From NCBI RefSeq assembly GCF_041270065.1, contig NZ_CP065958.1:6758001-6822000 (forward strand): a stretch of 64,000 nucleotides of DNA, written 5' to 3'. Every line of letters starts with the position of its first letter. The first letter of the stretch is position 1. Shown here piece by piece: positions 1-64,000 of the stretch. The notes under the pieces were generated by a model. The model saw only the letters and a list, made by a program, of their open reading frames with translations. It was not told the DNA's origin and ran no database searches. Made by a program: the position numbers and the translations under genes. The DNA comes from Streptomyces fradiae (GTDB lineage Bacteria > Actinomycetota > Actinomycetes > Streptomycetales > Streptomycetaceae).

Positions 1-74
1 CTCGGGGCCGGGTAAGTCCCGTACGGGGCCGGGAATATGCTGGGATCCTTGGCCGGCCGACGAAGGAGTCCAAG

Positions 75-1499
75 GTGCCGTCGATGCTCGATGCCGTCGT
101 CGTGGGGGCGGGGCCCAACGGACTGACCGCAGCCGTGGAGCTCGCCCGGCGTGGCTTCTCGGTCGCCGTCTTCGAGGCGAAGCCGACGGTCGGCGGGGGC
201 GCCCGCACCGAGGAGCTCACCCTGCCCGGCTTCCGCCACGACCCCTGCTCGGCCGTGCACCCGCTCGGCATCGGCTCGCCGGTCTTCAACACCATGCCGC
301 TGGACCGGCACGGCCTGGAGTGGCTGCACCCCGAGCTGCCCATGGCCCACCCCTGGGACGACGGCACCGCGGCCGTCCTCTCCCGCTCCGTCGCCGAGAC
401 CGCGGCCTCCCTCGGCCCGCGCGACGCCGGCGCCTACCGGCGGCTCGTCACACCGTTCCTGCCGCACTGGGACAGCCTGTTCCGGGACTTCATGCAGCTG
501 CCGCTCACCGCGCTGCCGCGCGACCCGGTCACCCTCGCCCGGTTCGGCCTCACCGGAGTGCAGCCGGCCACGTGGCTGCTGCGCCGCTTCCGCGACGAGA
601 AGGCCCGCGGGCTGTTCGCCGGGCTCGTCGGCCATGTCATCGCGCCGCTCGGCGGCCTCGCCACCAGCGCCGTCGGCCTGGTCTTCGCGATCGCCGCGCA
701 CGCGGCCGGCTGGCCGCTGCCCCGGGGCGGCTCCCAGTCGATCTCCGACGCCCTCGCCGGGTATCTGAAGGAGCTCGGCGGCGCCGTCCACACCGACTTC
801 GAGGTCAAGCGGCTCGACGACCTCCCGCCGGCCCGCGCCTATGTCTTCGACACCTCGCCCACCGCCCTGGCCCGGATCGCCGGCCTCGGCGCCACCTACG
901 ACGGCTACCGCTACGGCGCCGCCGCGTTCAAGATCGACTACGCCCTGTCCGGGCCCGTGCCGTGGACCAGCGAGGCCGCCCGCCGGGCCGGCACCGTCCA
1001 GATCGGCCCCACCATGGGCGAGATCGACACCGCCCTCCACCAGGCCTCCGGCGGCACCGCCCCCGACACCCCGTTCCTCATCACCGCCCAGCCCAGCCTG
1101 GTGGACCCGAGCCGCGCCCCCGAGGGCAAGCACGTCTTCTGGGCCTACGGCCATGTCCCCAACGGCTGGCGCGGCGACCTCACCGACGCCATCGAGCGGC
1201 AGATCGAACGCTTCGCGCCCGGCTTCCGCGATCTGATCCTGGCCCGCGCCACCGCGGGACCGCCCGAACTCGCCGCCCGCAACCCCAACTACGTCGGCGG
1301 CGACATCGCCTGCGGCGCCGCCCGCGGACTCCAGCTCGTGTTGCGCCCCAAGCTCTCCCTGTTCCCGTACCACACCCGGCACCCGGCGGTCTTCCTCTGT
1401 TCCTCCGCCACCCCGCCCGGCCCGGGCGTCCACGGCATGTCCGGCCACAACGCCGCCAAGGCCGTCTGGCGCCGGCTGCGCACGCCCGGCGGGCGTTGA
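75..1499 (+). CDS. NAD(P)/FAD-dependent oxidoreductase, phytoene-desaturase-like
   Basis: The 474-aa protein opens with a Rossmann FAD-binding motif, GAGPNG at residues 11-16, followed by an acidic residue that ends the second strand (VFEA) and the family-typical GGGARTEE stretch. The C-terminus ([14 protein letters not shown]) is the usual FAD-contacting end of the CrtI/PYROXD2-like amine-oxidase superfamily. The protein is probably cytosolic, and its substrate cannot be read from the sequence. No carotenoid genes lie nearby, so a carotenoid role is not supported. The GTG at 75 is preferred because GAAGGAG lies 6 nt upstream; an in-frame ATG at 84 is the alternative. The next gene follows after 52 bp on the same strand. 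Confidence 0.88.
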
Positions 1500-1551
1500 G
1501 CCCTCTCGTAATCCGGATGTCCCGGCGGCCCGGCGGCGCGAGGATGGAGCC

Positions 1552-2097
1552 ATGAGCACCGCATCCGACCGACCCGACGGATCCGACCGTCCCGAGATCG
1601 TTCTCGTCCGTGGCGACATCACCGAGCAGGACGCCGACGTCATCGTCAACGCCGCCAACTCCTCGCTCCTCGGCGGCGGCGGAGTCGACGGCGCGATCCA
1701 CCGCAAGGGCGGCCCCGCCATCCTCGACGCCTGCCGCACGCTCCGCGCCGGCCACTACGGCCGCGGCCTCCCCACCGGCGAGGCCGTCGCCACCACCGCC
1801 GGAAACCTCGCCGCCCAGTGGGTCGTCCACACCGTCGGCCCGGTCCACAGCGCCCAGGAGGACCGCTCAGAGCAGCTCGCCTCCTGCTACCGCGAATCCC
1901 TGCGCGTGGCCGACGCGTTGGGCGCCGAGACCGTCGCCTTCCCGGCCATCTCCACCGGCATCTACGGCTGGCCGATGGACGACGGCGCCCGTATCGCCGT
2001 CGAGACGGTCCGGGCCTCGCACCCGTCCTCGGTGCGGGAGGTCCGCTTCGTGCTGTACGACGCGGCCGCGTACGCCGAGTTCGAGGCCGCGCTCTAG
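1552..2097 (+). CDS. Macrodomain O-acetyl-ADP-ribose deacetylase
   Basis: This 181-aa single-domain protein has the macrodomain signature: GDIT at residues 21-24, NAAN at 33-36 and a glycine loop ending GGGGVD at 41-46, plus the second ribose/phosphate loop around PAISTGIYGWP. Family members of the YmdB type bind ADP-ribose and deacetylate O-acetyl-ADP-ribose, the by-product of sirtuins; some also remove mono-ADP-ribose. A sirtuin, a NUDIX hydrolase and an ADP-ribosylglycohydrolase lie within the next 6 kb, which fits ADP-ribose turnover. The stop codon overlaps the stop of the convergent VOC gene by 4 bases. Confidence 0.9.
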   Translation: MSTASDRPDGSDRPEIVLVRGDITEQDADVIVNAANSSLLGGGGVDGAIHRKGGPAILDACRTLRAGHYGRGLPTGEAVATTAGNLAAQWVVHTVGPVHSAQEDRSEQLASCYRESLRVADALGAETVAFPAISTGIYGWPMDDGARIAVETVRASHPSSVREVRFVLYDAAAYAEFEAAL

Positions 2098-2549
2098 GAG
2101 GCCGGGGCGGCGGGGGAGGCCGGGCGCCCGTACCCCGGGCGGTCCGAGTGGTCCTTGCCGTGCCCGGCCCACGAGTAGAGGTGAAGCACCAGGCCGTCGG
2201 GGTCGCTGAAGACGAGCAGCCAGCCGATGCTCGCCTCGATGACCGGCGAGTGCTCGACGCCAAGGGCGTCCAGATGGGCCGCCCACGCCTCGGCGTCCGC
2301 GCGGTCCCGGATCGCGAAGGACACCGGATCGAAGCCCTCGCAGCCCCGGGCCGCCTCCGGGTTCTCCCGCAGGGCGACGAGCGTGCCGTCCAGGCCGGGC
2401 ATCGTGCCCCCGACCCCGCGCACCACGCCCTCGTCGTCCGGGAACTCGATCGTGGTCCGGAAGCCGAGGACCCGGCCGTACCAGTCGAGGGAGCGCGGGA
2501 GGTCGGTGACGGGGATCTTCACATGGTGGATTCCGGCGAGTTCCGGCAT
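2094..2549 (-). CDS. VOC family (glyoxalase/bleomycin-resistance fold) protein
   Basis: The 151-aa protein begins IHHVKIPVTDLPRSLDWYGRVLGF, the first beta-alpha-beta module of the vicinal oxygen chelate fold, with the metal-ligand histidine in IHHV. A second module (SFAIRDRADAEAWAAHLDALGV and the following FSDPDG segment) carries the typical DPDG turn before the last strand. VOC proteins include lyases, dioxygenases and binding-type resistance proteins, so the function is not predictable. It diverges from the TetR gene at 2654, which may regulate it. The 3' ends of this gene and the macrodomain gene overlap. Confidence 0.82.
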   Translation of the reverse strand: MPELAGIHHVKIPVTDLPRSLDWYGRVLGFRTTIEFPDDEGVVRGVGGTMPGLDGTLVALRENPEAARGCEGFDPVSFAIRDRADAEAWAAHLDALGVEHSPVIEASIGWLLVFSDPDGLVLHLYSWAGHGKDHSDRPGYGRPASPAAPAS

Positions 2550-2585
2550 GGCGGGCCTCCTCGGCCTCGGGCCTTCTCGGGCCTC

Positions 2586-2646
2586 GGGTCCCTTCGGACC
2601 CGATTCATTTCGTCGCAGTGACGCTGCGGTGAATTGCTTCTAGACT
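2586..2646 (+). promoter_or_regulatory. TetR promoter with palindrome; hairpin in the VOC leader
   Basis: In the 104-bp divergent space, TAGACT (2641-2646) sits 7 bases before the TetR ATG at 2654, a leaderless-type arrangement. GTGACG 17 bases upstream of it can act as the -35. That -35 lies within an inverted repeat, CGCAG (2614-2618) and CTGCG (2624-2628), a plausible autoregulatory operator. A separate hairpin, GGGTCC/GGACCC (2586-2601), lies in the VOC 5' region. These are sequence observations; the regulatory roles are inferred. Confidence 0.45.
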
Positions 2647-2653
2647 GCTCCTC

Positions 2654-3379
2654 ATGACAGACCCCGTCAAGACGGACCCGCCGGATCCGGGCGCGGACCC
2701 CGGTAAACGGCCCTACGCCTCGCCGAAGCGCGCCGCGGCCGCGGCCCGGACCCGTGCGCGGATCCGGGAGGCCGCGGGCCGGCTGTTCGTCGAGCAGGGG
2801 TACGCGGCGACCCGGATGCGGGAGGTCGCCCGGGCCGCCGGGGTGGGGGAGCGGACCCTCTACGACGCCTTCCCGACGAAGGCCGCGCTGTTCGGCCACA
2901 CCCTCGGGGTCGCCACCGTCGGCGACGAGGAGCCGGTGGCCGTCGCGGACCGCCCGGAGTTCACGGAGCTCGGTGGCGAGACCGACCCGGCCGAGACCGT
3001 CGACGCCCTGATCGCCCGCACCGCGGAGCTGCTCGACCGGGCCGGCGACCTGATCATGGTGAGCGTGGAGGCGGCCGGCGCCGATCCCGACATGCGGGCC
3101 GCCGCCGACGCCGGGGCCGCCGCCACCCACGCCGTCTACCTCCGGCTCACCACCGCCCTGCACGCCCGGGGCGCGCTGCGCCCCGGCCTCGACCCCGCCC
3201 GGGCGGCCGACATCCTCTTCGCCGTGGTCTCCCCGCACGTCCACCAGCTCCTGCGGCGCCATCGCGGCTGGTCGGCCGCCGCGTACCGGGACTGGCTGCG
3301 CGAGCTCGTCGCCGCCCAGCTGCTCGCGCCGGAACAGCGGACGGGCTCGGAACACCGGCCGGGCGGCGGCCCACGTTGA
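2654..3379 (+). CDS. TetR/AcrR family transcriptional regulator
   Basis: The 241-aa protein has an N-terminal TetR DNA-binding domain at about residues 30-85, with a helix-turn-helix in the RMREVARAAGVGERTLYDAF stretch. The remainder is an all-helical ligand-binding region with the usual low similarity. Two acidic/proline-rich segments before the HTH look disordered. It diverges from the VOC-protein gene, and a palindrome overlaps its own -35, so it probably controls itself and perhaps the VOC gene. The ligand is unknown. Confidence 0.88.
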   Translation: MTDPVKTDPPDPGADPGKRPYASPKRAAAAARTRARIREAAGRLFVEQGYAATRMREVARAAGVGERTLYDAFPTKAALFGHTLGVATVGDEEPVAVADRPEFTELGGETDPAETVDALIARTAELLDRAGDLIMVSVEAAGADPDMRAAADAGAAATHAVYLRLTTALHARGALRPGLDPARAADILFAVVSPHVHQLLRRHRGWSAAAYRDWLRELVAAQLLAPEQRTGSEHRPGGGPR

Positions 3380-3430
3380 TGTCGTTTTCCTGCCAGCCCG
3401 GCCCGCCCGCGATCACCCATCCTTGAAGGC

Positions 3431-4924
3431 ATGCACACCGACACCGAGCGCTGCGTGCGGGCCGTCCAGTCGAAGGACGCCCGCTTCGACGGCGTCTTCT
3501 TCACCGCCGTCCGCACCACTCGGATCTACTGCCGGCCCAGTTGCCCCGCCGTGCCGCCCAAGGCGCAGAACATGGAGTTCCACCCCACCGCCGCGTCCTG
3601 CCAGCGGGCCGGCTACCGGGCCTGCAAGCGCTGCCGGCCCGACACCAGCCCCGGCTCGTCCGCCTGGCACGCCCGCGCCGACGCCGTGGCCCGCGCCGTA
3701 CGGCTCATCCAGGACGGCATCGTCGACCGCGAGGGCGTTCCCGGGCTCGCCGCCCGGCTCGGCTACTCCACCCGCCAGATCGAGCGCCAGCTGCTCGCCG
3801 AACTCGGCGCCGGACCCCTCGCCCTCGCCCGCGCCCAGCGCGCCCAGACCGCCCGGCTGCTCATCGAGACCACCCCGCTGCCCATGGCCGAGATCGCCTT
3901 CGCCGCCGGTTTCGCCTCGATCCGCACCTTCAACGACACCGTCCGCGAGGTCTTCGCCCTCACCCCCGGCGAGCTGCGCGCCCGCGCCACCCGCCCCCGC
4001 AAGGCGCCCGCCCCCGCCCCGGCTCCCGCCCCGGCCCCCGGGACGATCACCCTGCGGCTGCCGTTCCGCGCCCCGCTCGAACCCTCCAACCTCTTCGGCC
4101 ACCTCGCCGCCACCGCCGTGCCGGGCGTCGAGGAATGGCGCGACGGCGCCTACCGCAGAACCCTCGCCCTGCCGTACGGACACGGCATCGTCGCCCTCGC
4201 CTCGCGCGCCGACCACGTGCTGTGCCGGCTCTCGCTCACCGACCACCGCGACCTCACCCACGCCATCAGCCGCTGCCGCCGGCTGCTCGACCTCGACGCC
4301 GACCCCGTCGCCGTCGACGGGCAGTTGCGCGCGGACCCGCTGCTCGCGCCGCTCGTCGACGCCGCGCCCGGCCGACGGGTCCCGCGTACGGTCGACGCCG
4401 CCGAGTTCGCCGTCCGCGCCGTCCTGGGCCAGCAGGTGTCCACCGCCGCCGCCCGTACCCACGCCGCCCGCCTGGTCACCGCGCACGGCGTGCCCGTCGA
4501 CGACCCCGAGGGCGGCCTCACCCACCTCTTCCCGACCCCCGCCGCACTCGCCGGGCTCGACCCCGAGACCCTCGCGCTGCCCCGCAGCCGCCGCACCACC
4601 CTGCTCACCCTCGTCACCGCCCTCGCCGACGGCAGCCTCGCGCTCGGGCCGGAGACCGACTGGACCGAGGCCCGCGAACGGCTGCGCGCCCTGCCCGGCT
4701 TCGGCCCCTGGACCACCGAGGTCATCGCCATGCGGGCGCTCGGCGACCCGGACGCCTTCCTCCCCGGCGACCTCGGCATCCGGCGTGCCGCCGAGGGCCT
4801 CGGCCTGCCCGCCGCCCCGGCCGCGCTCACCGCCCGCGCCGCACGCTGGCGGCCCTGGCGCGCCTACGCCGTCCAGTACCTGTGGGCCACCGACAGCCAC
4901 CCCATCAACCACCTGCCCGCGTAA
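3431..4924 (+). CDS. Ada-type regulator fused to AlkA 3-methyladenine DNA glycosylase
   Basis: Three modules are visible in this 497-aa protein. First is an Ada zinc-binding domain with cysteines C34, C38, C65 and C68 (YCRPSC and ACKRC), which in Ada accepts methyl groups from DNA phosphotriesters. Next is an AraC-type double HTH at about residues 85-185. Last is an AlkA domain (about 205-497) with the helix-hairpin-helix around LPGFGPWTTEV and the catalytic-aspartate region FLPGDLGIR. The protein is therefore both a methylation sensor/activator and a base-excision glycosylase for alkylated purines. It lacks the Ada C-terminal alkyltransferase domain, which is supplied by the next gene 11 bp downstream. 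Confidence 0.93.
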   Translation: MHTDTERCVRAVQSKDARFDGVFFTAVRTTRIYCRPSCPAVPPKAQNMEFHPTAASCQRAGYRACKRCRPDTSPGSSAWHARADAVARAVRLIQDGIVDREGVPGLAARLGYSTRQIERQLLAELGAGPLALARAQRAQTARLLIETTPLPMAEIAFAAGFASIRTFNDTVREVFALTPGELRARATRPRKAPAPAPAPAPAPGTITLRLPFRAPLEPSNLFGHLAATAVPGVEEWRDGAYRRTLALPYGHGIVALASRADHVLCRLSLTDHRDLTHAISRCRRLLDLDADPVAVDGQLRADPLLAPLVDAAPGRRVPRTVDAAEFAVRAVLGQQVSTAAARTHAARLVTAHGVPVDDPEGGLTHLFPTPAALAGLDPETLALPRSRRTTLLTLVTALADGSLALGPETDWTEARERLRALPGFGPWTTEVIAMRALGDPDAFLPGDLGIRRAAEGLGLPAAPAALTARAARWRPWRAYAVQYLWATDSHPINHLPA

Positions 4925-4935
4925 GGAACCCGCTC

Positions 4936-5436
4936 ATGCCCACCGTGACGCACACGGTCGTGGACAGCCCCTACGACCTGCTGACCCTCGTCGCCGTCGA
5001 CGGCGTCCTCAGCCGTATGTACATGACCGACCAGCGGCACCGTCCACCGGAGGAGACCTTCGGCGCGCCCGACCCGCGCCCCTTCACGGAGGCGATGCGC
5101 CAGCTCGACGCGTACTTCGCGGGCGAGCTCACCGAGTTCGACCTGCCGTTGCACCTCGTCGGAACCCCGTTCCAGCTGCGCGTCTGGGAACAGCTCCGGC
5201 TGATCCCGTACGGGGAGACCCGGACCTACGGCGAACTCGCCGACGCCCTCGGCAGCCCCGGCGCCTCCCGCGCGGTCGGCCTCGCGAACGGCAAGAACCC
5301 GGTCACCATCATCGTCCCCTGCCACCGGGTCATCGGCTCCGGCGGCAGCCTCACCGGCTACGGCGGCGGCCTCGCCCGCAAGCAGCGCCTGCTCGCCTTC
5401 GAATCGGGCGCCGCCGAACCCGACGCCCTGTTCTGA
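4936..5436 (+). CDS. ogt: Methylated-DNA--[protein]-cysteine S-methyltransferase
   Basis: The 166-aa protein carries the active-site motif PCHRVIGSGG with the methyl-accepting cysteine. The DNA-binding wing is at YGETRTYGELA, and RAVGLANGKNP is the typical arginine-finger region. It repairs O6-methylguanine and O4-methylthymine by suicide transfer. The ATG at 4936 follows the AlkA fusion stop by 11 bp with AAGGA in the gap, so the two repair genes are almost certainly co-transcribed. The length matches the Ogt family. Confidence 0.94.
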   Translation: MPTVTHTVVDSPYDLLTLVAVDGVLSRMYMTDQRHRPPEETFGAPDPRPFTEAMRQLDAYFAGELTEFDLPLHLVGTPFQLRVWEQLRLIPYGETRTYGELADALGSPGASRAVGLANGKNPVTIIVPCHRVIGSGGSLTGYGGGLARKQRLLAFESGAAEPDALF

Positions 5437-5450
5437 CCGGTCTGACGGGC

Positions 5451-6167
5451 CTAGCGCAGCCGGTCGAGCAGCGCGGGCAGCGCCGTGCCGATCGGTTCGC
5501 GGACCACCTCGGTCGCGACCGGGTCGTACGGGGTCGGTTCGGCGTTCACGATGATCAGGCGGGCGCCGTGCTCGGCGGCGATGCCCGCGAGGGAGGCGGC
5601 CGGCTGTACCTGGAGGCTGCTGCCGACCGCGAGGAAGACGTCCGCGGCCTTCGCGATGGACATCGCGTTGCCCAGGACCACCGGGTCGAGGCGTTCCCCG
5701 AACATCACCGTCGCCGCCTTCAGGATCCCGCCGCACGCCCGGCACGCCGGATCGTCCTCACCGGCCTGCACCCGCGCGAGGGCCTCCGCCATCGGCGAGC
5801 GCGCGTGGCACGCCGTGCACACCACCGCCCGGGCGGAACCGTGCAGTTCGAGCACCTTCCGCTCGGACACCCCCGCGGCCTGGTGGAGCCCGTCGATGTT
5901 CTGCGTGATCACCCGCAGCGCGTGCCCGCTCTTCTCGAACGCGGCGATCGCACGGTGCGCCACGTTCGGCTCCGCGGCCAGCACCTCCCCGTCCAGCCGC
6001 ATCCGCCACGAAAGCCGCCGCACCTCCGGGTCGGCCATGTACGGCCCGTAGGTGACGAGCCGCTCCGCCTCGGGGTCACGGGTCCACATCCCGTTCGGCC
6101 CCCGGTAGTCGGGAATCCCCGAGTCCGTCGAGATGCCCGCCCCGCTGAGAATCGCCACCATGGTCAT
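5451..6167 (-). CDS. Sir2-family NAD-dependent protein deacylase (sirtuin)
   Basis: All sirtuin landmarks are present in 238 aa: GAGIS (9-13) with the GIPDYRG loop for NAD, TQNID (88-92), the catalytic histidine H109 in LHGS, and a four-cysteine zinc site C117/C120 and C142/C145. Bacterial members remove acetyl or longer acyl groups from lysines, for example on acetyl-CoA synthetase, releasing nicotinamide and O-acyl-ADP-ribose. The ATG at the third codon is an alternative start. The gene converges on ogt with 14 bp between the stops. Confidence 0.93.
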   Translation of the reverse strand: MTMVAILSGAGISTDSGIPDYRGPNGMWTRDPEAERLVTYGPYMADPEVRRLSWRMRLDGEVLAAEPNVAHRAIAAFEKSGHALRVITQNIDGLHQAAGVSERKVLELHGSARAVVCTACHARSPMAEALARVQAGEDDPACRACGGILKAATVMFGERLDPVVLGNAMSIAKAADVFLAVGSSLQVQPAASLAGIAAEHGARLIIVNAEPTPYDPVATEVVREPIGTALPALLDRLR

Positions 6168-6219
6168 GCGGCGAGCGTAGGCGGGCCGTAAGCCCTCCCG
6201 CGAACGGATTTGGAGCTGC

Positions 6220-6225
6220 TAGCGT
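6220..6225 (+). promoter_or_regulatory. -10 element of a likely leaderless transcript
   Basis: TAGCGT lies 6 bases before the ATG at 6232, so transcription would begin at or next to the start codon. No convincing -35 is visible. Confidence 0.4.
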
Positions 6226-6231
6226 CCCCGC

Positions 6232-6435
6232 ATGCCCAAGGTCAGCATCTCCCTCGACGCCGAACTCGTGGTCGAGGTCATGGTCCTCGCCGGCATCGGC
6301 AATCCCCAGGACGCCGTCGAGGCGGTCGTCCGCGACTACATCGCCCACGGCCACCGCACCGAGGCCCGCACCGCCTCCCGCGAGGAACCCCTCCGCACCG
6401 GCCGTCTCACCCCGCCGGAGCCGGACCAGGGCTGA
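6232..6435 (+). CDS. VapB-like antitoxin-type small protein (DUF2191-like)
   Basis: The protein is 67 aa. The N-terminal half (KVSISLDAELVVEVMVLAGI, then DAVEAVVRDYI) reads as a beta strand followed by two helices with a ribbon-helix-helix pattern, as in VapB/DUF2191 antitoxins. The tail after residue 45 is charged and proline-rich. No PIN-domain or other toxin gene is adjacent: the next gene is a convergent NUDIX hydrolase. It is therefore either an orphan antitoxin or a small DNA-binding protein. It appears to be transcribed without a leader. Confidence 0.6.
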   Translation: MPKVSISLDAELVVEVMVLAGIGNPQDAVEAVVRDYIAHGHRTEARTASREEPLRTGRLTPPEPDQG

Positions 6436-6486
6436 ACGCGCGGCGCACCCACACCGCCACGACCACCACCCGCACCGCCGCGCGGT

Positions 6487-6981
6487 TCACCGGGCGGCGG
6501 GGCGGCCGTTCTCCAGTTCCACCGCGCCCCGGCCCGCCGTCAGCGCGTCGAGGGCGGCCAGGACCCGGTGGCCCAGGCTGCCCGGCAGGTGGGCGGGGAG
6601 CTCCGCCGGGGGCACCAGCTTCCAGGAGATCAGTTCCTCCTCCTGGAGCCGGATCTCCGCGAACCGCTCGTCCGGAAGGACCCCGCCGTCGAACAGGTAC
6701 GCCACCAGCGGCGGACGGTCCGCGCCCGGTACCCAGTCGACGGCGAGCAGCGCGCCGAGCTCCACGTCCAGGCCGATCTCCTCCGCCGTCTCCCGGCGGG
6801 CCGCCTGCCGCGGCGACTCGCCCGTGTCCGACTCGATCGTGCCGCCCGGCAGGGCCCAGCCCTCCAGGTAATTGGGCTCGACGATCAGCACCCGCCCGGC
6901 CGCGTCCCGGAACAGGGCGGCGGCACCGGCCAGGACGCGCGGCAGGCTCGCGATGTACGTGGCGTAGTCAGAGGTCGTCAT
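6487..6981 (-). CDS. NUDIX hydrolase
   Basis: The 164-aa protein contains a Nudix box, GGTIESDTGES followed by ARRETAEEIGL, with one extra residue compared with the canonical spacing. The RE..EE metal-binding core is intact. These enzymes hydrolyse nucleoside diphosphates linked to another moiety; ADP-ribose is a reasonable substrate here because the start overlaps the ADP-ribosylglycohydrolase stop by 4 bases (ATGA at 6978-6981), implying coupled translation. The start was chosen for that overlap and because the reading frame upstream lies inside the glycohydrolase gene. Confidence 0.87.
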   Translation of the reverse strand: MTTSDYATYIASLPRVLAGAAALFRDAAGRVLIVEPNYLEGWALPGGTIESDTGESPRQAARRETAEEIGLDVELGALLAVDWVPGADRPPLVAYLFDGGVLPDERFAEIRLQEEELISWKLVPPAELPAHLPGSLGHRVLAALDALTAGRGAVELENGRPAAR

Positions 6982-8099
6982 CCGGTCAGCGTAGCCAGCC
7001 GCAGCGTCCGCTCCGCCAGCTCGCTGATCCGTACCCCGTCGAAACCCGTCACCGCGCTGCGCACCCGGTCCCGCAGCGGCTCCGACCACTGCGGCGGGAT
7101 CGCCGCCGCGCCGCACAGCACGCCGGCCACCGAACCGGCCGTCGCCCCGTTGGAGTCGGTGTCCAGACCGCCCCGTACGGTCAGCGCCAGGGTGCGGGTG
7201 AAGTCGCCCTCGCCGTACAGCAGCCCGGCGGTGAGCACCGCCGCGTTCGGCACGGTGTGGATCCAGCCGGACCCACCGGTCTCCCGGCGCAGCTCGGCCA
7301 GCGTCTCGGACCACGCGACGCCCGCCTCGTACAGCGCCACGGTGTGCCGTACGGCGCGGGCGAGCCGGCTGCTGGCCGGGATCCGTTCCAGGGCGGTGCC
7401 GAGCGCCGCCCGCGCGTCGGGCGCGGTGAAGGCCGCGGCGACCAGGGCGGCCGCCCACATCGCCCCGTACACCCCGTTCCCGGTGTGTGAGAGCACCGCG
7501 TCGCGGCTGGCCAGAGAGGCGGCCCGGCGCGGATCACCCGGCGAGGTCCAGCCGTACACGTCCGCCCGGATCAGCGCGCCGATCCACTCCTGGTACGGAT
7601 TGTCGTACGTGGCGGTCAGCGGCGGCTTCAGCCCGTTCGCCAGATTCCGGTACGCCACCCGCTCGGCCGTGAAGGTCTGCAGATACGGCAGCCGCAGCAG
7701 CCACAGCTCGCCGACCTGCTCGGTGCTGAAGTCGAAACCGCGGGTCTCCAGGAGGTGCAGGCCCAGGATCGAGTAGTCGACGTCGTCGTCCCGGCAGCTG
7801 CCGTTGATCCGGCCGCGCACGCACTGCGGCCACTCCGGCCGCAGCTCGAAGCCGTCCGCGCCGGCCGCGGGCGGCGGCGGGAAGTAGTCGGTGAGCGGCA
7901 GGGCGTCCGTGAGCCGCAGATACGCGTCGATCCGCTCGGGCGTCCAGTGGTCGCCGCGCTCGACCGGCTTGCCGAGCATGTTCCCGGCGATCCGTCCGGT
8001 CCAGCCGCCGAGGATCCGGTCGGCGAGCTCGCCGCGCCCGAGCCGGACGGGGCCACCGCCCGTGACGCCGTCCGCGACCTCGCCCATGACTTCGCTCAT
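6978..8099 (-). CDS. ADP-ribosylglycohydrolase family protein
   Basis: The 373-aa protein matches the DraG/ARH fold. GRIAGNMLGKPVE is the N-terminal helix, DDDVDYS holds the first metal-binding acidic cluster, and GGLDTDSNGATAGS is the conserved second metal site. Family members remove ADP-ribose from arginine, serine or other targets, or hydrolyse related compounds. It is the first gene of a two-gene operon with the NUDIX hydrolase, which could process the ADP-ribose released. The target is not known. Confidence 0.88.
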   Translation of the reverse strand: MSEVMGEVADGVTGGGPVRLGRGELADRILGGWTGRIAGNMLGKPVERGDHWTPERIDAYLRLTDALPLTDYFPPPPAAGADGFELRPEWPQCVRGRINGSCRDDDVDYSILGLHLLETRGFDFSTEQVGELWLLRLPYLQTFTAERVAYRNLANGLKPPLTATYDNPYQEWIGALIRADVYGWTSPGDPRRAASLASRDAVLSHTGNGVYGAMWAAALVAAAFTAPDARAALGTALERIPASSRLARAVRHTVALYEAGVAWSETLAELRRETGGSGWIHTVPNAAVLTAGLLYGEGDFTRTLALTVRGGLDTDSNGATAGSVAGVLCGAAAIPPQWSEPLRDRVRSAVTGFDGVRISELAERTLRLATLTG

Positions 8100-8180
8100 G
8101 CCTCCGGTCTAGCCGACGGGCCGGGCCCGCGCGCGCCGACCCGCCCACTCGGCCCCCACGAGGCCCCACCGGGCCCGGCC

Positions 8181-9854
8181 TCACTCCTCGCCGTCCCCGC
8201 TCGTACGGGACCGCGCCGCCCGGCGCAGCCGGTGGTGCCGGGCCGCGCCCTGCTCGGTGATCGCCTCGCCGACCATCGCCCGCACCGCGTCCCGGACGCC
8301 GTGCAGCGCGTGGTGCCGGGCCGGGCCCGCACCCGGGTCCTCGCGGAGCTCCTTCAGAAGCGCCCAGCACAGGGCCAGCATGACGAGGACGAAGGGAAGT
8401 GCCACCAGGATGGTCGCCGTCTGGAGCGAGTCCAGACCGCCGACGACGAGCAGGACGGCGGCGACGCAGGCCATCAGCACGCCCCAGGTCACCACCAGCC
8501 AGGTCGGCGGGTGCAGCGAGCCGTGGCTGGTGAGCGAGCCCATCACCAGGGAGGCCGAGTCCGCGCTGGTCACGAAATAGGTCATCACCAGGAGCATCGC
8601 GATGTACGAGGTGACGGTGCCGATCGGCAGCCCGTCCAGCATGGCGAACAGCGAGGCCTCCACGCCGTCCGCCACGGCACCCGCCAGATCCTCCTGGCCC
8701 GTCGACTGGAGCCGGATCGCGGTGCCGCCCATCACGCAGAACCAGAGCACCGTGGCGCCCGAAGGGACGAGCAGCACCCCGATGAGGAACTCCCGTACGG
8801 TCCGGCCGTGCGAGATCCGGGCGATGAAGGTGCCGACGAACGGCGCCCAGGACAGCCACCACGCCCAGTAGAAGATCGTCCACGCCCCCAGCCACGTCCG
8901 GTCCGAGAAGGCGCCCGTGCGGGTCGCCAGCGGCAGCAGCTGATGGAGGTAGCCGCCCAGCGAGGCCGGGATGGTGTCCAGAACGTACACGGTCGGACCG
9001 AGAAGGAAGACGAAGACCATCAGGCACGCGGCGAGCACGATGTTCACCGTGGACAGCCACTTCACACCCTTGTGCAGCCCGGAGAAGGCGGAGAGCACGA
9101 AGGCCGCCGAGAGCGACACGATGATGACCAGCTCGGTCGCCGTGGAGTCCTCGACTCCCGTGGTGATGTTCAGGCCCTTCGCCACCTGGAGCGCGCCCAG
9201 GCCCAGGCTGGTCGCCGTGCCGAACACCGTCGCGAAGACGGCCAGCAGGTCGATCGCCTTGCCGGGCCAGGACCGTGCCCGACGCTCGCCCATCAGCGGC
9301 ACGAACGCGGCGCTGAGCAGGTTTCCGCGCCCCTTGCGGAAGCCCGCGTAGGCCAGGGCGAGGCCCGCGATGCCGTAGATCGCCCAGGGAGTGAGCGTCC
9401 AGTGGAAGAACGAGTACTCCATCGCGAGCAGGGCCGCCCCGCCCGACTGGGGCTGCACGCCGCTCCCCGGCGGCGGGTCGAGGAAGTGCTGAAGCGGTTC
9501 GCCCACGCCGTAGAACATCAGCCCGATGCCCATGCCGGCGCTGAACATCATGGCGATCCACGCCAGGTTGGTGAACTCCGGCTCCGAGTCGTCCGCGCCC
9601 AGCCGGATCCGGCCGAAGCGGCTGAGCGCGATCAGCACGCACAGGACCAGGAAGACGTCCGCGGCGACGACGAACATCCAGGCGAAGTTGTCGAGGACCC
9701 AGCCGAGGGCGGTGTCGGAGGCATCGGCGAACGAGTCCTTGCCGAGGGCCGCCCAGGCGACGACGGCGACGACGGCCGCCATGCCGATCCCGATGACCTT
9801 CGGGTCGGGCCGAGGTTTCTGTCCGCCGCTTTGATCGATCAGTTCCGTACTCAC
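8181..9854 (-). CDS. BCCT family (betaine/carnitine/choline) transporter
   Basis: This 557-aa integral membrane protein has about 12 hydrophobic segments. It carries the BCCT fingerprints: the glycine-rich GMGIGLMFYGVGEP in TM3, and a tryptophan/aromatic-rich substrate segment FYWAWWLSWAPFVGTF around TM8. Family members import quaternary amines, usually glycine betaine or choline, with Na+ or H+. The GTG start (VSTELIDQ) was chosen because the reading frame upstream runs antisense to the glycerate kinase gene and lacks coding character. The charged C-terminal tail ends in acidic residues. It diverges from glycerate kinase. Confidence 0.92.
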   Translation of the reverse strand: MSTELIDQSGGQKPRPDPKVIGIGMAAVVAVVAWAALGKDSFADASDTALGWVLDNFAWMFVVAADVFLVLCVLIALSRFGRIRLGADDSEPEFTNLAWIAMMFSAGMGIGLMFYGVGEPLQHFLDPPPGSGVQPQSGGAALLAMEYSFFHWTLTPWAIYGIAGLALAYAGFRKGRGNLLSAAFVPLMGERRARSWPGKAIDLLAVFATVFGTATSLGLGALQVAKGLNITTGVEDSTATELVIIVSLSAAFVLSAFSGLHKGVKWLSTVNIVLAACLMVFVFLLGPTVYVLDTIPASLGGYLHQLLPLATRTGAFSDRTWLGAWTIFYWAWWLSWAPFVGTFIARISHGRTVREFLIGVLLVPSGATVLWFCVMGGTAIRLQSTGQEDLAGAVADGVEASLFAMLDGLPIGTVTSYIAMLLVMTYFVTSADSASLVMGSLTSHGSLHPPTWLVVTWGVLMACVAAVLLVVGGLDSLQTATILVALPFVLVMLALCWALLKELREDPGAGPARHHALHGVRDAVRAMVGEAITEQGAARHHRLRRAARSRTSGDGEE

Positions 9855-9861
9855 CGGCCCC

Positions 9862-9923
9862 ACTATGGTGCGGAATATCCCCTTATCAGGGGGTGGCACG
9901 CCGTCTTCCGGTACGGATAGGGT
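9862..9923. promoter_or_regulatory. Divergent promoter region, BCCT transporter and glycerate kinase
   Basis: On the minus strand CATAGT (9867-9862) ends 7 bases before the BCCT GTG start, another leaderless-type spacing. Between the two promoters lies a near-palindrome, CCCCTTATCAGGGG (9879-9892). On the plus strand TAGGGT (9918-9923) can serve as the -10 for glycerate kinase, giving a leader of about 35 nt. The assignments are inferred from spacing. Confidence 0.4.
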
Positions 9924-9965
9924 CGGCCCTGGCGCGACTGCCTGTTCGAAAGCAAGGGATGCAAG

Positions 9966-11117
9966 GTGACGGACGGAGCAGTAACTGAGGTCGCACGCGT
10001 GCTCGTCGCGGCCGACAAGTTCAAGGGCTCGCTCACGGCCGTACAGGTCGCGGAGCGGGTCACAGCAGGTCTGCGACGGGTCGTCCCGGAGCTCGAGGTG
10101 GAGACGCTGCCCGTCGCAGACGGGGGCGACGGCACCGTGGCCGCGGCCGTGGCGGCCGGGTTCGACCGGCGCGAGGTCACCGTGACCGGGCCGGTCGGCG
10201 AACCGGTCACGGCCGCGTTCGCGCTGCGCGGGACCACCGCGGTGGTGGAGATGGCGGAGGCCTCCGGCCTCCAGCTGCTGCCCGCCGGGGTCTTCGCCCC
10301 GCTCACCGCCACCACGTACGGGTCGGGCGAGCTGCTGCGCGCCGCGCTCGACGCGGGCGCCACCACGATCGTCTTCGGCGTCGGCGGCAGCGCCACCACC
10401 GACGGCGGCGCCGGCATGCTCGCCGCGCTCGGCGCGGTCTTCCTCGACGCGGACGGCAATCCGGTCGGCCCGGGCGGCGGCGCCCTCGCCGACCTCGCCT
10501 CGGCGGACCTGTCGGGCGTCGACCCGCGCTTCGCGGGCGTCGATCTCGTCCTCGCCAGCGACGTGGACAACCCGCTGACCGGCCCGAAGGGCTGCGCGGC
10601 GGTGTACGGCCCGCAGAAGGGCGCGACCCCCGAGGACGTCGAGACCCTCGACACGGCCCTCGCGCACTACGCGCGGGTCCTGGAGAAGGCGATCGGCGCC
10701 AAGGCCGCCGAGCTCGCCGCCTCCCCGGGCGCGGGCGGCGCGGGCGGCATCGGCTACGGCGCCCTGCTGCTCGGCGCGAGCTTCCGCCCCGGCATCGAGC
10801 TGATGCTGGACGTGCTCGGCTTCGCCCCCGCCCTGGAGCGCGCCACCCTGGTCATCACCGGCGAGGGCTCGCTCGACGAGCAGACCCTGCACGGCAAGGC
10901 TCCGGCGGGCGTCGCCGCGGCCGCCCGCGCGGCCGGCAAGGAGGTCGTCGCGGTCTGCGGCCGCCTGGCCCTCACTCCCGTGGCCCTGGGCACCGCCGGC
11001 ATCCGCCGCGCCTACCCGCTCACGGACCTGGAGCCGGACCCGGCCAAGTCCATCCCGAACGCGGGCCCGCTCCTGGAGCAGGTCTCGGCGAACATCGCGC
11101 GGGACTTCCTGGCGTAG
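9966..11117 (+). CDS. Glycerate kinase (type 1, GarK/GlxK family)
   Basis: The 383-aa protein shows the family motifs: VAADKFKGSLTA near the N-terminus, LPVADGGDGTV, a glycine-rich GVGGSATTDGGAGM segment, and ITGEGSLDEQTL in the C-terminal region. It phosphorylates D-glycerate, feeding glyoxylate-derived carbon into glycolysis. That fits loosely with the neighbouring ethylmalonyl-CoA pathway, which releases glyoxylate. The GTG at 9966 follows AAGCAAGGGATGCAAG; an internal GTG a few codons later is possible. A strong terminator follows. Confidence 0.92.
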   Translation: MTDGAVTEVARVLVAADKFKGSLTAVQVAERVTAGLRRVVPELEVETLPVADGGDGTVAAAVAAGFDRREVTVTGPVGEPVTAAFALRGTTAVVEMAEASGLQLLPAGVFAPLTATTYGSGELLRAALDAGATTIVFGVGGSATTDGGAGMLAALGAVFLDADGNPVGPGGGALADLASADLSGVDPRFAGVDLVLASDVDNPLTGPKGCAAVYGPQKGATPEDVETLDTALAHYARVLEKAIGAKAAELAASPGAGGAGGIGYGALLLGASFRPGIELMLDVLGFAPALERATLVITGEGSLDEQTLHGKAPAGVAAAARAAGKEVVAVCGRLALTPVALGTAGIRRAYPLTDLEPDPAKSIPNAGPLLEQVSANIARDFLA

Positions 11118-11171
11118 GCCGCCCCGGCCGCCGAGACCCATTCGGAGACCCATTCGGAAAGCCCAGACCAT

Positions 11172-11211
11172 ACGGAAGGGCCCGGACGCTTCCGCGTCCG
11201 GGCCCTTCCGT
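11172..11211. terminator. Strong bidirectional hairpin terminator
   Basis: A perfect 18-bp stem (11172-11189 with 11194-11211) closes on a TTCC tetraloop, between the convergent glycerate kinase and pssA genes. There is no long U tract, as is usual in Streptomyces. Just upstream a 12-bp sequence, GAGACCCATTCG, is directly repeated (about 11133-11156). Confidence 0.85.
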
Positions 11212-11234
11212 TCGTGCCATCCACTCCGCCGTGG

Positions 11235-12113
11235 CTACCGCAGCTGTGCGGCCTCCGCCTGGCGGGCCTCACGGCTCTCACGCCGGTTGTCGCGGAAGGT
11301 GTTCACTCGCCGGGCCGTCGCGAAGAGGGGGATCACGGCGCCCATCACCACCTGCAGCGCGCAGCCGGTCTGGAGGAGGAACTGTCCGCCCGGAGCGTCG
11401 AACGCCCATGCGGCCAGCATGGCCATGGCGCCGACGATCCAGCTGAGCATGGCCACCGCGAGGACACCCCGCGGCTTCGGGTACTCGACCCGGCTCACCA
11501 TCAGCCAGGCGACGCCGATGATCGCGAGCAGCGTCGGGATGAACGGCAGCTCGAGCAGGACGATCGACACGACGGTCAGCGCGCCGAAGGGGCTCGGCAT
11601 GCCCTGGAACATGCCGTCCTTCATCGTCACGCAGGAGAACCGCGCGAGTCTCAGCACCACCGCGAGCAGCACCAGGACCGCGGCCACCGCCGAGACCTTC
11701 TGCTGCGCGCCGGGCGTGACCATGCCGTACACGAGTACGAAGTAGGCCGGGGCGAGACCGAAGCTGATCAGGTCCGAGAGGTTGTCGAGCTCGGCGCCCA
11801 TCGGCGAGCTGCGGAGCTTGCGCGCCACGATGCCGTCGAAGAGGTCGAAGATCGCCGCGGCCAGCATGAGGATCACGGCGGTGGCGGCGCTGTTGCGCGC
11901 CATGCCGGTCTCGCTGCTCCCGGTGAGGTGCGGGATGAGGATGCCGGTGGTGGTGAAGTACACCGCCATGAAGCCGCACGTGGCGTTACCGAGCGTGAGG
12001 GCGTCCGCTATGGACAGCCTCAGCGACAGCGGCATCTCCTCGGCGTCGTCGGCGTCCGCCTCCGACTCGGCGACCCATTCGGCCGCCCGTGTGTCGGGAT
12101 CAATCACGGTCAA
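11235..12113 (-). CDS. pssA: CDP-diacylglycerol--serine O-phosphatidyltransferase
   Basis: The 292-aa membrane protein carries a complete CDP-alcohol phosphatidyltransferase signature: DGIVARK, then GAELDNLSD with the metal-binding aspartates, matching DGx2ARx8Gx3Dx3D. About eight hydrophobic segments follow. It makes phosphatidylserine in the membrane. The N-terminus overlaps the 3' end of psd by 14 bases, so the two enzymes that make phosphatidylethanolamine are coupled in one operon with psd first. Confidence 0.93.
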   Translation of the reverse strand: MTVIDPDTRAAEWVAESEADADDAEEMPLSLRLSIADALTLGNATCGFMAVYFTTTGILIPHLTGSSETGMARNSAATAVILMLAAAIFDLFDGIVARKLRSSPMGAELDNLSDLISFGLAPAYFVLVYGMVTPGAQQKVSAVAAVLVLLAVVLRLARFSCVTMKDGMFQGMPSPFGALTVVSIVLLELPFIPTLLAIIGVAWLMVSRVEYPKPRGVLAVAMLSWIVGAMAMLAAWAFDAPGGQFLLQTGCALQVVMGAVIPLFATARRVNTFRDNRRESREARQAEAAQLR

Positions 12114-12756
12114 TGCGAGTCACCCCCGCAGTCGTGGGCTGACCGACCTCGACCGCGACCTCGACACCCTCGGGGAGGTAGATGTCGACCCGCGAACCGA
12201 AGCGGATCAGCCCGATCCGGTCACCCTGCTCGACCTTCGTCCCCTGCGGGATGTACGGCACGATCCGCCGGGCCACGGCGCCGGCGATCTGCACCATCTC
12301 GATGTCGCCGAGCTCGGTGTCGAAGTGCCAGACAACGCGCTCGTTGTTCTCGCTCTCCTTGTTGAACGCCGGCACGAAGCCGCCGGGGACGTGCTCCACG
12401 GACGTCACCGTGCCGGCCAGCGGCGCGCGGTTGACGTGGACGTTCAGCGGGCTCATGAAGATGGCGACGCGGGTGCGTCCGTCCTTCCACGGCATGATGC
12501 TCTGCACCACGCCGTCGGCGGGCGAGATGACCCGGCCCTGGGCGATCTCTCGCTCGGGGTCGCGGAAGAACCACAGCATGCCGGCCGCGAGAGCGGTGGC
12601 CGGCACGGCGATCGCCTTGGCGCGCGACGACTTGCGCGAGCGCGCCAGGCTGAGCGCCGCGGTGGCGACGGTCGGCAGAAGCCACGGCGATGCTCCGCGT
12701 GCGATGCGTACGCCCTTGAGGCGGTCGCGGTGTGCAGAGGTTTGGCTGTGGGGCAT
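12100..12756 (-). CDS. psd: Phosphatidylserine decarboxylase (short, archaeal-type)
   Basis: The 218-aa protein is of the short membrane-anchored type. A hydrophobic hairpin lies near residues 25-70, followed by the soluble domain with SPADGVVQ and NVHVNRAP. Near the C-terminus is FGSRVD, where the GS peptide bond is expected to self-cleave and leave the pyruvoyl group. It decarboxylates phosphatidylserine to phosphatidylethanolamine. The ATG at 12756 is favoured over an upstream reading frame because a promoter with good spacing lies at 12817-12845. It is followed directly by pssA. Confidence 0.92.
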   Translation of the reverse strand: MPHSQTSAHRDRLKGVRIARGASPWLLPTVATAALSLARSRKSSRAKAIAVPATALAAGMLWFFRDPEREIAQGRVISPADGVVQSIMPWKDGRTRVAIFMSPLNVHVNRAPLAGTVTSVEHVPGGFVPAFNKESENNERVVWHFDTELGDIEMVQIAGAVARRIVPYIPQGTKVEQGDRIGLIRFGSRVDIYLPEGVEVAVEVGQPTTAGVTRIDRD

Positions 12757-12816
12757 GGATGACCTTCGTAGCGGATGATGCCGCGCTGGAATCGGGGACG
12801 GCGGCTTTCGGGCGAT

Positions 12817-12845
12817 GCTATCGGTTGCGGGCCGCAACTGGGCAA
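12817..12845 (-). promoter_or_regulatory. psd-pssA promoter with a palindrome in the spacer
   Basis: On the minus strand TTGCCC (12845-12840) and GATAGC (12822-12817) are separated by 17 bp. The spacer contains GTTGCGGGCCGCAAC (12824-12838), a perfect 7+1+7 inverted repeat. A repressor bound there would block the promoter. Transcription would start near 12810, about 54 nt before psd. Confidence 0.55.
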
Positions 12846-12924
12846 GCCAGAAGCCGAGTCGGCGGCCGGAAGACGAACACAGGGTGTGATCTTCTTCGCG
12901 GCCAAACCGACCCAAATCCGACAA

Positions 12925-14130
12925 TCAACCCTGGAAGCGGTACTCCTCGAGCAACCGTCGACCAATGATCATTTTCTGGATCTCGGCGGTACCTTCGCCG
13001 ATGAGCAGCATCGGGGCCTCGCGGTAGAGGCGCTCGATCTCGTACTCCTTCGAGAACCCGTAGCCACCGTGAATGCGGAACGCATCCTCGACGACCTCCT
13101 TGCAATATTCGGAGGCGAGGTACTTCGCCATCCCTGCTTCGAGGTCGTTTCGTTCCCCGGAGTCCTTTTTGCGTGCTGCGTTCACCATCATGGCATGAGC
13201 GGCCTCGACCTTGGTAGCCATCTCGGCAAGCTTGAACTGAATCGCCTGGTGCTGGGCGATCTGCTTGCCGAAAGTGTGACGCTGCTGGGCATACTGGACG
13301 CCGAGTTCGAAAGCACGCTGCGCGACGCCGCAGCCACGGGCCGCGACATTCACGCGGCCGACTTCCACGCCGTCCATCATTTGGTAAAACCCTCGGCCGG
13401 TGACGCCGCCGAGGACCCGATTGGCCGGAATGCGCAGTCCGTCCATGATGAGTTCGGTCGTGTCGACGCCCTTGTAACCCATCTTCTCGATCTTGCCCGG
13501 AATGGTGAGGCCGGGGCGGACCTCTCCGAAGCCGGGCTCCTTCTCGACGAGGAAGGTCGTCATCGACTTGTGCGGGGCGGTGCCCTCGGGGTGTCCTTCG
13601 TCACTTCGGACGAGAACGGCCACCAGCGTTGACGTGCCGCCGTTCGTCAGCCACATCTTCTGGCCGTTGAGGACGTACTCGTCGCCGTCCTTGACCGCCT
13701 TCGACGTGATCGCCGACACGTCCGAGCCGAGACCCGGCTCCGACATCGAGAACGCGCCGCGCGTCTCGCCGGCCGCCATCCGCGGCAGGAAGTAGTCCTT
13801 CTGCTCCTGCGTGCCGTGCTGCTTCAGCATGTACGCCACGATGAAGTGGGTGTTGATGATGCCGGAGACCGACATCCAGCCGCGGGCGATCTCCTCCACG
13901 CACAGCGCGTAGGTGAGCAGCGACTCACCCAGGCCCCCGTACTCCTCGGGGATCATCAGACCGAAGACGCCGAGCTCCTTCAGCCCGTCCACGATCTGCT
14001 GCGGGTACTCGTCGCGGTGCTCCAGCTCCGTCGCGACCGGGATGATCTCCTTGTCGACGAAGTCCCGGACGGTGGAGAGGATCTCCTGCTGGACGTCGGT
14101 CAGACCGTGGGTCTGGGCGAGTCGCGCCAT
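12925..14130 (-). CDS. Acyl-CoA dehydrogenase, likely methylsuccinyl-CoA dehydrogenase
   Basis: The 401-aa flavoprotein has the acyl-CoA dehydrogenase domains in order, with FSMSEPGLGSD (FAD/substrate loop), MWLTNGG, and the C-terminal IHGGYGFSKEYEIERLYRE and IGEGTAEIQ. Its position as the last gene of the ethylmalonyl-CoA operon indicates the methylsuccinyl-CoA to mesaconyl-CoA step. It is shorter than the proteobacterial enzyme, which as I recall has an N-terminal extension. The gap to the upstream MaoC gene is 2 bp. Confidence 0.88.
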   Translation of the reverse strand: MARLAQTHGLTDVQQEILSTVRDFVDKEIIPVATELEHRDEYPQQIVDGLKELGVFGLMIPEEYGGLGESLLTYALCVEEIARGWMSVSGIINTHFIVAYMLKQHGTQEQKDYFLPRMAAGETRGAFSMSEPGLGSDVSAITSKAVKDGDEYVLNGQKMWLTNGGTSTLVAVLVRSDEGHPEGTAPHKSMTTFLVEKEPGFGEVRPGLTIPGKIEKMGYKGVDTTELIMDGLRIPANRVLGGVTGRGFYQMMDGVEVGRVNVAARGCGVAQRAFELGVQYAQQRHTFGKQIAQHQAIQFKLAEMATKVEAAHAMMVNAARKKDSGERNDLEAGMAKYLASEYCKEVVEDAFRIHGGYGFSKEYEIERLYREAPMLLIGEGTAEIQKMIIGRRLLEEYRFQG

Positions 14131-14132
14131 GA

Positions 14133-14645
14133 CTACTTCCCCTGTTCCTTCAGCTCGGGGCGGCCGGGCTGCTCGCCGCCGCGCGCGTCGATGTACTCGG
14201 CGGTCGGGACCATGACCTTGCGGCGGAAGACGCACACCAGGGTGCCGTCCTGCTTGTAGCCCTTGGTCTCGACGTAGACGATGCCGCGGTCGCTCTTCGA
14301 CTTCGACGGCGTCTTGTCCAGGACGGTCGTCTCGCCGTAGATGGTGTCGCCGTGGAAGGTCGGCGCCACGTGGCGCAGCGACTCGATCTCCAGGTTGGCG
14401 ATGGCCTTGCCGGAGACGTCCGGCACGGACATGCCGAGCAGCAGCGAGTAGATGTAGTTGCCGACGACGACGTTCTTCTTGAAGTCCGTCGTGTTCTCCG
14501 CGTAATTCACGTCCATGTGAAGCGGGTGGTGGTTCATCGTCAGCAGACAGAAGAGGTGGTCGTCGTACTCGGTGACCGTCTTCCCGGGCCAGTGCTTGTA
14601 GACGGCGCCGATCTCGAACTCTTCGTAGGTGCGGCCGAACTGCAT
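14133..14645 (-). CDS. MaoC-family hydratase, likely mesaconyl-CoA hydratase
   Basis: The 170-aa protein has a single hot-dog fold of the MaoC type: NHHPLHMDVNYAENT provides the hydratase catalytic Asp/His region (substrate-side D and H). In the operon it would hydrate mesaconyl-CoA to beta-methylmalyl-CoA. The proteobacterial enzyme is, from memory, a double hot-dog of about 340 aa, so a dimer of this half-size protein is the likely unit here. It sits 5 bp after the lyase gene and 2 bp before the dehydrogenase. Confidence 0.85.
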   Translation of the reverse strand: MQFGRTYEEFEIGAVYKHWPGKTVTEYDDHLFCLLTMNHHPLHMDVNYAENTTDFKKNVVVGNYIYSLLLGMSVPDVSGKAIANLEIESLRHVAPTFHGDTIYGETTVLDKTPSKSKSDRGIVYVETKGYKQDGTLVCVFRRKVMVPTAEYIDARGGEQPGRPELKEQGK

Positions 14646-14650
14646 GGGAC

Positions 14651-15628
14651 TCAGGCCTCCGGGATCTCGAACTTGGTGGTGCGCTGCATGCCGGCGGCGC
14701 GGCCCTTGCCGGAGATGACCAGGGCCATCTTGCGGGAGGCCTCGTCGATCATCTCGTCGCCGAGCATCGCGGAGCCCTTCTTGCCGCCGGCCTCGGAGGT
14801 GTAGTAGTCGTACGCGTCGAGGATCAGCTCGGCGTGGTCGTAGTCCTCCTGCGAGGGCGAGTAGATCTCGTTCGCGGCGGCGACCTGGTCCGGGTGCAGC
14901 ACCCACTTGCCGTCGAAGCCCAGGGCGGCGGAGCGCTGGGCGACCGCGCGGTAGCCCTCCGGGTTGCGGATCTGCAGGTAGGGGCCGTCGATCGCCTGCA
15001 GGTTGTTGGCGCGGGCGGCCATCAGGATGCTCATCAGGATGTGGTGGTAGGCGTCCGCCGGGTAGCCGGGCGGCTGCTCGCCGACGACGAGGGACTTCAT
15101 GTTGATGGAGGCCATGAAGTCGGCCGGGCCGAAGATGATCGTCTCGACGCGCGGCGAGGCCTGCGCGATCGCGTTGACGTTGTTCAGGCCCTGGGCGTTC
15201 TCGATCTGCGCCTCGATGCCGATCTTGCCGACCTCGAAGCCCATGGTCTTCTCGATCTGGGTGAGCAGCAGGTCGAGCGCGACGATCTGCTCGGCGTTCT
15301 GCACCTTCGGCAGCATGATGCAGTCGAGGTTCTGGCCGGCGCCCTCGACGACGGTGACGACGTCACGGTACGTCCAGTGGGTCGTCCAGTCGTTGACGCG
15401 GACCACACGGGTCTTGCCGGTCCAGTCGCCCTCGTTCAGGAACTTCACGATGGTGTGGCGGGCGTCCGGCTTGGCCAGCGGCGCGCACGCGTCCTCCAGG
15501 TCGAGGAAGACCTGGTCGGCGGCGAGGCCCTGGGCCTTCTCCAGGAAGCGCGGGTTGGAGCCGGGCACCGCGAGGCAGGAGCGGCGCGGGCGCAGCCGGT
15601 TCACAGGGGAAGCGGGCGTGCTGGTCAT
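14651..15628 (-). CDS. mcl: HpcH/HpaI lyase, L-malyl-CoA/beta-methylmalyl-CoA lyase
   Basis: The 325-aa protein has the CitE-like TIM-barrel signatures: RSCLAVPGSNPRFLEKA, VFLDLEDAC (metal-binding acidic pair), IEAQIENAQG (metal-binding glutamate) and IFGPADF. It cleaves beta-methylmalyl-CoA to glyoxylate and propionyl-CoA in the ethylmalonyl-CoA pathway and may also split malyl-CoA. Its ATG overlaps the mutase stop by 4 bases. Confidence 0.9.
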   Translation of the reverse strand: MTSTPASPVNRLRPRRSCLAVPGSNPRFLEKAQGLAADQVFLDLEDACAPLAKPDARHTIVKFLNEGDWTGKTRVVRVNDWTTHWTYRDVVTVVEGAGQNLDCIMLPKVQNAEQIVALDLLLTQIEKTMGFEVGKIGIEAQIENAQGLNNVNAIAQASPRVETIIFGPADFMASINMKSLVVGEQPPGYPADAYHHILMSILMAARANNLQAIDGPYLQIRNPEGYRAVAQRSAALGFDGKWVLHPDQVAAANEIYSPSQEDYDHAELILDAYDYYTSEAGGKKGSAMLGDEMIDEASRKMALVISGKGRAAGMQRTTKFEIPEA

Positions 15629-17661
15629 GCGGGGACCTCCGTACTTTCAAGGGGGCTGAGCTGGTTGGCTTTCCGGATCTCGTCGACGATACGACCGATG
15701 ATCCCGGTGATACCGAAGTCCTTCGGGGTGAAGACCGCGGCCACGCCGGCGGCCTTGAGCTCCGCGGCGTCGGCGTTCGGGATGATTCCGCCGACCACGA
15801 CCGGGATGTCGGCCGCTCCGGCGTCCTTCAGCCGGTCCAGGACGTCCGGCACGAGCTGGGCGTGCGAGCCGGAGAGGATCGACAGGCCGACCGCGTGCAC
15901 GTCCTCCTCCAGGGCCGCGTCGACGATCTGCTCCGGCGTCAGCCGGATGCCCTGGTAGACCACCTCGAACCCGGCGTCGCGGGCCCGCACGGCGATCTGC
16001 TCGGCGCCGTTGGAGTGCCCGTCCAGGCCCGGCTTGCCGACCAGGAAGCGCAGCTTGCCGACGCCCATGTCGGCCGCCGTGCGGTCCACCTTGCGGCGCA
16101 CCTCGGCGAGCGGGGAGCCCTCCTCGGCCGGCACGGCCACCGGGGCGGAGGAGACGCCGGTCGGGGCGCGGAACTCGCCGAACACCTCGCGCAGCGCCCC
16201 GGCCCACTCGCCGGTGGTGACCCCGGCGCGGGCGCACTCCAGGGTGGCCTCCATGAGGTTGCCGGTGCCCTTGGCGGCCTCCTTCAGGCGCTCCAGGGCC
16301 TTGCACGGCCGCGGGTGGTTGAACGGCGGCTGGTAGCGGGTGTCGCGCCAGGTTCCCAGGGCGCCGACGACGCGGGCCTCGACGGCCGGGTCGACGGTCT
16401 GGATCGCGGTGTCCAGGTCGGCGGTGAGCGGGTTGGGCTCGGTGGTCTCGAAGATGTTGACGCCGATGATCTTGTCCTCGCCGGACTCGATCCGGGCCCG
16501 CCGCTCGGCGTGCGAGGAGACCAGCTGCGCCTTGAGGTAGCCGGACTCGACGGCGGCCATCGCGCCGCCCATCTCCTGGATCCGCTCGATCTCGGCCAGG
16601 CACTCGGCGACCAGGGCGTCCACCTTGGCCTCGATGACGTGCGAGCCGGCGAAGATGTCCTCGTACTCCAGGAGGTCGGACTCGTGGGCGAGCACCTGCT
16701 GGATCCGGAGCGACCACTGCTGGTCCCAGGGGCGCGGCAGGCCCAGCGCCTCGTTCCAGGCCGGGAGCTGTACGGCGCGGGCGCGGGCGTCCTTGGAGAG
16801 CGTCACGGCCAGCATCTCCAGGACGATGCGCTGGACGTTGTTCTCCGGCTGGGCCTCGGTCAGACCGAGCGAGTTGACCTGCACGCCGTAGCGGAAGCGG
16901 CGCTGCTTGGCGTCCTCGATGCCGTACCGCTCACGGGTGACGGTGTCCCAGATGCGGCCGAAGGCGCGCATCTTGCACATCTCCTCGATGAACCGGACGC
17001 CGGCGTTCACGAAGAACGAGATCCGGGCGACGACCTCGCCGAACCGCTCCTCGGGGACCTGCCCCGAGTCGCGGACGGCGTCGAGGACGGCGATCGCGGT
17101 GGACATGGCGTAGGCGATCTCCTGGACCGGCGTGGCGCCGGCCTCCTGCAGGTGGTAGCTGCAGATGTTGATCGGGTTCCACTTCGGGATGTGGTTGACC
17201 GTGTACGCGATCATGTCCGTCGTGAGCCGGAGCGAGGGGCCGGGCGGGAAGACGTGCGTCCCGCGCGACAGGTACTCCTTCACGATGTCGTTCTGGGTGG
17301 TGCCCTGGAGCTTGGTGATGTCCGCACCCTGCTCCTCGGCGACCACCTGGTAGAGCGCCAGGAGCCACATGGCGGTGGCGTTGATGGTCATCGAGGTGTT
17401 CATCTGCTCCAGGGGGATGTCCTGGAACAGCCGCCGCATGTCGCCGACGTGCGAGACGGGCACGCCGACCCGGCCGACCTCGCCGCGGGCGAGGACGTGG
17501 TCGGGGTCGTAGCCGGTCTGCGTGGGCAGGTCGAACGCGACCGAGAGGCCGGTCTGGCCCTTGGCGAGGTTACGCCGGTAGAGCTCGTTCGACGCCTCGG
17601 CGGTCGAGTGGCCGGCGTAGGTCCGCATGAGCCACGGCCGGTCCTTCTGACGCTCTGTCAT
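15625..17661 (-). CDS. ecm: Ethylmalonyl-CoA mutase (B12-dependent, MeaA)
   Basis: The 678-aa protein fuses a methylmalonyl-CoA-mutase-type catalytic barrel (about residues 1-520; TYAGHSTAEASNELYRRN and FDLPTQTGYD at the start) to a C-terminal cobalamin domain. The latter carries the base-off motif GLDGHSNGAEQIA (DxHxxG) and later GLSILSGSH. It converts (2R)-ethylmalonyl-CoA to methylsuccinyl-CoA. The size and single-chain layout match MeaA/Ecm rather than the two-subunit methylmalonyl-CoA mutase. It lies 29 bp after ccr. Confidence 0.93.
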   Translation of the reverse strand: MTERQKDRPWLMRTYAGHSTAEASNELYRRNLAKGQTGLSVAFDLPTQTGYDPDHVLARGEVGRVGVPVSHVGDMRRLFQDIPLEQMNTSMTINATAMWLLALYQVVAEEQGADITKLQGTTQNDIVKEYLSRGTHVFPPGPSLRLTTDMIAYTVNHIPKWNPINICSYHLQEAGATPVQEIAYAMSTAIAVLDAVRDSGQVPEERFGEVVARISFFVNAGVRFIEEMCKMRAFGRIWDTVTRERYGIEDAKQRRFRYGVQVNSLGLTEAQPENNVQRIVLEMLAVTLSKDARARAVQLPAWNEALGLPRPWDQQWSLRIQQVLAHESDLLEYEDIFAGSHVIEAKVDALVAECLAEIERIQEMGGAMAAVESGYLKAQLVSSHAERRARIESGEDKIIGVNIFETTEPNPLTADLDTAIQTVDPAVEARVVGALGTWRDTRYQPPFNHPRPCKALERLKEAAKGTGNLMEATLECARAGVTTGEWAGALREVFGEFRAPTGVSSAPVAVPAEEGSPLAEVRRKVDRTAADMGVGKLRFLVGKPGLDGHSNGAEQIAVRARDAGFEVVYQGIRLTPEQIVDAALEEDVHAVGLSILSGSHAQLVPDVLDRLKDAGAADIPVVVGGIIPNADAAELKAAGVAAVFTPKDFGITGIIGRIVDEIRKANQLSPLESTEVPA

Positions 17662-17690
17662 CTGTGGTCCCTGGTTCAGAGGTTGCGGAA

Positions 17691-19028
17691 TCAGACGTTA
17701 CGGAAGCGATTGATCGCGTCGATGTGCTGGGCGCGCAGCTCGTGGTCGCGCACGCCGAGGCCCTCCTCGGGCGCGAGCGCGAGCACGCCGACCTTGCCCT
17801 GGTGCAGGTTGCGGTGCACGTCGTAGGCGGCCTGGCCGGTCTCCTCCAGGGAGTAGACCTTCGAAAGCGTCGGGTGGATCTTGCCCTTGGCGACCAGCCG
17901 GTTGGCCTCCCAGGCCTCGCGGTAGTTGGCGAAGTGCGAGCCGACGATCTTCTTCAGCGACATCCACAGGTAGCGGTTGTCGTACTCGTGGTTGTAGCCC
18001 GAGGTCGAGGCGCAGGTGACGATGGTGCCGCCCTTGCGGGTGACGTAGACGCTGGCGCCGAAGGTCTCGCGGCCCGGGTGCTCGAAGACGATGTCCACGT
18101 CCTCGCCGCCGGTCAGCTCGCGGATCTTGCCGCCGAAGCGCTTCCACTCGCGCGGGTCCTGGTTCTGCTCGTCCTTCCAGAACTTGTAGCCCTCGGCGTT
18201 GCGGTCGATGACCGCCTCCGCGCCCATGGAACGGCAGATGGCGGCCTTCTCCGGGGAGGAGACGACACAGATCGGGTTGGCGCCGCCGGCCAGCGCGAAC
18301 TGGGTGGCGTACGAGCCGAGGCCGCCGCTCGCGCCCCAGATCAGCACGTTGTCGCCCTGCTTCATGCCGGCGCCGTTGCGGGAGACCAACTGGCGGTACG
18401 CGGTGGAGTTCACCAGGCCCGGCGCCGCGGCCTCCTCCCAGCTGAGGTGGCCGGGCTTCGGCATCAGCTGGTTGGACTTCACCAGGGCGATCTCGGCCAG
18501 GCCGCCGAAGTTGGTCTCGAAGCCCCAGATGCGCTGCTCGGGGTCGAGCATCGTGTCGTTGTGGCCGTCGGAGGACTCCAGCTCGACGCTCAGACAGTGC
18601 GCGACGACCTCGTCGCCGGGCTTCCAGGCGTTGACGCCCGGGCCGGTGCGCAGCACGACGCCCGAGAGGTCGGAGCCGATGACGTGGTACGGCAGGTCGT
18701 GGCGCTTGGTGAGCTCGGACAGGCGGCCGTAGCGCTCCAGGAACGCGAAGGTCGACACCGGCTCGAAGATCGAGGACCAGACCGAGTTGTAGTTCACGGA
18801 GGAGGCCATGACGGCCACCAGCGCCTCGCCCGGGCCGAGCTCGGGGAGGGCGACCTCGTCGAGGTGGAGCGACTTGCGCGGGTCCTTGTCGCGGCTGGCG
18901 ACCCCGGCGAACATCTCCTGCTCGTCCTTGTGGACGGTCACGGCGCGGTACGACTCGGGGAGCTTGATGCTGGCGAAGTCCGCCGACGTGGAGTCGGGCG
19001 ACTGGATCGCGTCCAGGATGTCCTTCAC
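17691..19028 (-). CDS. ccr: Crotonyl-CoA carboxylase/reductase
   Basis: This 445-aa medium-chain dehydrogenase/reductase has GSDLSGVVLRTGPGVNAWKPGD in the catalytic domain and the nucleotide-binding IWGASGGLGSYATQFA. A long insert around FEHPGRETFGAS is typical of the carboxylating Ccr group. It reductively carboxylates crotonyl-CoA with NADPH and CO2 to ethylmalonyl-CoA, the pathway's committing step and also a polyketide extender unit. GTG start (VKDILDAIQ) with GGAGG upstream. First gene of the operon; its promoter region holds a nested palindrome. Confidence 0.95.
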   Translation of the reverse strand: MKDILDAIQSPDSTSADFASIKLPESYRAVTVHKDEQEMFAGVASRDKDPRKSLHLDEVALPELGPGEALVAVMASSVNYNSVWSSIFEPVSTFAFLERYGRLSELTKRHDLPYHVIGSDLSGVVLRTGPGVNAWKPGDEVVAHCLSVELESSDGHNDTMLDPEQRIWGFETNFGGLAEIALVKSNQLMPKPGHLSWEEAAAPGLVNSTAYRQLVSRNGAGMKQGDNVLIWGASGGLGSYATQFALAGGANPICVVSSPEKAAICRSMGAEAVIDRNAEGYKFWKDEQNQDPREWKRFGGKIRELTGGEDVDIVFEHPGRETFGASVYVTRKGGTIVTCASTSGYNHEYDNRYLWMSLKKIVGSHFANYREAWEANRLVAKGKIHPTLSKVYSLEETGQAAYDVHRNLHQGKVGVLALAPEEGLGVRDHELRAQHIDAINRFRNV

Positions 19029-19255
19029 GGGATGCCTCCGGCGGTGCGGCGTCCTGCGGGGGACGCGCTGAGGGTTACGTCGGGGTTGGTGCTGTGGAGG
19101 TGTGCCGTCGGTTCGGCGCGGTGGTGCGGTGGCGGCGCCGTGGTGGGGCGCAGGAGGTGCCTGTGACGCAGGCGTCCGGGCGCACGAGCAGGATCGCTTG
19201 TGGGGACAGCCGGCGCACGAGGTGATCTCTGCGCGCCGGCCGCCCGGACACCTTC

Positions 19256-19297
19256 AACGTATGGCACGCCGTGTCACGTGACAAGGCACTGCGTGCC
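19256..19297 (-). promoter_or_regulatory. ccr promoter with nested palindromic operator
   Basis: On the minus strand TTGTCA (19284-19279), 17 bp, TACGTT (19261-19256) make a good vegetative-type promoter. Overlapping the -35 is the perfect 12-bp palindrome TGTCACGTGACA (19272-19283). It is nested inside a wider inverted repeat, GGCACGC (19263-19269) and GCGTGCC (19291-19297). The obvious candidate ligand is the TetR protein encoded 400 bp upstream on the same strand. Confidence 0.6.
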
Positions 19298-19381
19298 AAC
19301 AATTTCACTCAGATGCAATCTGGTGGTCACGAATGAGCGATGATCGATCGAAAATGCCCCTGAACTGGGCGGATACGACGA

Positions 19382-19410
19382 GGGCCACCCCCGGAATCCG
19401 GGAGCGGCCC
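19382..19410 (-). terminator. Hairpin terminator after the TetR gene
   Basis: GGGCC (19382-19386) pairs with GGCCC (19406-19410), and an inner CCCGG/CCGGG stem (19390-19394 with 19398-19402) encloses AAT. It lies just beyond the TetR stop codon on the minus strand, before the ccr promoter, and suggests ccr has its own transcript. Confidence 0.6.
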
Positions 19411-19427
19411 ACGTCGTGACGTGATGT

Positions 19428-20285
19428 TCAGCTCTTCCTGAGCGCCTGCTGGATCGTCCGCATGACCTCGTCCAGCGGTGCGTCCGTCCGGGCGACGGCG
19501 ACCACCACGCCGCCCGTCGTGGAGGCGGTGGCGGCGGCCGGCCGGACCGGCTCGTCCGCGGCCCTGGCGCTCTCGGCCGGCACGGTCCCGGGCCGGGCGC
19601 CTATCCCGCTGCCGAAGGTCTCCCGGACGATCGCGAAGGCGTGGTCGAGCTGCGCCTCCACATCGCCTTGGCCGCCGGCCCGCAGCCAGCGCCGCAGCAC
19701 GTGGTTGTGGGCCGTGACCACCGCCGACGCGGCCACCTCGGCGAGCAGCGGGTCGTCGTTGCCGTCGTGGTGGTCGCGCTCGTCGAAGTGCCCGAGCAGA
19801 TAGCGGGTGAAGAGACGCTCGTAGCGGGCCACCGAGGCGATCTCGCGCTCGCGCAGCGTCGGCACCTCACGGGTGAGCCGGTAGCGGGCCACGGAGACCG
19901 CGGGCGCGCCCGCGTACATCTTCATGACCTCCTTGATGCCCCGGCACACCGTGTCGAGCGGGTGCTCGTGCGGCGGTGCGGCGTTCAGCACCGCCTCGGC
20001 GCGCACCAGGGTGTCGTCGTGGTCGGGGAAGATCGCCTCTTCCTTGGAGCGGAAGTGCCGGAAGAAGGTCCGCCGGGCCACCCCGGCCGCCGCCGCGATC
20101 TCGTCGACGGTGGTCGCCTCGTACCCCTTGGTGGCGAACAGCTCCATGGCCGCGCTGGCGAGCTCCCGGCGCATTTTCAGCCGCTGCGCGGCGGCACGGG
20201 TCCCCGCCGCGCTCTCCGGGGCGTCGGGCGTGGACGTGGCACGGGGTGTCTTCGCGGCCTTGGACATGTCCCGAACGTACTGCAT
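19428..20285 (-). CDS. TetR family regulator, likely controls the ethylmalonyl-CoA genes
   Basis: The 285-aa protein has a TetR HTH at about residues 45-90 (TTVDEIAAAAGVARRTFFRHF) and a long helical C-terminal part. It sits between hbd and ccr on the same strand, which suggests control of crotonyl-CoA/ethylmalonyl-CoA metabolism. The 12-bp palindrome in the ccr promoter is a good candidate site. Two starts are possible: ATG at 20285 or ATG at 20267, six codons later; neither has a clear ribosome-binding site, so the N-terminus is uncertain. Confidence 0.85.
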   Translation of the reverse strand: MQYVRDMSKAAKTPRATSTPDAPESAAGTRAAAQRLKMRRELASAAMELFATKGYEATTVDEIAAAAGVARRTFFRHFRSKEEAIFPDHDDTLVRAEAVLNAAPPHEHPLDTVCRGIKEVMKMYAGAPAVSVARYRLTREVPTLREREIASVARYERLFTRYLLGHFDERDHHDGNDDPLLAEVAASAVVTAHNHVLRRWLRAGGQGDVEAQLDHAFAIVRETFGSGIGARPGTVPAESARAADEPVRPAAATASTTGGVVVAVARTDAPLDEVMRTIQQALRKS

Positions 20286-20391
20286 CGGAGCGGCAGTGCG
20301 CCCAGGTGGGGGAGGGGAGCCCGGCCCGGCACCGGCGGTGCCCGGCGGGCTGAGCAGCCCTCCCCATCCCCCGTACGGCCCGGAGCCCGGC

Positions 20392-22173
20392 TCAGCGGCG
20401 GGCATATTCGCGGAAGCCACGGCCCGTCTTGCGGCCGAGGCAGCCCGCGGCCACCAGGTGCTCCAGGAGCGGCGCCGGGGCCAGGCCCGGGTCGCGGAAC
20501 TCGCGGTGCAGGACCTTCTCGATGGCGAGCGAGACGTCCAGGCCGACCACGTCGAGCAGCTCGAACGGACCCATCGGGTAGCCGCCGCCCAGCTTCATCG
20601 CGGCGTCGATGTCGTCCAGGGTGGCGTAGTGCTCCTGGACCATCTTGATCGCGTTGTTGAGGTACGGGAAGAGCAGCGCGTTGACGATGAAGCCGGCCCG
20701 GTCGCCGCAGTCCACGCCGTGCTTCTTGATCTTGGCGGTGACCTCGCGGACGGTGGCGTGGACGTCGTCGGCGGTCAGCACCGTACGGACGATCTCCACC
20801 AGCTTCATGGCGGGCGCCGGGTTGAAGAAGTGCATTCCGATGACGTCCTGCGGGCGGTTCGTCGCCTTGGCGCAGGCGACGACCGGCAGCGAGGAGGTCG
20901 TGGTGGCGAGGACCGCGCCCGGCTTGCAGATCTTGTCCAGGCGGGCGAACAGGTCCTGCTTGACCGCCAGGTCCTCGGCGACCGCCTCGACGGCCAGGTC
21001 GACCTCGGCGAAGGCGTCGAGCGAACCGGCCGGGGCGATCCGGGCCAGCGTCTCGTCGCGCGCCTCGCCGGTCATCCGGCCCTTGTCCACGGAGCGGCCG
21101 AGCGACTTGGCGATCCGGGCCTTGGCGGTGTCCGCCTTCTCCTGCGAGCGGGCGGCCAGGACGACCTGGTAGCCGGCCTTGGCGAAGACCTCGGCGATGC
21201 CGGAGGCCATGGTGCCCGAGCCGGCGACGCCGACCGAGCGGACCTCACGGCCGACGCCGTCGGACGCCGAGTCCTGCGGGGTGAGCGCGTCGGCGACGAC
21301 CTCGGCGGAGCCGGCGGACGCGTAGCTGTAGAAGCCGCGGCCGGACTTGCGGCCGGTCAGACCCGCCTCGCTGAGCTGCTTGAGGATCGGGGCCGGGGCG
21401 TGCAGCCGGTCCCGCGAGGAGGCGTACATCGCCTCCAGGACGGTACGGGCGGTGTCGATGCCGATCAGGTCGAGCAGCGCCAGCGGCCCCATCGGCAGAC
21501 CGCAGCCGAGCCGCATCGCGGCGTCGATGTCCTCGCGGGAGGCGTACTTGGCCTCGTACATCGCGGCGGCCTGGTTGAGGTAGCCGAAGAGCAGCCCGTC
21601 GGCGACGAACCCGGGGCGGTCGCCCACCGCAACCGGCTCCTTGCCGAGCTCCTGGGCGAGGCGCGTGACGGCGTCCACGTGCCGCGGGTCGGTGAGAACC
21701 GAGGAGACCACCTCGACCAGCTTCATCGCCTGGACCGGGGTGAAGAAGTGCAGGCCGAGCACGCGCTCCGGGTGCGCGGAGTCGGCGGCGAGGCGGGTGA
21801 CCGAGAGGGCGTTGGTGCCGGTGGCGAGGATCGCGTCCGGCCGGACGATGCCGTCCAGGGCGCGGAAGACCTCCTGCTTGGTCTCGTACGCCTCGGGCAC
21901 GACCTCGATGACGAGATCGGCCGCGGCGGCCGCCTGCAGGTCGGAGTAGGTGCGGAAGCGGGCGAGGACGTCCTGCCGCTCCTGCTCGGTGATGCGCTCG
22001 CGGGCCACCGCGCGGGCGGTGGAGGCCTCCAGGGCGGCGACGGCCTGGGCGGCCGCGGTCTCGTCGATGTCGATGCCGATGACCTCGCGGCCGGCCCGGG
22101 CGAGGACATCGGCGATGCCCGTGCCCATGGTGCCGAGACCGACGACGGCGATGGTGGAGAGAGGGGTGTCCAT
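20392..22173 (-). CDS. 3-hydroxyacyl-CoA dehydrogenase, internally duplicated
   Basis: This 593-aa protein is two 3-hydroxybutyryl-CoA dehydrogenase units in tandem. The first has the NAD motif VGLGTMGTGIADV near residue 10, and the second has VAGSGTMASGIAEVF near residue 310. Each is followed by its own GMHFFNP- or GLHFFTP-type catalytic-histidine segment and helical dimerisation domain. It reduces acetoacetyl-CoA to 3-hydroxybutyryl-CoA, which supplies crotonyl-CoA to Ccr, or acts in beta-oxidation. AGGAG precedes the ATG. The TetR gene follows on the same strand after about 105 bp. Confidence 0.9.
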   Translation of the reverse strand: MDTPLSTIAVVGLGTMGTGIADVLARAGREVIGIDIDETAAAQAVAALEASTARAVARERITEQERQDVLARFRTYSDLQAAAAADLVIEVVPEAYETKQEVFRALDGIVRPDAILATGTNALSVTRLAADSAHPERVLGLHFFTPVQAMKLVEVVSSVLTDPRHVDAVTRLAQELGKEPVAVGDRPGFVADGLLFGYLNQAAAMYEAKYASREDIDAAMRLGCGLPMGPLALLDLIGIDTARTVLEAMYASSRDRLHAPAPILKQLSEAGLTGRKSGRGFYSYASAGSAEVVADALTPQDSASDGVGREVRSVGVAGSGTMASGIAEVFAKAGYQVVLAARSQEKADTAKARIAKSLGRSVDKGRMTGEARDETLARIAPAGSLDAFAEVDLAVEAVAEDLAVKQDLFARLDKICKPGAVLATTTSSLPVVACAKATNRPQDVIGMHFFNPAPAMKLVEIVRTVLTADDVHATVREVTAKIKKHGVDCGDRAGFIVNALLFPYLNNAIKMVQEHYATLDDIDAAMKLGGGYPMGPFELLDVVGLDVSLAIEKVLHREFRDPGLAPAPLLEHLVAAGCLGRKTGRGFREYARR

Positions 22174-22442
22174 CAGGGGACTCCTGGGAGAAGAGTGACG
22201 ACTGAAGGCAGCGCGCGAAGAAAGGAAGGCGCGGTGGGCCCGGAGGTCGAGGGAAAGACCAGCAGGGCGTGGAAAACGGGCGACGGACCCTGTCCCGGAG
22301 TCACGTCGAAAACTGCCGAACCGAACGAACGAACACAACGGCTGCGTCACCAGGCCGTCGTGCGGAGTGCGGGGGGTGGCCCGCTCACCTGAGATTAACT
22401 GCCCGGTAACGAGCACGCCAGTCCTGGGAAGTTGAGGAAAGT

Positions 22443-23072
22443 GTGATCTGGGTCGCGGATAGGCTGCGGAATATGAATTTCGCTGCGGACCCCGAATTCT
22501 GCTCGATGATCGATCGTTTGCGAGAAGAGATCGAGAATGACGGAGGGGAGGTTCCCGCGGCATTCGAACAACTCGCCGGACCGCTCGGTACGGAGGAACT
22601 GCACGCGGCTCTCACCGCACCCGGGCAGCCACTCTGGGCCCGCGAGATCGCCGCCTTCCGGCTCGGCCTGGCCGGCGACCCCCGCGCCTTCGAGGCCCTG
22701 GTCCTCCTGCTCAACCACCGCGACCCCGGGCGCTGTGTCTCCGCCGCCCACGCCCTCACCCGGCTCGGCGACCCGCGCACCGCCCGCGCCGCCGCCGCGC
22801 TCGCCACCAACGAACTCCGCGTCGCCTACGCCCTGCTGCCGGTCCGGCTGCTCGCCGCCCTGCGCGCCCCGGAGAGCGCGCCCGCCCTCGTCACCGTCCT
22901 GCGCCGCCGCCTCGCGCCCGGCGACCCGCACTGGCGCGTCGGCCTCGCCTGCGTCGAGGGGCTCGGGGCCCTGGGGGAGCTCGGCGGCCCGGACGCCCGG
23001 GAGGTCCTGACCGCGGCGGTGCCGCACCCGAGGCTGGGGGAGGCGGCCCGGGAGGCGTTGCGGCGGCTGTGA
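22443..23072 (+). CDS. HEAT-repeat domain protein
   Basis: The protein is 209 aa from the GTG at 22443 (GAGGAAA just upstream) or 199 aa from the ATG at 22473. From residue about 55 it consists of repeated two-helix units of HEAT/PBS-lyase type: REIAAFRLGLAGDPRAFEAL, VSAAHALTRLGDPRTARAA, and VGLACVEGLGALG. Such scaffolds mediate protein-protein contact. No enzymatic residues are visible and the partner is unknown. It stands alone, divergent from the dehydrogenase gene. Confidence 0.75.
   Translation: MIWVADRLRNMNFAADPEFCSMIDRLREEIENDGGEVPAAFEQLAGPLGTEELHAALTAPGQPLWAREIAAFRLGLAGDPRAFEALVLLLNHRDPGRCVSAAHALTRLGDPRTARAAAALATNELRVAYALLPVRLLAALRAPESAPALVTVLRRRLAPGDPHWRVGLACVEGLGALGELGGPDAREVLTAAVPHPRLGEAAREALRRL
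22460..22465 (+). promoter_or_regulatory. -10-like element near the HEAT-repeat gene start
   Basis: TAGGCT lies 7 bases before the internal ATG at 22473. If it is the promoter, the protein starts at 22473 without a leader rather than at the GTG at 22443. Confidence 0.35.
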
Positions 23073-23079
23073 TGTGCGT

Positions 23080-23096
23080 CCCGTCGGGGAGACGGG
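23080..23096 (+). terminator. Possible hairpin after the HEAT-repeat gene
   Basis: CCCGTC (23080-23085) and GACGGG (23091-23096) form a 6-bp stem with a 5-nt loop immediately after the stop codon. The hairpin is short, so it is only a weak candidate. Confidence 0.35.
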
Positions 23097-23108
23097 CGGG
23101 GTCCGTTG

Positions 23109-23138
23109 TTGACACTTTTTATTACGGTGTCCGGCACC
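23109..23138 (+). promoter_or_regulatory. Upstream region of the AraC gene, -35-like box and palindrome
   Basis: A perfect TTGACA (23109-23114) is followed by an AT-rich run and by GGTGTCCGGCACC (23126-23138), a near-perfect inverted repeat (GGTG...CACC). No good -10 is visible at the right distance, so this is a possible regulated promoter only. Confidence 0.3.
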
Positions 23139-23163
23139 GGTCACTCATCCCTGTTTTCCGTCG

Positions 23164-24261
23164 ATGCGGAGGCGGAACATGCCCCCTGCGACCCCGCCCG
23201 CCCTCTCGGCGCCTGCCCTGTCGGTATCTGCCTTGTCGGTGCCCGCACTGTCGGTGAGCGCCCATCATGTGCGGGCCGCCCTGCTCGGCGCCGAACGGCA
23301 CGGCATCGCGCCCGCGCCCCTGCTCGCCCGGGCCGGACTGCCCGCGGAACTCCCCGCCCGGGTGCCCGCCCGGCAGTTCGGCCGGCTCGTCGGCACGCTC
23401 TGGCGGCGCCTGGACGACGAACTCCTCGGCTTCGGCGAGGCGCCGAGCCGCTTCGGGACCTTCGCCACCATGGCCGACCTGGTCGTGCACGGCAGCCGCG
23501 ACCTGCGCGAGGCCCTGCACCGCGGCGCGTCCTTCTACCGCCTCTTCCCGGCCGGCCCCCGCTTCCGGCTCGTCGAACCCGCCGCGCCCGAGGGCGAGTT
23601 CGCCGACGAGGCGCGCATCGACTTCGACGTCTCCGGCTACGACGACCCCGTGCGCTTCGGCGCCGAGACCACCGTCGTCGTCACCCAGCGCTTCGCCGGC
23701 TGGCTGATCGGCCGCCGACTCGGGCTGCGCCGGGTCGAGTTCGGCTACCCCGAACCCCGGCACGCCCACGAGTACGCCCTGCTCTTCCGCGCCCCCTGCG
23801 TCTTCGGCGCCCCGCGCACCGCCGTCGTCCTCGACCGCGCCGACCTCGACGCCCCGGTCCGCCGCGACGCCGCCGCCCTGCGCGCGCTGCTGCGCCGGAT
23901 CACCCTCGACGTCCTGGTCTGCCGCGACGCCGTCACCGCCGTCACGGTCACCACCCGGGTCCGCCGGCTGATCGCCGCCGCGCTCCCGGCCGGCCCCGTG
24001 CCGCCGCCCGAGGAGGTCGCCCGCCGGCTCGCGATCAGCCCGCAGACCCTGCGCCGCCGGCTGGCCGCCGAGGGCACCTCGTACCAACGCCTCCGCGACC
24101 AGGTGCGGCGCGACCACGCCCTCGCGGAACTCGCCCGCGGCGCGCTCTCCATCGAGGACCTCTCCCGCCGGCTCGGCTTCTCCGAACCCAGCGCCTTCCA
24201 CCGGGCGTTCCGCCGCTGGACCGGCGCGACCCCGGGGGCGTACCTGCGGCACGTGCCCTGA
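23164..24261 (+). CDS. AraC family transcriptional regulator
   Basis: The 365-aa protein has a variable N-terminal ligand-binding domain of the arabinose-binding/OruR type (about residues 30-230), followed by a C-terminal AraC double HTH (about 275-365). The landmarks are RLAISPQTLRRRLAAEG and LSRRLGFSEPSAFHRAFRRW, the second being the classic recognition-helix region. The first 25 residues are repetitive (LSAPALSVSALSV and similar), so the true start may be downstream, near VSAHHVRAALLGA. Targets are unknown, as the flanking genes show no obvious pathway. Confidence 0.88.
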   Translation: MRRRNMPPATPPALSAPALSVSALSVPALSVSAHHVRAALLGAERHGIAPAPLLARAGLPAELPARVPARQFGRLVGTLWRRLDDELLGFGEAPSRFGTFATMADLVVHGSRDLREALHRGASFYRLFPAGPRFRLVEPAAPEGEFADEARIDFDVSGYDDPVRFGAETTVVVTQRFAGWLIGRRLGLRRVEFGYPEPRHAHEYALLFRAPCVFGAPRTAVVLDRADLDAPVRRDAAALRALLRRITLDVLVCRDAVTAVTVTTRVRRLIAAALPAGPVPPPEEVARRLAISPQTLRRRLAAEGTSYQRLRDQVRRDHALAELARGALSIEDLSRRLGFSEPSAFHRAFRRWTGATPGAYLRHVP

Positions 24262-24264
24262 GGA

Positions 24265-24308
24265 CGGAGCCTTACGGGGGTACGGAGTCCTACGGGTTAC
24301 GGGCTCCG
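24265..24308 (+). terminator. Possible terminator after the AraC gene
   Basis: CGGAGCC (24265-24271) can pair with GGCTCCG (24302-24308). The loop contains several copies of a TACGGG-type motif. The position just after the stop codon supports termination, but the loop is long. Confidence 0.35.
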
Positions 24309-24388
24309 CCACCGGGGCGCTCGCGCGACGGCGTCCGTACGGGCGCAGCGTGAGCGGTACGGTCACGGCGGGCCCGGAGCGCCGGGCC

Positions 24389-24394
24389 TACCGT
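24389..24394 (+). promoter_or_regulatory. -10-like element before a short leader ORF
   Basis: TACCGT lies 7 bases before an ATG at 24402 that opens a 17-codon reading frame. The layout is the same as at other apparently leaderless genes in this window. Confidence 0.35.
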
Positions 24395-24401
24395 CCCGGC
24401 C

Positions 24402-24455
24402 ATGGAAGAGAACTCCCTGCCCGGCGCCGCACGGCCGCCGGGCCCCCGAAGATGA
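24402..24455 (+). CDS. Possible 17-aa leader peptide ORF before signal peptidase
   Basis: A reading frame beginning ATGGAAGAG encodes MEENSLPGAARPPGPRR, and its TGA (24453-24455) overlaps the signal peptidase ATG (24452) as ATGA. It starts right after a -10-like TACCGT. This would couple signal peptidase translation to a leaderless upstream ORF. Chance cannot be excluded in DNA this GC-rich. Confidence 0.3.
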   Translation: MEENSLPGAARPPGPRR

Positions 24456-25087
24456 GCGCCCGCCGGGCGGTGCCCGCCGCCCTCACCGGGCTCGTCCTGC
24501 TCTGCCTCCTCGCGGGCGTCGCGGTGACCGCCCTCAGCGTGAAGGTCGAGGGATCGAGCATGGCGCCCACCCTGCACGACGGCGACCGGCTGCTCCCGGT
24601 GCCCGGCTCGGCCGGCGAGGTGCACCGCTTCGACGTCGTCCTGCTGCGCTCGCCGCGGCAGAACGCGCTCCTGGTCAAACGGGTCATCGGCCTGCCCGGC
24701 GACCGGATCGCCATCGTGTCCACCGCCGAGGACCCCTTCCAGGTGCTCCTCCAGGAACAGGGCCGGGGCCCCGTCTACCGTGTGACGGCACGTCAGTGGA
24801 CCGGCCAGGCGCGGCGGACCGGGAACTGCTGCACCGCCGACGGCGCCCGCTCGGCCCGGCCGGAGCTGCGCACGGTGCCGGCCGGGTCCTTCTTCTATCT
24901 CGGCGACAACCCCGATCTCTCCGACGACTCCCGTGCCTACGGCTGGGGCGAGATCGCCCGGGTCGAGGGGCGGGTCGGTCTGCGCGGCGGCCTCGTGCCG
25001 ACCTCGCCGGAGCTCGGGGCGCCGCCGGTCCTGGAGGAGGGGTGGGGGAGCGGCCTGGCGGGCGGGGGGCCGGGTCCGGGACCCTGA
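24452..25087 (+). CDS. Signal peptidase I (S26 family)
   Basis: The 211-aa protein has one N-terminal transmembrane segment (about residues 8-28) and the S26 boxes: SSMAPTLHDGD with the catalytic serine, LLVKRVIGLPGD with the general-base lysine, and the GDNPDLSDDSRAYGW box near the C-terminus. It would cleave signal peptides of Sec and Tat substrates at the outer membrane face. The C-terminal tail is glycine-rich. Unlike the multi-gene lep cluster I recall in Streptomyces, this copy stands alone. The start is set by the ATGA overlap; an in-frame upstream ATG at 24350 is the alternative. Confidence 0.88.
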   Translation: MSARRAVPAALTGLVLLCLLAGVAVTALSVKVEGSSMAPTLHDGDRLLPVPGSAGEVHRFDVVLLRSPRQNALLVKRVIGLPGDRIAIVSTAEDPFQVLLQEQGRGPVYRVTARQWTGQARRTGNCCTADGARSARPELRTVPAGSFFYLGDNPDLSDDSRAYGWGEIARVEGRVGLRGGLVPTSPELGAPPVLEEGWGSGLAGGGPGPGP

Positions 25088-25094
25088 GCGGGCC

Positions 25095-25697
25095 TCAGCC
25101 CGGGACGCGCTCCTCGCCCGTGCTCAGCGCGATCCGCAGGAAGACGTCGGCGATCCGCCCGGCCGACTCCTGCGGCGAGCCCGCCGCCTGCACGATGTGG
25201 CTGGCCGTCAGGCGTACGGCGGTGTCGACCGCGAGCTCGCGCGCGACCGGGTCCACGGCGGGCCAGGCCTCGGCCACGTACGCGCCGGCCATCGCCGACG
25301 CGGTGGCGAACGCCGCCTGGGAGCGGGTCGTCAGATAGGGGAGCAGTCCGTCGTCCCGGGCGCTCGTGAGCATCGCCTTCACCAGCGGATTGCGCGCGGC
25401 CAGGGTGAGGGTGAAGTCCGCCGCGGCGGTGACGGCCGCCCGCAGGTCGTCCCGGTGCGCGTCGAGGGCCGCCTGGATGCCGACCAGGCAGCGCTCCAGC
25501 TCGCGCTGGAACAGGGCCTCGCCGACCGCCTCCTTGGACGGGAACTCCGAGTACAGCGTCTGCCGGCTCACGCCCACGGCGCTCGCGATGTGCGCCATGC
25601 GCAGCTTCTCGAAACCGCGGTCCGCGACGAGTTCGTACGCGGCGTCCAACAGGCGCTCGCGCAGCAGCGTGCGCACCGTCTCCCTGAACCTGGCCAT
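25095..25697 (-). CDS. TetR family regulator divergent from the DUF6230 operon
   Basis: This 200-aa TetR protein has its HTH near residues 28-60 (LRMAHIASAVGVSRQTLYSEF), with YSEFPSKEA the usual end of the DNA-binding domain. The C-terminal helices are alanine-rich. It is read away from the DUF6230/DUF6114 operon, and the 168-bp space between them contains several repeats and a perfect 18-bp palindrome. It is therefore the probable local regulator of that operon. Confidence 0.88.
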   Translation of the reverse strand: MARFRETVRTLLRERLLDAAYELVADRGFEKLRMAHIASAVGVSRQTLYSEFPSKEAVGEALFQRELERCLVGIQAALDAHRDDLRAAVTAAADFTLTLAARNPLVKAMLTSARDDGLLPYLTTRSQAAFATASAMAGAYVAEAWPAVDPVARELAVDTAVRLTASHIVQAAGSPQESAGRIADVFLRIALSTGEERVPG

Positions 25698-25733
25698 CGG
25701 CCCAGCCTAGTGGAGAGGAATTTTCCATCCCCT

Positions 25734-25811
25734 CTGTCCAGACTGTTGACACATCCTCTAATACTGTCCAATTCTCGAACAAGTGGCCACGCAGTGTCAC
25801 GGCCGTGACAC
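25734..25811. promoter_or_regulatory. Control region of the DUF6230/DUF6114 operon
   Basis: A perfect TTGACA (25746-25751) with AATTCT 18 bp later (25770-25775) gives a plausible plus-strand promoter. CTGTCCA occurs twice exactly 30 bp apart (25734-25740 and 25764-25770), flanking the -35. A perfect 18-bp palindrome, GTGTCACGGCCGTGACAC (25794-25811), lies just downstream of the predicted start site. Either element could be the binding site of the divergent TetR protein. Confidence 0.55.
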
Positions 25812-25865
25812 CGATCCCCGCATCCCCACCCGCGCACCGCGCGGGACGACGGTTGGAGAAGGCAC

Positions 25866-26573
25866 ATGTCCGAAGAGATCAGTGAGACCCGGGAGATCCG
25901 GGAGACCCGGGGCGTCACCCGCTGGCGCAGATCCGTCTTCCTGGTGGTGCCGGCCGCCGCGGCCGTCGCCGGGATGGCGACCGCGATGGTCCAGGGCGCC
26001 CTGGCCGCGAACCTCTCGCTGACCAGCGTCCCCTTCACCCTCAGCTCCAAGACGGTCGCCGCGCCCTCCGGCATCGGCGCCGTCATGCACACCGTCGACG
26101 CCGGCGGGCCCAAGGGCGCCGCCGAGGTCGGCATCGCGCAGGCCGGACTCGACGGGCTGTGCGTGCACGCGACCCAGTCGGTCAACCTCCCGGTCATCGG
26201 CAGCCTCGGCACCTGGTCGCTCAACATCTCCTCGCCGGCCGCCGCGACCCCGCTCACCCCGGACCAGCTCGCGGCGGGCGAGGGCCTCCAGGCCCGCAAG
26301 CTCATCCTGGACGCCCAGGCCCTCAAGGCGTCCAAGGCGACCCTCGACGCCACGGACACCACGCCCAACGTGATCGGTGCCGCCGCCGACGGCGCCGGCA
26401 TCAAGGGCACCGGCATCAACGACGGTTCGGCGGGCCAGTTCGGCCTCGACGCGACCGGCGGACGCACCACGATCGAGAGCCTGAAGGCCGACGCCAACGG
26501 CGCGACCATCGCCGGCGCGATCACCCTGCCGGACCTCGCCATCGGCATCGCCCACGGCGAGACGACCTGCTGA
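25866..26573 (+). CDS. DUF6230 family protein, copy 1
   Basis: The 235-aa protein has a short cytosolic, arginine-containing start, one hydrophobic segment (about residues 22-48, ending MVQGALAANLS) and an exported domain rich in short beta strands. It resembles the other two DUF6230 proteins of this operon in the GALAAN-type segment end, a GLC motif about residue 98 and a cysteine at the very C-terminus (GETTC), so a conserved disulfide is likely. DUF6230 members were, as I recall, once labelled cholesterol esterases, but no catalytic triad is visible. Function unknown. First gene of the operon, with GGAGAAGG upstream. Confidence 0.8.
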   Translation: MSEEISETREIRETRGVTRWRRSVFLVVPAAAAVAGMATAMVQGALAANLSLTSVPFTLSSKTVAAPSGIGAVMHTVDAGGPKGAAEVGIAQAGLDGLCVHATQSVNLPVIGSLGTWSLNISSPAAATPLTPDQLAAGEGLQARKLILDAQALKASKATLDATDTTPNVIGAAADGAGIKGTGINDGSAGQFGLDATGGRTTIESLKADANGATIAGAITLPDLAIGIAHGETTC

Positions 26574-26678
26574 TTCCGTACCTCCGCACCCCCCACGGGT
26601 ACGGGGCGCCGCCCGCACCGGACGCGGCGCCCCGGACCACCGACTCCCCCCCGGCCCCCTCACCGTTGCGAGGTCCGT

Positions 26679-27173
26679 ATGACGCACGACCCGGAGCCCG
26701 AAAGCGCAGCACCCGTGTCCGAGCCGGGAGCCGCGCCCGCACCCGTACCGCGCGCGGGCGGTCCGCTGCCGCGCGCCCGGCTCGCCTTCCGGCGCTGGCG
26801 CCGCACCCGGCCCTTCTGGGCGGCGCTGTGGACCGGACTCGGCGGCTTCGTGATCCTCTTCCTGCCGCTCGCGCCGCTCGGCAAGATCCTCCAGATCGGC
26901 GTCGGCGGCATCGCGGGCATGGCCGGCGGAGTGCTCCTGATGGCGATGGCACTGCTGATCCTCTTCCTGCCCAGCCAGCGCCACACCGCGGGCGTCATCG
27001 CGGTGATCGCCGGCGTCGCCTCCTTCCCGCTGTCCAACCTCGGCGGCCTGTTCCTCGGCATGTTCCTCGCCGTGCTCGGCGGCGCCATGGCCTTCTCCTG
27101 GCTGCCCGAGAAGCCGGCCCGCCGGCGCCGCGGCCGTCCCGCCCCCGCCCGGGAAGGGAGCGCCGTCGCATGA
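26679..27173 (+). CDS. DUF6114 family membrane protein, copy 1
   Basis: The 164-aa protein has a proline-rich cytosolic N-terminus (about 45 residues), the motif RTRPFW, and four hydrophobic segments between about residues 48 and 145. The last two are linked through SNLGGLFLGM. The tail is basic. The same RTRPFW and SNLGG motifs recur in the second DUF6114 protein here. Function is unknown, but pairing with DUF6230 suggests it anchors or exports that protein. It starts 105 bp after copy 1 of DUF6230; its stop overlaps the next start (ATGA). Confidence 0.8.
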   Translation: MTHDPEPESAAPVSEPGAAPAPVPRAGGPLPRARLAFRRWRRTRPFWAALWTGLGGFVILFLPLAPLGKILQIGVGGIAGMAGGVLLMAMALLILFLPSQRHTAGVIAVIAGVASFPLSNLGGLFLGMFLAVLGGAMAFSWLPEKPARRRRGRPAPAREGSAVA

Positions 27174-27931
27174 GCGCGTACCCCAGCCCCCGCGAGACCG
27201 CCCGCGCACTGGCCCGGGCCGGCGCCCGCTGGAACGCCGAGATGCTCGCCGAGGCCGCCGACGGCACCCGCCGCGGCACCCGGTGGGGACGCGGCGCCTT
27301 CGCCCTCGTCCCGGCCGCGCTCGCCGTCGGCGCGCTCGGCGGCGCCATGTCGCAGGGCGCCCTCGCCGCCAACTTCAGCGTCACCGGCCAGCCCTTCACC
27401 CTCACCTCCAACGGAGTCTCCGGCACCGGCTTCGGCGCCATCGTCAACACCCCGCCGGTCGGAAAGCCCGACGGCACCTCCACCGCCACCACCGGCATGG
27501 CCCGGGTCGGCTTCGCCCAGGCCGGGCTCGCCGGACTGTGCGGCATCGTCCATCAGTCGATCGCCGGCCTGCCGTACTCCCTGCTCCTGACCGCCGGCCA
27601 GCAGGTGACCACAGCCCCGCCCGCCACCTTCACCACCGACATCGACGCCTCCAACCTCTACATCCAGGCCACCGAACTCCAGTCGTACGGACCGACCACC
27701 CTGCAGAACGCGGTCATCGGCCAGTCCGCCGACCAGGTCCTCGTCGACGGCCGACCGCTCACCGGCGCCGTGCCCGGCGGCTTCGGCCTCGGCTCGGCCG
27801 GCGGCCCCGGCGGCAGCTCCGTCAATCTGCACGGCCTCAACGCCACCGCGTACGACGCCGAGATCGCCGGCGCCCTCGTGCTGCCCCAGCTGGACATCCG
27901 CATCGTCGGCGGAACGGCGACGTCATGCTGA
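27170..27931 (+). CDS. DUF6230 family protein, copy 2
   Basis: This 253-aa protein has a longer cytosolic start (about 40 residues) than copy 1, then the same layout: a hydrophobic segment ending MSQGALAANFS, a GLC motif near residue 123 and a terminal cysteine (GTATSC). The exported part is rich in threonine, glycine and small residues, consistent with a beta-sandwich. The ATG overlaps the preceding DUF6114 stop by 4 bases, and the 3' end overlaps the next gene by 7 bases. Function unknown. Confidence 0.8.
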   Translation: MSAYPSPRETARALARAGARWNAEMLAEAADGTRRGTRWGRGAFALVPAALAVGALGGAMSQGALAANFSVTGQPFTLTSNGVSGTGFGAIVNTPPVGKPDGTSTATTGMARVGFAQAGLAGLCGIVHQSIAGLPYSLLLTAGQQVTTAPPATFTTDIDASNLYIQATELQSYGPTTLQNAVIGQSADQVLVDGRPLTGAVPGGFGLGSAGGPGGSSVNLHGLNATAYDAEIAGALVLPQLDIRIVGGTATSC

Positions 27932-28314
27932 GCGACGCCCGGCGCTGGTTCCGGGCCTTCCGGCGCACCCGGCCGTTCTGGGGCGGCCTCTGGCTGGTCG
28001 CGGGCGGCTGGACGGTGCTCAAGTTCTCGCTCAGCTCGGTGCAGTTGATCGTGAACACCGGCTTCGGGGGAGTGGCCGGCTACCTCACCGGCGGCGGCAT
28101 GATCCTGTGCGGGCTCATCCCGATCGCCGCACCCCGCCAGCGCTACACCTTCGGTCTCATCGGCACCGTGCTCGCGGTGGTCTCGCTGGTCGTGTCCAAC
28201 CTGGGCGGCTTCCTGGTGGGGATGGCCCTCGGCGTGCTGGGCGGTGCGATGACGGTCGGCTGGGGCCCCAAGCGCCCGGGCCGCCCCGCCCGCCGCCTTG
28301 CGGAGGAGAGCTGA
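27925..28314 (+). CDS. DUF6114 family membrane protein, copy 2
   Basis: The 129-aa protein is a compact version of copy 1: RTRPFW near residue 15, four hydrophobic segments, SNLGGFLVGM and a short basic tail. It lacks the long N-terminal extension of copy 1. The start overlaps the DUF6230 copy 2 stop by 7 bases and its stop shares one base with the next ATG (TGATG), so translation is coupled. Function unknown. Confidence 0.8.
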   Translation: MLSDARRWFRAFRRTRPFWGGLWLVAGGWTVLKFSLSSVQLIVNTGFGGVAGYLTGGGMILCGLIPIAAPRQRYTFGLIGTVLAVVSLVVSNLGGFLVGMALGVLGGAMTVGWGPKRPGRPARRLAEES

Positions 28315-28910
28315 TGCGCCGGACACTCGCCGTCGCCGCTGTGCTGCTCGTCGCCGTCGCCACGGCCGTCCTGCCGGACCGGGCCGGCAACGCCGCCCCG
28401 CGTGCCGCGGCGGAGGTCGTCCCGCTGGGCGTGCCCTTCCTCCCGTCCCCGTACCCCCTCGACGTACGGATCGACAGCCTGGTCGCCACCTCCCTGACCG
28501 CGGAGCTCGGCGTCACCATCCGTCTGTCCGACGGCTCGACGGTGCAGACGAACAAGTACACCTTCACCAAGCTCAAGGTCAGCCGCCACATGAGGGTGAC
28601 CCAGCGCGCCGACGGCCACACCCTGACCATCGACGTGCCGAACCAGGGCTCGCTCGGCGGCTACGACAGCGCGGGCAACCCCGAGACCACCACCATGTGG
28701 GGCACGATCGACAACATCTGCGTCCTGCTCATCGCCTGCCACATCCAGGACCTGCTCAACTTCTTCGGTCAGTTCATCCCGCTCACCTCCGGCGCCACCG
28801 ACTTCCGCGGCACCATCTACGCGATCCGCACCGTCGACGACCACGCCGCGCTCAACTCCACCGACAACCCCGTCCACCTGCCCGGCACGATCACGGTGAC
28901 CAGCCCATGA
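28314..28910 (+). CDS. Secreted protein of unknown function in the DUF6230/DUF6114 operon
   Basis: The 198-aa protein has a clear Sec signal peptide (MRRTLAVAAVLLVAVATAVL, cleavage probably after an alanine near residue 28) and no further membrane segment. The mature part has alternating hydrophobic residues typical of beta strands, two close cysteines in ICVLLIACHIQDLL, and ends soon after. I do not recognise a family. GGAGGAGAG lies upstream, and the stop overlaps the next start (ATGA). It is probably an extracellular partner of the DUF6230 proteins. Confidence 0.7.
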   Translation: MRRTLAVAAVLLVAVATAVLPDRAGNAAPRAAAEVVPLGVPFLPSPYPLDVRIDSLVATSLTAELGVTIRLSDGSTVQTNKYTFTKLKVSRHMRVTQRADGHTLTIDVPNQGSLGGYDSAGNPETTTMWGTIDNICVLLIACHIQDLLNFFGQFIPLTSGATDFRGTIYAIRTVDDHAALNSTDNPVHLPGTITVTSP

Positions 28911-29617
28911 CCGCCGCCCCCGGCCTCGAGGAGGGGCGCACGCACTGGCGGCGCTCGCTCGCCGTCGCCCTGCCCGCCCTGCTCGCGGCCGGCTCCCTGG
29001 CCGCCGCGATGACCGGCGGCGCGCTCGCCGTCGACCTCCGCATCCAGGACCGGCCGGTGGACTTCACCACCAGCAGTCTGTACGGCACCCAGTACGGCGC
29101 CGCCGTCGTCGACCAGACCGTGGTGCGGCCCGACGGCACCACCGGCTCGCTGCGCGTGCTGCGCATGGGCTTCGCGGACGGGGTCATCAACGGGTTGTGT
29201 TTGAGCCAGCGCCAGCAGATCGCCGGCGTGACCTACACCCTGCTCCTCACCCTCGGCGACACCGACCCCGGCACCTGGGAGATCCGCACCAAGAACACGG
29301 TCCTGGACCTGCGCGACGCCACCGGCGAGCTGGACATGGACGGCATCGTCGACCTCAACGTCAACGGCGCCGACGTGAAGACCGTCAAGGACGCCACCGG
29401 CGCCTACCTCCCCAACCCGCTGGACAGCCCGCAGCACCGCTTCGGCATCCAGGCCCGCTACGCCAAGTTCGACGCCATCACCGGCACCGCCCAGGACATG
29501 CAGATCCCCGGTCTGCTCACCACCCCGAGACTGAGCGTCGCCGTGAAGCCCGGCACGGTCGCCTGCCCGAAGCCCGCCGCCCCCACCGGCACCCCCGGGA
29601 CGCCCGGCGCCCCCTAG
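28907..29617 (+). CDS. DUF6230 family protein, copy 3
   Basis: This 236-aa protein is the third DUF6230 copy: cytosolic start, hydrophobic segment ending MTGGALAVDLR (the LAAN of the other copies reads LAVD), NGLC at about residue 98 and a cysteine in the C-terminal GTVACPKP, followed by a proline/threonine tail (PTGTPGTPGAP). The tail is absent from copies 1 and 2 and could be a wall-spanning linker. Last gene of the operon; it converges on the secreted peptidase gene 24 bp away. Confidence 0.8.
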   Translation: MTAAPGLEEGRTHWRRSLAVALPALLAAGSLAAAMTGGALAVDLRIQDRPVDFTTSSLYGTQYGAAVVDQTVVRPDGTTGSLRVLRMGFADGVINGLCLSQRQQIAGVTYTLLLTLGDTDPGTWEIRTKNTVLDLRDATGELDMDGIVDLNVNGADVKTVKDATGAYLPNPLDSPQHRFGIQARYAKFDAITGTAQDMQIPGLLTTPRLSVAVKPGTVACPKPAAPTGTPGTPGAP

Positions 29618-29641
29618 GAGCTGAGCGCCGGGCGCGGCGGG

Positions 29642-31240
29642 TCAGCGGACGTGGCCGAGCAGTCCGTGCAGGGTCATGCCCGCCTCGGGAGCCGCGCCGC
29701 GGGTCTCGGCGGGCTTGGCGGGCTCCGGCTCCGGGAGCGTCTCGCAGACCGCGTCCGCCTCCGCGCCGGCGTTCGCGGCGCGCGGCACCTTGCCGGTGGA
29801 GAGGTAGGCGGTGAGGTGCTCGTCCATGCAGTCGTTGCCGGCCAGCGTCACGCCGTGGTTGCCGCCGCCCTCCTCGACGACCAGGCTGGAGCCCCGCACC
29901 ATCCGGTGCAGCGCGACCCCGCCCTCGTACGGCGTGGCGGCGTCGTCGGTGGCCTGGAGGATCAGCGTGGGCGGCACCTGGTCGTTGTGCACGTCCGGCG
30001 GGGACAGCGGCTCGACCGGCCAGAAGGCGCACGGCGCGTTGTACCAGGCGTTGTTCCAGGTGGAGAACGGCGCCTTGGCGTGGGTCTCCCAGTTGTCCTT
30101 GCGCCACACGCTCCAGTCGCGCGGCCAGGCCGCGTCCCGGCACTGCACGCTCGCGTAGACCGAGTAGCCGTTCTCGGCCGACGCGTCCGCCGCCGCGTAG
30201 TCCTCGTACGCCTTCACCAGCGGTGCGCTGTCCTGGTCGTTGACGTAGGCGGCGAAGGCGGTCGCGAGCCGCGGCCAGTAGCCGTTGTAGTAGCCGCCCG
30301 GCAGATACGTGTCCTCCAGCTCGCCCGGCCCGACCTTGCCGCCCGCCGGCGTGGTCGCCAGCTCGTCGCGCATCCGGTACCAGGCCGCCTCGACCGCCGT
30401 CGGGTCGGTGCCGAGCCGGTAGGTCGCGTCGTTGCGGGCCACCCAGGCGGCGAAGTCCTTGTGCCGGGTGTCGAAGGCGTAGTCCTGCGAGAGGTTGTCC
30501 TCGTACCAGACGCCGTGCGGGTTGACCACGGAGTCCAGGGCCATCCGCCGGACCCGCTCGGGGTAGAGCCGCGCGTACACGGCGCCGAGGTAGGTGCCGT
30601 AGGAGTAGCCGAGGTAGTTGAGTCTCGGCGCGCCGAGGGCGGCGCGGATGGAGTCCATGTCGCGGGCGGTGGAGACGGTGTCGATGTACGGCAGCACGTC
30701 GGCGTACTTGTCGCCGCAGGCCTTCGCGAACGCCTGGGCCCGCTCGACACCGGCCCGTTCGCCCTCGGCGCCGTGCGGCACGGAGTCCGGGCGCACCGGA
30801 TCGAAGTGGCCGGGGCGGCAGTTCAGGGCGGGCTCGCTCTTGCCGACGCCGCGCGGGTCGAAGCCGATGACGTCGTACTGCGCGGCCAGCTTCGGCGGCA
30901 GCGAGGCCGCGACGTAACCGGCCATCCCGCGACCGCTGCCGCCCGGTCCGCCGGGGTTGACGAGCAGCGGGCCCTGGAAGATCTTCGCCGTGTGCGCGAC
31001 CCGGGTCAGGGCGAGCGAGATGCTCCGGCCGGCCGGGTCGTCGTGGTTGAGCGGCACCCGGAGGGTGGCGCACTGGAGCTTCGGATATGCCCTGGTCGGG
31101 CAGTCGGTCCAGGTGAGCGGGGCCACGGGACGGGTGGTCGGGCCGGGCTCGCTCGCGGCGGTGGCGGGCGCGGGCAGGACGGTGACCGTCCCGGCGACCA
31201 GCGCCCCAGCGGCGATCAGTTTTCCTGCGCGGGGTTTCAT
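29642..31240 (-). CDS. Secreted alpha/beta hydrolase, tripeptidyl aminopeptidase type
   Basis: The 532-aa protein begins with a signal peptide (MKPRAGKLIAAGALVAGTVTVLP). NPGGPGGSG is the oxyanion region of the Tap/SlpD/SlpE family, GFDPRGVGKS follows, and the nucleophile elbow is in YLGYSYGTYLGAVYA. The C-terminal TAP-like domain carries QATDDAATPYEGG with the catalytic aspartate and GNHGVTLAG with the histidine. It should remove tripeptides or other short peptides outside the cell. The start at 31240 was chosen for the signal peptide. It converges on the DUF6230 operon. Confidence 0.9.
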   Translation of the reverse strand: MKPRAGKLIAAGALVAGTVTVLPAPATAASEPGPTTRPVAPLTWTDCPTRAYPKLQCATLRVPLNHDDPAGRSISLALTRVAHTAKIFQGPLLVNPGGPGGSGRGMAGYVAASLPPKLAAQYDVIGFDPRGVGKSEPALNCRPGHFDPVRPDSVPHGAEGERAGVERAQAFAKACGDKYADVLPYIDTVSTARDMDSIRAALGAPRLNYLGYSYGTYLGAVYARLYPERVRRMALDSVVNPHGVWYEDNLSQDYAFDTRHKDFAAWVARNDATYRLGTDPTAVEAAWYRMRDELATTPAGGKVGPGELEDTYLPGGYYNGYWPRLATAFAAYVNDQDSAPLVKAYEDYAAADASAENGYSVYASVQCRDAAWPRDWSVWRKDNWETHAKAPFSTWNNAWYNAPCAFWPVEPLSPPDVHNDQVPPTLILQATDDAATPYEGGVALHRMVRGSSLVVEEGGGNHGVTLAGNDCMDEHLTAYLSTGKVPRAANAGAEADAVCETLPEPEPAKPAETRGAAPEAGMTLHGLLGHVR

Positions 31241-31333
31241 ACGGCCTCCGTGCCCCGTGGCGGGCGCGAAAGGACCGTTTCGGTGGAGAGTTGACCCGTT
31301 CGGCGTACGTGACACGCCGTCAGGGACCTCGCT

Positions 31334-32446
31334 TTACGGCGACCGGCGTGAGACCGCCGTCGTCAGGAGGCTGAGCTGCTCGGCCGCCGGCACGCGCGCG
31401 TGGTGGTCGGGTACGGGGCCGGCCGCGCGTCGCCGTTCCGGGCGGGGGGTCGCGCGCCCGCCCGGGCCCATACCGAACTCGGCCGCGAACTCGTGCACCT
31501 GACGGGTGATCCGGCGCTGGTACCAGGTGGGCGCGTAGGCGCCGCCCGCGTACATCCGCTCGTAACGGGCGATCAGTTCGGGGTGGTGACGGCCCAGCCA
31601 GGTGAGGAACCACTCGCGGGCGCCCGGCCGCAGGTGAAGCACGAGCGGTGTGACCGAGGTCGCGCCGGCCTCGGCGACCGCGCGGACCGTGGCGCGCAGC
31701 TGTTCCGGCCGGTCGCCGAGGAACGGGATGACCGGGGCCATCAGGACCCCGCAGCCGATGCCGTGCCCGGCGAGGGTGCGGACGACGTCCAGGCGCCGCT
31801 CGGGGGCCGGGGTGCCGGGCTCGACGGTGCGCCACAGCTCCCGGTCGGTGAAGCCGACGGAGACGGACACGCCGACCTCGGTCACCTCGGCGGCCTGCCG
31901 CAGCAGCTCCAGGTCGCGCAGGATCAGCGTGCCCTTGGTGAGGATCGAGAACGGGTTGGCCCGGTCCCGCAGCGCCTCCAGGATCCCGGGCATCAGCCGG
32001 TAGCGGCCCTCCGCGCGCTGGTAGCAGTCGACATTGGTGCCCATGGCGATGTGCGCGCCCTGCCAGCGCGGCGAGGCGAGGTGGGCGCGCAGCAGCTCCG
32101 GGGCGTTCAACTTCACCACGATCTGGGAGTCGAAGCCGATGCCGGTGTCCAGGTCCAGATAGCTGTGGGTCTTGCGGGCGAAGCAGTACACGCACGCGTG
32201 CGTGCAGCCGCGGTACGGGTTGACCGTCCACTCGAAGGGCATGCGGGAGGCGCCGGGCACCCGGTTGACGATCGACCGGGCCCGCACCTCGTGGAAGGTG
32301 ATCCCCTGGAACTCGGGTGTGTCGAAGGTACGGGTGGTGACGGCGTCCCGGCCGAACAGCGCGAGGTCGGCGGGCGCGGCGGGAGCGATGGCACCGGTGT
32401 GATGCGTGGTGTCGCCGGCGGTGTCGGCCAGATGGTCCCAGCGCAT
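31334..32446 (-). CDS. Radical SAM protein, Rv2578c/SplB-like
   Basis: The 370-aa protein has the radical SAM cluster motif GCTHACVYCFARK (CxxxCxxC), preceded by NPYRGC. It belongs to the actinobacterial Rv2578c family, related to spore photoproduct lyase, and is probably a DNA-damage or nucleotide repair enzyme of unknown reaction. The C-terminal 40 residues are arginine/proline-rich and look disordered. GGAGG precedes the ATG. A LexA-type SOS box lies in its promoter, which supports a damage-response role. Confidence 0.9.
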   Translation of the reverse strand: MRWDHLADTAGDTTHHTGAIAPAAPADLALFGRDAVTTRTFDTPEFQGITFHEVRARSIVNRVPGASRMPFEWTVNPYRGCTHACVYCFARKTHSYLDLDTGIGFDSQIVVKLNAPELLRAHLASPRWQGAHIAMGTNVDCYQRAEGRYRLMPGILEALRDRANPFSILTKGTLILRDLELLRQAAEVTEVGVSVSVGFTDRELWRTVEPGTPAPERRLDVVRTLAGHGIGCGVLMAPVIPFLGDRPEQLRATVRAVAEAGATSVTPLVLHLRPGAREWFLTWLGRHHPELIARYERMYAGGAYAPTWYQRRITRQVHEFAAEFGMGPGGRATPRPERRRAAGPVPDHHARVPAAEQLSLLTTAVSRRSP

Positions 32447-32478
32447 GGACGCCTCCTCGGTCGGCGGTGGTGAGTGCC

Positions 32479-32496
32479 AGAATAGAACACGTGTTC
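32479..32496 (-). promoter_or_regulatory. SOS box (LexA site) and -10 of the radical SAM gene
   Basis: GAACACGTGTTC (32485-32496) is a perfect 12-bp palindrome matching the GAAC-N4-GTTC core of Gram-positive LexA boxes. On the minus strand it is directly followed by TATTCT (32484-32479), a good -10, so bound LexA would cover the spacer. The start site would be near 32472, about 26 nt before the ATG. Confidence 0.75.
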
Positions 32497-32594
32497 CCTT
32501 GATCGCCGCAACCCCGATTTTGGGCCCCGGCGCCCAGGTGATTGGCTTGACCCACATCCCCGTGAGCACCACGAGAACAGCTGGAGGAAGTGCC

Positions 32595-33038
32595 ATGGCG
32601 CAGGTCGAGGCCACGACGGAGCGGATCGTCGCCGCCGACGCGGAGACGGTGTTCGACGCGCTCGCCGACTACACCGGCACGCGCGGGAAGCTGCTCCCCG
32701 AGCACTTCAGCGAGTACGAGGTGCGCGAGGGCGGCGACGGCGAGGGCACCCTCGTCCACTGGAAGCTCCAGGCCACCAGCAAGCGCGTCCGCGACTGCCT
32801 CCTGGAGGTCAGCGAGCCCACCGACGGGCAGCTGGTCGAGAAGGACCGCAACTCCTCCATGGTCACCACCTGGACCGTCACCCCGGCCGGCGAAGGCAGG
32901 TCCAAGGCCGTGGTCACCACCGTCTGGAACGGTGCCGGCGGCATCGGCGGCTTCTTCGAGCGCACCTTCGCGCCCAAGGGCCTCGCCCGGATCTACGACG
33001 CCGTGCTCGCCAACCTGGCCACCGAGGTCGAGAAGTAG
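32595..33038 (+). CDS. SRPBCC (START/polyketide cyclase-like) family protein
   Basis: The 147-aa protein has the SRPBCC pattern: an N-terminal strand with ERIVAADAETVFDALADY, central strands with conserved glycines (LVHWKL, MVTTWTVTPAGEGRSKAVVTT) and a long C-terminal helix (KGLARIYDAVLANLATEVEK). The fold binds hydrophobic ligands in a central cavity; the specific ligand is unknown. GGAGGAAG lies 5 nt before the ATG. It diverges from the radical SAM gene and may share the SOS-box region. Confidence 0.85.
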   Translation: MAQVEATTERIVAADAETVFDALADYTGTRGKLLPEHFSEYEVREGGDGEGTLVHWKLQATSKRVRDCLLEVSEPTDGQLVEKDRNSSMVTTWTVTPAGEGRSKAVVTTVWNGAGGIGGFFERTFAPKGLARIYDAVLANLATEVEK

Positions 33039-33102
33039 TCCCGAGCGTGAGCCCCCGGGGCGGGAAGTAGCCTCGGGAAACCGGAACCCCGAAGTAACGC
33101 TC

Positions 33103-33120
33103 CGAATCGTCACCGATTCG
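33103..33120 (+). terminator. Hairpin between the SRPBCC gene and the MFS gene
   Basis: CGAATCG (33103-33109), TCAC loop, CGATTCG (33114-33120) form a perfect 7-bp stem 65 bp after the SRPBCC stop. It may terminate that gene or serve as an operator for the MFS gene 215 bp further on. The rest of this roughly 295-bp gap holds no gene I can see. Confidence 0.4.
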
Positions 33121-33334
33121 AGTGGTTTCCCCGCGACCCCCGCAAGAGTGCCCGGCGCACCCGGGGGTCGCGCACCACCCGGTAAACGCGCTGATGAGCG
33201 CCCCAAGTGCGCCGCCGCGCAGGGACGTTCAACCACACCGGCCCCACCCGTCCCCCGTACCGCCCGACTTGCTCCCGCTTCGCGCGCAATGCGAAGAATG
33301 ACGCGCGCAGAGGGCGTGGCGAGGGGAGTGACAG

Positions 33335-35821
33335 GTGGGTGCCATCACGAGCGTGAAGGACGCCGAAGCGGCTGGGGGCGCGGTGCCGCCCCTCGTGGGC
33401 GAGCCGCCCCCGGACCTGGTCGCGGAACCGGCCGCCACGGGTCCCGAAGACGCTCCCGGTTCCGAAGACGGTCCCGGTCCCGGAGGCAGTGCCGATGCCG
33501 GGCCCGATGCCGGGCAGGCCCTGGACCCCCGCCGGGTCCGGCTGGTCTTCGTCGGCCTCATGCTCGCGCTGCTCCTCGCCGCGCTGGAACAGATGATCGT
33601 CGCCACCGCCCTGCCGAAGATCGTCGGTGAACTCCAGGGCCTGGACCGGATGTCCTGGGCGATCACCGCGTATCTGCTCACCGCCACCATCGGCCTGCCG
33701 GTCTACGGCAAACTCGGCGACCTCCTCGGCCGCAAGGGCGTCTTCCTCTTCGCGATCGTCGTGTTCGTCATCGGCTCCGGGCTCGCCGGCTGGTCGCGCA
33801 CCATGGACCAGCTCATCGCCTTCCGCGCCCTCCAGGGCGTCGGCGCCGGCGGCCTGATGATCGGCGTCCAGGCGATCATCGCCGACATCGTGCCCGCCCG
33901 CGAACGCGGCCGCTACATGGGCCTCATCGGGGCCGCGTTCGGCCTCGCCTCGGTCGCCGGACCGCTGCTCGGCGGCTTCTTCACCGACCACGTCTCCTGG
34001 CGCTGGTGCTTCTACTTCAACGTTCCGTTCGGGCTCGTCACCCTGGTCGTCGTCGCGCTCGTCCTCAAGCTCCCCAAGCCGGCCGCCCGTGCCCGCTTCG
34101 ACGTCCTCGGCACCCTGCTGCTCGCCGCGGCCTCCACCTGCCTGGTGCTGCTGACCAGTTGGGGCGGCACCGAGTACGCCTGGGGCTCGCGCGTCATCCT
34201 CGGCCTGGGCATCGGCGCCGCGGCGGCCGCCGTCCTGTTCCTCGTCGTCGAGCGCTTCGCGGCCGAACCCCTCATCCCGCTGCGGCTGTTCCGCGACTCC
34301 GTCTTCACCGTCACCAGCCTGGTCGGCGCGGTCGTCGGCATCGCCCTCTTCGGCGCCGCCAGCTATCTGCCCACCTTCCTGCAGATGGTCGAGGGCGCCA
34401 GCGCCACCGAGTCCGGCCTGCTGATGCTCCCGCTGATGGGCGGCATCGTCGTCGCCTCCGTCGTCTCCGGACAGCTCATCAGCCGCACCGGCCGCTACAA
34501 GGCGTACCCGGTGGCGGGCGCCGCCGTCGCCGCCCTTGGCATGTGGCTGCTCTCCCGGATGGACACCGACACCCCGCGTCTCCAGCACAGCCTGTGGCAG
34601 GCGGTCCTCGGCACCGGCATCGGCCTGATCATGCCGGTCCTGGTGCTCGCCGTGCAGAACTCGGTGCGGCCCGCCGACCTCGGCACCGCGACCAGCGCCC
34701 ACAACTACTTCCGGCAGATCGGCGGCAGCGTCGGCGCCGCCGTCTTCGGCACGCTCTTCGCCGCCCGCCTCGACGACGCGCTCGCCGAACGGCTGCCCCG
34801 GGACGGTGCCGCCGCCGCGCTGCCGCCGGCGGACTCGGTCACCCCGCAGACCGTCCACGCGCTGCCGCCCGCCCTCCGGGACGCCTTCGTCCAGGCGTAC
34901 GCCGACGCGATGCCCCGGATCTTCCTCTACCTCGTGCCGGTCCTCGCGCTCGGCCTCGTCCTCGCCTTCTTCCTCAAGGAGAAACCGCTGGTGTCCCACC
35001 ACACCCCCACCACCGAGGCCCCCGCCACCACCCCGATCCCGTCCGCCCGGACGGCTCCCGCACCCGGGGTGCCGGTCTGCGGCCATGTGCAGCACCCGGA
35101 CGGGAGCAGCGTGCCGCGCGCGGCCCTCACCCTCATCGACGTCGCGGGGACGCAGATCGGCCGGGGCGCGAGCGGCGACGACGGCCGGTACGCGCTGAGC
35201 GTGCCGGGCTCCGGCTCGTACGTCCTGATCGCCGCCGCCGGCGGGCACCAGCCGCAGGCGGTCTCCGTGACCGTCGGCGAGCGCCCGGTCGAACTCGACG
35301 TGGTGCTCGGCGGCGCGGGCCGCCTCGCCGGCACCGTGGTCACCGCCGACGGGACCCCGGTCGGGGACGCGGCCGTCACCCTCACCGACGTACGCGGCGA
35401 GGTCGTCGCCTCCACCCGCAGCGGCCGTGAGGGCGGCTACGTCATCGGCGAACTCGTCGCCGGCGAGTACACCCTCGCCGCCAGCGCCCCCGCCTTCCGC
35501 CCGGCTGCCCTCCCGGTCACCGTCCAGTCCTCCCGCGAGACCCGCCAGGACATCGAACTCGCCGGCGGCGCGGTCCTCCGCGGCACCGTCCGCGCCGGCG
35601 CCGGCCGCCCCGTCGAGGACGCCCGCGTCACCCTCCTCGACGCCGCCGGCAATGTCGTCGACACCCTCACCACCGGCCCCGACGGCGCCTTCCGCTTCGT
35701 CGACCTCTCCTCCGGCGAATACACCGTCATCGCCGCCGGCTACCCCCCGGTCGCCACAGTCCTCCAGGTCGCCCGCGGCGGCCGCACGGAACGCGACCTG
35801 CAACTGGGCCACGAGGACTGA
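33335..35821 (+). CDS. DHA2-type MFS drug transporter fused to three beta-sandwich repeats
   Basis: This 828-aa protein has a roughly 65-residue acidic, proline-rich start, then a 14-TM major facilitator domain of the EmrB/QacA type (about residues 70-550; [18 protein letters not shown] and the TM2-3 loop [11 protein letters not shown]). The last 250 residues are three tandem carboxypeptidase-regulatory-like domains of about 80 aa each, with repeated GxYxL and AxVTLxD patterns ([36 protein letters not shown]). Likely a proton-driven multidrug exporter; the domain fusion is unusual. GTG start with GGGGAG upstream; a strong terminator follows. Confidence 0.9.
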
Positions 35822-36221
35822 GGGGGGCGGGGACCCAGGTCCCCGCCCCCGGCGGGACGCGCCTGACGCCGCCCGCCCCGGGCCCGGCCTCTGGCCGTAC
35901 GCTCCTCGGTCGGCCCGGCCCTGCTTCGGGCCAGGGGTGCCGTGATCGGAGTGGCCGCGCCGTGCGCGACGCCCTGGTCGCCCTGGCCGGCGCTGCCGTC
36001 GGCGGGCGCGGAGCCGCCGGGCCCCGGCCTCGGGGCGGTGATACGGGAGAGCCGTGCAATGGCGCGCCCGCGCCTTGCCCGGCGTCCGGGGCCTGCTCCG
36101 GTCAGTCCCCGGCCGGCGCTGCCGTCGGCATGCGCCGAGCCACCCGCCCGGCTCCGTCCCGACCCCGGCCTCGGGCCGGTGAAACGGGTGGGACAGGGGC
36201 GTGCCCCGGCCCCGCTCCGGT
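35822..36221. other. 400-bp region between convergent genes, degenerate repeats
   Basis: It starts with the MFS terminator and then holds diverged copies of a roughly 120-bp unit (see the repeat entry). Open frames in it have no homologue I recognise and no ribosome-binding site, so I call no gene. Confidence 0.65.
35823..35850 (+). terminator. Strong hairpin terminator after the MFS gene
   Basis: GGGGGCGGGGACC and GGTCCCCGCCCCC form a 13-bp GC stem with a minimal loop, starting at the MFS stop codon. It probably also blocks antisense reading from the convergent gene. Confidence 0.75.
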
Positions 36222-36260
36222 TCAGTCCTCGGCCGCCTCCGGCGACGCCGTCGCCTTGCG
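35979..36260. repeat. Diverged direct repeats overlapping the 3' end of a gene
   Basis: The block GGCCGGCGCTGCCGTCGGC occurs at about 35987 and again at about 36111. A third, weaker version, CTCGGCCGCCTCCGGCGACG, lies at 36229 inside the last codons of the minus-strand gene. Related flanks (CCCCGGCCTCGGG...GGTGA.ACGGG) follow copies 1 and 2. This looks like an old tandem duplication of a gene 3' end that has decayed. Confidence 0.5.
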
Positions 36261-37397
36261 CAGGGCGCTGATGCAGGCGCCGATCGCGTCCTGGAGGGCC
36301 TCCAGGCGCTGGAGCATGTCGGCCTCGACGACGTCTTCCTCCAGGACCTCGTCGAGGGTGAGCTCCTCGAAGACCTTGGTGGCCTTCTGGAGGCTGTTGT
36401 AGAACTTGGTGCGGCGTTCCTGGACGCGCAGTTCCGGGTTGTCCTCGACGGCCTTGACGACCATCGTGCGCACCGTCTCGTACGCCTCGCCGGCCCACTC
36501 GCCGGCCTCCTCCGAGTCGTCGAGCTCGTCGATGAGGGACAGGTGGCGCTCGGCCTCGGCGCGGAGTTCCGGCGGGGCGGCGACGGTCTGGCCGGCCGGG
36601 GTCCTGATCTGGCCGCCCTCGGCGATCTGGCGGACGTACTCGATGCGGTCGGCGGCCTTCGCCTCCTGGGCCACCGCCTTCTTCAGGTCGCCGGTGCGGG
36701 CGATGGCGCGGGCCATCTCCGTCTGCAGTGCCGGGTCCTCCTTCATCCGGTCCAGCAGCGCGCCGCGCGCCGCCTCCGCGGTGCCGGGGTCGGCGAGGAT
36801 CGCGGCGCGCAGGGCCGTGGGGTTCTCCGCGACCTCCAGCGCCTTCGTCGGCTTGATGCCCTCCGCCTCCGCCGCCGCGCTGATCGCGTGGCCGCGCACG
36901 GAGGTCGCGCTGTTGCGGGAGGAGTAGTACGACAGCCAGACGTCCGCCTCGGGCAGCTCGACGTCCTCGCCGGGCACCAGCGCCTCGAACTGCGGCACCA
37001 GGCCGTCGTCCGCGGCCATGTCCCAGGCCTTGTAGTAGCGCATCACGCGCTCGGGCGAGCACCCGGCGAGCTCCGCGAAGGCCTTCGCCGACACCTTGTC
37101 CGAGCCCCCGGCCGGCTGGCCGCCGGGCCGCACGCTGCGGGCCACCTTGAGCGCGAAGGCCCAGCCGCCGGTCCGCGCGTACACCCCGAAGTCGCGGGCG
37201 TCGCGGACCACGGCCTCGGCCACGGCCTGCGCGGCGGGCTCGACCCACTCACCGGTGTCGACGGCCATGTCGACGGTCGCCTCGGCGGTCACGTCGGCAG
37301 TCGCCTCGGCGGGCGCCTGCGCCGGCACCTCGACGGACGTGGACGTTTCGGCGGGGGTTTCGGCGGGGGTTTCGGACGGGGCGAGCGACGTGGTCAC
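36222..37397 (-). CDS. Acidic protein of unknown function with a helix-turn-helix-like segment
   Basis: This 391-aa protein is mostly alpha-helical. It starts with a 45-residue Ala/Pro/Thr/Glu-rich repeat region (ETPAETPAETSTS), continues with a more basic segment that includes SAKAFAELAGCSPERVMRYY, similar to a DNA-binding HTH, then long acidic helices, some coiled-coil-like (LDEVLEEDVVEADMLQRLEA). It has no signal peptide or membrane segment and I do not recognise a family. A nucleoid- or ParB-like DNA-associated role is possible but unproven. It diverges from the peptidase operon, with GGAGACC before the start. Confidence 0.7.
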   Translation of the reverse strand: MTTSLAPSETPAETPAETSTSVEVPAQAPAEATADVTAEATVDMAVDTGEWVEPAAQAVAEAVVRDARDFGVYARTGGWAFALKVARSVRPGGQPAGGSDKVSAKAFAELAGCSPERVMRYYKAWDMAADDGLVPQFEALVPGEDVELPEADVWLSYYSSRNSATSVRGHAISAAAEAEGIKPTKALEVAENPTALRAAILADPGTAEAARGALLDRMKEDPALQTEMARAIARTGDLKKAVAQEAKAADRIEYVRQIAEGGQIRTPAGQTVAAPPELRAEAERHLSLIDELDDSEEAGEWAGEAYETVRTMVVKAVEDNPELRVQERRTKFYNSLQKATKVFEELTLDEVLEEDVVEADMLQRLEALQDAIGACISALRKATASPEAAED

Positions 37398-37529
37398 CGA
37401 GAGGTCTCCTGCGGATCGGGAGGGAAAATCTGCGCCCGACAGCCTATACGCACGAGATGAAAGGATTCGCCCGAATCACCGGCACACGCCGCCGCCCGAA
37501 CCGCCGTCACCGGTCCACGCCTTCGACAC

Positions 37530-37538
37530 TTATCCACA
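37530..37538 (+). promoter_or_regulatory. DnaA-box-like sequence
   Basis: TTATCCACA is a perfect match to the E. coli DnaA box, in the divergent promoter region between the unknown acidic gene and the peptidase operon. It is a single copy, so not an origin; DnaA could act here as a transcription factor. Confidence 0.35.
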
Positions 37539-37566
37539 GGGGTGGTGGGGCCCGCCGCCCGACGCG

Positions 37567-37572
37567 TACGGT
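37567..37572 (+). promoter_or_regulatory. -10 element of the peptidase operon (leaderless type)
   Basis: TACGGT ends 7 bases before the ATG at 37580, so the operon mRNA probably begins at the start codon. No ribosome-binding site is visible before that ATG, in agreement. Confidence 0.45.
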
Positions 37573-37579
37573 GCCAGAC

Positions 37580-38413
37580 ATGAAGATCCTGATCAGTGCT
37601 GACATGGAGGGCGCCACGGGCGTGACCTGGCCCGCCGACGTGCTGCCCGGCACCCCGCAGTGGGAGCGGTGCCGTTCCATGTTCACGTCCGACGTGAACG
37701 CGGCGGTGCTCGGTTTCTTCGACGGCGGCGCCGACGAGGTCCTCATCAACGAGGCGCACTGGTCGATGCGCAATCTGCTCCTGGAGCGGCTCGACGAGCG
37801 CGCCGAGATGCTCACCGGCCGCCACAAGTCGCTCTCCATGGTCGAGGGCGTGCAGCACGGCGACGTGGACGGGATCGCCTTCGTCGGCTATCACACGGGG
37901 GCCGGCGCCGAGGGCGTCCTCGCACACACCTATCTCGCCAACTCCATCACCGGCGTCTGGCTGAACGGCGTCCGCGCGAGCGAGGGCCTGCTCAACGCGC
38001 ATGTGGTGGCCGAGTTCGGCGTCCCCGTCGTGCTCGTCACCGGCGACGACCTGACCTGCGAGGACGCTCTCGGGTACGCGCCGGAGGCACCCAAGGTCGC
38101 GGTCAAGGACTACGTGTCGCGGTACGCGGCGGTGTGCCGCACCCCGGCCCGCACCGCCGCCGAGATCCGCGCCGCCGCCAAGGCGGCCGCCTCGCTCGCG
38201 GTCCGGCGCGAGCCGGTCAGCGGCGGGCCGTTCACGGTGGAGCTGGAATTCGACGCCGAGCACCTGGCCGCCGCCGCCACGGTGGTGCCGGGCGCCGAGC
38301 GGAGTGGCGAGCGCCGCACCGCCTACACCAGCGAGACGATGTACGAGGCAATTCGCACGTTCAAGGCGGTCACGACGATCGTGTCGGCCGCCGTGGAGGA
38401 GCAGTATGGCTGA
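37580..38413 (+). CDS. M55 family metallopeptidase, D-aminopeptidase DppA-like
   Basis: The 277-aa protein opens MKILISADMEGATGV, the SxDxEG zinc-binding signature of DppA, and has the later metal/catalytic residues in INEAHWSMRN and GYHTGAGAEGVLAHT. DppA of Bacillus removes N-terminal D-amino acids such as D-Ala from peptides, so this enzyme may trim peptidoglycan-derived peptides. It is first in a four-gene peptidase operon; its 3' end overlaps the next gene by 8 bases. Confidence 0.9.
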   Translation: MKILISADMEGATGVTWPADVLPGTPQWERCRSMFTSDVNAAVLGFFDGGADEVLINEAHWSMRNLLLERLDERAEMLTGRHKSLSMVEGVQHGDVDGIAFVGYHTGAGAEGVLAHTYLANSITGVWLNGVRASEGLLNAHVVAEFGVPVVLVTGDDLTCEDALGYAPEAPKVAVKDYVSRYAAVCRTPARTAAEIRAAAKAAASLAVRREPVSGGPFTVELEFDAEHLAAAATVVPGAERSGERRTAYTSETMYEAIRTFKAVTTIVSAAVEEQYG

Positions 38414-39740
38414 GCAGCAACCCGGTCCGGACGCGACGGCCCTCGACGAGGTCGTCACCTTCACGTCCGAGCTGATCCGGATCGACACCACCAACCGGGG
38501 CGGCGGCGACTGCCGCGAGCGCCCCGCCGCCGAGTACGTGGCGGAGCGCCTCGCCGACGCCGGCCTCCAGGCGACTCTCCTGGAGCGCACCCCGGGCCGC
38601 ACCAATGTCGTCGCCCGGATCCCCGGCACCGACCCGACGGCCGACGCGCTGCTCGTCCACGGCCACCTGGACGTCGTGCCCGCCGAGGCCGCCGACTGGA
38701 CCGTGCACCCCTTCTCCGGCGAGGTCCGCGACGGCGTCGTGTGGGGGCGCGGCGCCGTCGACATGAAGAACATGGACGCGATGGTGCTCTCCGTCGTGCG
38801 CTCCTGGGCCCGCCAGGGCGTGCGGCCGCGCCGGGACATCGTCATCGCCTACACCGCCGACGAGGAGGCGAGCGCCGAGGACGGCTCGGCGTTCCTCGCC
38901 GAGCGGCACGCCCCGCTCTTCGAGGGCTGCACCGAGGGCATCAGCGAGTCCGGCGCGTTCAGCTTCCACCCGGACCCGCGGACCCGGCTGTACCCGATCG
39001 CGGCGGGCGAGCGCGGCACCGCCTGGCTCAAGCTCACCGCGCACGGCCGGGCCGGACACGGCTCGAAGATCAACAAGGACAACGCGGTCACCCGGCTCGC
39101 CGCCGCCGTCGCCCGGATCGGCGCCCACGAGTGGCCGGTGCGGATCACGAAGACCGTGCGCGCCGCACTCGTCGAACTCGCCGCGCTCTACGGCATCGAG
39201 GCCGACGTGGACGCCCCCGGCTTCGACGTCGAAACGCTCCTGAAGAAGCTCGGCCCGGCCGCCGCCCTCGTCGCACCCACCCTGCGCAACAGCAGCAACC
39301 CGACGATGCTGGACGCCGGTTACAAGGTGAACGTGATCCCCGGCCAGGCCGTCGCCTACGTCGACGGACGGATGCTGCCCGGCGGCGAGGACGAGTTCGT
39401 CGAGACCATGGACCGGCTCACCGGACCCGATGTGGAGTGGGAGTTCCACCACCGCGAGGTGCCCCTGGAGGCCCCCGTCGACTCGCCGACCTTCGCCAAA
39501 CTGCGCGCCGCGGTCGAGCGCTTCGACCCCGAGGGACACACCGTGCCCTTCTCCATGACCGGCGGCACCGACGCCAAGCAGTTCTCCCGCCTCGGCATCA
39601 CCGGCTACGGCTTCTCGCCGCTGAAGCTGCCCCCGGACCTCGACTACGGGGCGCTGTTCCACGGCGTCGACGAACGCGTCCCGGTCGACGCCCTGCACTT
39701 CGGCGTCCGCGTCCTCGACCACTACCTGCGCTCGGCCTGA
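38406..39740 (+). CDS. M20/M25/M40 family metallohydrolase
   Basis: The 444-aa protein has the two-zinc ligands of the M20 family in order: VHGHLDVVP (His and Asp), RGAVDMKNMDA (bridging Asp), YTADEEAS (general base and ligand Glu pair), SESGAFS, and LFHGVDERV near the C-terminus (His). The central dimerisation (lid) domain lies about residues 195-330. Family members are exo- and dipeptidases or amidohydrolases. Its start lies within the DppA gene, so the two are translationally coupled. Confidence 0.92.
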   Translation: MAEQQPGPDATALDEVVTFTSELIRIDTTNRGGGDCRERPAAEYVAERLADAGLQATLLERTPGRTNVVARIPGTDPTADALLVHGHLDVVPAEAADWTVHPFSGEVRDGVVWGRGAVDMKNMDAMVLSVVRSWARQGVRPRRDIVIAYTADEEASAEDGSAFLAERHAPLFEGCTEGISESGAFSFHPDPRTRLYPIAAGERGTAWLKLTAHGRAGHGSKINKDNAVTRLAAAVARIGAHEWPVRITKTVRAALVELAALYGIEADVDAPGFDVETLLKKLGPAAALVAPTLRNSSNPTMLDAGYKVNVIPGQAVAYVDGRMLPGGEDEFVETMDRLTGPDVEWEFHHREVPLEAPVDSPTFAKLRAAVERFDPEGHTVPFSMTGGTDAKQFSRLGITGYGFSPLKLPPDLDYGALFHGVDERVPVDALHFGVRVLDHYLRSA

Positions 39741-39778
39741 AAGCCCGCACACCCGACCACAACCAGGGGGGAATCCTG

Positions 39779-41773
39779 ATGGCACCCACGGCCGCCTACG
39801 GCAGCTGGCCGTCACCCATCGGCGCCGCGCTCGCCGCGGCACACGACGGACGGCCCGACTCCGTCGGATTCGTCGGTGACGAAGTGTGGTGGACCGCGCC
39901 GCGGCCCACCGAGGGCGGGCGGCGCGCCCTGGTGCGCCGCCGCCCGGACGGCACCGAGGAGTCGGTGCTGCCCGCACCCTGGAACGTGCGCAGCCGGGTC
40001 CTCGAATACGGCGGACAGGCCTGGGCCGGCACCGTACGGCCGGACGGCACCCCGTTCGTCGTCTTCTGCCACCACCCCGACCAGCGGCTGTACGTGTGCG
40101 AGCCGGACGCCCCGGGCGGCCCGGTGCCCCGGCCGCTCACCCCGACCTCCGAGGTCGGCGGCGGACTGCGCTGGGCCGACCCGGTGCTGCTGCCCGAGCG
40201 CGGTGAGGTCTGGTGCGTCCTGGAGGAGTTCACCGGACCCGCGCCCACCGACGTGCGCCGGGTGATCGCCGCCGTGCCGCTCGACGGCTCCGCCGCCGAG
40301 GACCGCGGCCGCATTCGCGAACTCACCGACGACACCCACCGCTTCGTCACCGGACCGCAGCTCTCCCCGGACGGCCGGCAGGCCGCCTGGATCGCCTGGG
40401 ACCACCCCCGGATGCCCTGGGACGGCACCGAGGTCCTGCTCGCCGACATCACCGCCGACGGCACCCTCGGCGCCCCGCGGACCGTCGCCGGCGGACCCGA
40501 GGAGTCCGTGCCCCAGGTCGGCTGGACCGCCGACGGACAGCTCCTCCACGTCAGCGACCGCACCGGCTGGTGGAACCTCTACCGCACCCCCGCGCCCGGC
40601 ACCGGCACGGCACCGGTCCCGCTCTGCCCGCGCCCCGAGGAGTTCGCCGGCCCGCTGTGGCAGGTCGGCCTCAGCTGGTTCCGGCCGCTGGACAGCGGCC
40701 TCGTCGCCGTCGTCCACGGCCGCGGCGCCACCACCCTCGGCATACTGGACCCGGAGAGCGGCGAACTCGTCGACGTCACCGGACCCCGGACCGCATGGTC
40801 CGCCACCCTCGCCGCGCACGGCACCCGGGTGGTCGGCGTCGCCGCCGGGCCGCGCAGCTCCTACGAGGTCGTCGAGCTCGACACCCGCACCGGCCGCACC
40901 CGCGTCATCGGCTCCCCGCACCAGGACCCGGTCGACCCCGCCTACTACCCCGAACCGCAGATCCGCACCTTCACCGGCCCCGACGACCGCGAGATCCACG
41001 CCCACGTCTACCCGCCGCACAACCCCGACCGCACCGCCCCCGCCGACGAGCTCCCGCCCTACGTCGTCTCCGCGCACGGCGGCCCCACCGGCCACGCCCC
41101 GCTCGTCCTCGACCTGGAGATCGCCTACTTCACCTCCCGGGGCATCGGCGTCGCCGTGGTCAACTACGGCGGCTCCACCGGCTACGGCCGGGAGTACCGC
41201 GAACGCCTCCGCGAGCAGTGGGGCGTCGTCGACGTCGAGGACTGCGCCGCCGTGGCCCGGGCCCTCGCCGAAGAGGGCACCGCCGACCGCGACCGCCTCG
41301 CGATCCGCGGCGGCAGCGCCGGCGGCTGGACCACCGCCGCCTCCCTCGCCCACACCGACGTCTACGCCTGCGGCACCATCATCTACCCCGTCCTCGACCC
41401 CACCGCCTTCACCACCGGCGAGACCCACGACTTCGAATCGCAGTACATGCACTCCCTCATCGGCCGGCCCGACGAGGTGCCCGCCCGCTACCGGGACCGC
41501 TCCCCGCTGGAGCACGCCGAGAAGATCTCCGCACCCTTCCTGCTGCTCCAGGGCCTCGACGACCCGGTCTGCCCGCCCGCGCAGGCCGAGCGCTTCCTCG
41601 CCCGGATGGCCGGCCGGGGCATCCCGCACGGCTACCTCGCCTTCGCCGGCGAGAGCCACGGCTTCCGCCTCGCCGAGACGATGATCCGTGCCCTGGAGGC
41701 CGAACTCGCCCTGTACGCCCGTGCCTTCGGCATCGTTCGGGACGACCTCGCCGAGCTGGAGCTGCGCTCATGA
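39779..41773 (+). CDS. S9 prolyl oligopeptidase-type serine peptidase
   Basis: The 664-aa protein has an N-terminal beta-propeller (about residues 20-390; repeated strands such as TRVIGSPHQD) and a C-terminal alpha/beta hydrolase domain. The catalytic triad is visible: Ser in RGGSAGGWTTAA, Asp in LQGLDDPVCPP and His in AGESHGF. Its layout matches acylaminoacyl-peptidase/DPP-like S9C enzymes. It has no signal peptide, so it acts in the cytosol on short peptides. It follows the M20 gene after 38 bp; GGGGGG lies near the start. Confidence 0.92.
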   Translation: MAPTAAYGSWPSPIGAALAAAHDGRPDSVGFVGDEVWWTAPRPTEGGRRALVRRRPDGTEESVLPAPWNVRSRVLEYGGQAWAGTVRPDGTPFVVFCHHPDQRLYVCEPDAPGGPVPRPLTPTSEVGGGLRWADPVLLPERGEVWCVLEEFTGPAPTDVRRVIAAVPLDGSAAEDRGRIRELTDDTHRFVTGPQLSPDGRQAAWIAWDHPRMPWDGTEVLLADITADGTLGAPRTVAGGPEESVPQVGWTADGQLLHVSDRTGWWNLYRTPAPGTGTAPVPLCPRPEEFAGPLWQVGLSWFRPLDSGLVAVVHGRGATTLGILDPESGELVDVTGPRTAWSATLAAHGTRVVGVAAGPRSSYEVVELDTRTGRTRVIGSPHQDPVDPAYYPEPQIRTFTGPDDREIHAHVYPPHNPDRTAPADELPPYVVSAHGGPTGHAPLVLDLEIAYFTSRGIGVAVVNYGGSTGYGREYRERLREQWGVVDVEDCAAVARALAEEGTADRDRLAIRGGSAGGWTTAASLAHTDVYACGTIIYPVLDPTAFTTGETHDFESQYMHSLIGRPDEVPARYRDRSPLEHAEKISAPFLLLQGLDDPVCPPAQAERFLARMAGRGIPHGYLAFAGESHGFRLAETMIRALEAELALYARAFGIVRDDLAELELRS

Positions 41774-42711
41774 CGCCCGGACCCGTCCCCGCGCTCCTGC
41801 GCCCGCCGAGGCTCCGCCCCGGTGCCCGGGTCGCCGTGGTCGCGCCGAGCGGCCCCATACCGGAGGAGCGGCTGCGCGCCGGGCTCGACATCCTGCGCGG
41901 CTGGGACCTCGACCCGGTCGTCGCCCCGCACGTCCTCGACACCCACCCCACGATCGGACACCTCGCCGGCACCGACGCCGACCGGGCCCACGACCTCACC
42001 GAGGCCTGGTGCGACCCCGAGATCTCCGCGGTGCTCTGTGCCCGCGGGGGTTACGGGGCGCAGCGGATGGTGGACCTGCTCGACTGGGACGCGATGCGGG
42101 CCGCCGGCCCGAAGGTCCTCGTCGGCTACAGCGACATCACCGCCCTCCACGAGGCCTTCGCCGCCCGGCTCGGCCTCGCCACCCTGCACGGCCCGATGGT
42201 CGCCACCGAGGTCTTCCTGAAGGACGCCCGCACCCAGGAGTCGCTGCGGGCCACCCTCTTCGAGCCCGAATCGGTGTGCCCCCTCGGCCTGGAGAGCGCC
42301 GGCACCCTGGTGCCGGGCCGGGCGCACGGGGTCACCCTTGGCGGTTGCGTCAGCCTGCTGGCCGCCGACCTCGGTACCCCGCACGCCCGGGGCTCCGCCC
42401 GCGGTGGGCTGCTGCTCCTGGAGGACGTGGGGGAGGAGCCGTACCGCCTCGATCGGATCCTCACCCAACTGCTGCGCTCCGGCTGGCTGGACGGGGTGGC
42501 CGGCATCGGCCTCGGCTCGTGGGCGGAGTGCGAGCCCTACGAGGAGGTGCGCGCGGTCCTCGCCGACCGGCTCGGCGGGCTCGGCGTCCCGGTCGTGGAG
42601 GAGCTGGGCTTCGGCCACGCCTCCACCGCGCTCACCGTCCCGCTCGGCATACCCGGCGTGCTCGACGCCGACGCGGGCACGCTCACCCTCGACGTACCCG
42701 CCCTGAGCTGA
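41770..42711 (+). CDS. LD-carboxypeptidase (S66 family)
   Basis: The 313-aa protein has the S66 features: VVAPSGPIPEERL at the start, LCARGGYGAQRMVDLLDWD, the nucleophile serine in LVGYSDITALHEAF, the glutamate in LLLEDVGEEPYRLDR and the histidine in ELGFGHASTALT. LdcA-type enzymes cut the L-Lys/DAP-D-Ala bond of murein tetrapeptides during cell-wall recycling; MccF-type members hydrolyse other substrates. Its ATG overlaps the S9 stop (ATGA). The operon so far holds two enzymes known to handle D-residues. Confidence 0.91.
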   Translation: MTPGPVPALLRPPRLRPGARVAVVAPSGPIPEERLRAGLDILRGWDLDPVVAPHVLDTHPTIGHLAGTDADRAHDLTEAWCDPEISAVLCARGGYGAQRMVDLLDWDAMRAAGPKVLVGYSDITALHEAFAARLGLATLHGPMVATEVFLKDARTQESLRATLFEPESVCPLGLESAGTLVPGRAHGVTLGGCVSLLAADLGTPHARGSARGGLLLLEDVGEEPYRLDRILTQLLRSGWLDGVAGIGLGSWAECEPYEEVRAVLADRLGGLGVPVVEELGFGHASTALTVPLGIPGVLDADAGTLTLDVPALS

Positions 42712-42745
42712 GCGGGGCGGGGCAGGCCCGGACGGGTGCCGGGGG

Positions 42746-43399
42746 CTACTCGGGCGCCGTCCTCCGCCGGTGCTCGGCGGCCGTGTTCCGGCTGGTCTCC
42801 AGGTGCCGCAGCGCCAGTTCCTCGACCCGCTCCGCGTCCCGCGCCTCGATCCCCCGGTACAGCTCCTCGTGCTCCTCGGCGACGGCCGAGAACGCGTCGT
42901 GCTGGCCGAGCAGCCAGCGCATCCGGCTGCGCAGGGTCCCCTCCAGTTCGGTGAGCAGCGCGTTGTCCGCGAGTTCGGTGACCGTCTCGTGGAAGTCCGC
43001 GGCCGCCCGCCGGGCCGTGGCGCCGTCGCCGCGGGCCGCCGCGGACTGCTCGGCGTCGAGGTCCGCGCGCAGCTTGGCGAGACCCGCGCGGGTACGGCGC
43101 TGGGCGGCGAGCCGGAACGCCAGGATCTCCAGGGCCGAGCGGACCTCGATGAGGTCGGAGATGTCGGAGGCGCTGAACTCGCGCACCACGGCCCAGGTAC
43201 GGGGGCGCGGCGTCACCAGCCCCTCGGCCACCAGGTCCCGCAGCGCGTCCCGGACCGGCAGCCGGCTCACGTTCAGCTCGGCGGCGATCTCGCGCTCCAC
43301 CAGCTTGCTGCCGGGCGCCCGGGTTCCGTCGATGATCTGGTCGCGCAGGGTGCGCGTGATCCGATCGGACTCGGGCCTGAACTCCTCGGCAGCTGTCAT
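42746..43399 (-). CDS. GntR family regulator, FCD (FadR-like) type
   Basis: The 217-aa protein has a winged HTH at about residues 10-75 (LVEREIAAELNVSRLPVRDALRDL) and an all-helical C-terminal FCD domain with the histidine-rich metal pocket (ADFHETVTELA, EHEELYRGIEARD, RHLETS). FCD regulators usually sense carboxylic acids. It is convergent with the LD-carboxypeptidase and its target is unknown. The ATG at 43399 is preferred; the frame upstream runs through the adenosine deaminase gene antisense to nothing coding. Confidence 0.88.
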   Translation of the reverse strand: MTAAEEFRPESDRITRTLRDQIIDGTRAPGSKLVEREIAAELNVSRLPVRDALRDLVAEGLVTPRPRTWAVVREFSASDISDLIEVRSALEILAFRLAAQRRTRAGLAKLRADLDAEQSAAARGDGATARRAAADFHETVTELADNALLTELEGTLRSRMRWLLGQHDAFSAVAEEHEELYRGIEARDAERVEELALRHLETSRNTAAEHRRRTAPE

Positions 43400-43494
43400 G
43401 CCGTCATTCTTCCACCGGGGGAGGGCGGGAGAGGGCAGGGCGGTCCGGGCCACAGCCTGCCCTCCCTCACCCCCCAGGCCCGTACGGGTACGGG

Positions 43495-44586
43495 TCAGAG
43501 CGCCGCGTACCCCGGACGGACGATCTCCTCGATCAGCCGCTGCCGCTCGGGCAGCGACAGGAACGCGGCCTCCAGGGCGGCGACCGTGAACTCCTCGAAG
43601 ACCTCCGGGCCGTAGCCGAAGGCGTCCACCATGTGCTGGAACTCCTCGCTCATGGTGGTGCCGGAGACCAGCCGGTTGTCGGTGTTCAGGGTGATCCGGA
43701 ACCCGAGCCGGCGCAGCTCGTCGATCGGGTGCGAGGCGTAGTCCTTCGCCGCGCCCGTCTGGAGGTTGGACGTCGGGCAGACCTCGAGCGCGATCCGGTT
43801 GTCCCGGACGTACGAGGCGAGCCGGCCCAGCGTGCCGTCCTCGGCGATGTCGTCGGTGATCCGCACCCCGTGCCCGATCCGCTCGGTGCCGCAGACCTGC
43901 ACGGCCTCGTGGATCGACTCCGCGCCGACGGCCTCGCCCGCGTGGATGGTGAAGTGGCAGTTCTCCCGCTTGAGGTGCTGGAAGGCGGGCAGGTGGCGGG
44001 CCGGCGGGTTGCCGATCTCGCCGCCGGCGATGTCGAAGCCCGCGACGCCGTTGTCCCGGTGCGCCACCGTGAGCTGCGCGATCTCCAGGGAACGGTCGGT
44101 GTGGCGCATGCCGGTGAGCAGGGTGCGGACGGTGATCCGGCCGCCGGCCCGGCGCTCGCCCTCGCGGAAGCCGTCGTTCACGGCCTCGACCACCTCGTCG
44201 AGGGTGAGCCCGCCGTTCAGGTGCTGCTCGGGGGCGTACCGGATCTCGGCGTAGACGACCCCGTCGGCGGCCAGGTCCTCGGCGCACTCGGCCGCGATCC
44301 GCTCCAGGGCCTCGCGGGTCTGCATCACCGCGCAGGTGTGGGCGAAGGTCTCCAGATACCGCTCCAGGGACCCCGAGTCGGCGGCGTCCCGGAACCAGAC
44401 CGCCAGCTCGGCCGGGTCCTCGGTGGGCAGCCCGGTGTAGCCGCAGGCCCGCGCCAGTTCGACGATCGTCGCGGGACGCAGCCCGCCGTCGAGGTGATCG
44501 TGCAGGACGGCCTTGGGGGCGTGGCGGATCCACTCGGCCACGGGGGTGGTGACGGAGGGGGCGGCAGAGTTGTCAGACAAGTGCAT
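43495..44586 (-). CDS. add: Adenosine deaminase
   Basis: The 363-aa TIM-barrel protein has the metal/catalytic motifs LHDHLDGGL (HxH), [19 protein letters not shown] (general-base His) and [11 protein letters not shown] (Asp pair). It converts adenosine and deoxyadenosine to inosine in purine salvage. The first codons contain CTTGTCTGACAA, identical to a palindrome upstream of the neighbouring GntR gene, so that regulator probably controls it. No strong RBS is visible apart from GGGG. Confidence 0.93.
44570..44581 (-). promoter_or_regulatory. GntR/HutC operator-like site at the start of add
   Basis: On the minus strand CTTGTCTGACAA covers codons 2-6 of add. It is identical over 12 bases to the palindrome at 45485. 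Binding here would block initiation or elongation of add transcription. Confidence 0.5.
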
Positions 44587-44673
44587 GGCGGGGAAGTGTA
44601 CGCCACCCGGGGAGCGGGGTGATGCGACGCCGGTGACAGGCCGCTGCGGGCCCCGCCCCCACGGCCCGCCGGC

Positions 44674-45426
44674 TCAGTTCGACTGGAGCACCGGCAGCGC
44701 GGGCGCGCCCGTCGGCAGCATGTGCTTGGCGGCCAGGACCGGGGTCTCCGCGACTCGTACCACCTGCGTGACGAGCACGGCCGGGGTGTCGGCCGACCGG
44801 CCCAGCTGCTCGCCGCGGCGCCGCCCGAGCAGGGTCGCGGTGACAGCGCTGTGCGCCGCGAGCGGCACGCCCCGCGAGGCCGCGGACAGCACGGCCAGCA
44901 TCGAGGTGCGTTCGGCTCCGGAGGCCGGTGTCCGCAGGGCCTCGGCGAAGGCGGGGTGGGTGCGTTCCAGGACCCCGTCGGCGGCGGCCCACTCATGGCT
45001 CAGGACCGCCGGACCGGCCTCGCCGACCAGGACCGACTCCCAGAAACGGAGCTCGGCGCCGGCCGGGGCGAGCAGGTGCTGGGTGGTGAAGTCGGTCGGC
45101 TCCTCGACCGTACGGAGCAGCCCCCGCACCCGTAGCGGCGCGGCCCCGCCGAGCAGCTCCTCAAGGGCCCTGACCTGCTCGAAACCGCGCCGTGGCGGAT
45201 GCGCGTTGACCGTGCGCCCGACCCCGCGGCGCACCGTGAGCAGCCCGTCCTCCTGGAGCAGCAGCAGCGCCTCGCGCAGGGCGGGGCGGCTCACGCCGAG
45301 CGCGCACGCGAGCTTGGGCTCGGAGGGCAGCGTGGAGCCGGGCGGGTAGGTGCCGTCGTGGATGGCGTCCGCGATCCGTTCGTAGAGCGCGACCACGGGG
45401 CGTCGCTGCGGTCCGCCGGCTGCCAC
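44674..45426 (-). CDS. GntR family regulator, HutC type with UTRA domain
   Basis: The 250-aa protein has the GntR winged HTH at about residues 10-80 (LPSEPKLACALGVSRPALREA) and a C-terminal UTRA-like sensor domain (about 95-245). The GTG at 45426 is chosen over upstream in-frame starts because AAGGAGG lies 8-9 nt before it. A perfect palindrome of the HutC operator class lies 59 bp upstream, and the same sequence occurs at the start of add just downstream, so it probably represses itself and adenosine deaminase. Confidence 0.88.
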   Translation of the reverse strand: MAAGGPQRRPVVALYERIADAIHDGTYPPGSTLPSEPKLACALGVSRPALREALLLLQEDGLLTVRRGVGRTVNAHPPRRGFEQVRALEELLGGAAPLRVRGLLRTVEEPTDFTTQHLLAPAGAELRFWESVLVGEAGPAVLSHEWAAADGVLERTHPAFAEALRTPASGAERTSMLAVLSAASRGVPLAAHSAVTATLLGRRRGEQLGRSADTPAVLVTQVVRVAETPVLAAKHMLPTGAPALPVLQSN

Positions 45427-45484
45427 GGATCGGTCCTCCTTCACACGCGGTTCAGGTCTGGGATGTCTACCGTAACCGCCCATC

Positions 45485-45497
45485 CTTGTCTGACAAG
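45485..45497. promoter_or_regulatory. GntR/HutC operator palindrome
   Basis: CTTGTCTGACAAG is a perfect 6+1+6 inverted repeat in the gap between the GntR gene (minus) and the LapA-like gene (plus). It resembles the TTGTCnnGACAA-class sites of HutC-type GntR proteins and matches the site inside add. Confidence 0.65.
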
Positions 45498-45582
45498 TCA
45501 CTCGGACGGCTCCCGCTCGCGCGGCCGAAACGGACGAAACGGCCCATCCTGGGGGGACGCACGACGGAGGAGAGGGCCGGCG

Positions 45583-45825
45583 ATGAGTCCCAAGGAGACA
45601 TCGAGCACGGGCAGAGCCCGGGCGGGCGGATTCCTCACCCCCGGCCGGATCGCGATCGGGGTCGTGGCGATCCTGCTGCTCGTGTTCATCTTCGAGAACA
45701 CGAGAGAAGTGCGGATCAGGCTGCTGATCCCCGAGGTGACCATGCCGCTGTACGTCGCGCTGCTCGTGACGGCGCTGCTCGGCGCGGTCTGCGGCTACTA
45801 CGCGGCGGCCCGGAGGCGCAAATGA
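45583..45825 (+). CDS. LapA/DUF1049-type small membrane protein
   Basis: The 80-aa protein has two transmembrane segments (about residues 22-42, ending FIFENTREV, and 53-75) and a short basic tail ARRRK. The pattern matches the lipopolysaccharide-assembly-protein-A-domain family, whose role in Gram-positive bacteria is unknown. GGAGG lies at 45566-45573. The stop overlaps the next start (ATGA), so the two small genes form an operon. Confidence 0.78.
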   Translation: MSPKETSSTGRARAGGFLTPGRIAIGVVAILLLVFIFENTREVRIRLLIPEVTMPLYVALLVTALLGAVCGYYAAARRRK

Positions 45826-46181
45826 GACGGTCCACCCTGGTCGGCGCGGGCGCGGTCCTGGCGCTCGCGGCCGTGGCCGTCAGCTCCGCCGAACCGGTCG
45901 CGGAGCCGGAGGACGCCGAGCATCCGCCCGTCCGCCAGCCCACGCCGAACCTGCTGGGGCGCAGCCTGTGGCGCGTCTTCACGGCGCTCGCGCCGCGCAC
46001 CCGGCTCGACGTCATCGACGTCGGCGGCGGCGACCGCCGCGTCCTCTGGCCCCCGAACTGGTGGGTCTGCACCCAGCACCCCGCCCCCGGCGCCGAGCGC
46101 GCCCCGCGCGGCCGCGTCGTGGTCGGCGTGGTGAAGAAGGGCGAAGCCTGCCCACCCCGAGTGACAGCCGCCCGCCGCTGA
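45822..46181 (+). CDS. Small exported protein of unknown function
   Basis: The 119-aa protein starts with a short signal peptide or anchor (MRRSTLVGAGAVLALAAVAVSSA), then a proline-rich linker and a compact region with a WPPNWWVC motif and two cysteines (WWVC and GEAC) that could form a disulfide. No family is recognised. It is translationally coupled to the LapA-like gene. Confidence 0.65.
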   Translation: MRRSTLVGAGAVLALAAVAVSSAEPVAEPEDAEHPPVRQPTPNLLGRSLWRVFTALAPRTRLDVIDVGGGDRRVLWPPNWWVCTQHPAPGAERAPRGRVVVGVVKKGEACPPRVTAARR

Positions 46182-46243
46182 CGCCCCCGGCGCCCAGCGC
46201 CCGCGCGCGCCCCTCGCCGGCCGCGCTCGGCGCGGCCCGCCGG

Positions 46244-46249
46244 TAGCCT
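46244..46249 (+). promoter_or_regulatory. -10 element of a likely leaderless GNAT gene
   Basis: TAGCCT ends 6 bases before the ATG at 46256, and no ribosome-binding site is present, so the transcript is probably leaderless. Confidence 0.45.
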
Positions 46250-46255
46250 GGTGTC

Positions 46256-46813
46256 ATGTCTGGCGATCTTGGTCGGTATCTCGTCACCGGGTCCCGTGTC
46301 GGCCTGCGGCCCTTCACGGCGGAGGACGCCGAGGAGTTCACCGCGCGGGCGCAGGAGAGCCGGGAGCTGCATGTGCCCTGGCTGTATCCGCCGCAGACCG
46401 TCGACACGTACGCGGCCTACAGCCGGCCGCTGATCGAGGACCCGGCCCGCGAGGGCTTTCTCGTGTACGAGCGGGACGGCGGCGGGATCGCCGGCTTCGT
46501 CAACATCAACAACATCGTCCGAGGCGCCTTCCTCTCCGGCGCCCTCGGCTACGGCGCCTTCGCGCACGCGGCCGGGCGCGGACTGCTCACGGAGGCGCTC
46601 GGCCTGGTTCTCGGGCACGCCTTCGGGCCGCTCGGTCTGCACCGGCTGGAGGCCAACATCCAGCCGGGCAACACCGCCTCCCGCGCCCTGGTCCGGCGGG
46701 CCGGCTTCCGCCTGGAAGGGTTCTCGCCCGCGATGCTGTTCATCGGCGGGGCCTGGCGGGACCACGAACGCTGGGCGATCACCGCCGACCGGCCGGGCCA
46801 GGCCCGGGACTAG
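46256..46813 (+). CDS. GNAT family N-acetyltransferase, RimJ/RimL type
   Basis: The 185-aa protein fits the RimJ subclass: VGLRPFTAEDAEEFT at the start, a central GYGAFAHAAGRGLLTEAL acetyl-CoA (Q/RxxGxG/A-type) loop, and LHRLEANIQPGNTASRALVRRAGF, the standard RimJ C-terminal motif. Members acetylate the N-terminal residue of ribosomal proteins or other amines. It converges on the DUF6204 gene with a 4-base overlap. Confidence 0.89.
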   Translation: MSGDLGRYLVTGSRVGLRPFTAEDAEEFTARAQESRELHVPWLYPPQTVDTYAAYSRPLIEDPAREGFLVYERDGGGIAGFVNINNIVRGAFLSGALGYGAFAHAAGRGLLTEALGLVLGHAFGPLGLHRLEANIQPGNTASRALVRRAGFRLEGFSPAMLFIGGAWRDHERWAITADRPGQARD

Positions 46814-47142
46814 CGCTTGTAGTTGATCTTCATCGTGTCCATGTCCGTGACCTTGGACTTCAGGCCCCCGAAGCCGTGCCCCAGCGCCCCCAGCGCCCGC
46901 TCCACGCGGTCCTCCGCGATCGCGCCGGCCATCTCCTCGCCGTCAGCCGCGTCGGAGAGCACGACCAGGCGGTAGGAGAAGTGCTTCAGGGTCCGGTCGT
47001 AGGCGAGCGAGCCGTCCTCGGTGAACTGCATCGCGGCGAGCCCGTGGTCGTCGGCCTCGGCGAGGAGGCGCGTGCGGCTCTCCTCCGAGAGATTCTCGAA
47101 CGTACCCCGGACGATCACCCGATAGGTGTGCTGCTCGCTCAC
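46810..47142 (-). CDS. DUF6204 family protein
   Basis: The 110-aa protein has a ferredoxin-like alternation of strands and helices (TYRVIVRGTF, then LLAEADDHGLAAMQ, HFSYRLVVLSDA) and fits the family I know as DUF6204, common in Streptomyces. No function is known. It starts at a GTG within a tandem 11-bp duplication: an ATG just upstream with the better ribosome-binding site (GAGGGA) opens a frame that stops after four codons. Confidence 0.7.
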   Translation of the reverse strand: MSEQHTYRVIVRGTFENLSEESRTRLLAEADDHGLAAMQFTEDGSLAYDRTLKHFSYRLVVLSDAADGEEMAGAIAEDRVERALGALGHGFGGLKSKVTDMDTMKINYKR

Positions 47143-47153
47143 TGCTCGCTCAT
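47139..47153 (-). other. Four-codon ORF created by an 11-bp duplication before DUF6204
   Basis: On the minus strand ATGAGCGAGCAG is followed by TGA, and the TGA overlaps the GTG that starts DUF6204. The 11-mer TGAGCGAGCAG is present twice in tandem. Only the first copy has the ATG next to the ribosome-binding site. Confidence 0.55.
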
Positions 47154-47289
47154 TCCCTCACGACTTGCTCGACAACGGATCAACCCTACGGAGGCGCCCG
47201 CGCCGCGCAACGGAATTTCCCGGTCAAGCCGCCGCGGGCGCTTGTACACCCTCTGGCCAGCAGTGGTTCCGGCGTGTTCCATGGTCGGC

Positions 47290-49278
47290 ATGACGACCGT
47301 ACGACGTGCCGTACTCACCCTGCCCGCGGCGCCGTTGGGCCCGGACAACCCGCTGCCCGCGCTCCACCGCCTCGGCGCGGCCGCGCCCTCGGTCGACGAG
47401 CGGGACCGCGCCGGGCTGCCCCGTGACATGGTCCGCCAACTGGGGCACGCCCCGCTGCGCACCCTGCTCCCCACCCGGATGCGCGACGGATACGGGCGCG
47501 AGCGCACCCCGGCCACCCTCGACACGATCGAGATCGAGAACGACCACCTCAAGGTGACCGTGCTCCCCGGACTCGGCGGCCGGATCCACTCGCTCGTGCA
47601 CAAGTCGACCGGCCGCGCCGACCGCGAACTCCTCGACCGCGAACTCCTCTACCGCAACCCGGTGTTGCAGCCCGCCGCCTTCGCCCTCAACGGCGCCTGG
47701 TTCTCCGGCGGCATCGAATGGAACATCGGCGCCCGCGGCCACACCACCCTGTCCTGCGGCCCGCTGCACGCCGCCGTCGTCCCGGCGCCCGACGGCGGCG
47801 AGATGCTGCGCCTGTGGGAGTGGGAGCGGCTGCGCGACCTGCCGTTCCAGGTCGACCTGTGGCTGCCGGCGGACTCCCCGTATCTGCGCGTCGGCGTCCG
47901 GATCCGCAATCCGCACGAGCGGGCCGTGCCCTGCTACTGGTGGTCCAACACGGCCGTTCCCGAGGACCGCCGGATCCTCGCACCCGCCGACACCGCCTGG
48001 CACTTCGGATACGAACGCGCCCTGCGCCGGGTCCCGGTGCCGTGCGACGAGGGCGGCGCGGACCGCACGTACCCGCTGGAGAGCACCCACGCCGGCGACT
48101 GGTTCTACGCGCTGCCGGACGGGCAGCGGCGCTGGATCGCCGCGCTCGACGCACACGGCGAGGGCCTGGTGCAGACCTCCACGGACCGGCTGCTCGGCCG
48201 CAAGCTCTTCGTGTGGGGCACCGGGCGCGGCGGGCGCCGCTGGCAGGAGTGGCTGACCGAGCCCGGCACCCCCGGCTACGCCGAGATCCAGGCCGGCCTC
48301 GCCCGTACCCAGCTGGAGCACCCGGTCCTGGAGGCGGGGGAGGAGGCCTCCTGGCTGGAGGTGTACGGGCCGCTGGGCGCCGACCCGGCGACCGTGCACG
48401 GCGCGGACTGGGCGGCGGCCCGCGCGGGCGTCGAGACCGCGCTCGCCGAGGCGCTGCCGCGCGCCGAGGTCGACACGGCGTACGAGCGGTGGCTGGCGAC
48501 CGCCGCCGACACCGAGCCCGGGCCGCTGCTCGCGCAGGGCTCGGGCTGGGGCGCGCTCGAAGTGCTGCGCGGGGGCCATGTGCTGCCCGGCACGCCGTTC
48601 GACCCGGCGCTGCTCGGGGACGAACAGCGGCCGTGGGTCGAGCTGTTGCGCACCGGCGCCCTGCCCGCGCCCGATCCGGGTGCCGCGCCGGAGCCGGGCG
48701 CCGCGCCCTGGCCGACGCCGGTCTCCGACGCCTGGCGGGACATGCTGGAGACCGCCCCCGCCGAGCCGGTCACCGAATACCACTTGGGCGTCGCCCAGTG
48801 GGCGGCCGGGGATCTCGCCCAGGCGGTACGGAGCTGGGAGCGCGGCCTGAAGAACGCCGCCGAGCGCTGGCCGCTGCTCTACTGCCTGGCCGTGGCCGAC
48901 CGGGAGGACGGGCACCGGGAACGGGCCGCGGACCGGTACGCCGAGGCCTTCGAGGAGCAGTACGGCGGCGATCCGCTGGTCACCGCCGCCCTCGGGCGCG
49001 AGACGGTGACCGTCCTGCTCGGCGCGAACCGGCCCGCCGAGGCCCGGGCCGTGCTCTCCCGGCTCCCCGGCGAGGTGCGCGCCCGGGGCGCGTTCCGCTG
49101 TCTGGAGGCCCGGCTGCTGCTCGCGGAGGGCCGTCCGGACGCGGCCCGCGCGGTCTTCGACGCGGGCTTCGAGGTCGCCGACCTGAAGGAGGGCGCAGAG
49201 GAGCTGGGCGAGCTGTGGTCCCGGCTCACCGACGAACCACTGCCGGACGCCTACGAGTTCCGCATGCGTCCCAGCTGA
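47290..49278 (+). CDS. DUF5107 and TPR domain protein
   Basis: This 662-aa protein has an N-terminal beta-sandwich region matching DUF5107 (about residues 60-380; LPGLGGRIHSLVHKSTGR, NGAWFSGGIEWNIG). The C-terminal part (about 480-662) consists of TPR-like helical pairs (EYHLGVAQWAAGDLAQAVRSW, CLAVADREDGHRERAADRYA). DUF5107 resembles aldose-epimerase/glycoside-active sandwich folds, so a carbohydrate role is likely but unproven. An in-frame ATG at 47281 is an alternative start; neither has a strong RBS. Confidence 0.85.
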   Translation: MTTVRRAVLTLPAAPLGPDNPLPALHRLGAAAPSVDERDRAGLPRDMVRQLGHAPLRTLLPTRMRDGYGRERTPATLDTIEIENDHLKVTVLPGLGGRIHSLVHKSTGRADRELLDRELLYRNPVLQPAAFALNGAWFSGGIEWNIGARGHTTLSCGPLHAAVVPAPDGGEMLRLWEWERLRDLPFQVDLWLPADSPYLRVGVRIRNPHERAVPCYWWSNTAVPEDRRILAPADTAWHFGYERALRRVPVPCDEGGADRTYPLESTHAGDWFYALPDGQRRWIAALDAHGEGLVQTSTDRLLGRKLFVWGTGRGGRRWQEWLTEPGTPGYAEIQAGLARTQLEHPVLEAGEEASWLEVYGPLGADPATVHGADWAAARAGVETALAEALPRAEVDTAYERWLATAADTEPGPLLAQGSGWGALEVLRGGHVLPGTPFDPALLGDEQRPWVELLRTGALPAPDPGAAPEPGAAPWPTPVSDAWRDMLETAPAEPVTEYHLGVAQWAAGDLAQAVRSWERGLKNAAERWPLLYCLAVADREDGHRERAADRYAEAFEEQYGGDPLVTAALGRETVTVLLGANRPAEARAVLSRLPGEVRARGAFRCLEARLLLAEGRPDAARAVFDAGFEVADLKEGAEELGELWSRLTDEPLPDAYEFRMRPS

Positions 49279-49315
49279 CGGAGCGTCATGGTGGGTGAGG
49301 GTGCCGGGCGGCGGC

Positions 49316-50140
49316 TCACGGCCGGCACAGGATCTGGCCGTGCGGCACCAGGAACCACGCGTCGTCGTCCTTGCCCCAGGCCCGCCAGGCCTCGGCGACG
49401 GCGGTCAGCTCCTCGGGCGTCGCGTGGCCGCCGTCCACCGCCAGGCGCGCGTACACCGACTCGGTGGTGCGGTCCGCCCACAGACCGCTCCACCAGGCGC
49501 GCTCCTCCGGGGACGCGAAGCACCACACCCCGGCGGAGGCGGTGACGTCGGTGAACCCGGCTTCGTGGGCCCAGGACAGCAGCCGCCGGCCGGCGTCGGG
49601 CTCGCCGCCGTTCGCCCGGGCCACCCGCTGGTACAGCTCCTGCCAGGTGTCCAGGCCAGGCGTCTGCGGGAACCAGGTGAAGGCGCCGTAGTCGCTGTCC
49701 CGGGCCGCCACCACTCCGCCCGGCCGGCACACCCGCCGCATCTCGCGCAGCGCCTGCACCGGGTCGCCGACGTGCTGCAGCACCTGGTGGGCGTGCACGA
49801 TGTCGAAGGAGTCGTCCGGGAAGTCCAGTGCGTGGACGTCGGCGACCGCGAACTCCATATTGGTCAGACCCCGTTCGGCCGCCACGGCCCGCGCCTTGTC
49901 CAGCACGTCCTCGGCGGCGTCCACCGCGGTCACCCGCCCCGGCGCCACCCGCTCCGCCAGGTCGGCGCTGATGGTGCCGGGACCGCACCCGACGTCCAGG
50001 ACGTCGAGACCGGCGGCCAGTTCGGGGATCAGATAGGCGGCGGAGTTCTCGACGGTGCGCCAACTGTGCGACCGCAGCACGGACTCGTGGTGGCCGTGGG
50101 TGTACGTGGCGGTCTCGTGCGCAGGGGTGGACGACGACAT
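49316..50140 (-). CDS. Class I SAM-dependent methyltransferase
   Basis: The 274-aa protein has the SAM-binding motif I LDVGCGPGTISADLAE (about residues 47-62), the acidic end of the second strand (VTAVDAAEDVL), and motif-IV-like FDIVHAHQVLQHVGDP. The fold matches UbiE/COQ5-type methyltransferases. The C-terminal domain (about 170-274) contains several tryptophans and would form the substrate pocket. The substrate is unknown. An interrupted palindrome lies about 85 bp upstream of the start. Confidence 0.88.
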   Translation of the reverse strand: MSSSTPAHETATYTHGHHESVLRSHSWRTVENSAAYLIPELAAGLDVLDVGCGPGTISADLAERVAPGRVTAVDAAEDVLDKARAVAAERGLTNMEFAVADVHALDFPDDSFDIVHAHQVLQHVGDPVQALREMRRVCRPGGVVAARDSDYGAFTWFPQTPGLDTWQELYQRVARANGGEPDAGRRLLSWAHEAGFTDVTASAGVWCFASPEERAWWSGLWADRTTESVYARLAVDGGHATPEELTAVAEAWRAWGKDDDAWFLVPHGQILCRP

Positions 50141-50225
50141 GACCGGACTCCTTCGGATGAGCGGTTGCTGTGCTGCTGTGTTGCCGTGTTGCCGTGAGCT
50201 CACCGTACGCCGAGCATTCGTATTC

Positions 50226-50241
50226 TGAGACCCCATTCTCA
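50226..50241 (-). promoter_or_regulatory. Interrupted palindrome upstream of the methyltransferase gene
   Basis: TGAGACCCCATTCTCA contains TGAGA and TCTCA separated by 6 bp, in an AT-richer stretch where a promoter is expected. No regulator is assigned. Confidence 0.3.
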
Positions 50242-50280
50242 TGATGTGGACATGGTGGCTGAACGGGCGGTCAGCGGGGG

Positions 50281-50805
50281 TCAGTTGGCGGCCCGCCATT
50301 CCCAGCGCCGCTCCCCGTCCTCGAACACCTCCGTCGGCGCCAGACCCGCCGCCGCGGCCACGGCCGCCGACGCGCGGTGCTCCGGATGCACATGAGCCAC
50401 AAGCGCCGGCGCGCCGCGCTCCCGCAGCCAGTCCGCCAGGACCACCGCCGCCTCCCGGGCCAGCCCGCGGCCCTGCCAGGGCGTGCCGAGCACCCACGCG
50501 AGCTCGGCACCCCCGGCCACCACCGTGGCCTGCACGGTGCCGATCGCCTCCCCGGTCTCGCGCAGCCGCAGCACCCAGTTGCACCACACCGTCGTCGCCG
50601 GGTCCGGCGGACCGGCGAGCAGCCGCGCGTAGCGGGCGGTCAGCTCCGGCCCGGTCAGCGGGGCACCGCCGATGAAGACGTGCAGGGCCGGATCGGCCAG
50701 GGCCGGGGCCGTCTCGGCGGCGTGGTCGAGCCGCAGCGGCTCCAGGTCCAGACGGGCGCCGCGCAGCGGGACGGCGGCGAAGTGTGCCGGGTCGAAGGTG
50801 TTCAT
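50281..50805 (-). CDS. GNAT family N-acetyltransferase
   Basis: The 174-aa protein has the RimJ/L-type start VPLRGARLDLEPLRLDHAAET and the acetyl-CoA loop LGTPWQGRGLAREAAVVLADWL, followed by HPEHRASAAVAAAAGLAPT. The acceptor is unknown. It lies downstream of no obvious partner; 140 bp separates it from the methyltransferase gene on the same strand. Short repeats (CAGGCCCACAG-type, about 50878-50920) occupy the space upstream. Confidence 0.87.
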   Translation of the reverse strand: MNTFDPAHFAAVPLRGARLDLEPLRLDHAAETAPALADPALHVFIGGAPLTGPELTARYARLLAGPPDPATTVWCNWVLRLRETGEAIGTVQATVVAGGAELAWVLGTPWQGRGLAREAAVVLADWLRERGAPALVAHVHPEHRASAAVAAAAGLAPTEVFEDGERRWEWRAAN

Positions 50806-51053
50806 CCGCCCAGTGTCGCGGGACCGGCCCCGCGCACGGCGCCCGCCGGGCGGATCCTGGTAGGAGAGGCCCGTCCTTGCAGGCCCACAGGCCCACAGCC
50901 CGCAGGCCCACAGGCCGGCACTGACACGCCCGCAGGCCCGATATTGCGGGCGCGTGAAGGAACCGCCGCGGGCACCCCGCGCCGGCCCCGTCCCGTGCCA
51001 AGGTGTGCCCGTCCGTCGTCCGCCCCGTCCCCGACGCGCCGAGGAGAACCACC

Positions 51054-52235
51054 GTGCCCGCCCGCCGCACCCTCCTGAAGGCGCTCGCCGCCGCCCCCGT
51101 CCTCTCCGCCCTCGGCACGTCGCCAGCCGGGGCCGCCGCCCCCGACCCGGCCCCCGGCATCGTCAAGCCGCTCCCGCCCGCGTACTTCACCGTCCGCGGC
51201 ACCAACGCCGAGTCCCGCTTCGAGACCTTCCGCGACACCGGCCGGGTCACGCCCACCGACCGCTTCTTCGTCCGCAACCACACCTCCACACCCGTCCTCG
51301 ACGCCGCCGACTGGCGGCTCACCGTCTGGGGCGACGGACTGCACGGACGCCGCCCGTCCGTGCGGATCGGTTACGGACAGCTGCGCGACCTGCCGGCCGT
51401 CACCCGGACGGCCCTGATCGAATGCGCCGGAAACGGCCGCAGCCTCTACGCCACCCAGCAGGGCGAGCCCGTCAGCGGCACGCCCTGGACCCTCGGCGCG
51501 GTCGGCGCCGCCCACTGGCGCGGCGCCCGGCTCTCCGACGTGCTGCGGCTCGCCGGCATCGCCGCCGACGCCGTCGCCGTACAACCGCGCGGGCTCGACG
51601 CCCCGTACGTCACCGGCGGGGCCGACCTCGGGCACGTGCGCCGCCCGCTGCCCGTCGCCAAGGCGCTGGACGACGTGATCCTCGCGTACGAGATGAACGG
51701 TGAGCCGCTCCCGTACGACCACGGGCACCCGGTACGCCTCGTCGTGCCGAACTGGGTCGGCGTCGCCTCCGTCAAATGGCTCGGCGACATCGAGGTCTCC
51801 CGCAGCCCGCTCTCCTCGCCCTGGTCCACCGACTACTACCGGTTCTTCGGCGAGGCGTACCCGGCCGGCGGCAGCGCCCCGCTCGGCCCGCAGACCCTCA
51901 AGAGCGCCTACGAACTCCCCTTCGGCGCCACCCTCGAAGCGGGCCGCCCCCACCACCTCACCGGCCGCGCCTGGTCCGCGCTCGCGCCCGTGCGTGCCGT
52001 GGAGGTGTCCGCCGACGGCGGCGCCGCCTGGCACCCGGCCCGGCTCCTCGACCGGCCGCGCTCCGGCGGCTGGGTGCGCTGGACCGCCTCCTGGCGGCCC
52101 GCCGCGGCCGGGCCTGCGACCCTGCTCTCCCGGGTCACCGACACCGCCGGGAACGTCCAGCCCGAGCGGGCCGTCCACAACACCCAGGGCTACCTCTTCA
52201 ACGCCGTCGTCCGGCACCCCGTCACCGTGGAGTGA
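51054..52235 (+). CDS. Molybdopterin-dependent oxidoreductase, sulfite-oxidase family
   Basis: The 393-aa protein has a Tat-type signal (ARRTLLKALAAAPVLSAL, twin arginine near residue 4-5), the Mo-binding core with IECAGNGR, whose cysteine ligates molybdenum, then PVSGTPW and the DHGHPVRLVVPNWVG region. The C-terminal third is the Ig-like dimerisation domain. It is probably exported by Tat as a folded molybdoenzyme oxidising sulfite or a related compound. The GTG at 51054 is chosen because GAGGAG precedes it and it places the twin arginines correctly. Confidence 0.88.
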   Translation: MPARRTLLKALAAAPVLSALGTSPAGAAAPDPAPGIVKPLPPAYFTVRGTNAESRFETFRDTGRVTPTDRFFVRNHTSTPVLDAADWRLTVWGDGLHGRRPSVRIGYGQLRDLPAVTRTALIECAGNGRSLYATQQGEPVSGTPWTLGAVGAAHWRGARLSDVLRLAGIAADAVAVQPRGLDAPYVTGGADLGHVRRPLPVAKALDDVILAYEMNGEPLPYDHGHPVRLVVPNWVGVASVKWLGDIEVSRSPLSSPWSTDYYRFFGEAYPAGGSAPLGPQTLKSAYELPFGATLEAGRPHHLTGRAWSALAPVRAVEVSADGGAAWHPARLLDRPRSGGWVRWTASWRPAAAGPATLLSRVTDTAGNVQPERAVHNTQGYLFNAVVRHPVTVE

Positions 52236-52406
52236 CCACCGGCCGGAGCAACGGCCCGATCACCGGCCTGAGCACGGACGGGGCCGGCGTGGCCACCGTG
52301 TGCGCGCCGCGCGAGCGGCGGAACCCGGCAAACCTCCGTATAAAGGTCACTGGGGTGCCGCTCGCGGGCGCCCCGGTGCAGCCGTGGGCAGGAGGAGGTT
52401 CGGGTG

Positions 52407-53642
52407 ATGCGGCAGACGGCCCCGGAAAGCCGCGGACCCGTGCGTTACGGGCCGCCCGCACCGGAGCCCGGTCTCCCGGTGCTGCCCGGCCTCGCCGCCC
52501 TGCTCGCCGCCGCCGCCGACCGCACCGGACCCGAACCGCCCGGTGGCGGACCCGTGCTCCGCGAGGCCGCCGCCGGCTACTGGTGGCGCCGCGGACTGCG
52601 CACCCACGCCGAGGACGTGGTCGCCGCCCCCGGCGCCCAGCCCCTGCTGCTCGCCCTGATCGCCGCGCACCGCGGCGACCTGCTGCTGCCCCGCCCCTGC
52701 CCCGCCTGGTGGACCCCGCAGGCCCGGCTCCTCGGCCGCCCCGCCTACCACGTGCCCACCCCCGCCGAGTGCGGCGGCGTCCCCGACCCGTACGCCCTCC
52801 TGGAGACCGTCCGCCGGGTCCGCGCCGAGGGCGGCCACCCCCGGCTGCTGCTGCTCTCCGTCGCCGACGACCCCACCGCCACCGTCGCCCCGCCCGAGAT
52901 CCTCCGCGAGGCCTGCGAGGCCGCCGTCGCCGAGGGGCTGCACATCATCAGCGACGAGACCTGGCGCGACACCCTGCACCGCCCGCAGGACACCGTGCTG
53001 CTCAGCCCCGCGGAGATGTGCCCCGACGACGTCACCGTGCTCACCGACCTCGCCGGCGCCCTCGCCCCCGCCGCCTGGCCGTGCGCGGTCGCCCGCTTCC
53101 CGCCCTCCGCCGCCTCGCGCACCGACCGTTACGGCGACCACCGGGCCCGTACCCTCGACATCCTCACCGCCCTCGGCGCCCTGGTCCCCGGCCCCTTCGC
53201 CCCCGCCGCGGCGCACGCCCTCGACGAACCCGAGGACGTCACCGTACGGGCCCGGCTCACCGCCCAGGCGCACGGCCGGGTCGCGGCCGCCGCCCACCGG
53301 GCGGTGCTCGCCGCCGGCGCCCTCGCCCGGCCCCCGCAGGCCGGCCGCCACCTCTACGCGGACCTCGGACCGCTGCGCGCCGGGCTCGCCGCCCGCGGGG
53401 TCACCGACTCCCTCGAACTCGAGAACCACCTCACCGCCCGGCTCGGCACCCCCGTCCCCGGCGGCCACCGCTTCGGCGACGAACTCGGCGCGCTGCGCGC
53501 CCGGTTCGACACCGCCGCCTTCCTCGGCGCCACCGAGGCGGAGCGGATGGAGACCCTCACCGCCGCCCGCCCCGAGGAACTGCCCCACGTGGACCGCGCG
53601 TTGAGCGCCTTCGGAGCCGCCCTCGACGAACTCGCCCACTGA
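52407..53642 (+). CDS. Aminotransferase-fold (class I/II) protein lacking the PLP lysine
   Basis: This 411-aa protein follows the fold-type I pattern: APGAQPLLLALIAAHRGD (the PLP-phosphate region), PAWWTPQARLLGRPAYHVP, IISDETWRD (the usual D-E-x-[YW]) and then VLTDLAGALAPAAWPCAVAR, which aligns with the segment that normally carries SxSK. No lysine occurs there or anywhere else in the sequence, so a PLP internal aldimine cannot form. It is probably a non-catalytic or repurposed protein. GGAGGAGG lies upstream; a GTG at 52404 is the alternative start. Confidence 0.7.
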   Translation: MRQTAPESRGPVRYGPPAPEPGLPVLPGLAALLAAAADRTGPEPPGGGPVLREAAAGYWWRRGLRTHAEDVVAAPGAQPLLLALIAAHRGDLLLPRPCPAWWTPQARLLGRPAYHVPTPAECGGVPDPYALLETVRRVRAEGGHPRLLLLSVADDPTATVAPPEILREACEAAVAEGLHIISDETWRDTLHRPQDTVLLSPAEMCPDDVTVLTDLAGALAPAAWPCAVARFPPSAASRTDRYGDHRARTLDILTALGALVPGPFAPAAAHALDEPEDVTVRARLTAQAHGRVAAAAHRAVLAAGALARPPQAGRHLYADLGPLRAGLAARGVTDSLELENHLTARLGTPVPGGHRFGDELGALRARFDTAAFLGATEAERMETLTAARPEELPHVDRALSAFGAALDELAH

Positions 53643-53709
53643 ACCCCACGACAGGCAGCGACCGAACCCCACGACAGGCACCGACTGAACCCCTCGACAG
53701 GCACCGACG
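53641..53709 (+). repeat. Three tandem 23-bp repeats
   Basis: GAACCCCACGACAGGCAGCG... is repeated with exact 23-bp period at 53641, 53664 and 53687, with two to four mismatches between copies. The array starts at the stop codon of the aminotransferase-like gene and ends 28 bp before the MBL gene start. No hairpin dominates. Confidence 0.75.
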
Positions 53710-53737
53710 GTTGACGGAACACACGGAGGCCGCAGAG

Positions 53738-54793
53738 ATGACGGAACAGACGGCCCGGCCGGCCCGGGCCCCGCACTCCGCCCGCACCCCGCACGCCCCT
53801 GACGCCCCTGGCGCCCCGCACCCCGCGCCCGCGCTCCAGCCCCTCGGGCGGGTCCGCCACGACTGGCCGCGCAGCTTCGCCGACCGGCTCACCGCGCCGC
53901 TGCCCGGCGTCCGCGCCATGGCCCGGCTCGCCCGCGAGGGCGCCGTGCGCCCTGCGGCCGAAGGGCTCCGCGACATCCCGCTGCTGCCGTTCGCCCCCGG
54001 ACCGCTGCCCGAGGCCGGGCCCGACACCCTTGCCGTCACCTGGGCAGGCCACGCCAGCTGGGTGGTCCGGGCCGGCGGACTCACCGTCCTCACCGACCCC
54101 GTCTGGTCCCGCCGCATCTTCGGCACCCCGGCCCGCCTCACCCCCGTCGGCGTCCGCTGGGAGGACCTGCCGCCGGTCGACGCCGTCGTCATCAGCCACA
54201 ACCACTTCGACCACCTCGACGCGCCCACCCTCAAGCGACTGCCCCGCCGCACCCCCGTCTTCGTGCCCGCCGGACTCGGCCGCTGGTTCACCCGCCGCCG
54301 CTTCACCCGGGTCACCGAACTCGACTGGTGGGAGGCGGCCGAACTCGACGGCCTGCGCTTCGACTTCGTCCCCGCCCACCACTGGTCCAAACGCACCCTG
54401 CTCGACACCTGCCGCTCCCTCTGGGGCGGCTGGGTGCTCACCGACCGGGCCGGCCGCAAGCTCTACTTCGCGGGCGACACCGGCTACGGCCACTGGTTCG
54501 CCGAGATCGGCCGCCGCCATCCCGGCATCGACCTCGCGCTGCTGCCGATCGGCGCCTACGACCCGCGCTGGTGGCTCAGCGACGTCCACACCGACCCCGA
54601 GGAGGCGGTCCGCGCCTTCCAGGACCTCGGCGCGCGCCGGATGGCCCCCATGCACTGGGCCACCTTCGTGCTCTCCTCCGAGCCCGTGCTCGAACCCCTC
54701 ACCCGCGTCCGCGACGCCTGGACCAAGGCCGGACTGCCCCGCGAGGACCTCTGGGACCTGCCGGTCGGCGCCTCAGGCGTGCTCGTTCCCTGA
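53738..54793 (+). CDS. MBL-fold metallohydrolase, UlaG/NAPE-PLD-like
   Basis: The 351-aa protein has the metallo-beta-lactamase motifs: TWAGHASWVVRAGG, the zinc motif VISHNHFDHLD (HxHxDH-type), FDFVPAHHWS, LYFAGDTGY and the final histidine in MAPMHWATF. The arrangement (WAGHASW plus AHHWS) matches the NAPE-PLD/UlaG group, some of which hydrolyse phosphodiesters or lactones. The N-terminal 60 residues are Ala/Pro-rich. It lies downstream of the aminotransferase-like gene and its last 21 bases overlap the convergent DedA gene. Confidence 0.87.
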   Translation: MTEQTARPARAPHSARTPHAPDAPGAPHPAPALQPLGRVRHDWPRSFADRLTAPLPGVRAMARLAREGAVRPAAEGLRDIPLLPFAPGPLPEAGPDTLAVTWAGHASWVVRAGGLTVLTDPVWSRRIFGTPARLTPVGVRWEDLPPVDAVVISHNHFDHLDAPTLKRLPRRTPVFVPAGLGRWFTRRRFTRVTELDWWEAAELDGLRFDFVPAHHWSKRTLLDTCRSLWGGWVLTDRAGRKLYFAGDTGYGHWFAEIGRRHPGIDLALLPIGAYDPRWWLSDVHTDPEEAVRAFQDLGARRMAPMHWATFVLSSEPVLEPLTRVRDAWTKAGLPREDLWDLPVGASGVLVP

Positions 54794-55486
54794 CCGGCCG
54801 CTGCCCGGCTGCCCGCTCCCCGGCTGCTCGCTCCCTGAGCGCTCCGGCGTGTCCCGGCGCGGTCGGCGCGTTCCGCGCAGCCGGCGCCACAGCGCCGGCA
54901 CCGCGCTGATCAGCACCGTCAGGCCCACCGCCGCCACCACGCCCTGCCAGGGCTCGGGGAACAGCGAACCGCCCAGGATCCCGATCAGCTGGTACGTCGC
55001 CGCCCACGCCAGACACGCCGGCAGATCGCCCCGGGCGAACCGGCGCAGCGGCATCCCGGCGAGCAGACAGGCCAGCATCACCGGGATCCGCCCGGCCGGC
55101 ACGAGGCGGGAGAGCACCAGGACCGGCACCTGGTGGCTCTCCAGGCGCTCCTGCGCGTGGGCGAGCCGGTCCGGGGTGACCCGGGAGCTCAGCGCCGCCA
55201 GCCAGCGCGAGCCGTTGCGCGATCTGACCCCGCGCTGCCCCAGCCAGTACAGCGCGAGGTCGCCGAGGAAGGCCGCGCACGACGACACCAGGAAGACGAA
55301 GAGGAGCGAGAACGGCGTCGACTGGTGGAAGGCCACCACCGCCGCCGACGACACGATGGCCCCCGTCGGCACCACCGGCACCAGCGCGCCGAACGCCACC
55401 AGGAGGAAGAGCGAGGGATAGCCGACCGCCTGCTGCGTCGACTCCGGCGGCAGCTCCCGCACCACCGCCATGACCCGGTCGATCAC
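54773..55486 (-). CDS. DedA family membrane protein
   Basis: The 237-aa protein has the DedA/VTT core: a re-entrant segment with GALVPVVPTGAIV and a second with SRLVPAGRIPVMLACLLAGM, including the essential arginine/proline pattern, plus about five membrane segments. The C-terminal tail of about 30 residues is Ser/Gly/Glu/Pro-rich and repetitive (EQPGSGQPGSGRSG). DedA proteins are lipid scramblases that return carrier lipids such as undecaprenyl phosphate. The GTG at 55486 follows GGAGG and overlaps the upstream MBL gene stop (GTGA). Confidence 0.87.
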   Translation of the reverse strand: MIDRVMAVVRELPPESTQQAVGYPSLFLLVAFGALVPVVPTGAIVSSAAVVAFHQSTPFSLLFVFLVSSCAAFLGDLALYWLGQRGVRSRNGSRWLAALSSRVTPDRLAHAQERLESHQVPVLVLSRLVPAGRIPVMLACLLAGMPLRRFARGDLPACLAWAATYQLIGILGGSLFPEPWQGVVAAVGLTVLISAVPALWRRLRGTRRPRRDTPERSGSEQPGSGQPGSGRSGNEHA

Positions 55487-56307
55487 CGGGCGACCTCCGG
55501 CCGGACCCGCTCGCCGTGGCCGAGGAGGTGGACCGTGACCTTCGGGGCGAGCCGGGCGGCATGGCGGACGAAGTCGTCGCCGGGGGCGTGGAACTCGTGC
55601 GGACGGACCGCGTCCAGGCCGATCGGCCAGTACGTGCCGTAGTGCACCGGCACCGCGGCCGCCGGCGACAGCGCGGCCAGCGCCTCGGCGGCACGGTGCG
55701 CGTCCAGATGGCCGTGGCCCAGGTAGGGCCCCCAGCCGCCGACCGGGAGCAGGGCCACATCGACCGGCCCGACCGCCTCCGCCATCTCGTCGAAGAGCCC
55801 GGTGTCGCCCGCGAAGTAGGTGCGGGCCTCGCCCTCCACCACGTAACCGAGCGCGGGGGAGCGGTGCGGCCCGTACGGCAGCCGGCGCCCGTCGTGCCGC
55901 GCCGGCACCGCCCGTACCGTCACGCCCTCCACGGACAGCTCCTCGCCGGCCGCCAGCTCGGCGAGGAGCAGGCCCCGCCGGGCGAGCCGGCGCAGCGCCG
56001 GGACGGCCTCCGGCGCGCCGGCCGGGACGACGAGGAGGGTGCCGGGCGCGAGCCGGGCCAGCGAGGGCGGATGCAGATGGTCGGCGTGCAGGTGCGAGAC
56101 GAGGACGACCTCGGCGCGGGCCGCCTCGGGCGGCGGCAGCGCGCCCCGCCGGCGCCGCAGATGGGCCAGCCGGCGTGCGAAGAGCGGGTCGGTGAGCAGG
56201 CGCACCCCGGAGTCCTCGACCGTGCACGTCGCGTGGCCCCACCAGGTGACTTCCACCGGTCCGCCGCCCTCTCCCGTCGCCGCCGGCCCGCAACCGGGAC
56301 CGGCCAT
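55483..56307 (-). CDS. MBL-fold metallohydrolase, UlaG-like
   Basis: The protein is 274 aa from ATG 56307, or 257 aa from GTG 56256 (VEVTWWGHATC), which is as likely; the ATG has no good ribosome-binding site. Motifs: TWWGHATCTVE, LVSHLHADHLH (HxHxDH), VPARHDGRRLP, TYFAGDTGLFD and VPVHYGTYWP. It belongs to the same MBL subgroup as the gene at 53738 but is only distantly similar. Its stop overlaps the DedA start, so the two are coupled; joint action on a membrane lipid or cell-wall intermediate is possible. Confidence 0.85.
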   Translation of the reverse strand: MAGPGCGPAATGEGGGPVEVTWWGHATCTVEDSGVRLLTDPLFARRLAHLRRRRGALPPPEAARAEVVLVSHLHADHLHPPSLARLAPGTLLVVPAGAPEAVPALRRLARRGLLLAELAAGEELSVEGVTVRAVPARHDGRRLPYGPHRSPALGYVVEGEARTYFAGDTGLFDEMAEAVGPVDVALLPVGGWGPYLGHGHLDAHRAAEALAALSPAAAVPVHYGTYWPIGLDAVRPHEFHAPGDDFVRHAARLAPKVTVHLLGHGERVRPEVAR

Positions 56308-56409
56308 CCGTATCGAGGGTAATTGTCCGAGGGTCCGGGAGGGGCGGGACTTCACCGGAACGACCCCTCTTGGTATACCGGGACCCTCCTCCCGGGCCCT
56401 CCGACGCAG

Positions 56410-56415
56410 TAGGGT
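56410..56415 (+). promoter_or_regulatory. -10 element of a likely leaderless small gene
   Basis: TAGGGT ends 6 bases before the ATG at 56422 with no ribosome-binding site, which matches the other leaderless-type starts in this window. Confidence 0.45.
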
Positions 56416-56421
56416 CGCCCC

Positions 56422-56826
56422 ATGGACGACGTTCGGGTGGCGGCGATCGCCAGCCTCACCCCGCTCGAAGAGCTCGACGAAGACCCGTTCCTGGTCGACA
56501 CCCGCAGCCAGCACGCCATGTGCGTCCGCTGGGCCCGGGAGCGCGGCTACGTGGTGACGAGGCAGCTGCTCTTCTACGGCATCCGGCCCGACCACGACGC
56601 CCTGTGGGCCGATGTCGAGGAGGGGGCCGTCGACCTCTTCGTCGCCCCCAACGAACGCGTCCTGGCCCGGGCGTTGACCGACGTGCCCGGCTTCCGCGCC
56701 GAGTGCGGGCGGCGCGGCGTGCGCCTGGAGACCGCCGGGCTCGCCGAACCGGCGTACGACGCGCCGAAGAAGGCCGGGGTGCACCGCCGGCTCTCCATGC
56801 CGACCGCCGGGTACGACGGCTCCTGA
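56422..56826 (+). CDS. Small protein of unknown function with faint resolvase-like pattern
   Basis: The 134-aa protein has a helix, then VRWARERGYVVTRQLLFYGI, WADVEEGAVDLFVAPNERVLARAL and a last strand CGRRGVRLETAG. This order resembles the N-terminal catalytic domain of serine recombinases (alternating ARERGY... and RPGL.../VD.V.V...RL.R elements), but the catalytic serine and arginines are absent. It may be a diverged, non-catalytic relative or an unrelated Rossmann-like protein. The flanks show no mobile element. Confidence 0.55.
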   Translation: MDDVRVAAIASLTPLEELDEDPFLVDTRSQHAMCVRWARERGYVVTRQLLFYGIRPDHDALWADVEEGAVDLFVAPNERVLARALTDVPGFRAECGRRGVRLETAGLAEPAYDAPKKAGVHRRLSMPTAGYDGS

Positions 56827-56939
56827 GGCCGCACCGGGACCCTGCCGGCCGCCGCACCGCCCGAACGCCGCTCGCCCGCCCCGCCGCGCCGCCGTTGTGC
56901 CACGCTGGGGGCAGGAATCGGGCGAAAGGCGAACGAGGC

Positions 56940-59177
56940 GTGGGTGAACGGCGAGGACCGGCGGCCGCGGGCCCGCACCGGGGCCCGGACCGGGGCCCGG
57001 ACCGGGGCCGGGTCCGAGGCCGGGTCCGAGGCCGGGTCCTGGACCGGATCCGCTGGCGGAGCGCGAGCCGCGCCGTCCTGCGGGTGATCACCGTGTGGGC
57101 GGTCTCCACCCTCACCCTGCTCCTGCTCGCCGCCCTCCTCCCCGACTTCCAGCTGCAGTCCGCCGACGGCGAGAGCCTCACCACCGTCGCCTTCACCGCC
57201 GCCTGGTGCGCGGGCGCCTTCGGTCTGCTCAGCGCCCTCGTCTGGCCGCTGATCGTGCGCGCGCTGCTGCTCGTACCGGCCCTGGTGCTCGGCCTGTTGG
57301 TGTTCTTCCTCAACGGCTCGCTGCTGCTCCTCGCGCTGCGGCTCAGCACGGACGGACGGGCCGCCGCCGCGCCGGAGACCGCCGTGGTGGTGGCCGCCGT
57401 GATGTCGGCCGTCGCCTCCGCCACCTCCACCGCGCTCGCCGTCCGGGACGACGAGGCGTACCGGCGCCGCCTCTACCGGCTCGCCGACCGCAAGCGGCCC
57501 CGGACCGCCCGTGCGGGCGTCGAGCCGGTGCCCGGCACGGTCTTCCTCCAACTCGACGGCGTCGGCCACCGGGTGCTGACCGACGCGGTCGCCGCCGGCC
57601 GGATGCCGACCGTGGCCGAGTGGCTGGCCACCACCCACACCCTCACCCCCTGGCGCACCGACTGGTCCAGCCAGACCGGCGCCAGCCAGCTCGGCATCCT
57701 GCACGGCTCCAACGAGGACGTGCCCGCCTTCCGCTGGTACGAGAAGGACACCGGCCGGCTCATGGTGTCCAACCGGCCCGCGAGCGCGGTCGAGCTCCAG
57801 CGCCGGGCCGTCGAGCGCACCGGCGACGGCGGACTGCTCACCCTCGACGGCGCCTCGCGCGGCAACCTGTTCAGCGGCGGCGCCGACCAGCTCGCCCTGG
57901 TGCTCTCGATGGCCGCCCGCCGGGGCCGCCGCAACCGCTCCCGGGCCGGCTACTTCGCGTACTTCTCCGACCCCGCCAACGCGGTCCGCACCGCCGGCTC
58001 CCTCGTCGCCGAGGTCTTCCGCGAGCTCGCCCAGTCGGTCCGCGCCCGGCTGCGCCGCGACACCCCGCGGGTCTCGCGCGGCGGGCTCTACCCCTTCGTC
58101 CGGGCCTTCGCGACCGTCGTCGAGCGGGACGTCGTGGTCGCCGCCGTGATGGGCGACATGCTCGCCGGACGCACCGCCGTCTACGCCGACCTGGTCGCCT
58201 ACGACGAGGTGGCCCACCACTCCGGCCCGCGGGGACGCGACACCGACCAGGTGCTCGCCCGGCTCGACCGGGCGCTCGGCCTGATCGCCAAGGTCGCCGA
58301 GCACGCGCCCCGCCCGTACCGGATCGTGCTGCTCTCCGACCACGGACAGAGCCCGGGGGAGACCTTCGAGTCGGCCTACGGGCTGACGCTGAAGGATCTC
58401 GTACGGGCCGGATGCGGGCTGCCGGTGTCGCGCCGGGTGCGCAGGACTCGGAGTGGTTCGGAGGCCCGCGACGCCGCGCGCGACGCGCTGCGCAGCGCCC
58501 TGCACCGTCCCGTCGACGAGGCGGGGGAGGCCGGGAAGGACGGCGCGGAGGCGGCGGCCGTGGCCGCGGCCCGCGCGCCCGAACCGGTCGTCCTCGCCTC
58601 CGGCAACCTCGGCCTGGTGTCCTTCCCCGGCGTGCCGCACCGGATGACCCGCGAGGAGATCGACCGCCTCCACCCGGCCCTGCTGCGCACCCTCGCCCAC
58701 CACCCCGGGATCGGCTTCCTCCTCGTCGCGAGCGAGCAGCACGGCTCGGTGGTGCTCGGCGGGGACGGGGCCGAGGTGCCGGTCGCGCGCCTGGCCGACG
58801 ACGAGGGGCCGCTGACCGGTTTCGGTCCGGGCGCGGCCGACGCCGTACGCCGCACCGACGGCTTCCCGCACGTCGCCGACATCATGGTCAACTCGATGCA
58901 CGATCCGGCCGCCGGCACCGTGCACGCCTTCGAGGAGCAGATCGGCTCGCACGGCGGACTCGGCGGCGACCAGTCCCGTCCCTTCCTGCTGTGGCCGCGC
59001 GAGCTGACGCCGCCGCCGGCCGATGTGGCCGGCGCCGAGCGGGTGCACGAGGTGCTGCGCGGCTGGCTGCGGGAGGGCGAGGGACCGCAGGTGCCGCTGG
59101 AGATTTCCCCGTCCAGCGCGGATACGGAAGCATTTCTTCCGGTCGAGGGGCCCGCCGTGCGGGACAAAAACGGGTGA
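56940..59177 (+). CDS. Membrane protein: holin-like TM domain plus alkaline-phosphatase-superfamily domain
   Basis: This 745-aa protein starts with a 45-residue Arg/Gly/Pro repeat (a six-unit 12-bp DNA repeat, see entry), then about four transmembrane segments in the pattern of phage-holin-family/DUF1469 membrane proteins (about residues 45-155). The rest (about 195-745) is a phosphodiesterase/alkaline-phosphatase domain with QLDGVGHRVL, WSSQTGASQLG, AYDEVAHHSGP and LLSDHGQS, the metal ligands of that superfamily. It probably works at the membrane on a lipid or cell-wall phosphate. GTG start; GAACGAGG upstream. Confidence 0.82.
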   Translation: MGERRGPAAAGPHRGPDRGPDRGRVRGRVRGRVLDRIRWRSASRAVLRVITVWAVSTLTLLLLAALLPDFQLQSADGESLTTVAFTAAWCAGAFGLLSALVWPLIVRALLLVPALVLGLLVFFLNGSLLLLALRLSTDGRAAAAPETAVVVAAVMSAVASATSTALAVRDDEAYRRRLYRLADRKRPRTARAGVEPVPGTVFLQLDGVGHRVLTDAVAAGRMPTVAEWLATTHTLTPWRTDWSSQTGASQLGILHGSNEDVPAFRWYEKDTGRLMVSNRPASAVELQRRAVERTGDGGLLTLDGASRGNLFSGGADQLALVLSMAARRGRRNRSRAGYFAYFSDPANAVRTAGSLVAEVFRELAQSVRARLRRDTPRVSRGGLYPFVRAFATVVERDVVVAAVMGDMLAGRTAVYADLVAYDEVAHHSGPRGRDTDQVLARLDRALGLIAKVAEHAPRPYRIVLLSDHGQSPGETFESAYGLTLKDLVRAGCGLPVSRRVRRTRSGSEARDAARDALRSALHRPVDEAGEAGKDGAEAAAVAAARAPEPVVLASGNLGLVSFPGVPHRMTREEIDRLHPALLRTLAHHPGIGFLLVASEQHGSVVLGGDGAEVPVARLADDEGPLTGFGPGAADAVRRTDGFPHVADIMVNSMHDPAAGTVHAFEEQIGSHGGLGGDQSRPFLLWPRELTPPPADVAGAERVHEVLRGWLREGEGPQVPLEISPSSADTEAFLPVEGPAVRDKNG
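56979..57050 (+). repeat. Six tandem 12-bp repeats inside the holin/phosphatase gene
   Basis: Units CGGGGCCCGGAC (two copies), CGGGGCCGGGTC, CGAGGCCGGGTC (two copies) and CTGGACCGGATC follow with exact 12-bp period, encoding four residues each (GPDR, GPDR, GRVR, GRVR, GRVL, DRIR). Because the period is a multiple of three, copy-number change would keep the frame. Confidence 0.8.
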
Positions 59178-59243
59178 TTTGGAGCGTCGTCCCGCCATCC
59201 GGACCATGGTGGCGTTTGTACGACGAGAGGCGCACCACCCCCC

Positions 59244-60644
59244 ATGAGCACGGCCACCACCGCACCCCCCGCCCCGGCCCCCACCCAGGACGCACGGGAA
59301 CCGCGGTCCAGCAAGCACGCCCGGCGCTTCGGGCTCCCCGTCGCGACCGCCCTGGTCATGGGCAACATCATCGGCGGTGGCATCTTCCTGCTCCCCGCCT
59401 CCGTGGCCCCCTTCGGCACCATCAGCCTGCTCGCCTTCGGCGTGCTCACCCTCGGCGCGATCGCCCTCGCGCTGGTCTTCGGCCGGCTCGCCCGCCGACT
59501 CCCGCAGACCGGCGGCCCGTACGTCTACGCCCGCGCCGCCTTCGGCGACTTCGCCGGCTTCCTGGCCGCCTGGTCGTACTGGATCACCGCCTGGGTCTCC
59601 AACGCGGCCCTCGCCGTGGCGGCCGTCGGCTACCTCGACGTGCTCGTCCCGATCCACGAGTCCACGCTCGCCACCATCGCCGCGGCCCTCGCCTTCCAGT
59701 GGCTGCCCGGCCTCGCCAACCTGGCCGGCACGCGCTATGTCGGCGCGGTGCAGATCGTCGCGACCGTGCTGAAGTTCGTGCCGCTGATCCTGGTCGCCGT
59801 CGGCGGACTGTTCTTCTTCGACCCCGACAACCTCGGCCCCTTCCAGGCGAGCGGCGGCAGCGCGCTCGGCGCGGTCTCCGCCTCCGCCGCGATCCTGCTC
59901 TTCAGCTACCTGGGCGTCGAATCCGCCGCCGTCAGCGCCGGCGAGGTCCGCGACCCGCGCCGCAACGTCGGCCGCGCCACCGTCCTCGGCACGCTCGGCG
60001 CCGCCGCCGTCTATCTGCTCGGCACCCTCTCCGTCTTCGGCACGGTCGCCCACGACAAGCTGGTCGGCTCCACGGCGCCCTTCTCCGACGCCACGAACAT
60101 CATGTTCGGCGGCTCCTGGGGCGGCGCCGCCGTCGCCGTCATGGCCATGATCAGCATCCTCGGCGCGCTCAACGGCTGGACCCTGCTCAGCGCCCAGGCC
60201 CCCTACGCCGCCGCCCGCGACGGCCTGTTCCCGAAGGCCTTCACCGTCAAGCGGCGCGGCGTCCCGACCGTCGGTGTCGTCGTCACCGTCGCCCTCGCCT
60301 CGCTCCTGACGGTCTACAACTACACGGCCGGCACCGAGGGCGTCTTCGAGATCCTCGTGCTCGTCACCACCTTCACCGCCACCGTGCCCTATCTGTTGTC
60401 CACCGCCGCCCAGATCCACTTCCTCCTCTCCGGCCGGTCGGATCAGGTCTCCAAGGCCCGTCTCGCCCGCGACGGCGTCCTCGCCCTCGCCGCCTTCGGC
60501 TTCTCGATCTGGCTGGTCGCCGGCGCCGGCTACGCCGCCGTCTACCAGGGCGTGCTGTTCCTCTTCGTCGGCGTCCTGGTGTACGCGGTGATGCCGGCCC
60601 GCAAGAGCCGCGCGGGCGCCGCGGGCGTCACCCCCGAGGGGTGA
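59244..60644 (+). CDS. APC family amino acid permease
   Basis: The 466-aa protein has about 12 hydrophobic segments and the APC signature GNIIGGGIFLLPASVAP in TM1, plus LARRLPQTGGPYVYARAAFGD. TM6 carries FSYLGVESAAVSAGEVRDP, the usual substrate-site helix. It resembles the arginine/agmatine and ornithine antiporter group (ArcD/AdiC-like), but the substrate is not certain. The N-terminus is Ala/Pro/Thr-rich. It follows the phosphatase gene after 66 bp. Confidence 0.9.
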   Translation: MSTATTAPPAPAPTQDAREPRSSKHARRFGLPVATALVMGNIIGGGIFLLPASVAPFGTISLLAFGVLTLGAIALALVFGRLARRLPQTGGPYVYARAAFGDFAGFLAAWSYWITAWVSNAALAVAAVGYLDVLVPIHESTLATIAAALAFQWLPGLANLAGTRYVGAVQIVATVLKFVPLILVAVGGLFFFDPDNLGPFQASGGSALGAVSASAAILLFSYLGVESAAVSAGEVRDPRRNVGRATVLGTLGAAAVYLLGTLSVFGTVAHDKLVGSTAPFSDATNIMFGGSWGGAAVAVMAMISILGALNGWTLLSAQAPYAAARDGLFPKAFTVKRRGVPTVGVVVTVALASLLTVYNYTAGTEGVFEILVLVTTFTATVPYLLSTAAQIHFLLSGRSDQVSKARLARDGVLALAAFGFSIWLVAGAGYAAVYQGVLFLFVGVLVYAVMPARKSRAGAAGVTPEG

Positions 60645-61174
60645 AAAGCGCCCCGGCGACGTAGGCCGGCCGGGCGGATCTTCGCCCCGGCCCGGCAGGT
60701 CCCGGCCGAGGCGGGGCAGTACGGATCACCGTGAGCCCCCGAGCCCGTGTCCGGAGCGTCGCGCCGTCTGCCCCTGGGGGCGGGGCGCGGGGTGTCGGGC
60801 GTGTGTCCGGGGAGGCTGGAGGGACGTCTTCGTACGGGGCGCACCTGGGTGATTCGGCCTCGCGCCGGGGTGTCGGGCGTGTGTCCGGGGAGGGCGGAGT
60901 GCCGTCTTCGTACGGGGTGCACCTGGGTGATTCGGCGTCGCGCCGGGGTGTCGGGCGTGTGTCCGGGGAGGCTGGAGGGACGTCTTCGTACCGGGCGCAC
61001 CCGGGCGATTCCGCCTCGCCCCGGGGTGTCGGGCGCGTGCCCGGGCCTGGCGGAGAGCCATCTTCGGACCGGGGTGTCTCTCGTGCCCGAAGGGCTACGG
61101 GGGGTGCGGCAGGCGCTGCGCGCCGCGGGCACCACCGCCCGGGCGGAGCCCGTGGCCCGGAGGCATTTCCTCCC
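60645..61174. other. 530-bp region holding a 78-bp repeat array
   Basis: This gap after the permease gene contains the tandem repeat below. Long frames are open on both strands, including a plus-strand frame from GTG 60731 that joins the small gene at 61175, but codon use is not clearly coding and no RBS precedes it, so I do not call a gene there. Confidence 0.55.
60789..61072 (+). repeat. 78-bp tandem repeat array (three full copies and a partial fourth)
   Basis: Copies begin at 60789, 60867, 60945 and 61023, each with GGGGTGTCGGGCGTGTGTCC or a close variant, with exact 78-bp (26-codon) period. Copies 1 and 2 are very similar; copy 3 has more changes and copy 4 is cut short and most diverged. 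There are no spacers, so it is not a CRISPR. Confidence 0.85.
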
Positions 61175-61531
61175 GTGCCGCGGGTCGTACCCCCGCCCGG
61201 GCGCAGCCCCGGGGGCGGGCGATCCGGGCACGGCCCGGGCCGGGGTGCCCGGTTCGCGCTCGCGGTGCTGCTCGTGCTCGCCGCGCTGCTCGGCGCGGGC
61301 GCCGGCGGGGCGGCGGCCTTCGGCGAGGGCGAGATCCGGTCCGTGTCCGCCGCGGCCGACCCCGGCGGCGAGACCCACGAGACCGCCGAGCTCCAGGCCA
61401 CCGCGCCCCTCCGGCGCACGCACCGGCGGCCCGCGCCGCCTCCCTGCCCGGTCCGTCCCACCGCGCCCGCACCCGTCCCCGTACCCGCCGCGCGTGGCGC
61501 CGCTCCCCGGTCGGCGGTGATGCGGTGCTGA
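61175..61531 (+). CDS. Small membrane-anchored protein of unknown function
   Basis: The protein is 118 aa from GTG 61175 (GGAGG about 11 nt upstream). It has a basic start, one strong transmembrane segment (RFALAVLLVLAALLGAGAG) and a short extracellular or periplasmic tail rich in proline and alanine. The same frame extends back through the 78-bp repeats to 60731; whether the repeats are translated is unclear. It lies 52 bp before the next small gene. Confidence 0.5.
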   Translation: MPRVVPPPGRSPGGGRSGHGPGRGARFALAVLLVLAALLGAGAGGAAAFGEGEIRSVSAAADPGGETHETAELQATAPLRRTHRRPAPPPCPVRPTAPAPVPVPAARGAAPRSAVMRC

Positions 61532-61583
61532 GAGGCCCTGCCTCCCAGCACCCCACACCCCCCACCGCAAGGAGCGCACCGCC

Positions 61584-61736
61584 ATGCCCGTCGACCCCTT
61601 CGCCGTCCTCAACGCCCTGCTCCGCGCCGAGGCCGCCCGCAACCGCAGCCCCGAACCCCCCACCCCGGAATCGGCCCCGACGCCGGAGCGCGTCCCCACC
61701 GAACCGACGCCCCGCCGGGAGCCCCGCCCCGAGTGA
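61584..61736 (+). CDS. Small protein, 50 aa, unknown function
   Basis: ATG at 61584 follows AAGGAG (61569-61574). The protein begins MPVDPFAVLNALLRAEAAR, a helical N-terminus I recall from short Streptomyces hypotheticals, and continues with a disordered Pro/Glu/Thr-rich tail. It follows the small membrane protein after 52 bp and may be in the same operon. It ends at TGA 61734-61736. Confidence 0.6.
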   Translation: MPVDPFAVLNALLRAEAARNRSPEPPTPESAPTPERVPTEPTPRREPRPE

Positions 61737-61925
61737 CCCCCGCCCCGGCGGACCGGCACGCGGATGCCCGTACCCGCCCGGTCCGCCTGGCCGCCTGCCG
61801 TACCGCTGCCCGGTGACTCGGCTGCCGCGCCTGCGGGTCAGGCTCGCGCCGTCGCGGCGATTCCGGCCGGGCCACTGCCCCGCCCGGCGGGCCGGACTCA
61901 TGCCCCATGCCGTACCGCCGCGCGG

Positions 61926-63131
61926 CTACGCCTCTGCCGTCGGTTCCGGCCGGGCCGCCGCCCCGCGTCCGTGCACCAGCACCAGGGCGAGGATCGCCGC
62001 CGCGAGGAGCGCGAGGGCCAGTAGGGCCGGGATGTGCTGCACCAGGGGGCCGGCCGCGAGGCCGAGCGCGCCGCCGACGAGGAGGGCGGTCGGGCGGCGG
62101 CCCGTGGAGCGCAGGACGATCGCCGCGGCGCCGAGGAGGAACACGCCGACGCCGCCGGCGAGCGACCAGGCCACCGTGCCGTGCAGGGGCTCGGCCAGGG
62201 CGTAGTGGCCGGTGTCGGCGACCTGGGTGAGGACCTTCTTCATGCCGAGGGCGCACAGCACCACGCCGGCCACCAGCGGCAGATGGAGGAAGGTGTAGAC
62301 GTCGCGGGCGAAGCGCGTGCGGTCGTCGCCGTCGAGCGCGCCGAGCCGGTGCTCGGCCGGCTCGCCGAAGCGGCGGAAGTACAGCGCCCACAGCCCGGCG
62401 GAGAGCAGCAGCCCCGCCGCGCACGCGCCGATCACCGCCACCGTCAGCGGGAAGTCGGCCACGCCGACACCCATCGCCACGATCGACTCGCCGAGCGCGA
62501 TGATCACGATGAGACCGTGCCGTTCGGCGAAGTGGCCGGGGGAGTTGACCCGCCAGCCGGACGCGCCGGTGACATAGATGCCGCCGTAGTCGATCAGGAC
62601 CGCGCCCAGCCAGAGCAGCAGCCGCGGCGTCCCCTCGTACGCGCAGCCCGCGAGCAGCAGCGCCAGCGGCGGCGCGACCGAGAGCAGCGCCGTGCGGCGC
62701 AGGGTGCGGTGCAGGGCCGTGTCGCCGGGGCTGGCGATCCGGTACGAGACCAGGTGCAGCACCCGCACCAGACCGTACGAGGCCACGAACACCAGCGGCA
62801 GCGGCAGCCCGCCGGTGGCGTCCGCGAAGAGCTCCGGCACCGCGAGGGACACCACGAACACCACTGCCATCACGGTCACCAGGACCCCGAACAGCGCGCC
62901 GGCGTCGGCCCGTACGACATTGCCCAGCCAGGCGAAGCAGCACCAGCACCACCACAGCAGCGCGAGCACCACCATCCCCTCGACCACCCGGGTCGGCGAC
63001 GGCGCGGCCGCCATCAGCGCCGTGACCTGCGTGATCGCATAGACGAAGACCAGATCGAAGAACAACTCCGCGGGCGTCACCTTGTGATCGCCCCCGGTCG
63101 CCACCATGCGTGACCGATTCCCGGCCGCCAT
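61926..63131 (-). CDS. Low temperature requirement protein A (LtrA) family membrane protein
   Basis: The 401-aa protein starts with the family motif HKVTPAELFFDLVFVYAITQ and has about ten to twelve hydrophobic segments. FAERHGLIVIIALGESIVAMG is the second conserved LtrA block, with the acidic GES in a membrane segment. Named for a Listeria growth phenotype, its molecular role is unknown. The ATG at 63131 is used; a start at MVATGGD is possible. It ends convergent with the small gene at 61584. Confidence 0.9.
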   Translation of the reverse strand: MAAGNRSRMVATGGDHKVTPAELFFDLVFVYAITQVTALMAAAPSPTRVVEGMVVLALLWWCWCCFAWLGNVVRADAGALFGVLVTVMAVVFVVSLAVPELFADATGGLPLPLVFVASYGLVRVLHLVSYRIASPGDTALHRTLRRTALLSVAPPLALLLAGCAYEGTPRLLLWLGAVLIDYGGIYVTGASGWRVNSPGHFAERHGLIVIIALGESIVAMGVGVADFPLTVAVIGACAAGLLLSAGLWALYFRRFGEPAEHRLGALDGDDRTRFARDVYTFLHLPLVAGVVLCALGMKKVLTQVADTGHYALAEPLHGTVAWSLAGGVGVFLLGAAAIVLRSTGRRPTALLVGGALGLAAGPLVQHIPALLALALLAAAILALVLVHGRGAAARPEPTAEA

Positions 63132-63363
63132 CCCGCGCCCCCTCGTCTCCCGGCCGCGCCCCCGCCGGCCGTCCCGGCGCGCACCCTACCGGCCCGGGGC
63201 GGCTCCCCGTCCCGCATTACCTCCGACGTAATCGACGCACCGGCCCGCCCCCGGCAAGCTCAAGGCACCGGTTCCCGGGCGGCGCACTCCGTCCGGGAAC
63301 CGGGCACCGGACACCCACGCCGCCCCCACCCACTCAACCGCCCTGCCAGGAAGGTGATCTCCC

Positions 63364-63801
63364 ATGTCCCAGGCCCTGCTCACCGGCCTCTCCCGCACCA
63401 CCGAGCCGCGGTCCATGGTCCGCCGGTTCCTCGCGCTCGACGCCGTCGTCACCGGCGCCAACGGGCTCGCCTACGCCGCCGTCCCCGGACCGCTCGGCGA
63501 ACTCCTCGGCGTCGACCGGGGGTTGCTCTTCGAGCTCGGGCTCCTCCTCGTCGCGTACGCCGCCGGGGTGGCCTGGCTCGCGAGCCGGACGCGGCCCGCG
63601 GCGGGCGGGGTGAAGGCCGTCGTGGGCATCAACCTGCTGTGGACCGTGCTGAGCGTGGTCGCCCTCGTGGCCTGGCTGGAGCCGACCACCGCCGGCACGG
63701 TGTGGACCCTGCTCCAGGCCGGCACCGTCGCCGGCTTCGCGGCCCTCCAGTGGTCCGCCCTGCGTGCCGACGCTGCCGACGCCGCCGATACCACCCGCTG
63801 A
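63364..63801 (+). CDS. Small four-TM membrane protein of unknown function
   Basis: The 145-aa protein has four hydrophobic segments (about residues 22-45, 50-72, 82-104 and 110-130) with short loops. RFLALDAVVTGANGLAYAA is the first. No catalytic residues are visible. GGAAGGTGATCTCCC precedes the ATG. Similar short integral membrane proteins are common in Streptomyces, with no function known to me. Confidence 0.78.
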   Translation: MSQALLTGLSRTTEPRSMVRRFLALDAVVTGANGLAYAAVPGPLGELLGVDRGLLFELGLLLVAYAAGVAWLASRTRPAAGGVKAVVGINLLWTVLSVVALVAWLEPTTAGTVWTLLQAGTVAGFAALQWSALRADAADAADTTR

Positions 63802-64000
63802 TCAGCCGCTGAGCGCGTGCAGATAGGCGACCGTCGCCGGGTCGGCCGGCAGCAGCGTCTCGATGGCCAGCTCGGCGACCGTCACGTCCATCGGCGTGTT
63901 GAAGGTCGAGATCGACGACACGAAGGACAGCACGTGCCCGTCGTGCTCGATCCGCATCGGCAGCGCGAAGTACGGATACGGCTCCGGGTCCTCCCGGTCG
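63802..64000 (-). CDS. 3' end of a regulator-like gene cut by the window edge
   Basis: Reading the minus strand from the window edge gives 65 residues ending at TGA (63802-63804): PYFALPMRIEHDGHVLSFV, then STFNTPMDVTVAELAIETLL and PADPATVAYLHALSG. The pattern DVTxxELAIExxxPAD is one I recall from the C-terminal sensor part of certain Streptomyces HTH (XRE-type) regulators, but the DNA-binding half lies outside the window, so the family is tentative. Confidence 0.4.
   Translation of the reverse strand, partial: DREDPEPYPYFALPMRIEHDGHVLSFVSSISTFNTPMDVTVAELAIETLLPADPATVAYLHALSG

Follow-up and report, generated by a model that had tools for sequence, protein, structure and literature searches.

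What does a cluster of three DUF6230 genes, two DUF6114 genes and one further secreted-protein gene do in Streptomyces fradiae? We analysed the cluster within a 64,000-nucleotide stretch of the S. fradiae genome, hereafter the window. A literature search found no study of the six-gene operon, and a preliminary description of this DNA knew of no described function; relatives, on the other hand, do have a claimed function, in the form of cholesterol esterase names and the Tween induction of SCO5420. We find that the six genes and a signal peptidase of their own have been kept together in several actinobacterial families, and that they may deal with fatty substances on the surface of the cell.

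Gene content and protein families

The gene composition proposed in the preliminary description was borne out, as were the overlaps between consecutive genes (B/C 4, C/D 7, D/E 1 and E/F 4 bases); A and B are separated by 105 bases, and all six genes, A to F, lie on the forward strand. The six-gene extent given there stood only in part, as the unit is larger and includes a signal peptidase I gene that had been missed (Table 1). Proteins A, C and F exceed the Pfam cut-off for DUF6230 (27.5 bits), and B and D exceed that for DUF6114 (27.9 bits).

Table 1. Features of the operon and its upstream flank, with positions in the window
Feature	Position	Strand	Basis
Signal peptidase I, dedicated to operon by conserved linkage	24350..25087	+	TIGR02227 90.0 bits; Pfam S26 89.7 bits; own clade
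TetR-type regulator, divergent; at most but not all six-gene loci	25095..25697	-	TetR_N and TetR_C_35
Probable promoter of A (TTGACA, 25746-25751), overlapped by probable TetR operator TGTCCAATTCTCGAACA (25765-25781)	25746..25781	+	Conserved in 28 aligned intergenic rows; putative role
Perfect 18-base palindrome GTGTCACGGCCGTGACAC	25794..25811		Not kept in other aligned rows
A, DUF6230, exported; GALA at residues 44-47	25866..26573	+	PF19741 45.1 bits; A lineage
B, DUF6114 membrane protein	26679..27173	+	PF19609 108.9 bits; four hydrophobic segments
C, DUF6230, exported; GALA at residues 63-66	27170..27931	+	PF19741 70.9 bits; C lineage
D, DUF6114 membrane protein	27925..28314	+	PF19609 112.2 bits; two hydrophobic segments over threshold
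E, secreted, probable distant DUF6230 relative	28314..28910	+	Profile match to third-gene domain of short cassette, 33.5; controls up to 20.6
F, DUF6230, exported; GALA at residues 38-41	28907..29617	+	PF19741 68.4 bits; F clade, support 100/98; model mean pLDDT 80.8

A, C and F each represent an old lineage of their own, with the F copies forming a single clade. They share the features noted earlier, namely GALA, a cysteine in a GLC motif and a C-terminal cysteine, the cysteines falling at residues 99 and 235 in A, 124 and 253 in C, and 98 and 220 in F; one disulfide would be expected to close each DUF6230 domain. GALA is kept throughout an 11-row alignment and nearly so in 100 rows, and was rejected as a universal mark, being absent from the copies at loci L070 and L071 and from A of L072. 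Leaving aside its signal helix and turns of three residues, the model of F consists by DSSP of strands, long ones among them. The single-copy cassette was present in all 61 genus genomes surveyed.

Protein E gave no Pfam match at E 1, DUF6230 included. Its first half, over 54 columns, matched the domain encoded by the third gene of short cassettes (Table 1), a domain that profile comparisons relate both to DUF6230 and to E. Direct comparison of E with DUF6230 was weak (22.8), so that direct membership was rejected and the link stands only by way of the third-gene domain; on these sequence profiles, E is probably a distant DUF6230 relative. The third secreted gene itself occurred in 38 of the 56 short cassettes with room for one. 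An E homologue is present in S. venezuelae (P0158). In L070 and L071 the position of E is taken by a gene whose product looks secreted but escapes the E profile. Searching solved structures by sequence gave no match at E 1 for the DUF6230 and DUF6114 profiles; the three hits for E were weak and unrelated, the best with an E-value of 0.1.

Gene pairing, signal peptidase and regulator

DUF6230 and DUF6114 are a strict gene pair. A DUF6114 gene follows 124 of the 132 surveyed DUF6230 genes, six of the eight exceptions being terminal F copies, and each of the 124 DUF6114 genes is preceded by DUF6230 at these loci, which were chosen by DUF6230 (L035, at the same place as L116, was dropped). When 100 genomes were searched for DUF6114 instead, all 13 hits, in eight genomes, lay beside DUF6230 or a distant relative. 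The two families are thus not mostly apart, in keeping with the partnership suggested in the preliminary description. RTRPFW and SNLGG, the motifs named there, were found in both B and D; in a 19-residue hydropathy scan, only B showed four segments (Table 1).

The signal peptidase I gene accompanies all 34 complete six-gene loci, from at least four families (L076 and L134, apparently one locus, were counted once). Because the six-gene order recurs in other families, it is beyond chance. The peptidase exceeds the TIGR02227 cut-off of 47 bits for bacterial signal peptidase I and contains the motifs SSMAPT and KRVIGLPGD. SM.PT occurs in 33 of 34 linked peptidase rows, the exception being the fragmented L139, and the KR motif in all 34; we take these to be the serine and lysine motifs of signal peptidase I. 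In a tree with rows from 34 of 37 linked loci and 9 of 16 other loci, the operon-linked peptidases group together as a single clade, separate from the remaining peptidases in the sample. TIGR02228, presumably the SipW-like type, gave 21.8 bits, under its cut-off of 51.85. No peptidase was seen near the surveyed short cassettes, for which 9.5-kb stretches are a fair test and 3.5-kb ones are not.

Control by the divergent TetR, as proposed earlier, is consistent with a conserved promoter-operator-like stretch between its gene and A, although the regulatory role stays putative. Across 28 aligned intergenic rows, TTGACAC and TGTCCAATTCTC are conserved at 90% or more and the GA after TGTCCAATTCTC at 70-90%; L158, which is too long, and L157, with its TetR on the other strand, were dropped. 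A TetR relative lies near 27 of 31 named six-gene loci, and most Streptomyces have the divergent gene together with the conserved stretch. The linkage search found none near L070, L071, L072, L152 and L156, and TetR is therefore not part of the core.

Lipid-related evidence from relatives

Cholesterol esterase is the name of 5 of 63 DUF6230 relatives, a label on the relatives and not on this operon. According to PMC7494193, SCO5420 is up almost 37-fold on Tween 40. Nitrogen, which is no lipid signal, elicits a response from Sven_0933, another gene labelled a putative cholesterol esterase.

A second thread leads to P21 and P16 of Geobacillus thermoleovorans, which are exported, bound to the membrane and 201 and 196 residues long. 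PMC2676291, which cites them under AB047106 and AB049820, describes them as alkane-induced, insoluble membrane proteins, whose N-termini by Edman sequencing resemble S. lavendulae cholesterol esterase and whose whole-length similarity to that enzyme is negligible; it reports no induction by palmitic acid, tributyrin or trimyristin. With the N-termini given there, scores against the DUF6230 relatives of family f51 reached 55 and 47, above all 1648 background frames, although three of the six peptides do not stand out. Against DUF6230 proper the N-termini matched weakly, with 8 and 15 of the 1648 background frames reaching the best score. The f51 proteins are themselves DUF6230 relatives, with a profile score of 100.2 (four of the five f51 proteins, L188 left out; controls up to 15.8) and, separately, 39.6 bits.

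Gene neighbourhoods were compared with 40 control windows, hand-picked from 12 genomes. A cholesterol-oxidase homologue adjoins 14 of 57 loci and none of the controls; all 14 belong to one family (f15), and the one such neighbour scanned by NCBIfam scored 557.8, under the cut-off of 850. Acyl-CoA ligase was not enriched (6/57 against 5/40), acyl-CoA dehydrogenase barely so (4/57 against 1/40), and the counts were 0/57 against 1/40 for FadB and 1/57 against 0/40 for desaturase. Pooled, lipid genes neighbour 24 of 57 loci against 7 of 40 (Fisher p 0.015), a figure biased toward a lipid reading because the families were picked after being sighted near the loci and the loci are non-independent. 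On these counts, a general lipid-gene neighbourhood was rejected, cholesterol oxidase excepted.

Proposed function and alternatives

We propose, with a probability of roughly 0.5, that the operon is an old, co-inherited export unit that would deal with hydrophobic compounds on the outer side of the cell membrane. The architecture of an old export unit inherited together is very likely; its use for lipids, for which the evidence comes from relatives and not from this operon, stands at about even odds. A, C, E and F all carry export signals. They would cross the membrane by the Sec route, and the peptidase encoded with them would then cleave them, in the case of A, C and F following GALA, with a disulfide closing the DUF6230 domains. 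The mature proteins would stay beside DUF6114 at the membrane, where their ligands would be fatty acids, hydrocarbons, or fatty-acyl or sterol esters, to be handed on for import or degradation. The common short cassette, in which DUF6230-DUF6114 is often joined by the third secreted gene, may do the same job with fewer proteins and general peptidases. Like the operon, the SCO5420-type cassette, annotated as cholesterol esterase, has DUF6230 followed by DUF6114, and the domain of the third secreted gene that it often adds is akin to DUF6230 and E; the operon differs in its three DUF6230 genes, two DUF6114 genes, E and linked signal peptidase.

The conserved serines and acids of the relatives raise the prospect of an ester hydrolase akin to the actinomycete cholesterol esterases, which would be secreted, held at the membrane by DUF6114 and dependent on an unconventional active site: Ser110, Asp141 and Glu219 are conserved in SCO5420-type proteins, and Ser100, Asp134 and Asp149 occur at 90% or more in 100 rows. 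The database names and the Tween induction in PMC7494193 agree with it, as do reference-list entries on the gene for a cholesterol esterase of Streptomyces and on a new family from actinomycetes (Nishimura and Sugiyama 1994; Xiang 2007). We nevertheless consider it quite unlikely. No histidine is conserved at 97% among 58 SCO5420-type sequences, and the 11-row alignment that includes A, C and F has no invariant serine, histidine or acid, Asp134 coming close, which leaves no alpha/beta-hydrolase Ser-His-Asp triad in either set; the proteins match no Pfam hydrolase family, and the predicted F structure, whose helices are limited to the signal segment and short turns, lacks the mixed alpha/beta fold by DSSP. 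Lipid capture is favoured over a classical esterase because a conserved histidine is lacking and the model of F is almost entirely beta.

A dedicated peptidase beside several secreted proteins also recalls the specialised signal peptidase of Bacillus subtilis tapA-sipW-tasA, as described in PMC6334530. The peptidase might release beta-rich A, C, E and F to assemble outside as a fibre or coat, with DUF6114 as anchor or regulator; the several related subunits and the long strands predicted for F would suit such a role. We judge this unlikely, since A, C, E and F match no TasA-type Pfam family at E 1 and the peptidase falls outside TIGR02228; nor would a fibre explain the Tween and alkane induction of relatives, or the single-copy cassette in all 61 genus genomes. 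The operon further differs from tapA-sipW-tasA in having DUF6114 partners. Surface sensing, with signalling to TetR or via DUF6114, seems very improbable: the divergent TetR has a conserved putative operator, and a TetR lies beside the f51 pair in L185 and, as read from the sequence, a TetR-like gene beside L010, but TetR is outside the core and DUF6114 matched no signalling domain in Pfam. Returning to the export unit, a more specific form remains tentative and somewhat doubtful: a dedicated-peptidase system unrelated to SipW-TasA, in which a complex of the four related beta-sheet proteins with both DUF6114 proteins would serve single-membrane bacteria as a conduit for lipids or hydrocarbons at the surface, with simpler relatives including the so-called Streptomyces cholesterol esterases and Geobacillus P21/P16.

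With these results, two families of unknown function become one conserved unit with a testable export step, and three threads, the actinomycete cholesterol esterase, the Tween-induced SCO5420 and the alkane-induced P21/P16, are joined, calling into question the esterase label on some genome records. If the lipid reading is true, the unit would point to how single-membrane actinobacteria may gather hydrophobic food or shield themselves against it.

Gene content, pairing and distribution

The operon comprises six genes, A to F, whose positions and overlaps held when the gene coordinates were rechecked in the window. Pfam likewise bore out three exported DUF6230 proteins (A, C and F) and two DUF6114 membrane proteins (B and D); a Pfam search with the other secreted protein, E, matched no family. 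A GALA motif and cysteines shared among the DUF6230 copies had also been proposed: all 11 rows of an alignment carry GALA where the hydrophobic segment ends, together with a central and a C-terminal cysteine, but some distant DUF6230 copies do not have GALA.

At the surveyed loci, DUF6114 is next on the same strand after 124 of 132 DUF6230 domains. The eight exceptions comprise six terminal F copies, a contig edge (L055) and an odd locus, L073, in which DUF6114 was not found and which is perhaps a decayed six-gene locus. DUF6230 precedes all 124 DUF6114 domains at these loci, which had been chosen by DUF6230; a search starting from DUF6114 in 100 genomes of the phylum returned 13 matches in 8 genomes, each adjoining DUF6230 or its distant relative. 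On these two results the genes are not mostly apart, an outcome that the preliminary description had named as one that would refute it.

DUF6230 occurs in 61/61 genomes drawn from the genus, in 66/296 drawn from the class (19/105 genera) and in none of 14 control genomes. Few genomes have the six-gene version: E was found in 6 of 199 from the genus. Besides the operon, the S. fradiae genome carries two further DUF6230-DUF6114 pairs. One locus of this genome, L009, lies near genes for methylmalonyl-CoA mutase (by Pfam) and for a thioredoxin-like protein and pyruvate kinase (both identified by reading the sequence); we assigned it to the SCO5420 type because this neighbourhood matches that of S. 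coelicolor, where SCO5420 lies near pyk2, SCO5423, by the locus names in PMC7494193. The apparent frame split in its third gene is either an assembly error or a real break. A UvrD/HelR-like helicase gene (cluster 3) converges with the short cassette, DUF6230-DUF6114 often followed by a third secreted gene, in 13 loci, namely L090 and 12 similar ones.

Positions of features in the window and in surveyed loci
Sequence	Position	Strand	Feature
Window	24350-25087	+	signal peptidase I gene
Window	25095-25697	-	TetR gene
Window	25866-29617	+	genes A to F
Window	29642-31315		TAP-like alpha/beta hydrolase gene (Pfam), convergent with the operon
L009	9053-10347		third gene of SCO5420-type cassette, seemingly frame-split at a C run (~9372-9383)
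L073	3882-4966		lone DUF6230 with signal peptidase fragment
L090	6488-8323		helicase gene
L185	1006-3540		long protein with M23 peptidase and transglycosylase domains

The linked signal peptidase and the intergenic region

The signal peptidase I gene beside the operon is one of seven in its genome over the model's cut-off. Of the 31 loci from named genomes that contain an F relative, 29 show all six genes in order, and exactly these 29 have the peptidase, fragmented in L139 and L154; in L142 the peptidase is missing along with A and B, and the sequence of L147 begins within the operon. Several operon genes of L139 and L154 are also fragmented, through sequencing errors or decay. The six genes and the peptidase recur in the window, L070 (family f26), L071 (f22), L072 (f13), and L076 and L077 of the same genus, so that, with L076 and L134 counted as one locus, the peptidase lies beside 34/34 complete six-gene loci. 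Named holders of the operon are Streptomyces, Streptacidiphilus jiangxiensis and an Actinocorallia; the distinct families with operon and peptidase are f1, f13, f22 and f26, and the Actinocorallia (Thermomonosporaceae) may represent a fifth. Near the other surveyed loci we found only the L073 fragment, a weak test of absence because many of these loci hold just 1.5 kb per side. The 34 linked peptidases form one clade (100/98), apart from nine rows (6 distinct) of other peptidases from S. fradiae, G026, G039 and G046, which are mostly partial; the tree contains long branches.

An alignment of 28 intergenic rows, from 27 loci with L076 and L134 counted as one, keeps TTGACAC and TGTCCAATTCTC at 90% or more, and the bases following TGTCCAATTCTC up to ACA are largely kept. 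We read this stretch as a putative promoter of A overlapped by a putative TetR operator. A relative of the window's TetR occurs near 27 of the 31 named loci.

Kinship and fold of the secreted proteins

The third gene of the short cassette, present in 38 of 56 loci with room for it, encodes a C-terminal domain of ~150 residues. The profile of this domain scored 34.9 over 133 columns against DUF6230 (at most 14.1 for reversed controls and 14.4 for the highest of 40 column shuffles) and 33.5 over 54 columns against E (reversed at most 16.1, best shuffle 20.6); direct comparison of DUF6230 with E gave 22.8. Because the domain matches both, E is probably a distant DUF6230 relative. In the predicted model of F (mean pLDDT 80.8) the strands are 22 to 28 residues long, with helix confined to the signal segment and short turns; that of E (79.1) is mostly strand, with a signal helix and one short helix. 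The N-terminal part of the long L185 protein is weakly DUF6230-like by profile search, and similar frames occur in L186 and L187.

In a 68-row DUF6230 tree, in which some deep forks are weak and long branches meet, the labels A, C, F and single require three changes, the minimum possible. F forms one clade (100/98); neither A nor C does, and the A rows of L070-L072 fall next to singles. Either the triplication would predate the split of the holder families or the operon may have moved as a block.

Possible lipid links and mode of action

The name cholesterol esterase is attached to 5 of 63 F relatives. Work on actinomycete cholesterol esterases is cited as Nishimura and Sugiyama 1994 and as Xiang 2007. 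SCO5420 rises almost 37-fold on Tween 40 versus glucose (PMC7494193). Sven_0933 of S. venezuelae, a putative cholesterol esterase, is induced 11.7-fold on nitrogen starvation (PMC3087709). PMC2676291 describes P21 and P16 of Geobacillus thermoleovorans, insoluble membrane proteins that respond to long alkanes but to neither palmitic acid nor triglycerides, and whose Edman N-termini resemble S. lavendulae cholesterol esterase with negligible whole-length similarity.

In all five genomes of family f51, which belongs to another class of the phylum, DUF6114 is preceded by a distant DUF6230 (profile score 100.2, best shuffle 15.8); the DUF6230 relative next to DUF6114 in L185 reaches 39.6 bits against PF19741. 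Of the six P21 and P16 peptides compared with the f51 proteins, P21-N reaches 55 and P16-N 47, both higher than any of 1648 background frames; P21-37 reaches 37, a score that one frame equals, and the other three do not stand out. Against DUF6230 proper the two N-termini match weakly, 8 and 15 background frames reaching the best score. The f51 matches begin directly after ALA or AVA, or one residue inside, which suggests a signal cleavage site there.

A cholesterol-oxidase homologue adjoins 14 of 57 loci, all 14 in family f15, versus 0 of 40 control windows; the one scanned scored 557.8 bits to NF058674, below the cut-off of 850. Other lipid genes showed no clear enrichment in the same comparison, and the window's TAP-like hydrolase has no close relative among the 37 other loci listed.

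Ser57, Ser61, Ser110, Asp141 and Glu219 are kept at 97% in 58 SCO5420-type sequences. No histidine reaches that level, and when A, C and F are included, the 11-row alignment contains no invariant serine, histidine or acid, Asp134 being nearly so. Given this conservation and the β-rich model, we consider binding likelier than catalysis of the classical kind; hydrolysis through an unusual active site is a less likely alternative.

In the open-licence literature on the two families and on the genes SCO5420-5422 and SVEN_0932-0937 we found no study of the six-gene operon; DUF6230 turned up in a promoter table and DUF6114 nowhere. The nearest known layout is tapA-sipW-tasA (PMC6334530), whose proteins are unrelated to those of the operon and whose peptidase is of another type. 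The operon and its linked signal peptidase make up a conserved unit for export, undescribed in the open-licence literature searched; its architecture is well supported, and a role in lipid biology is the best inference as to its function.
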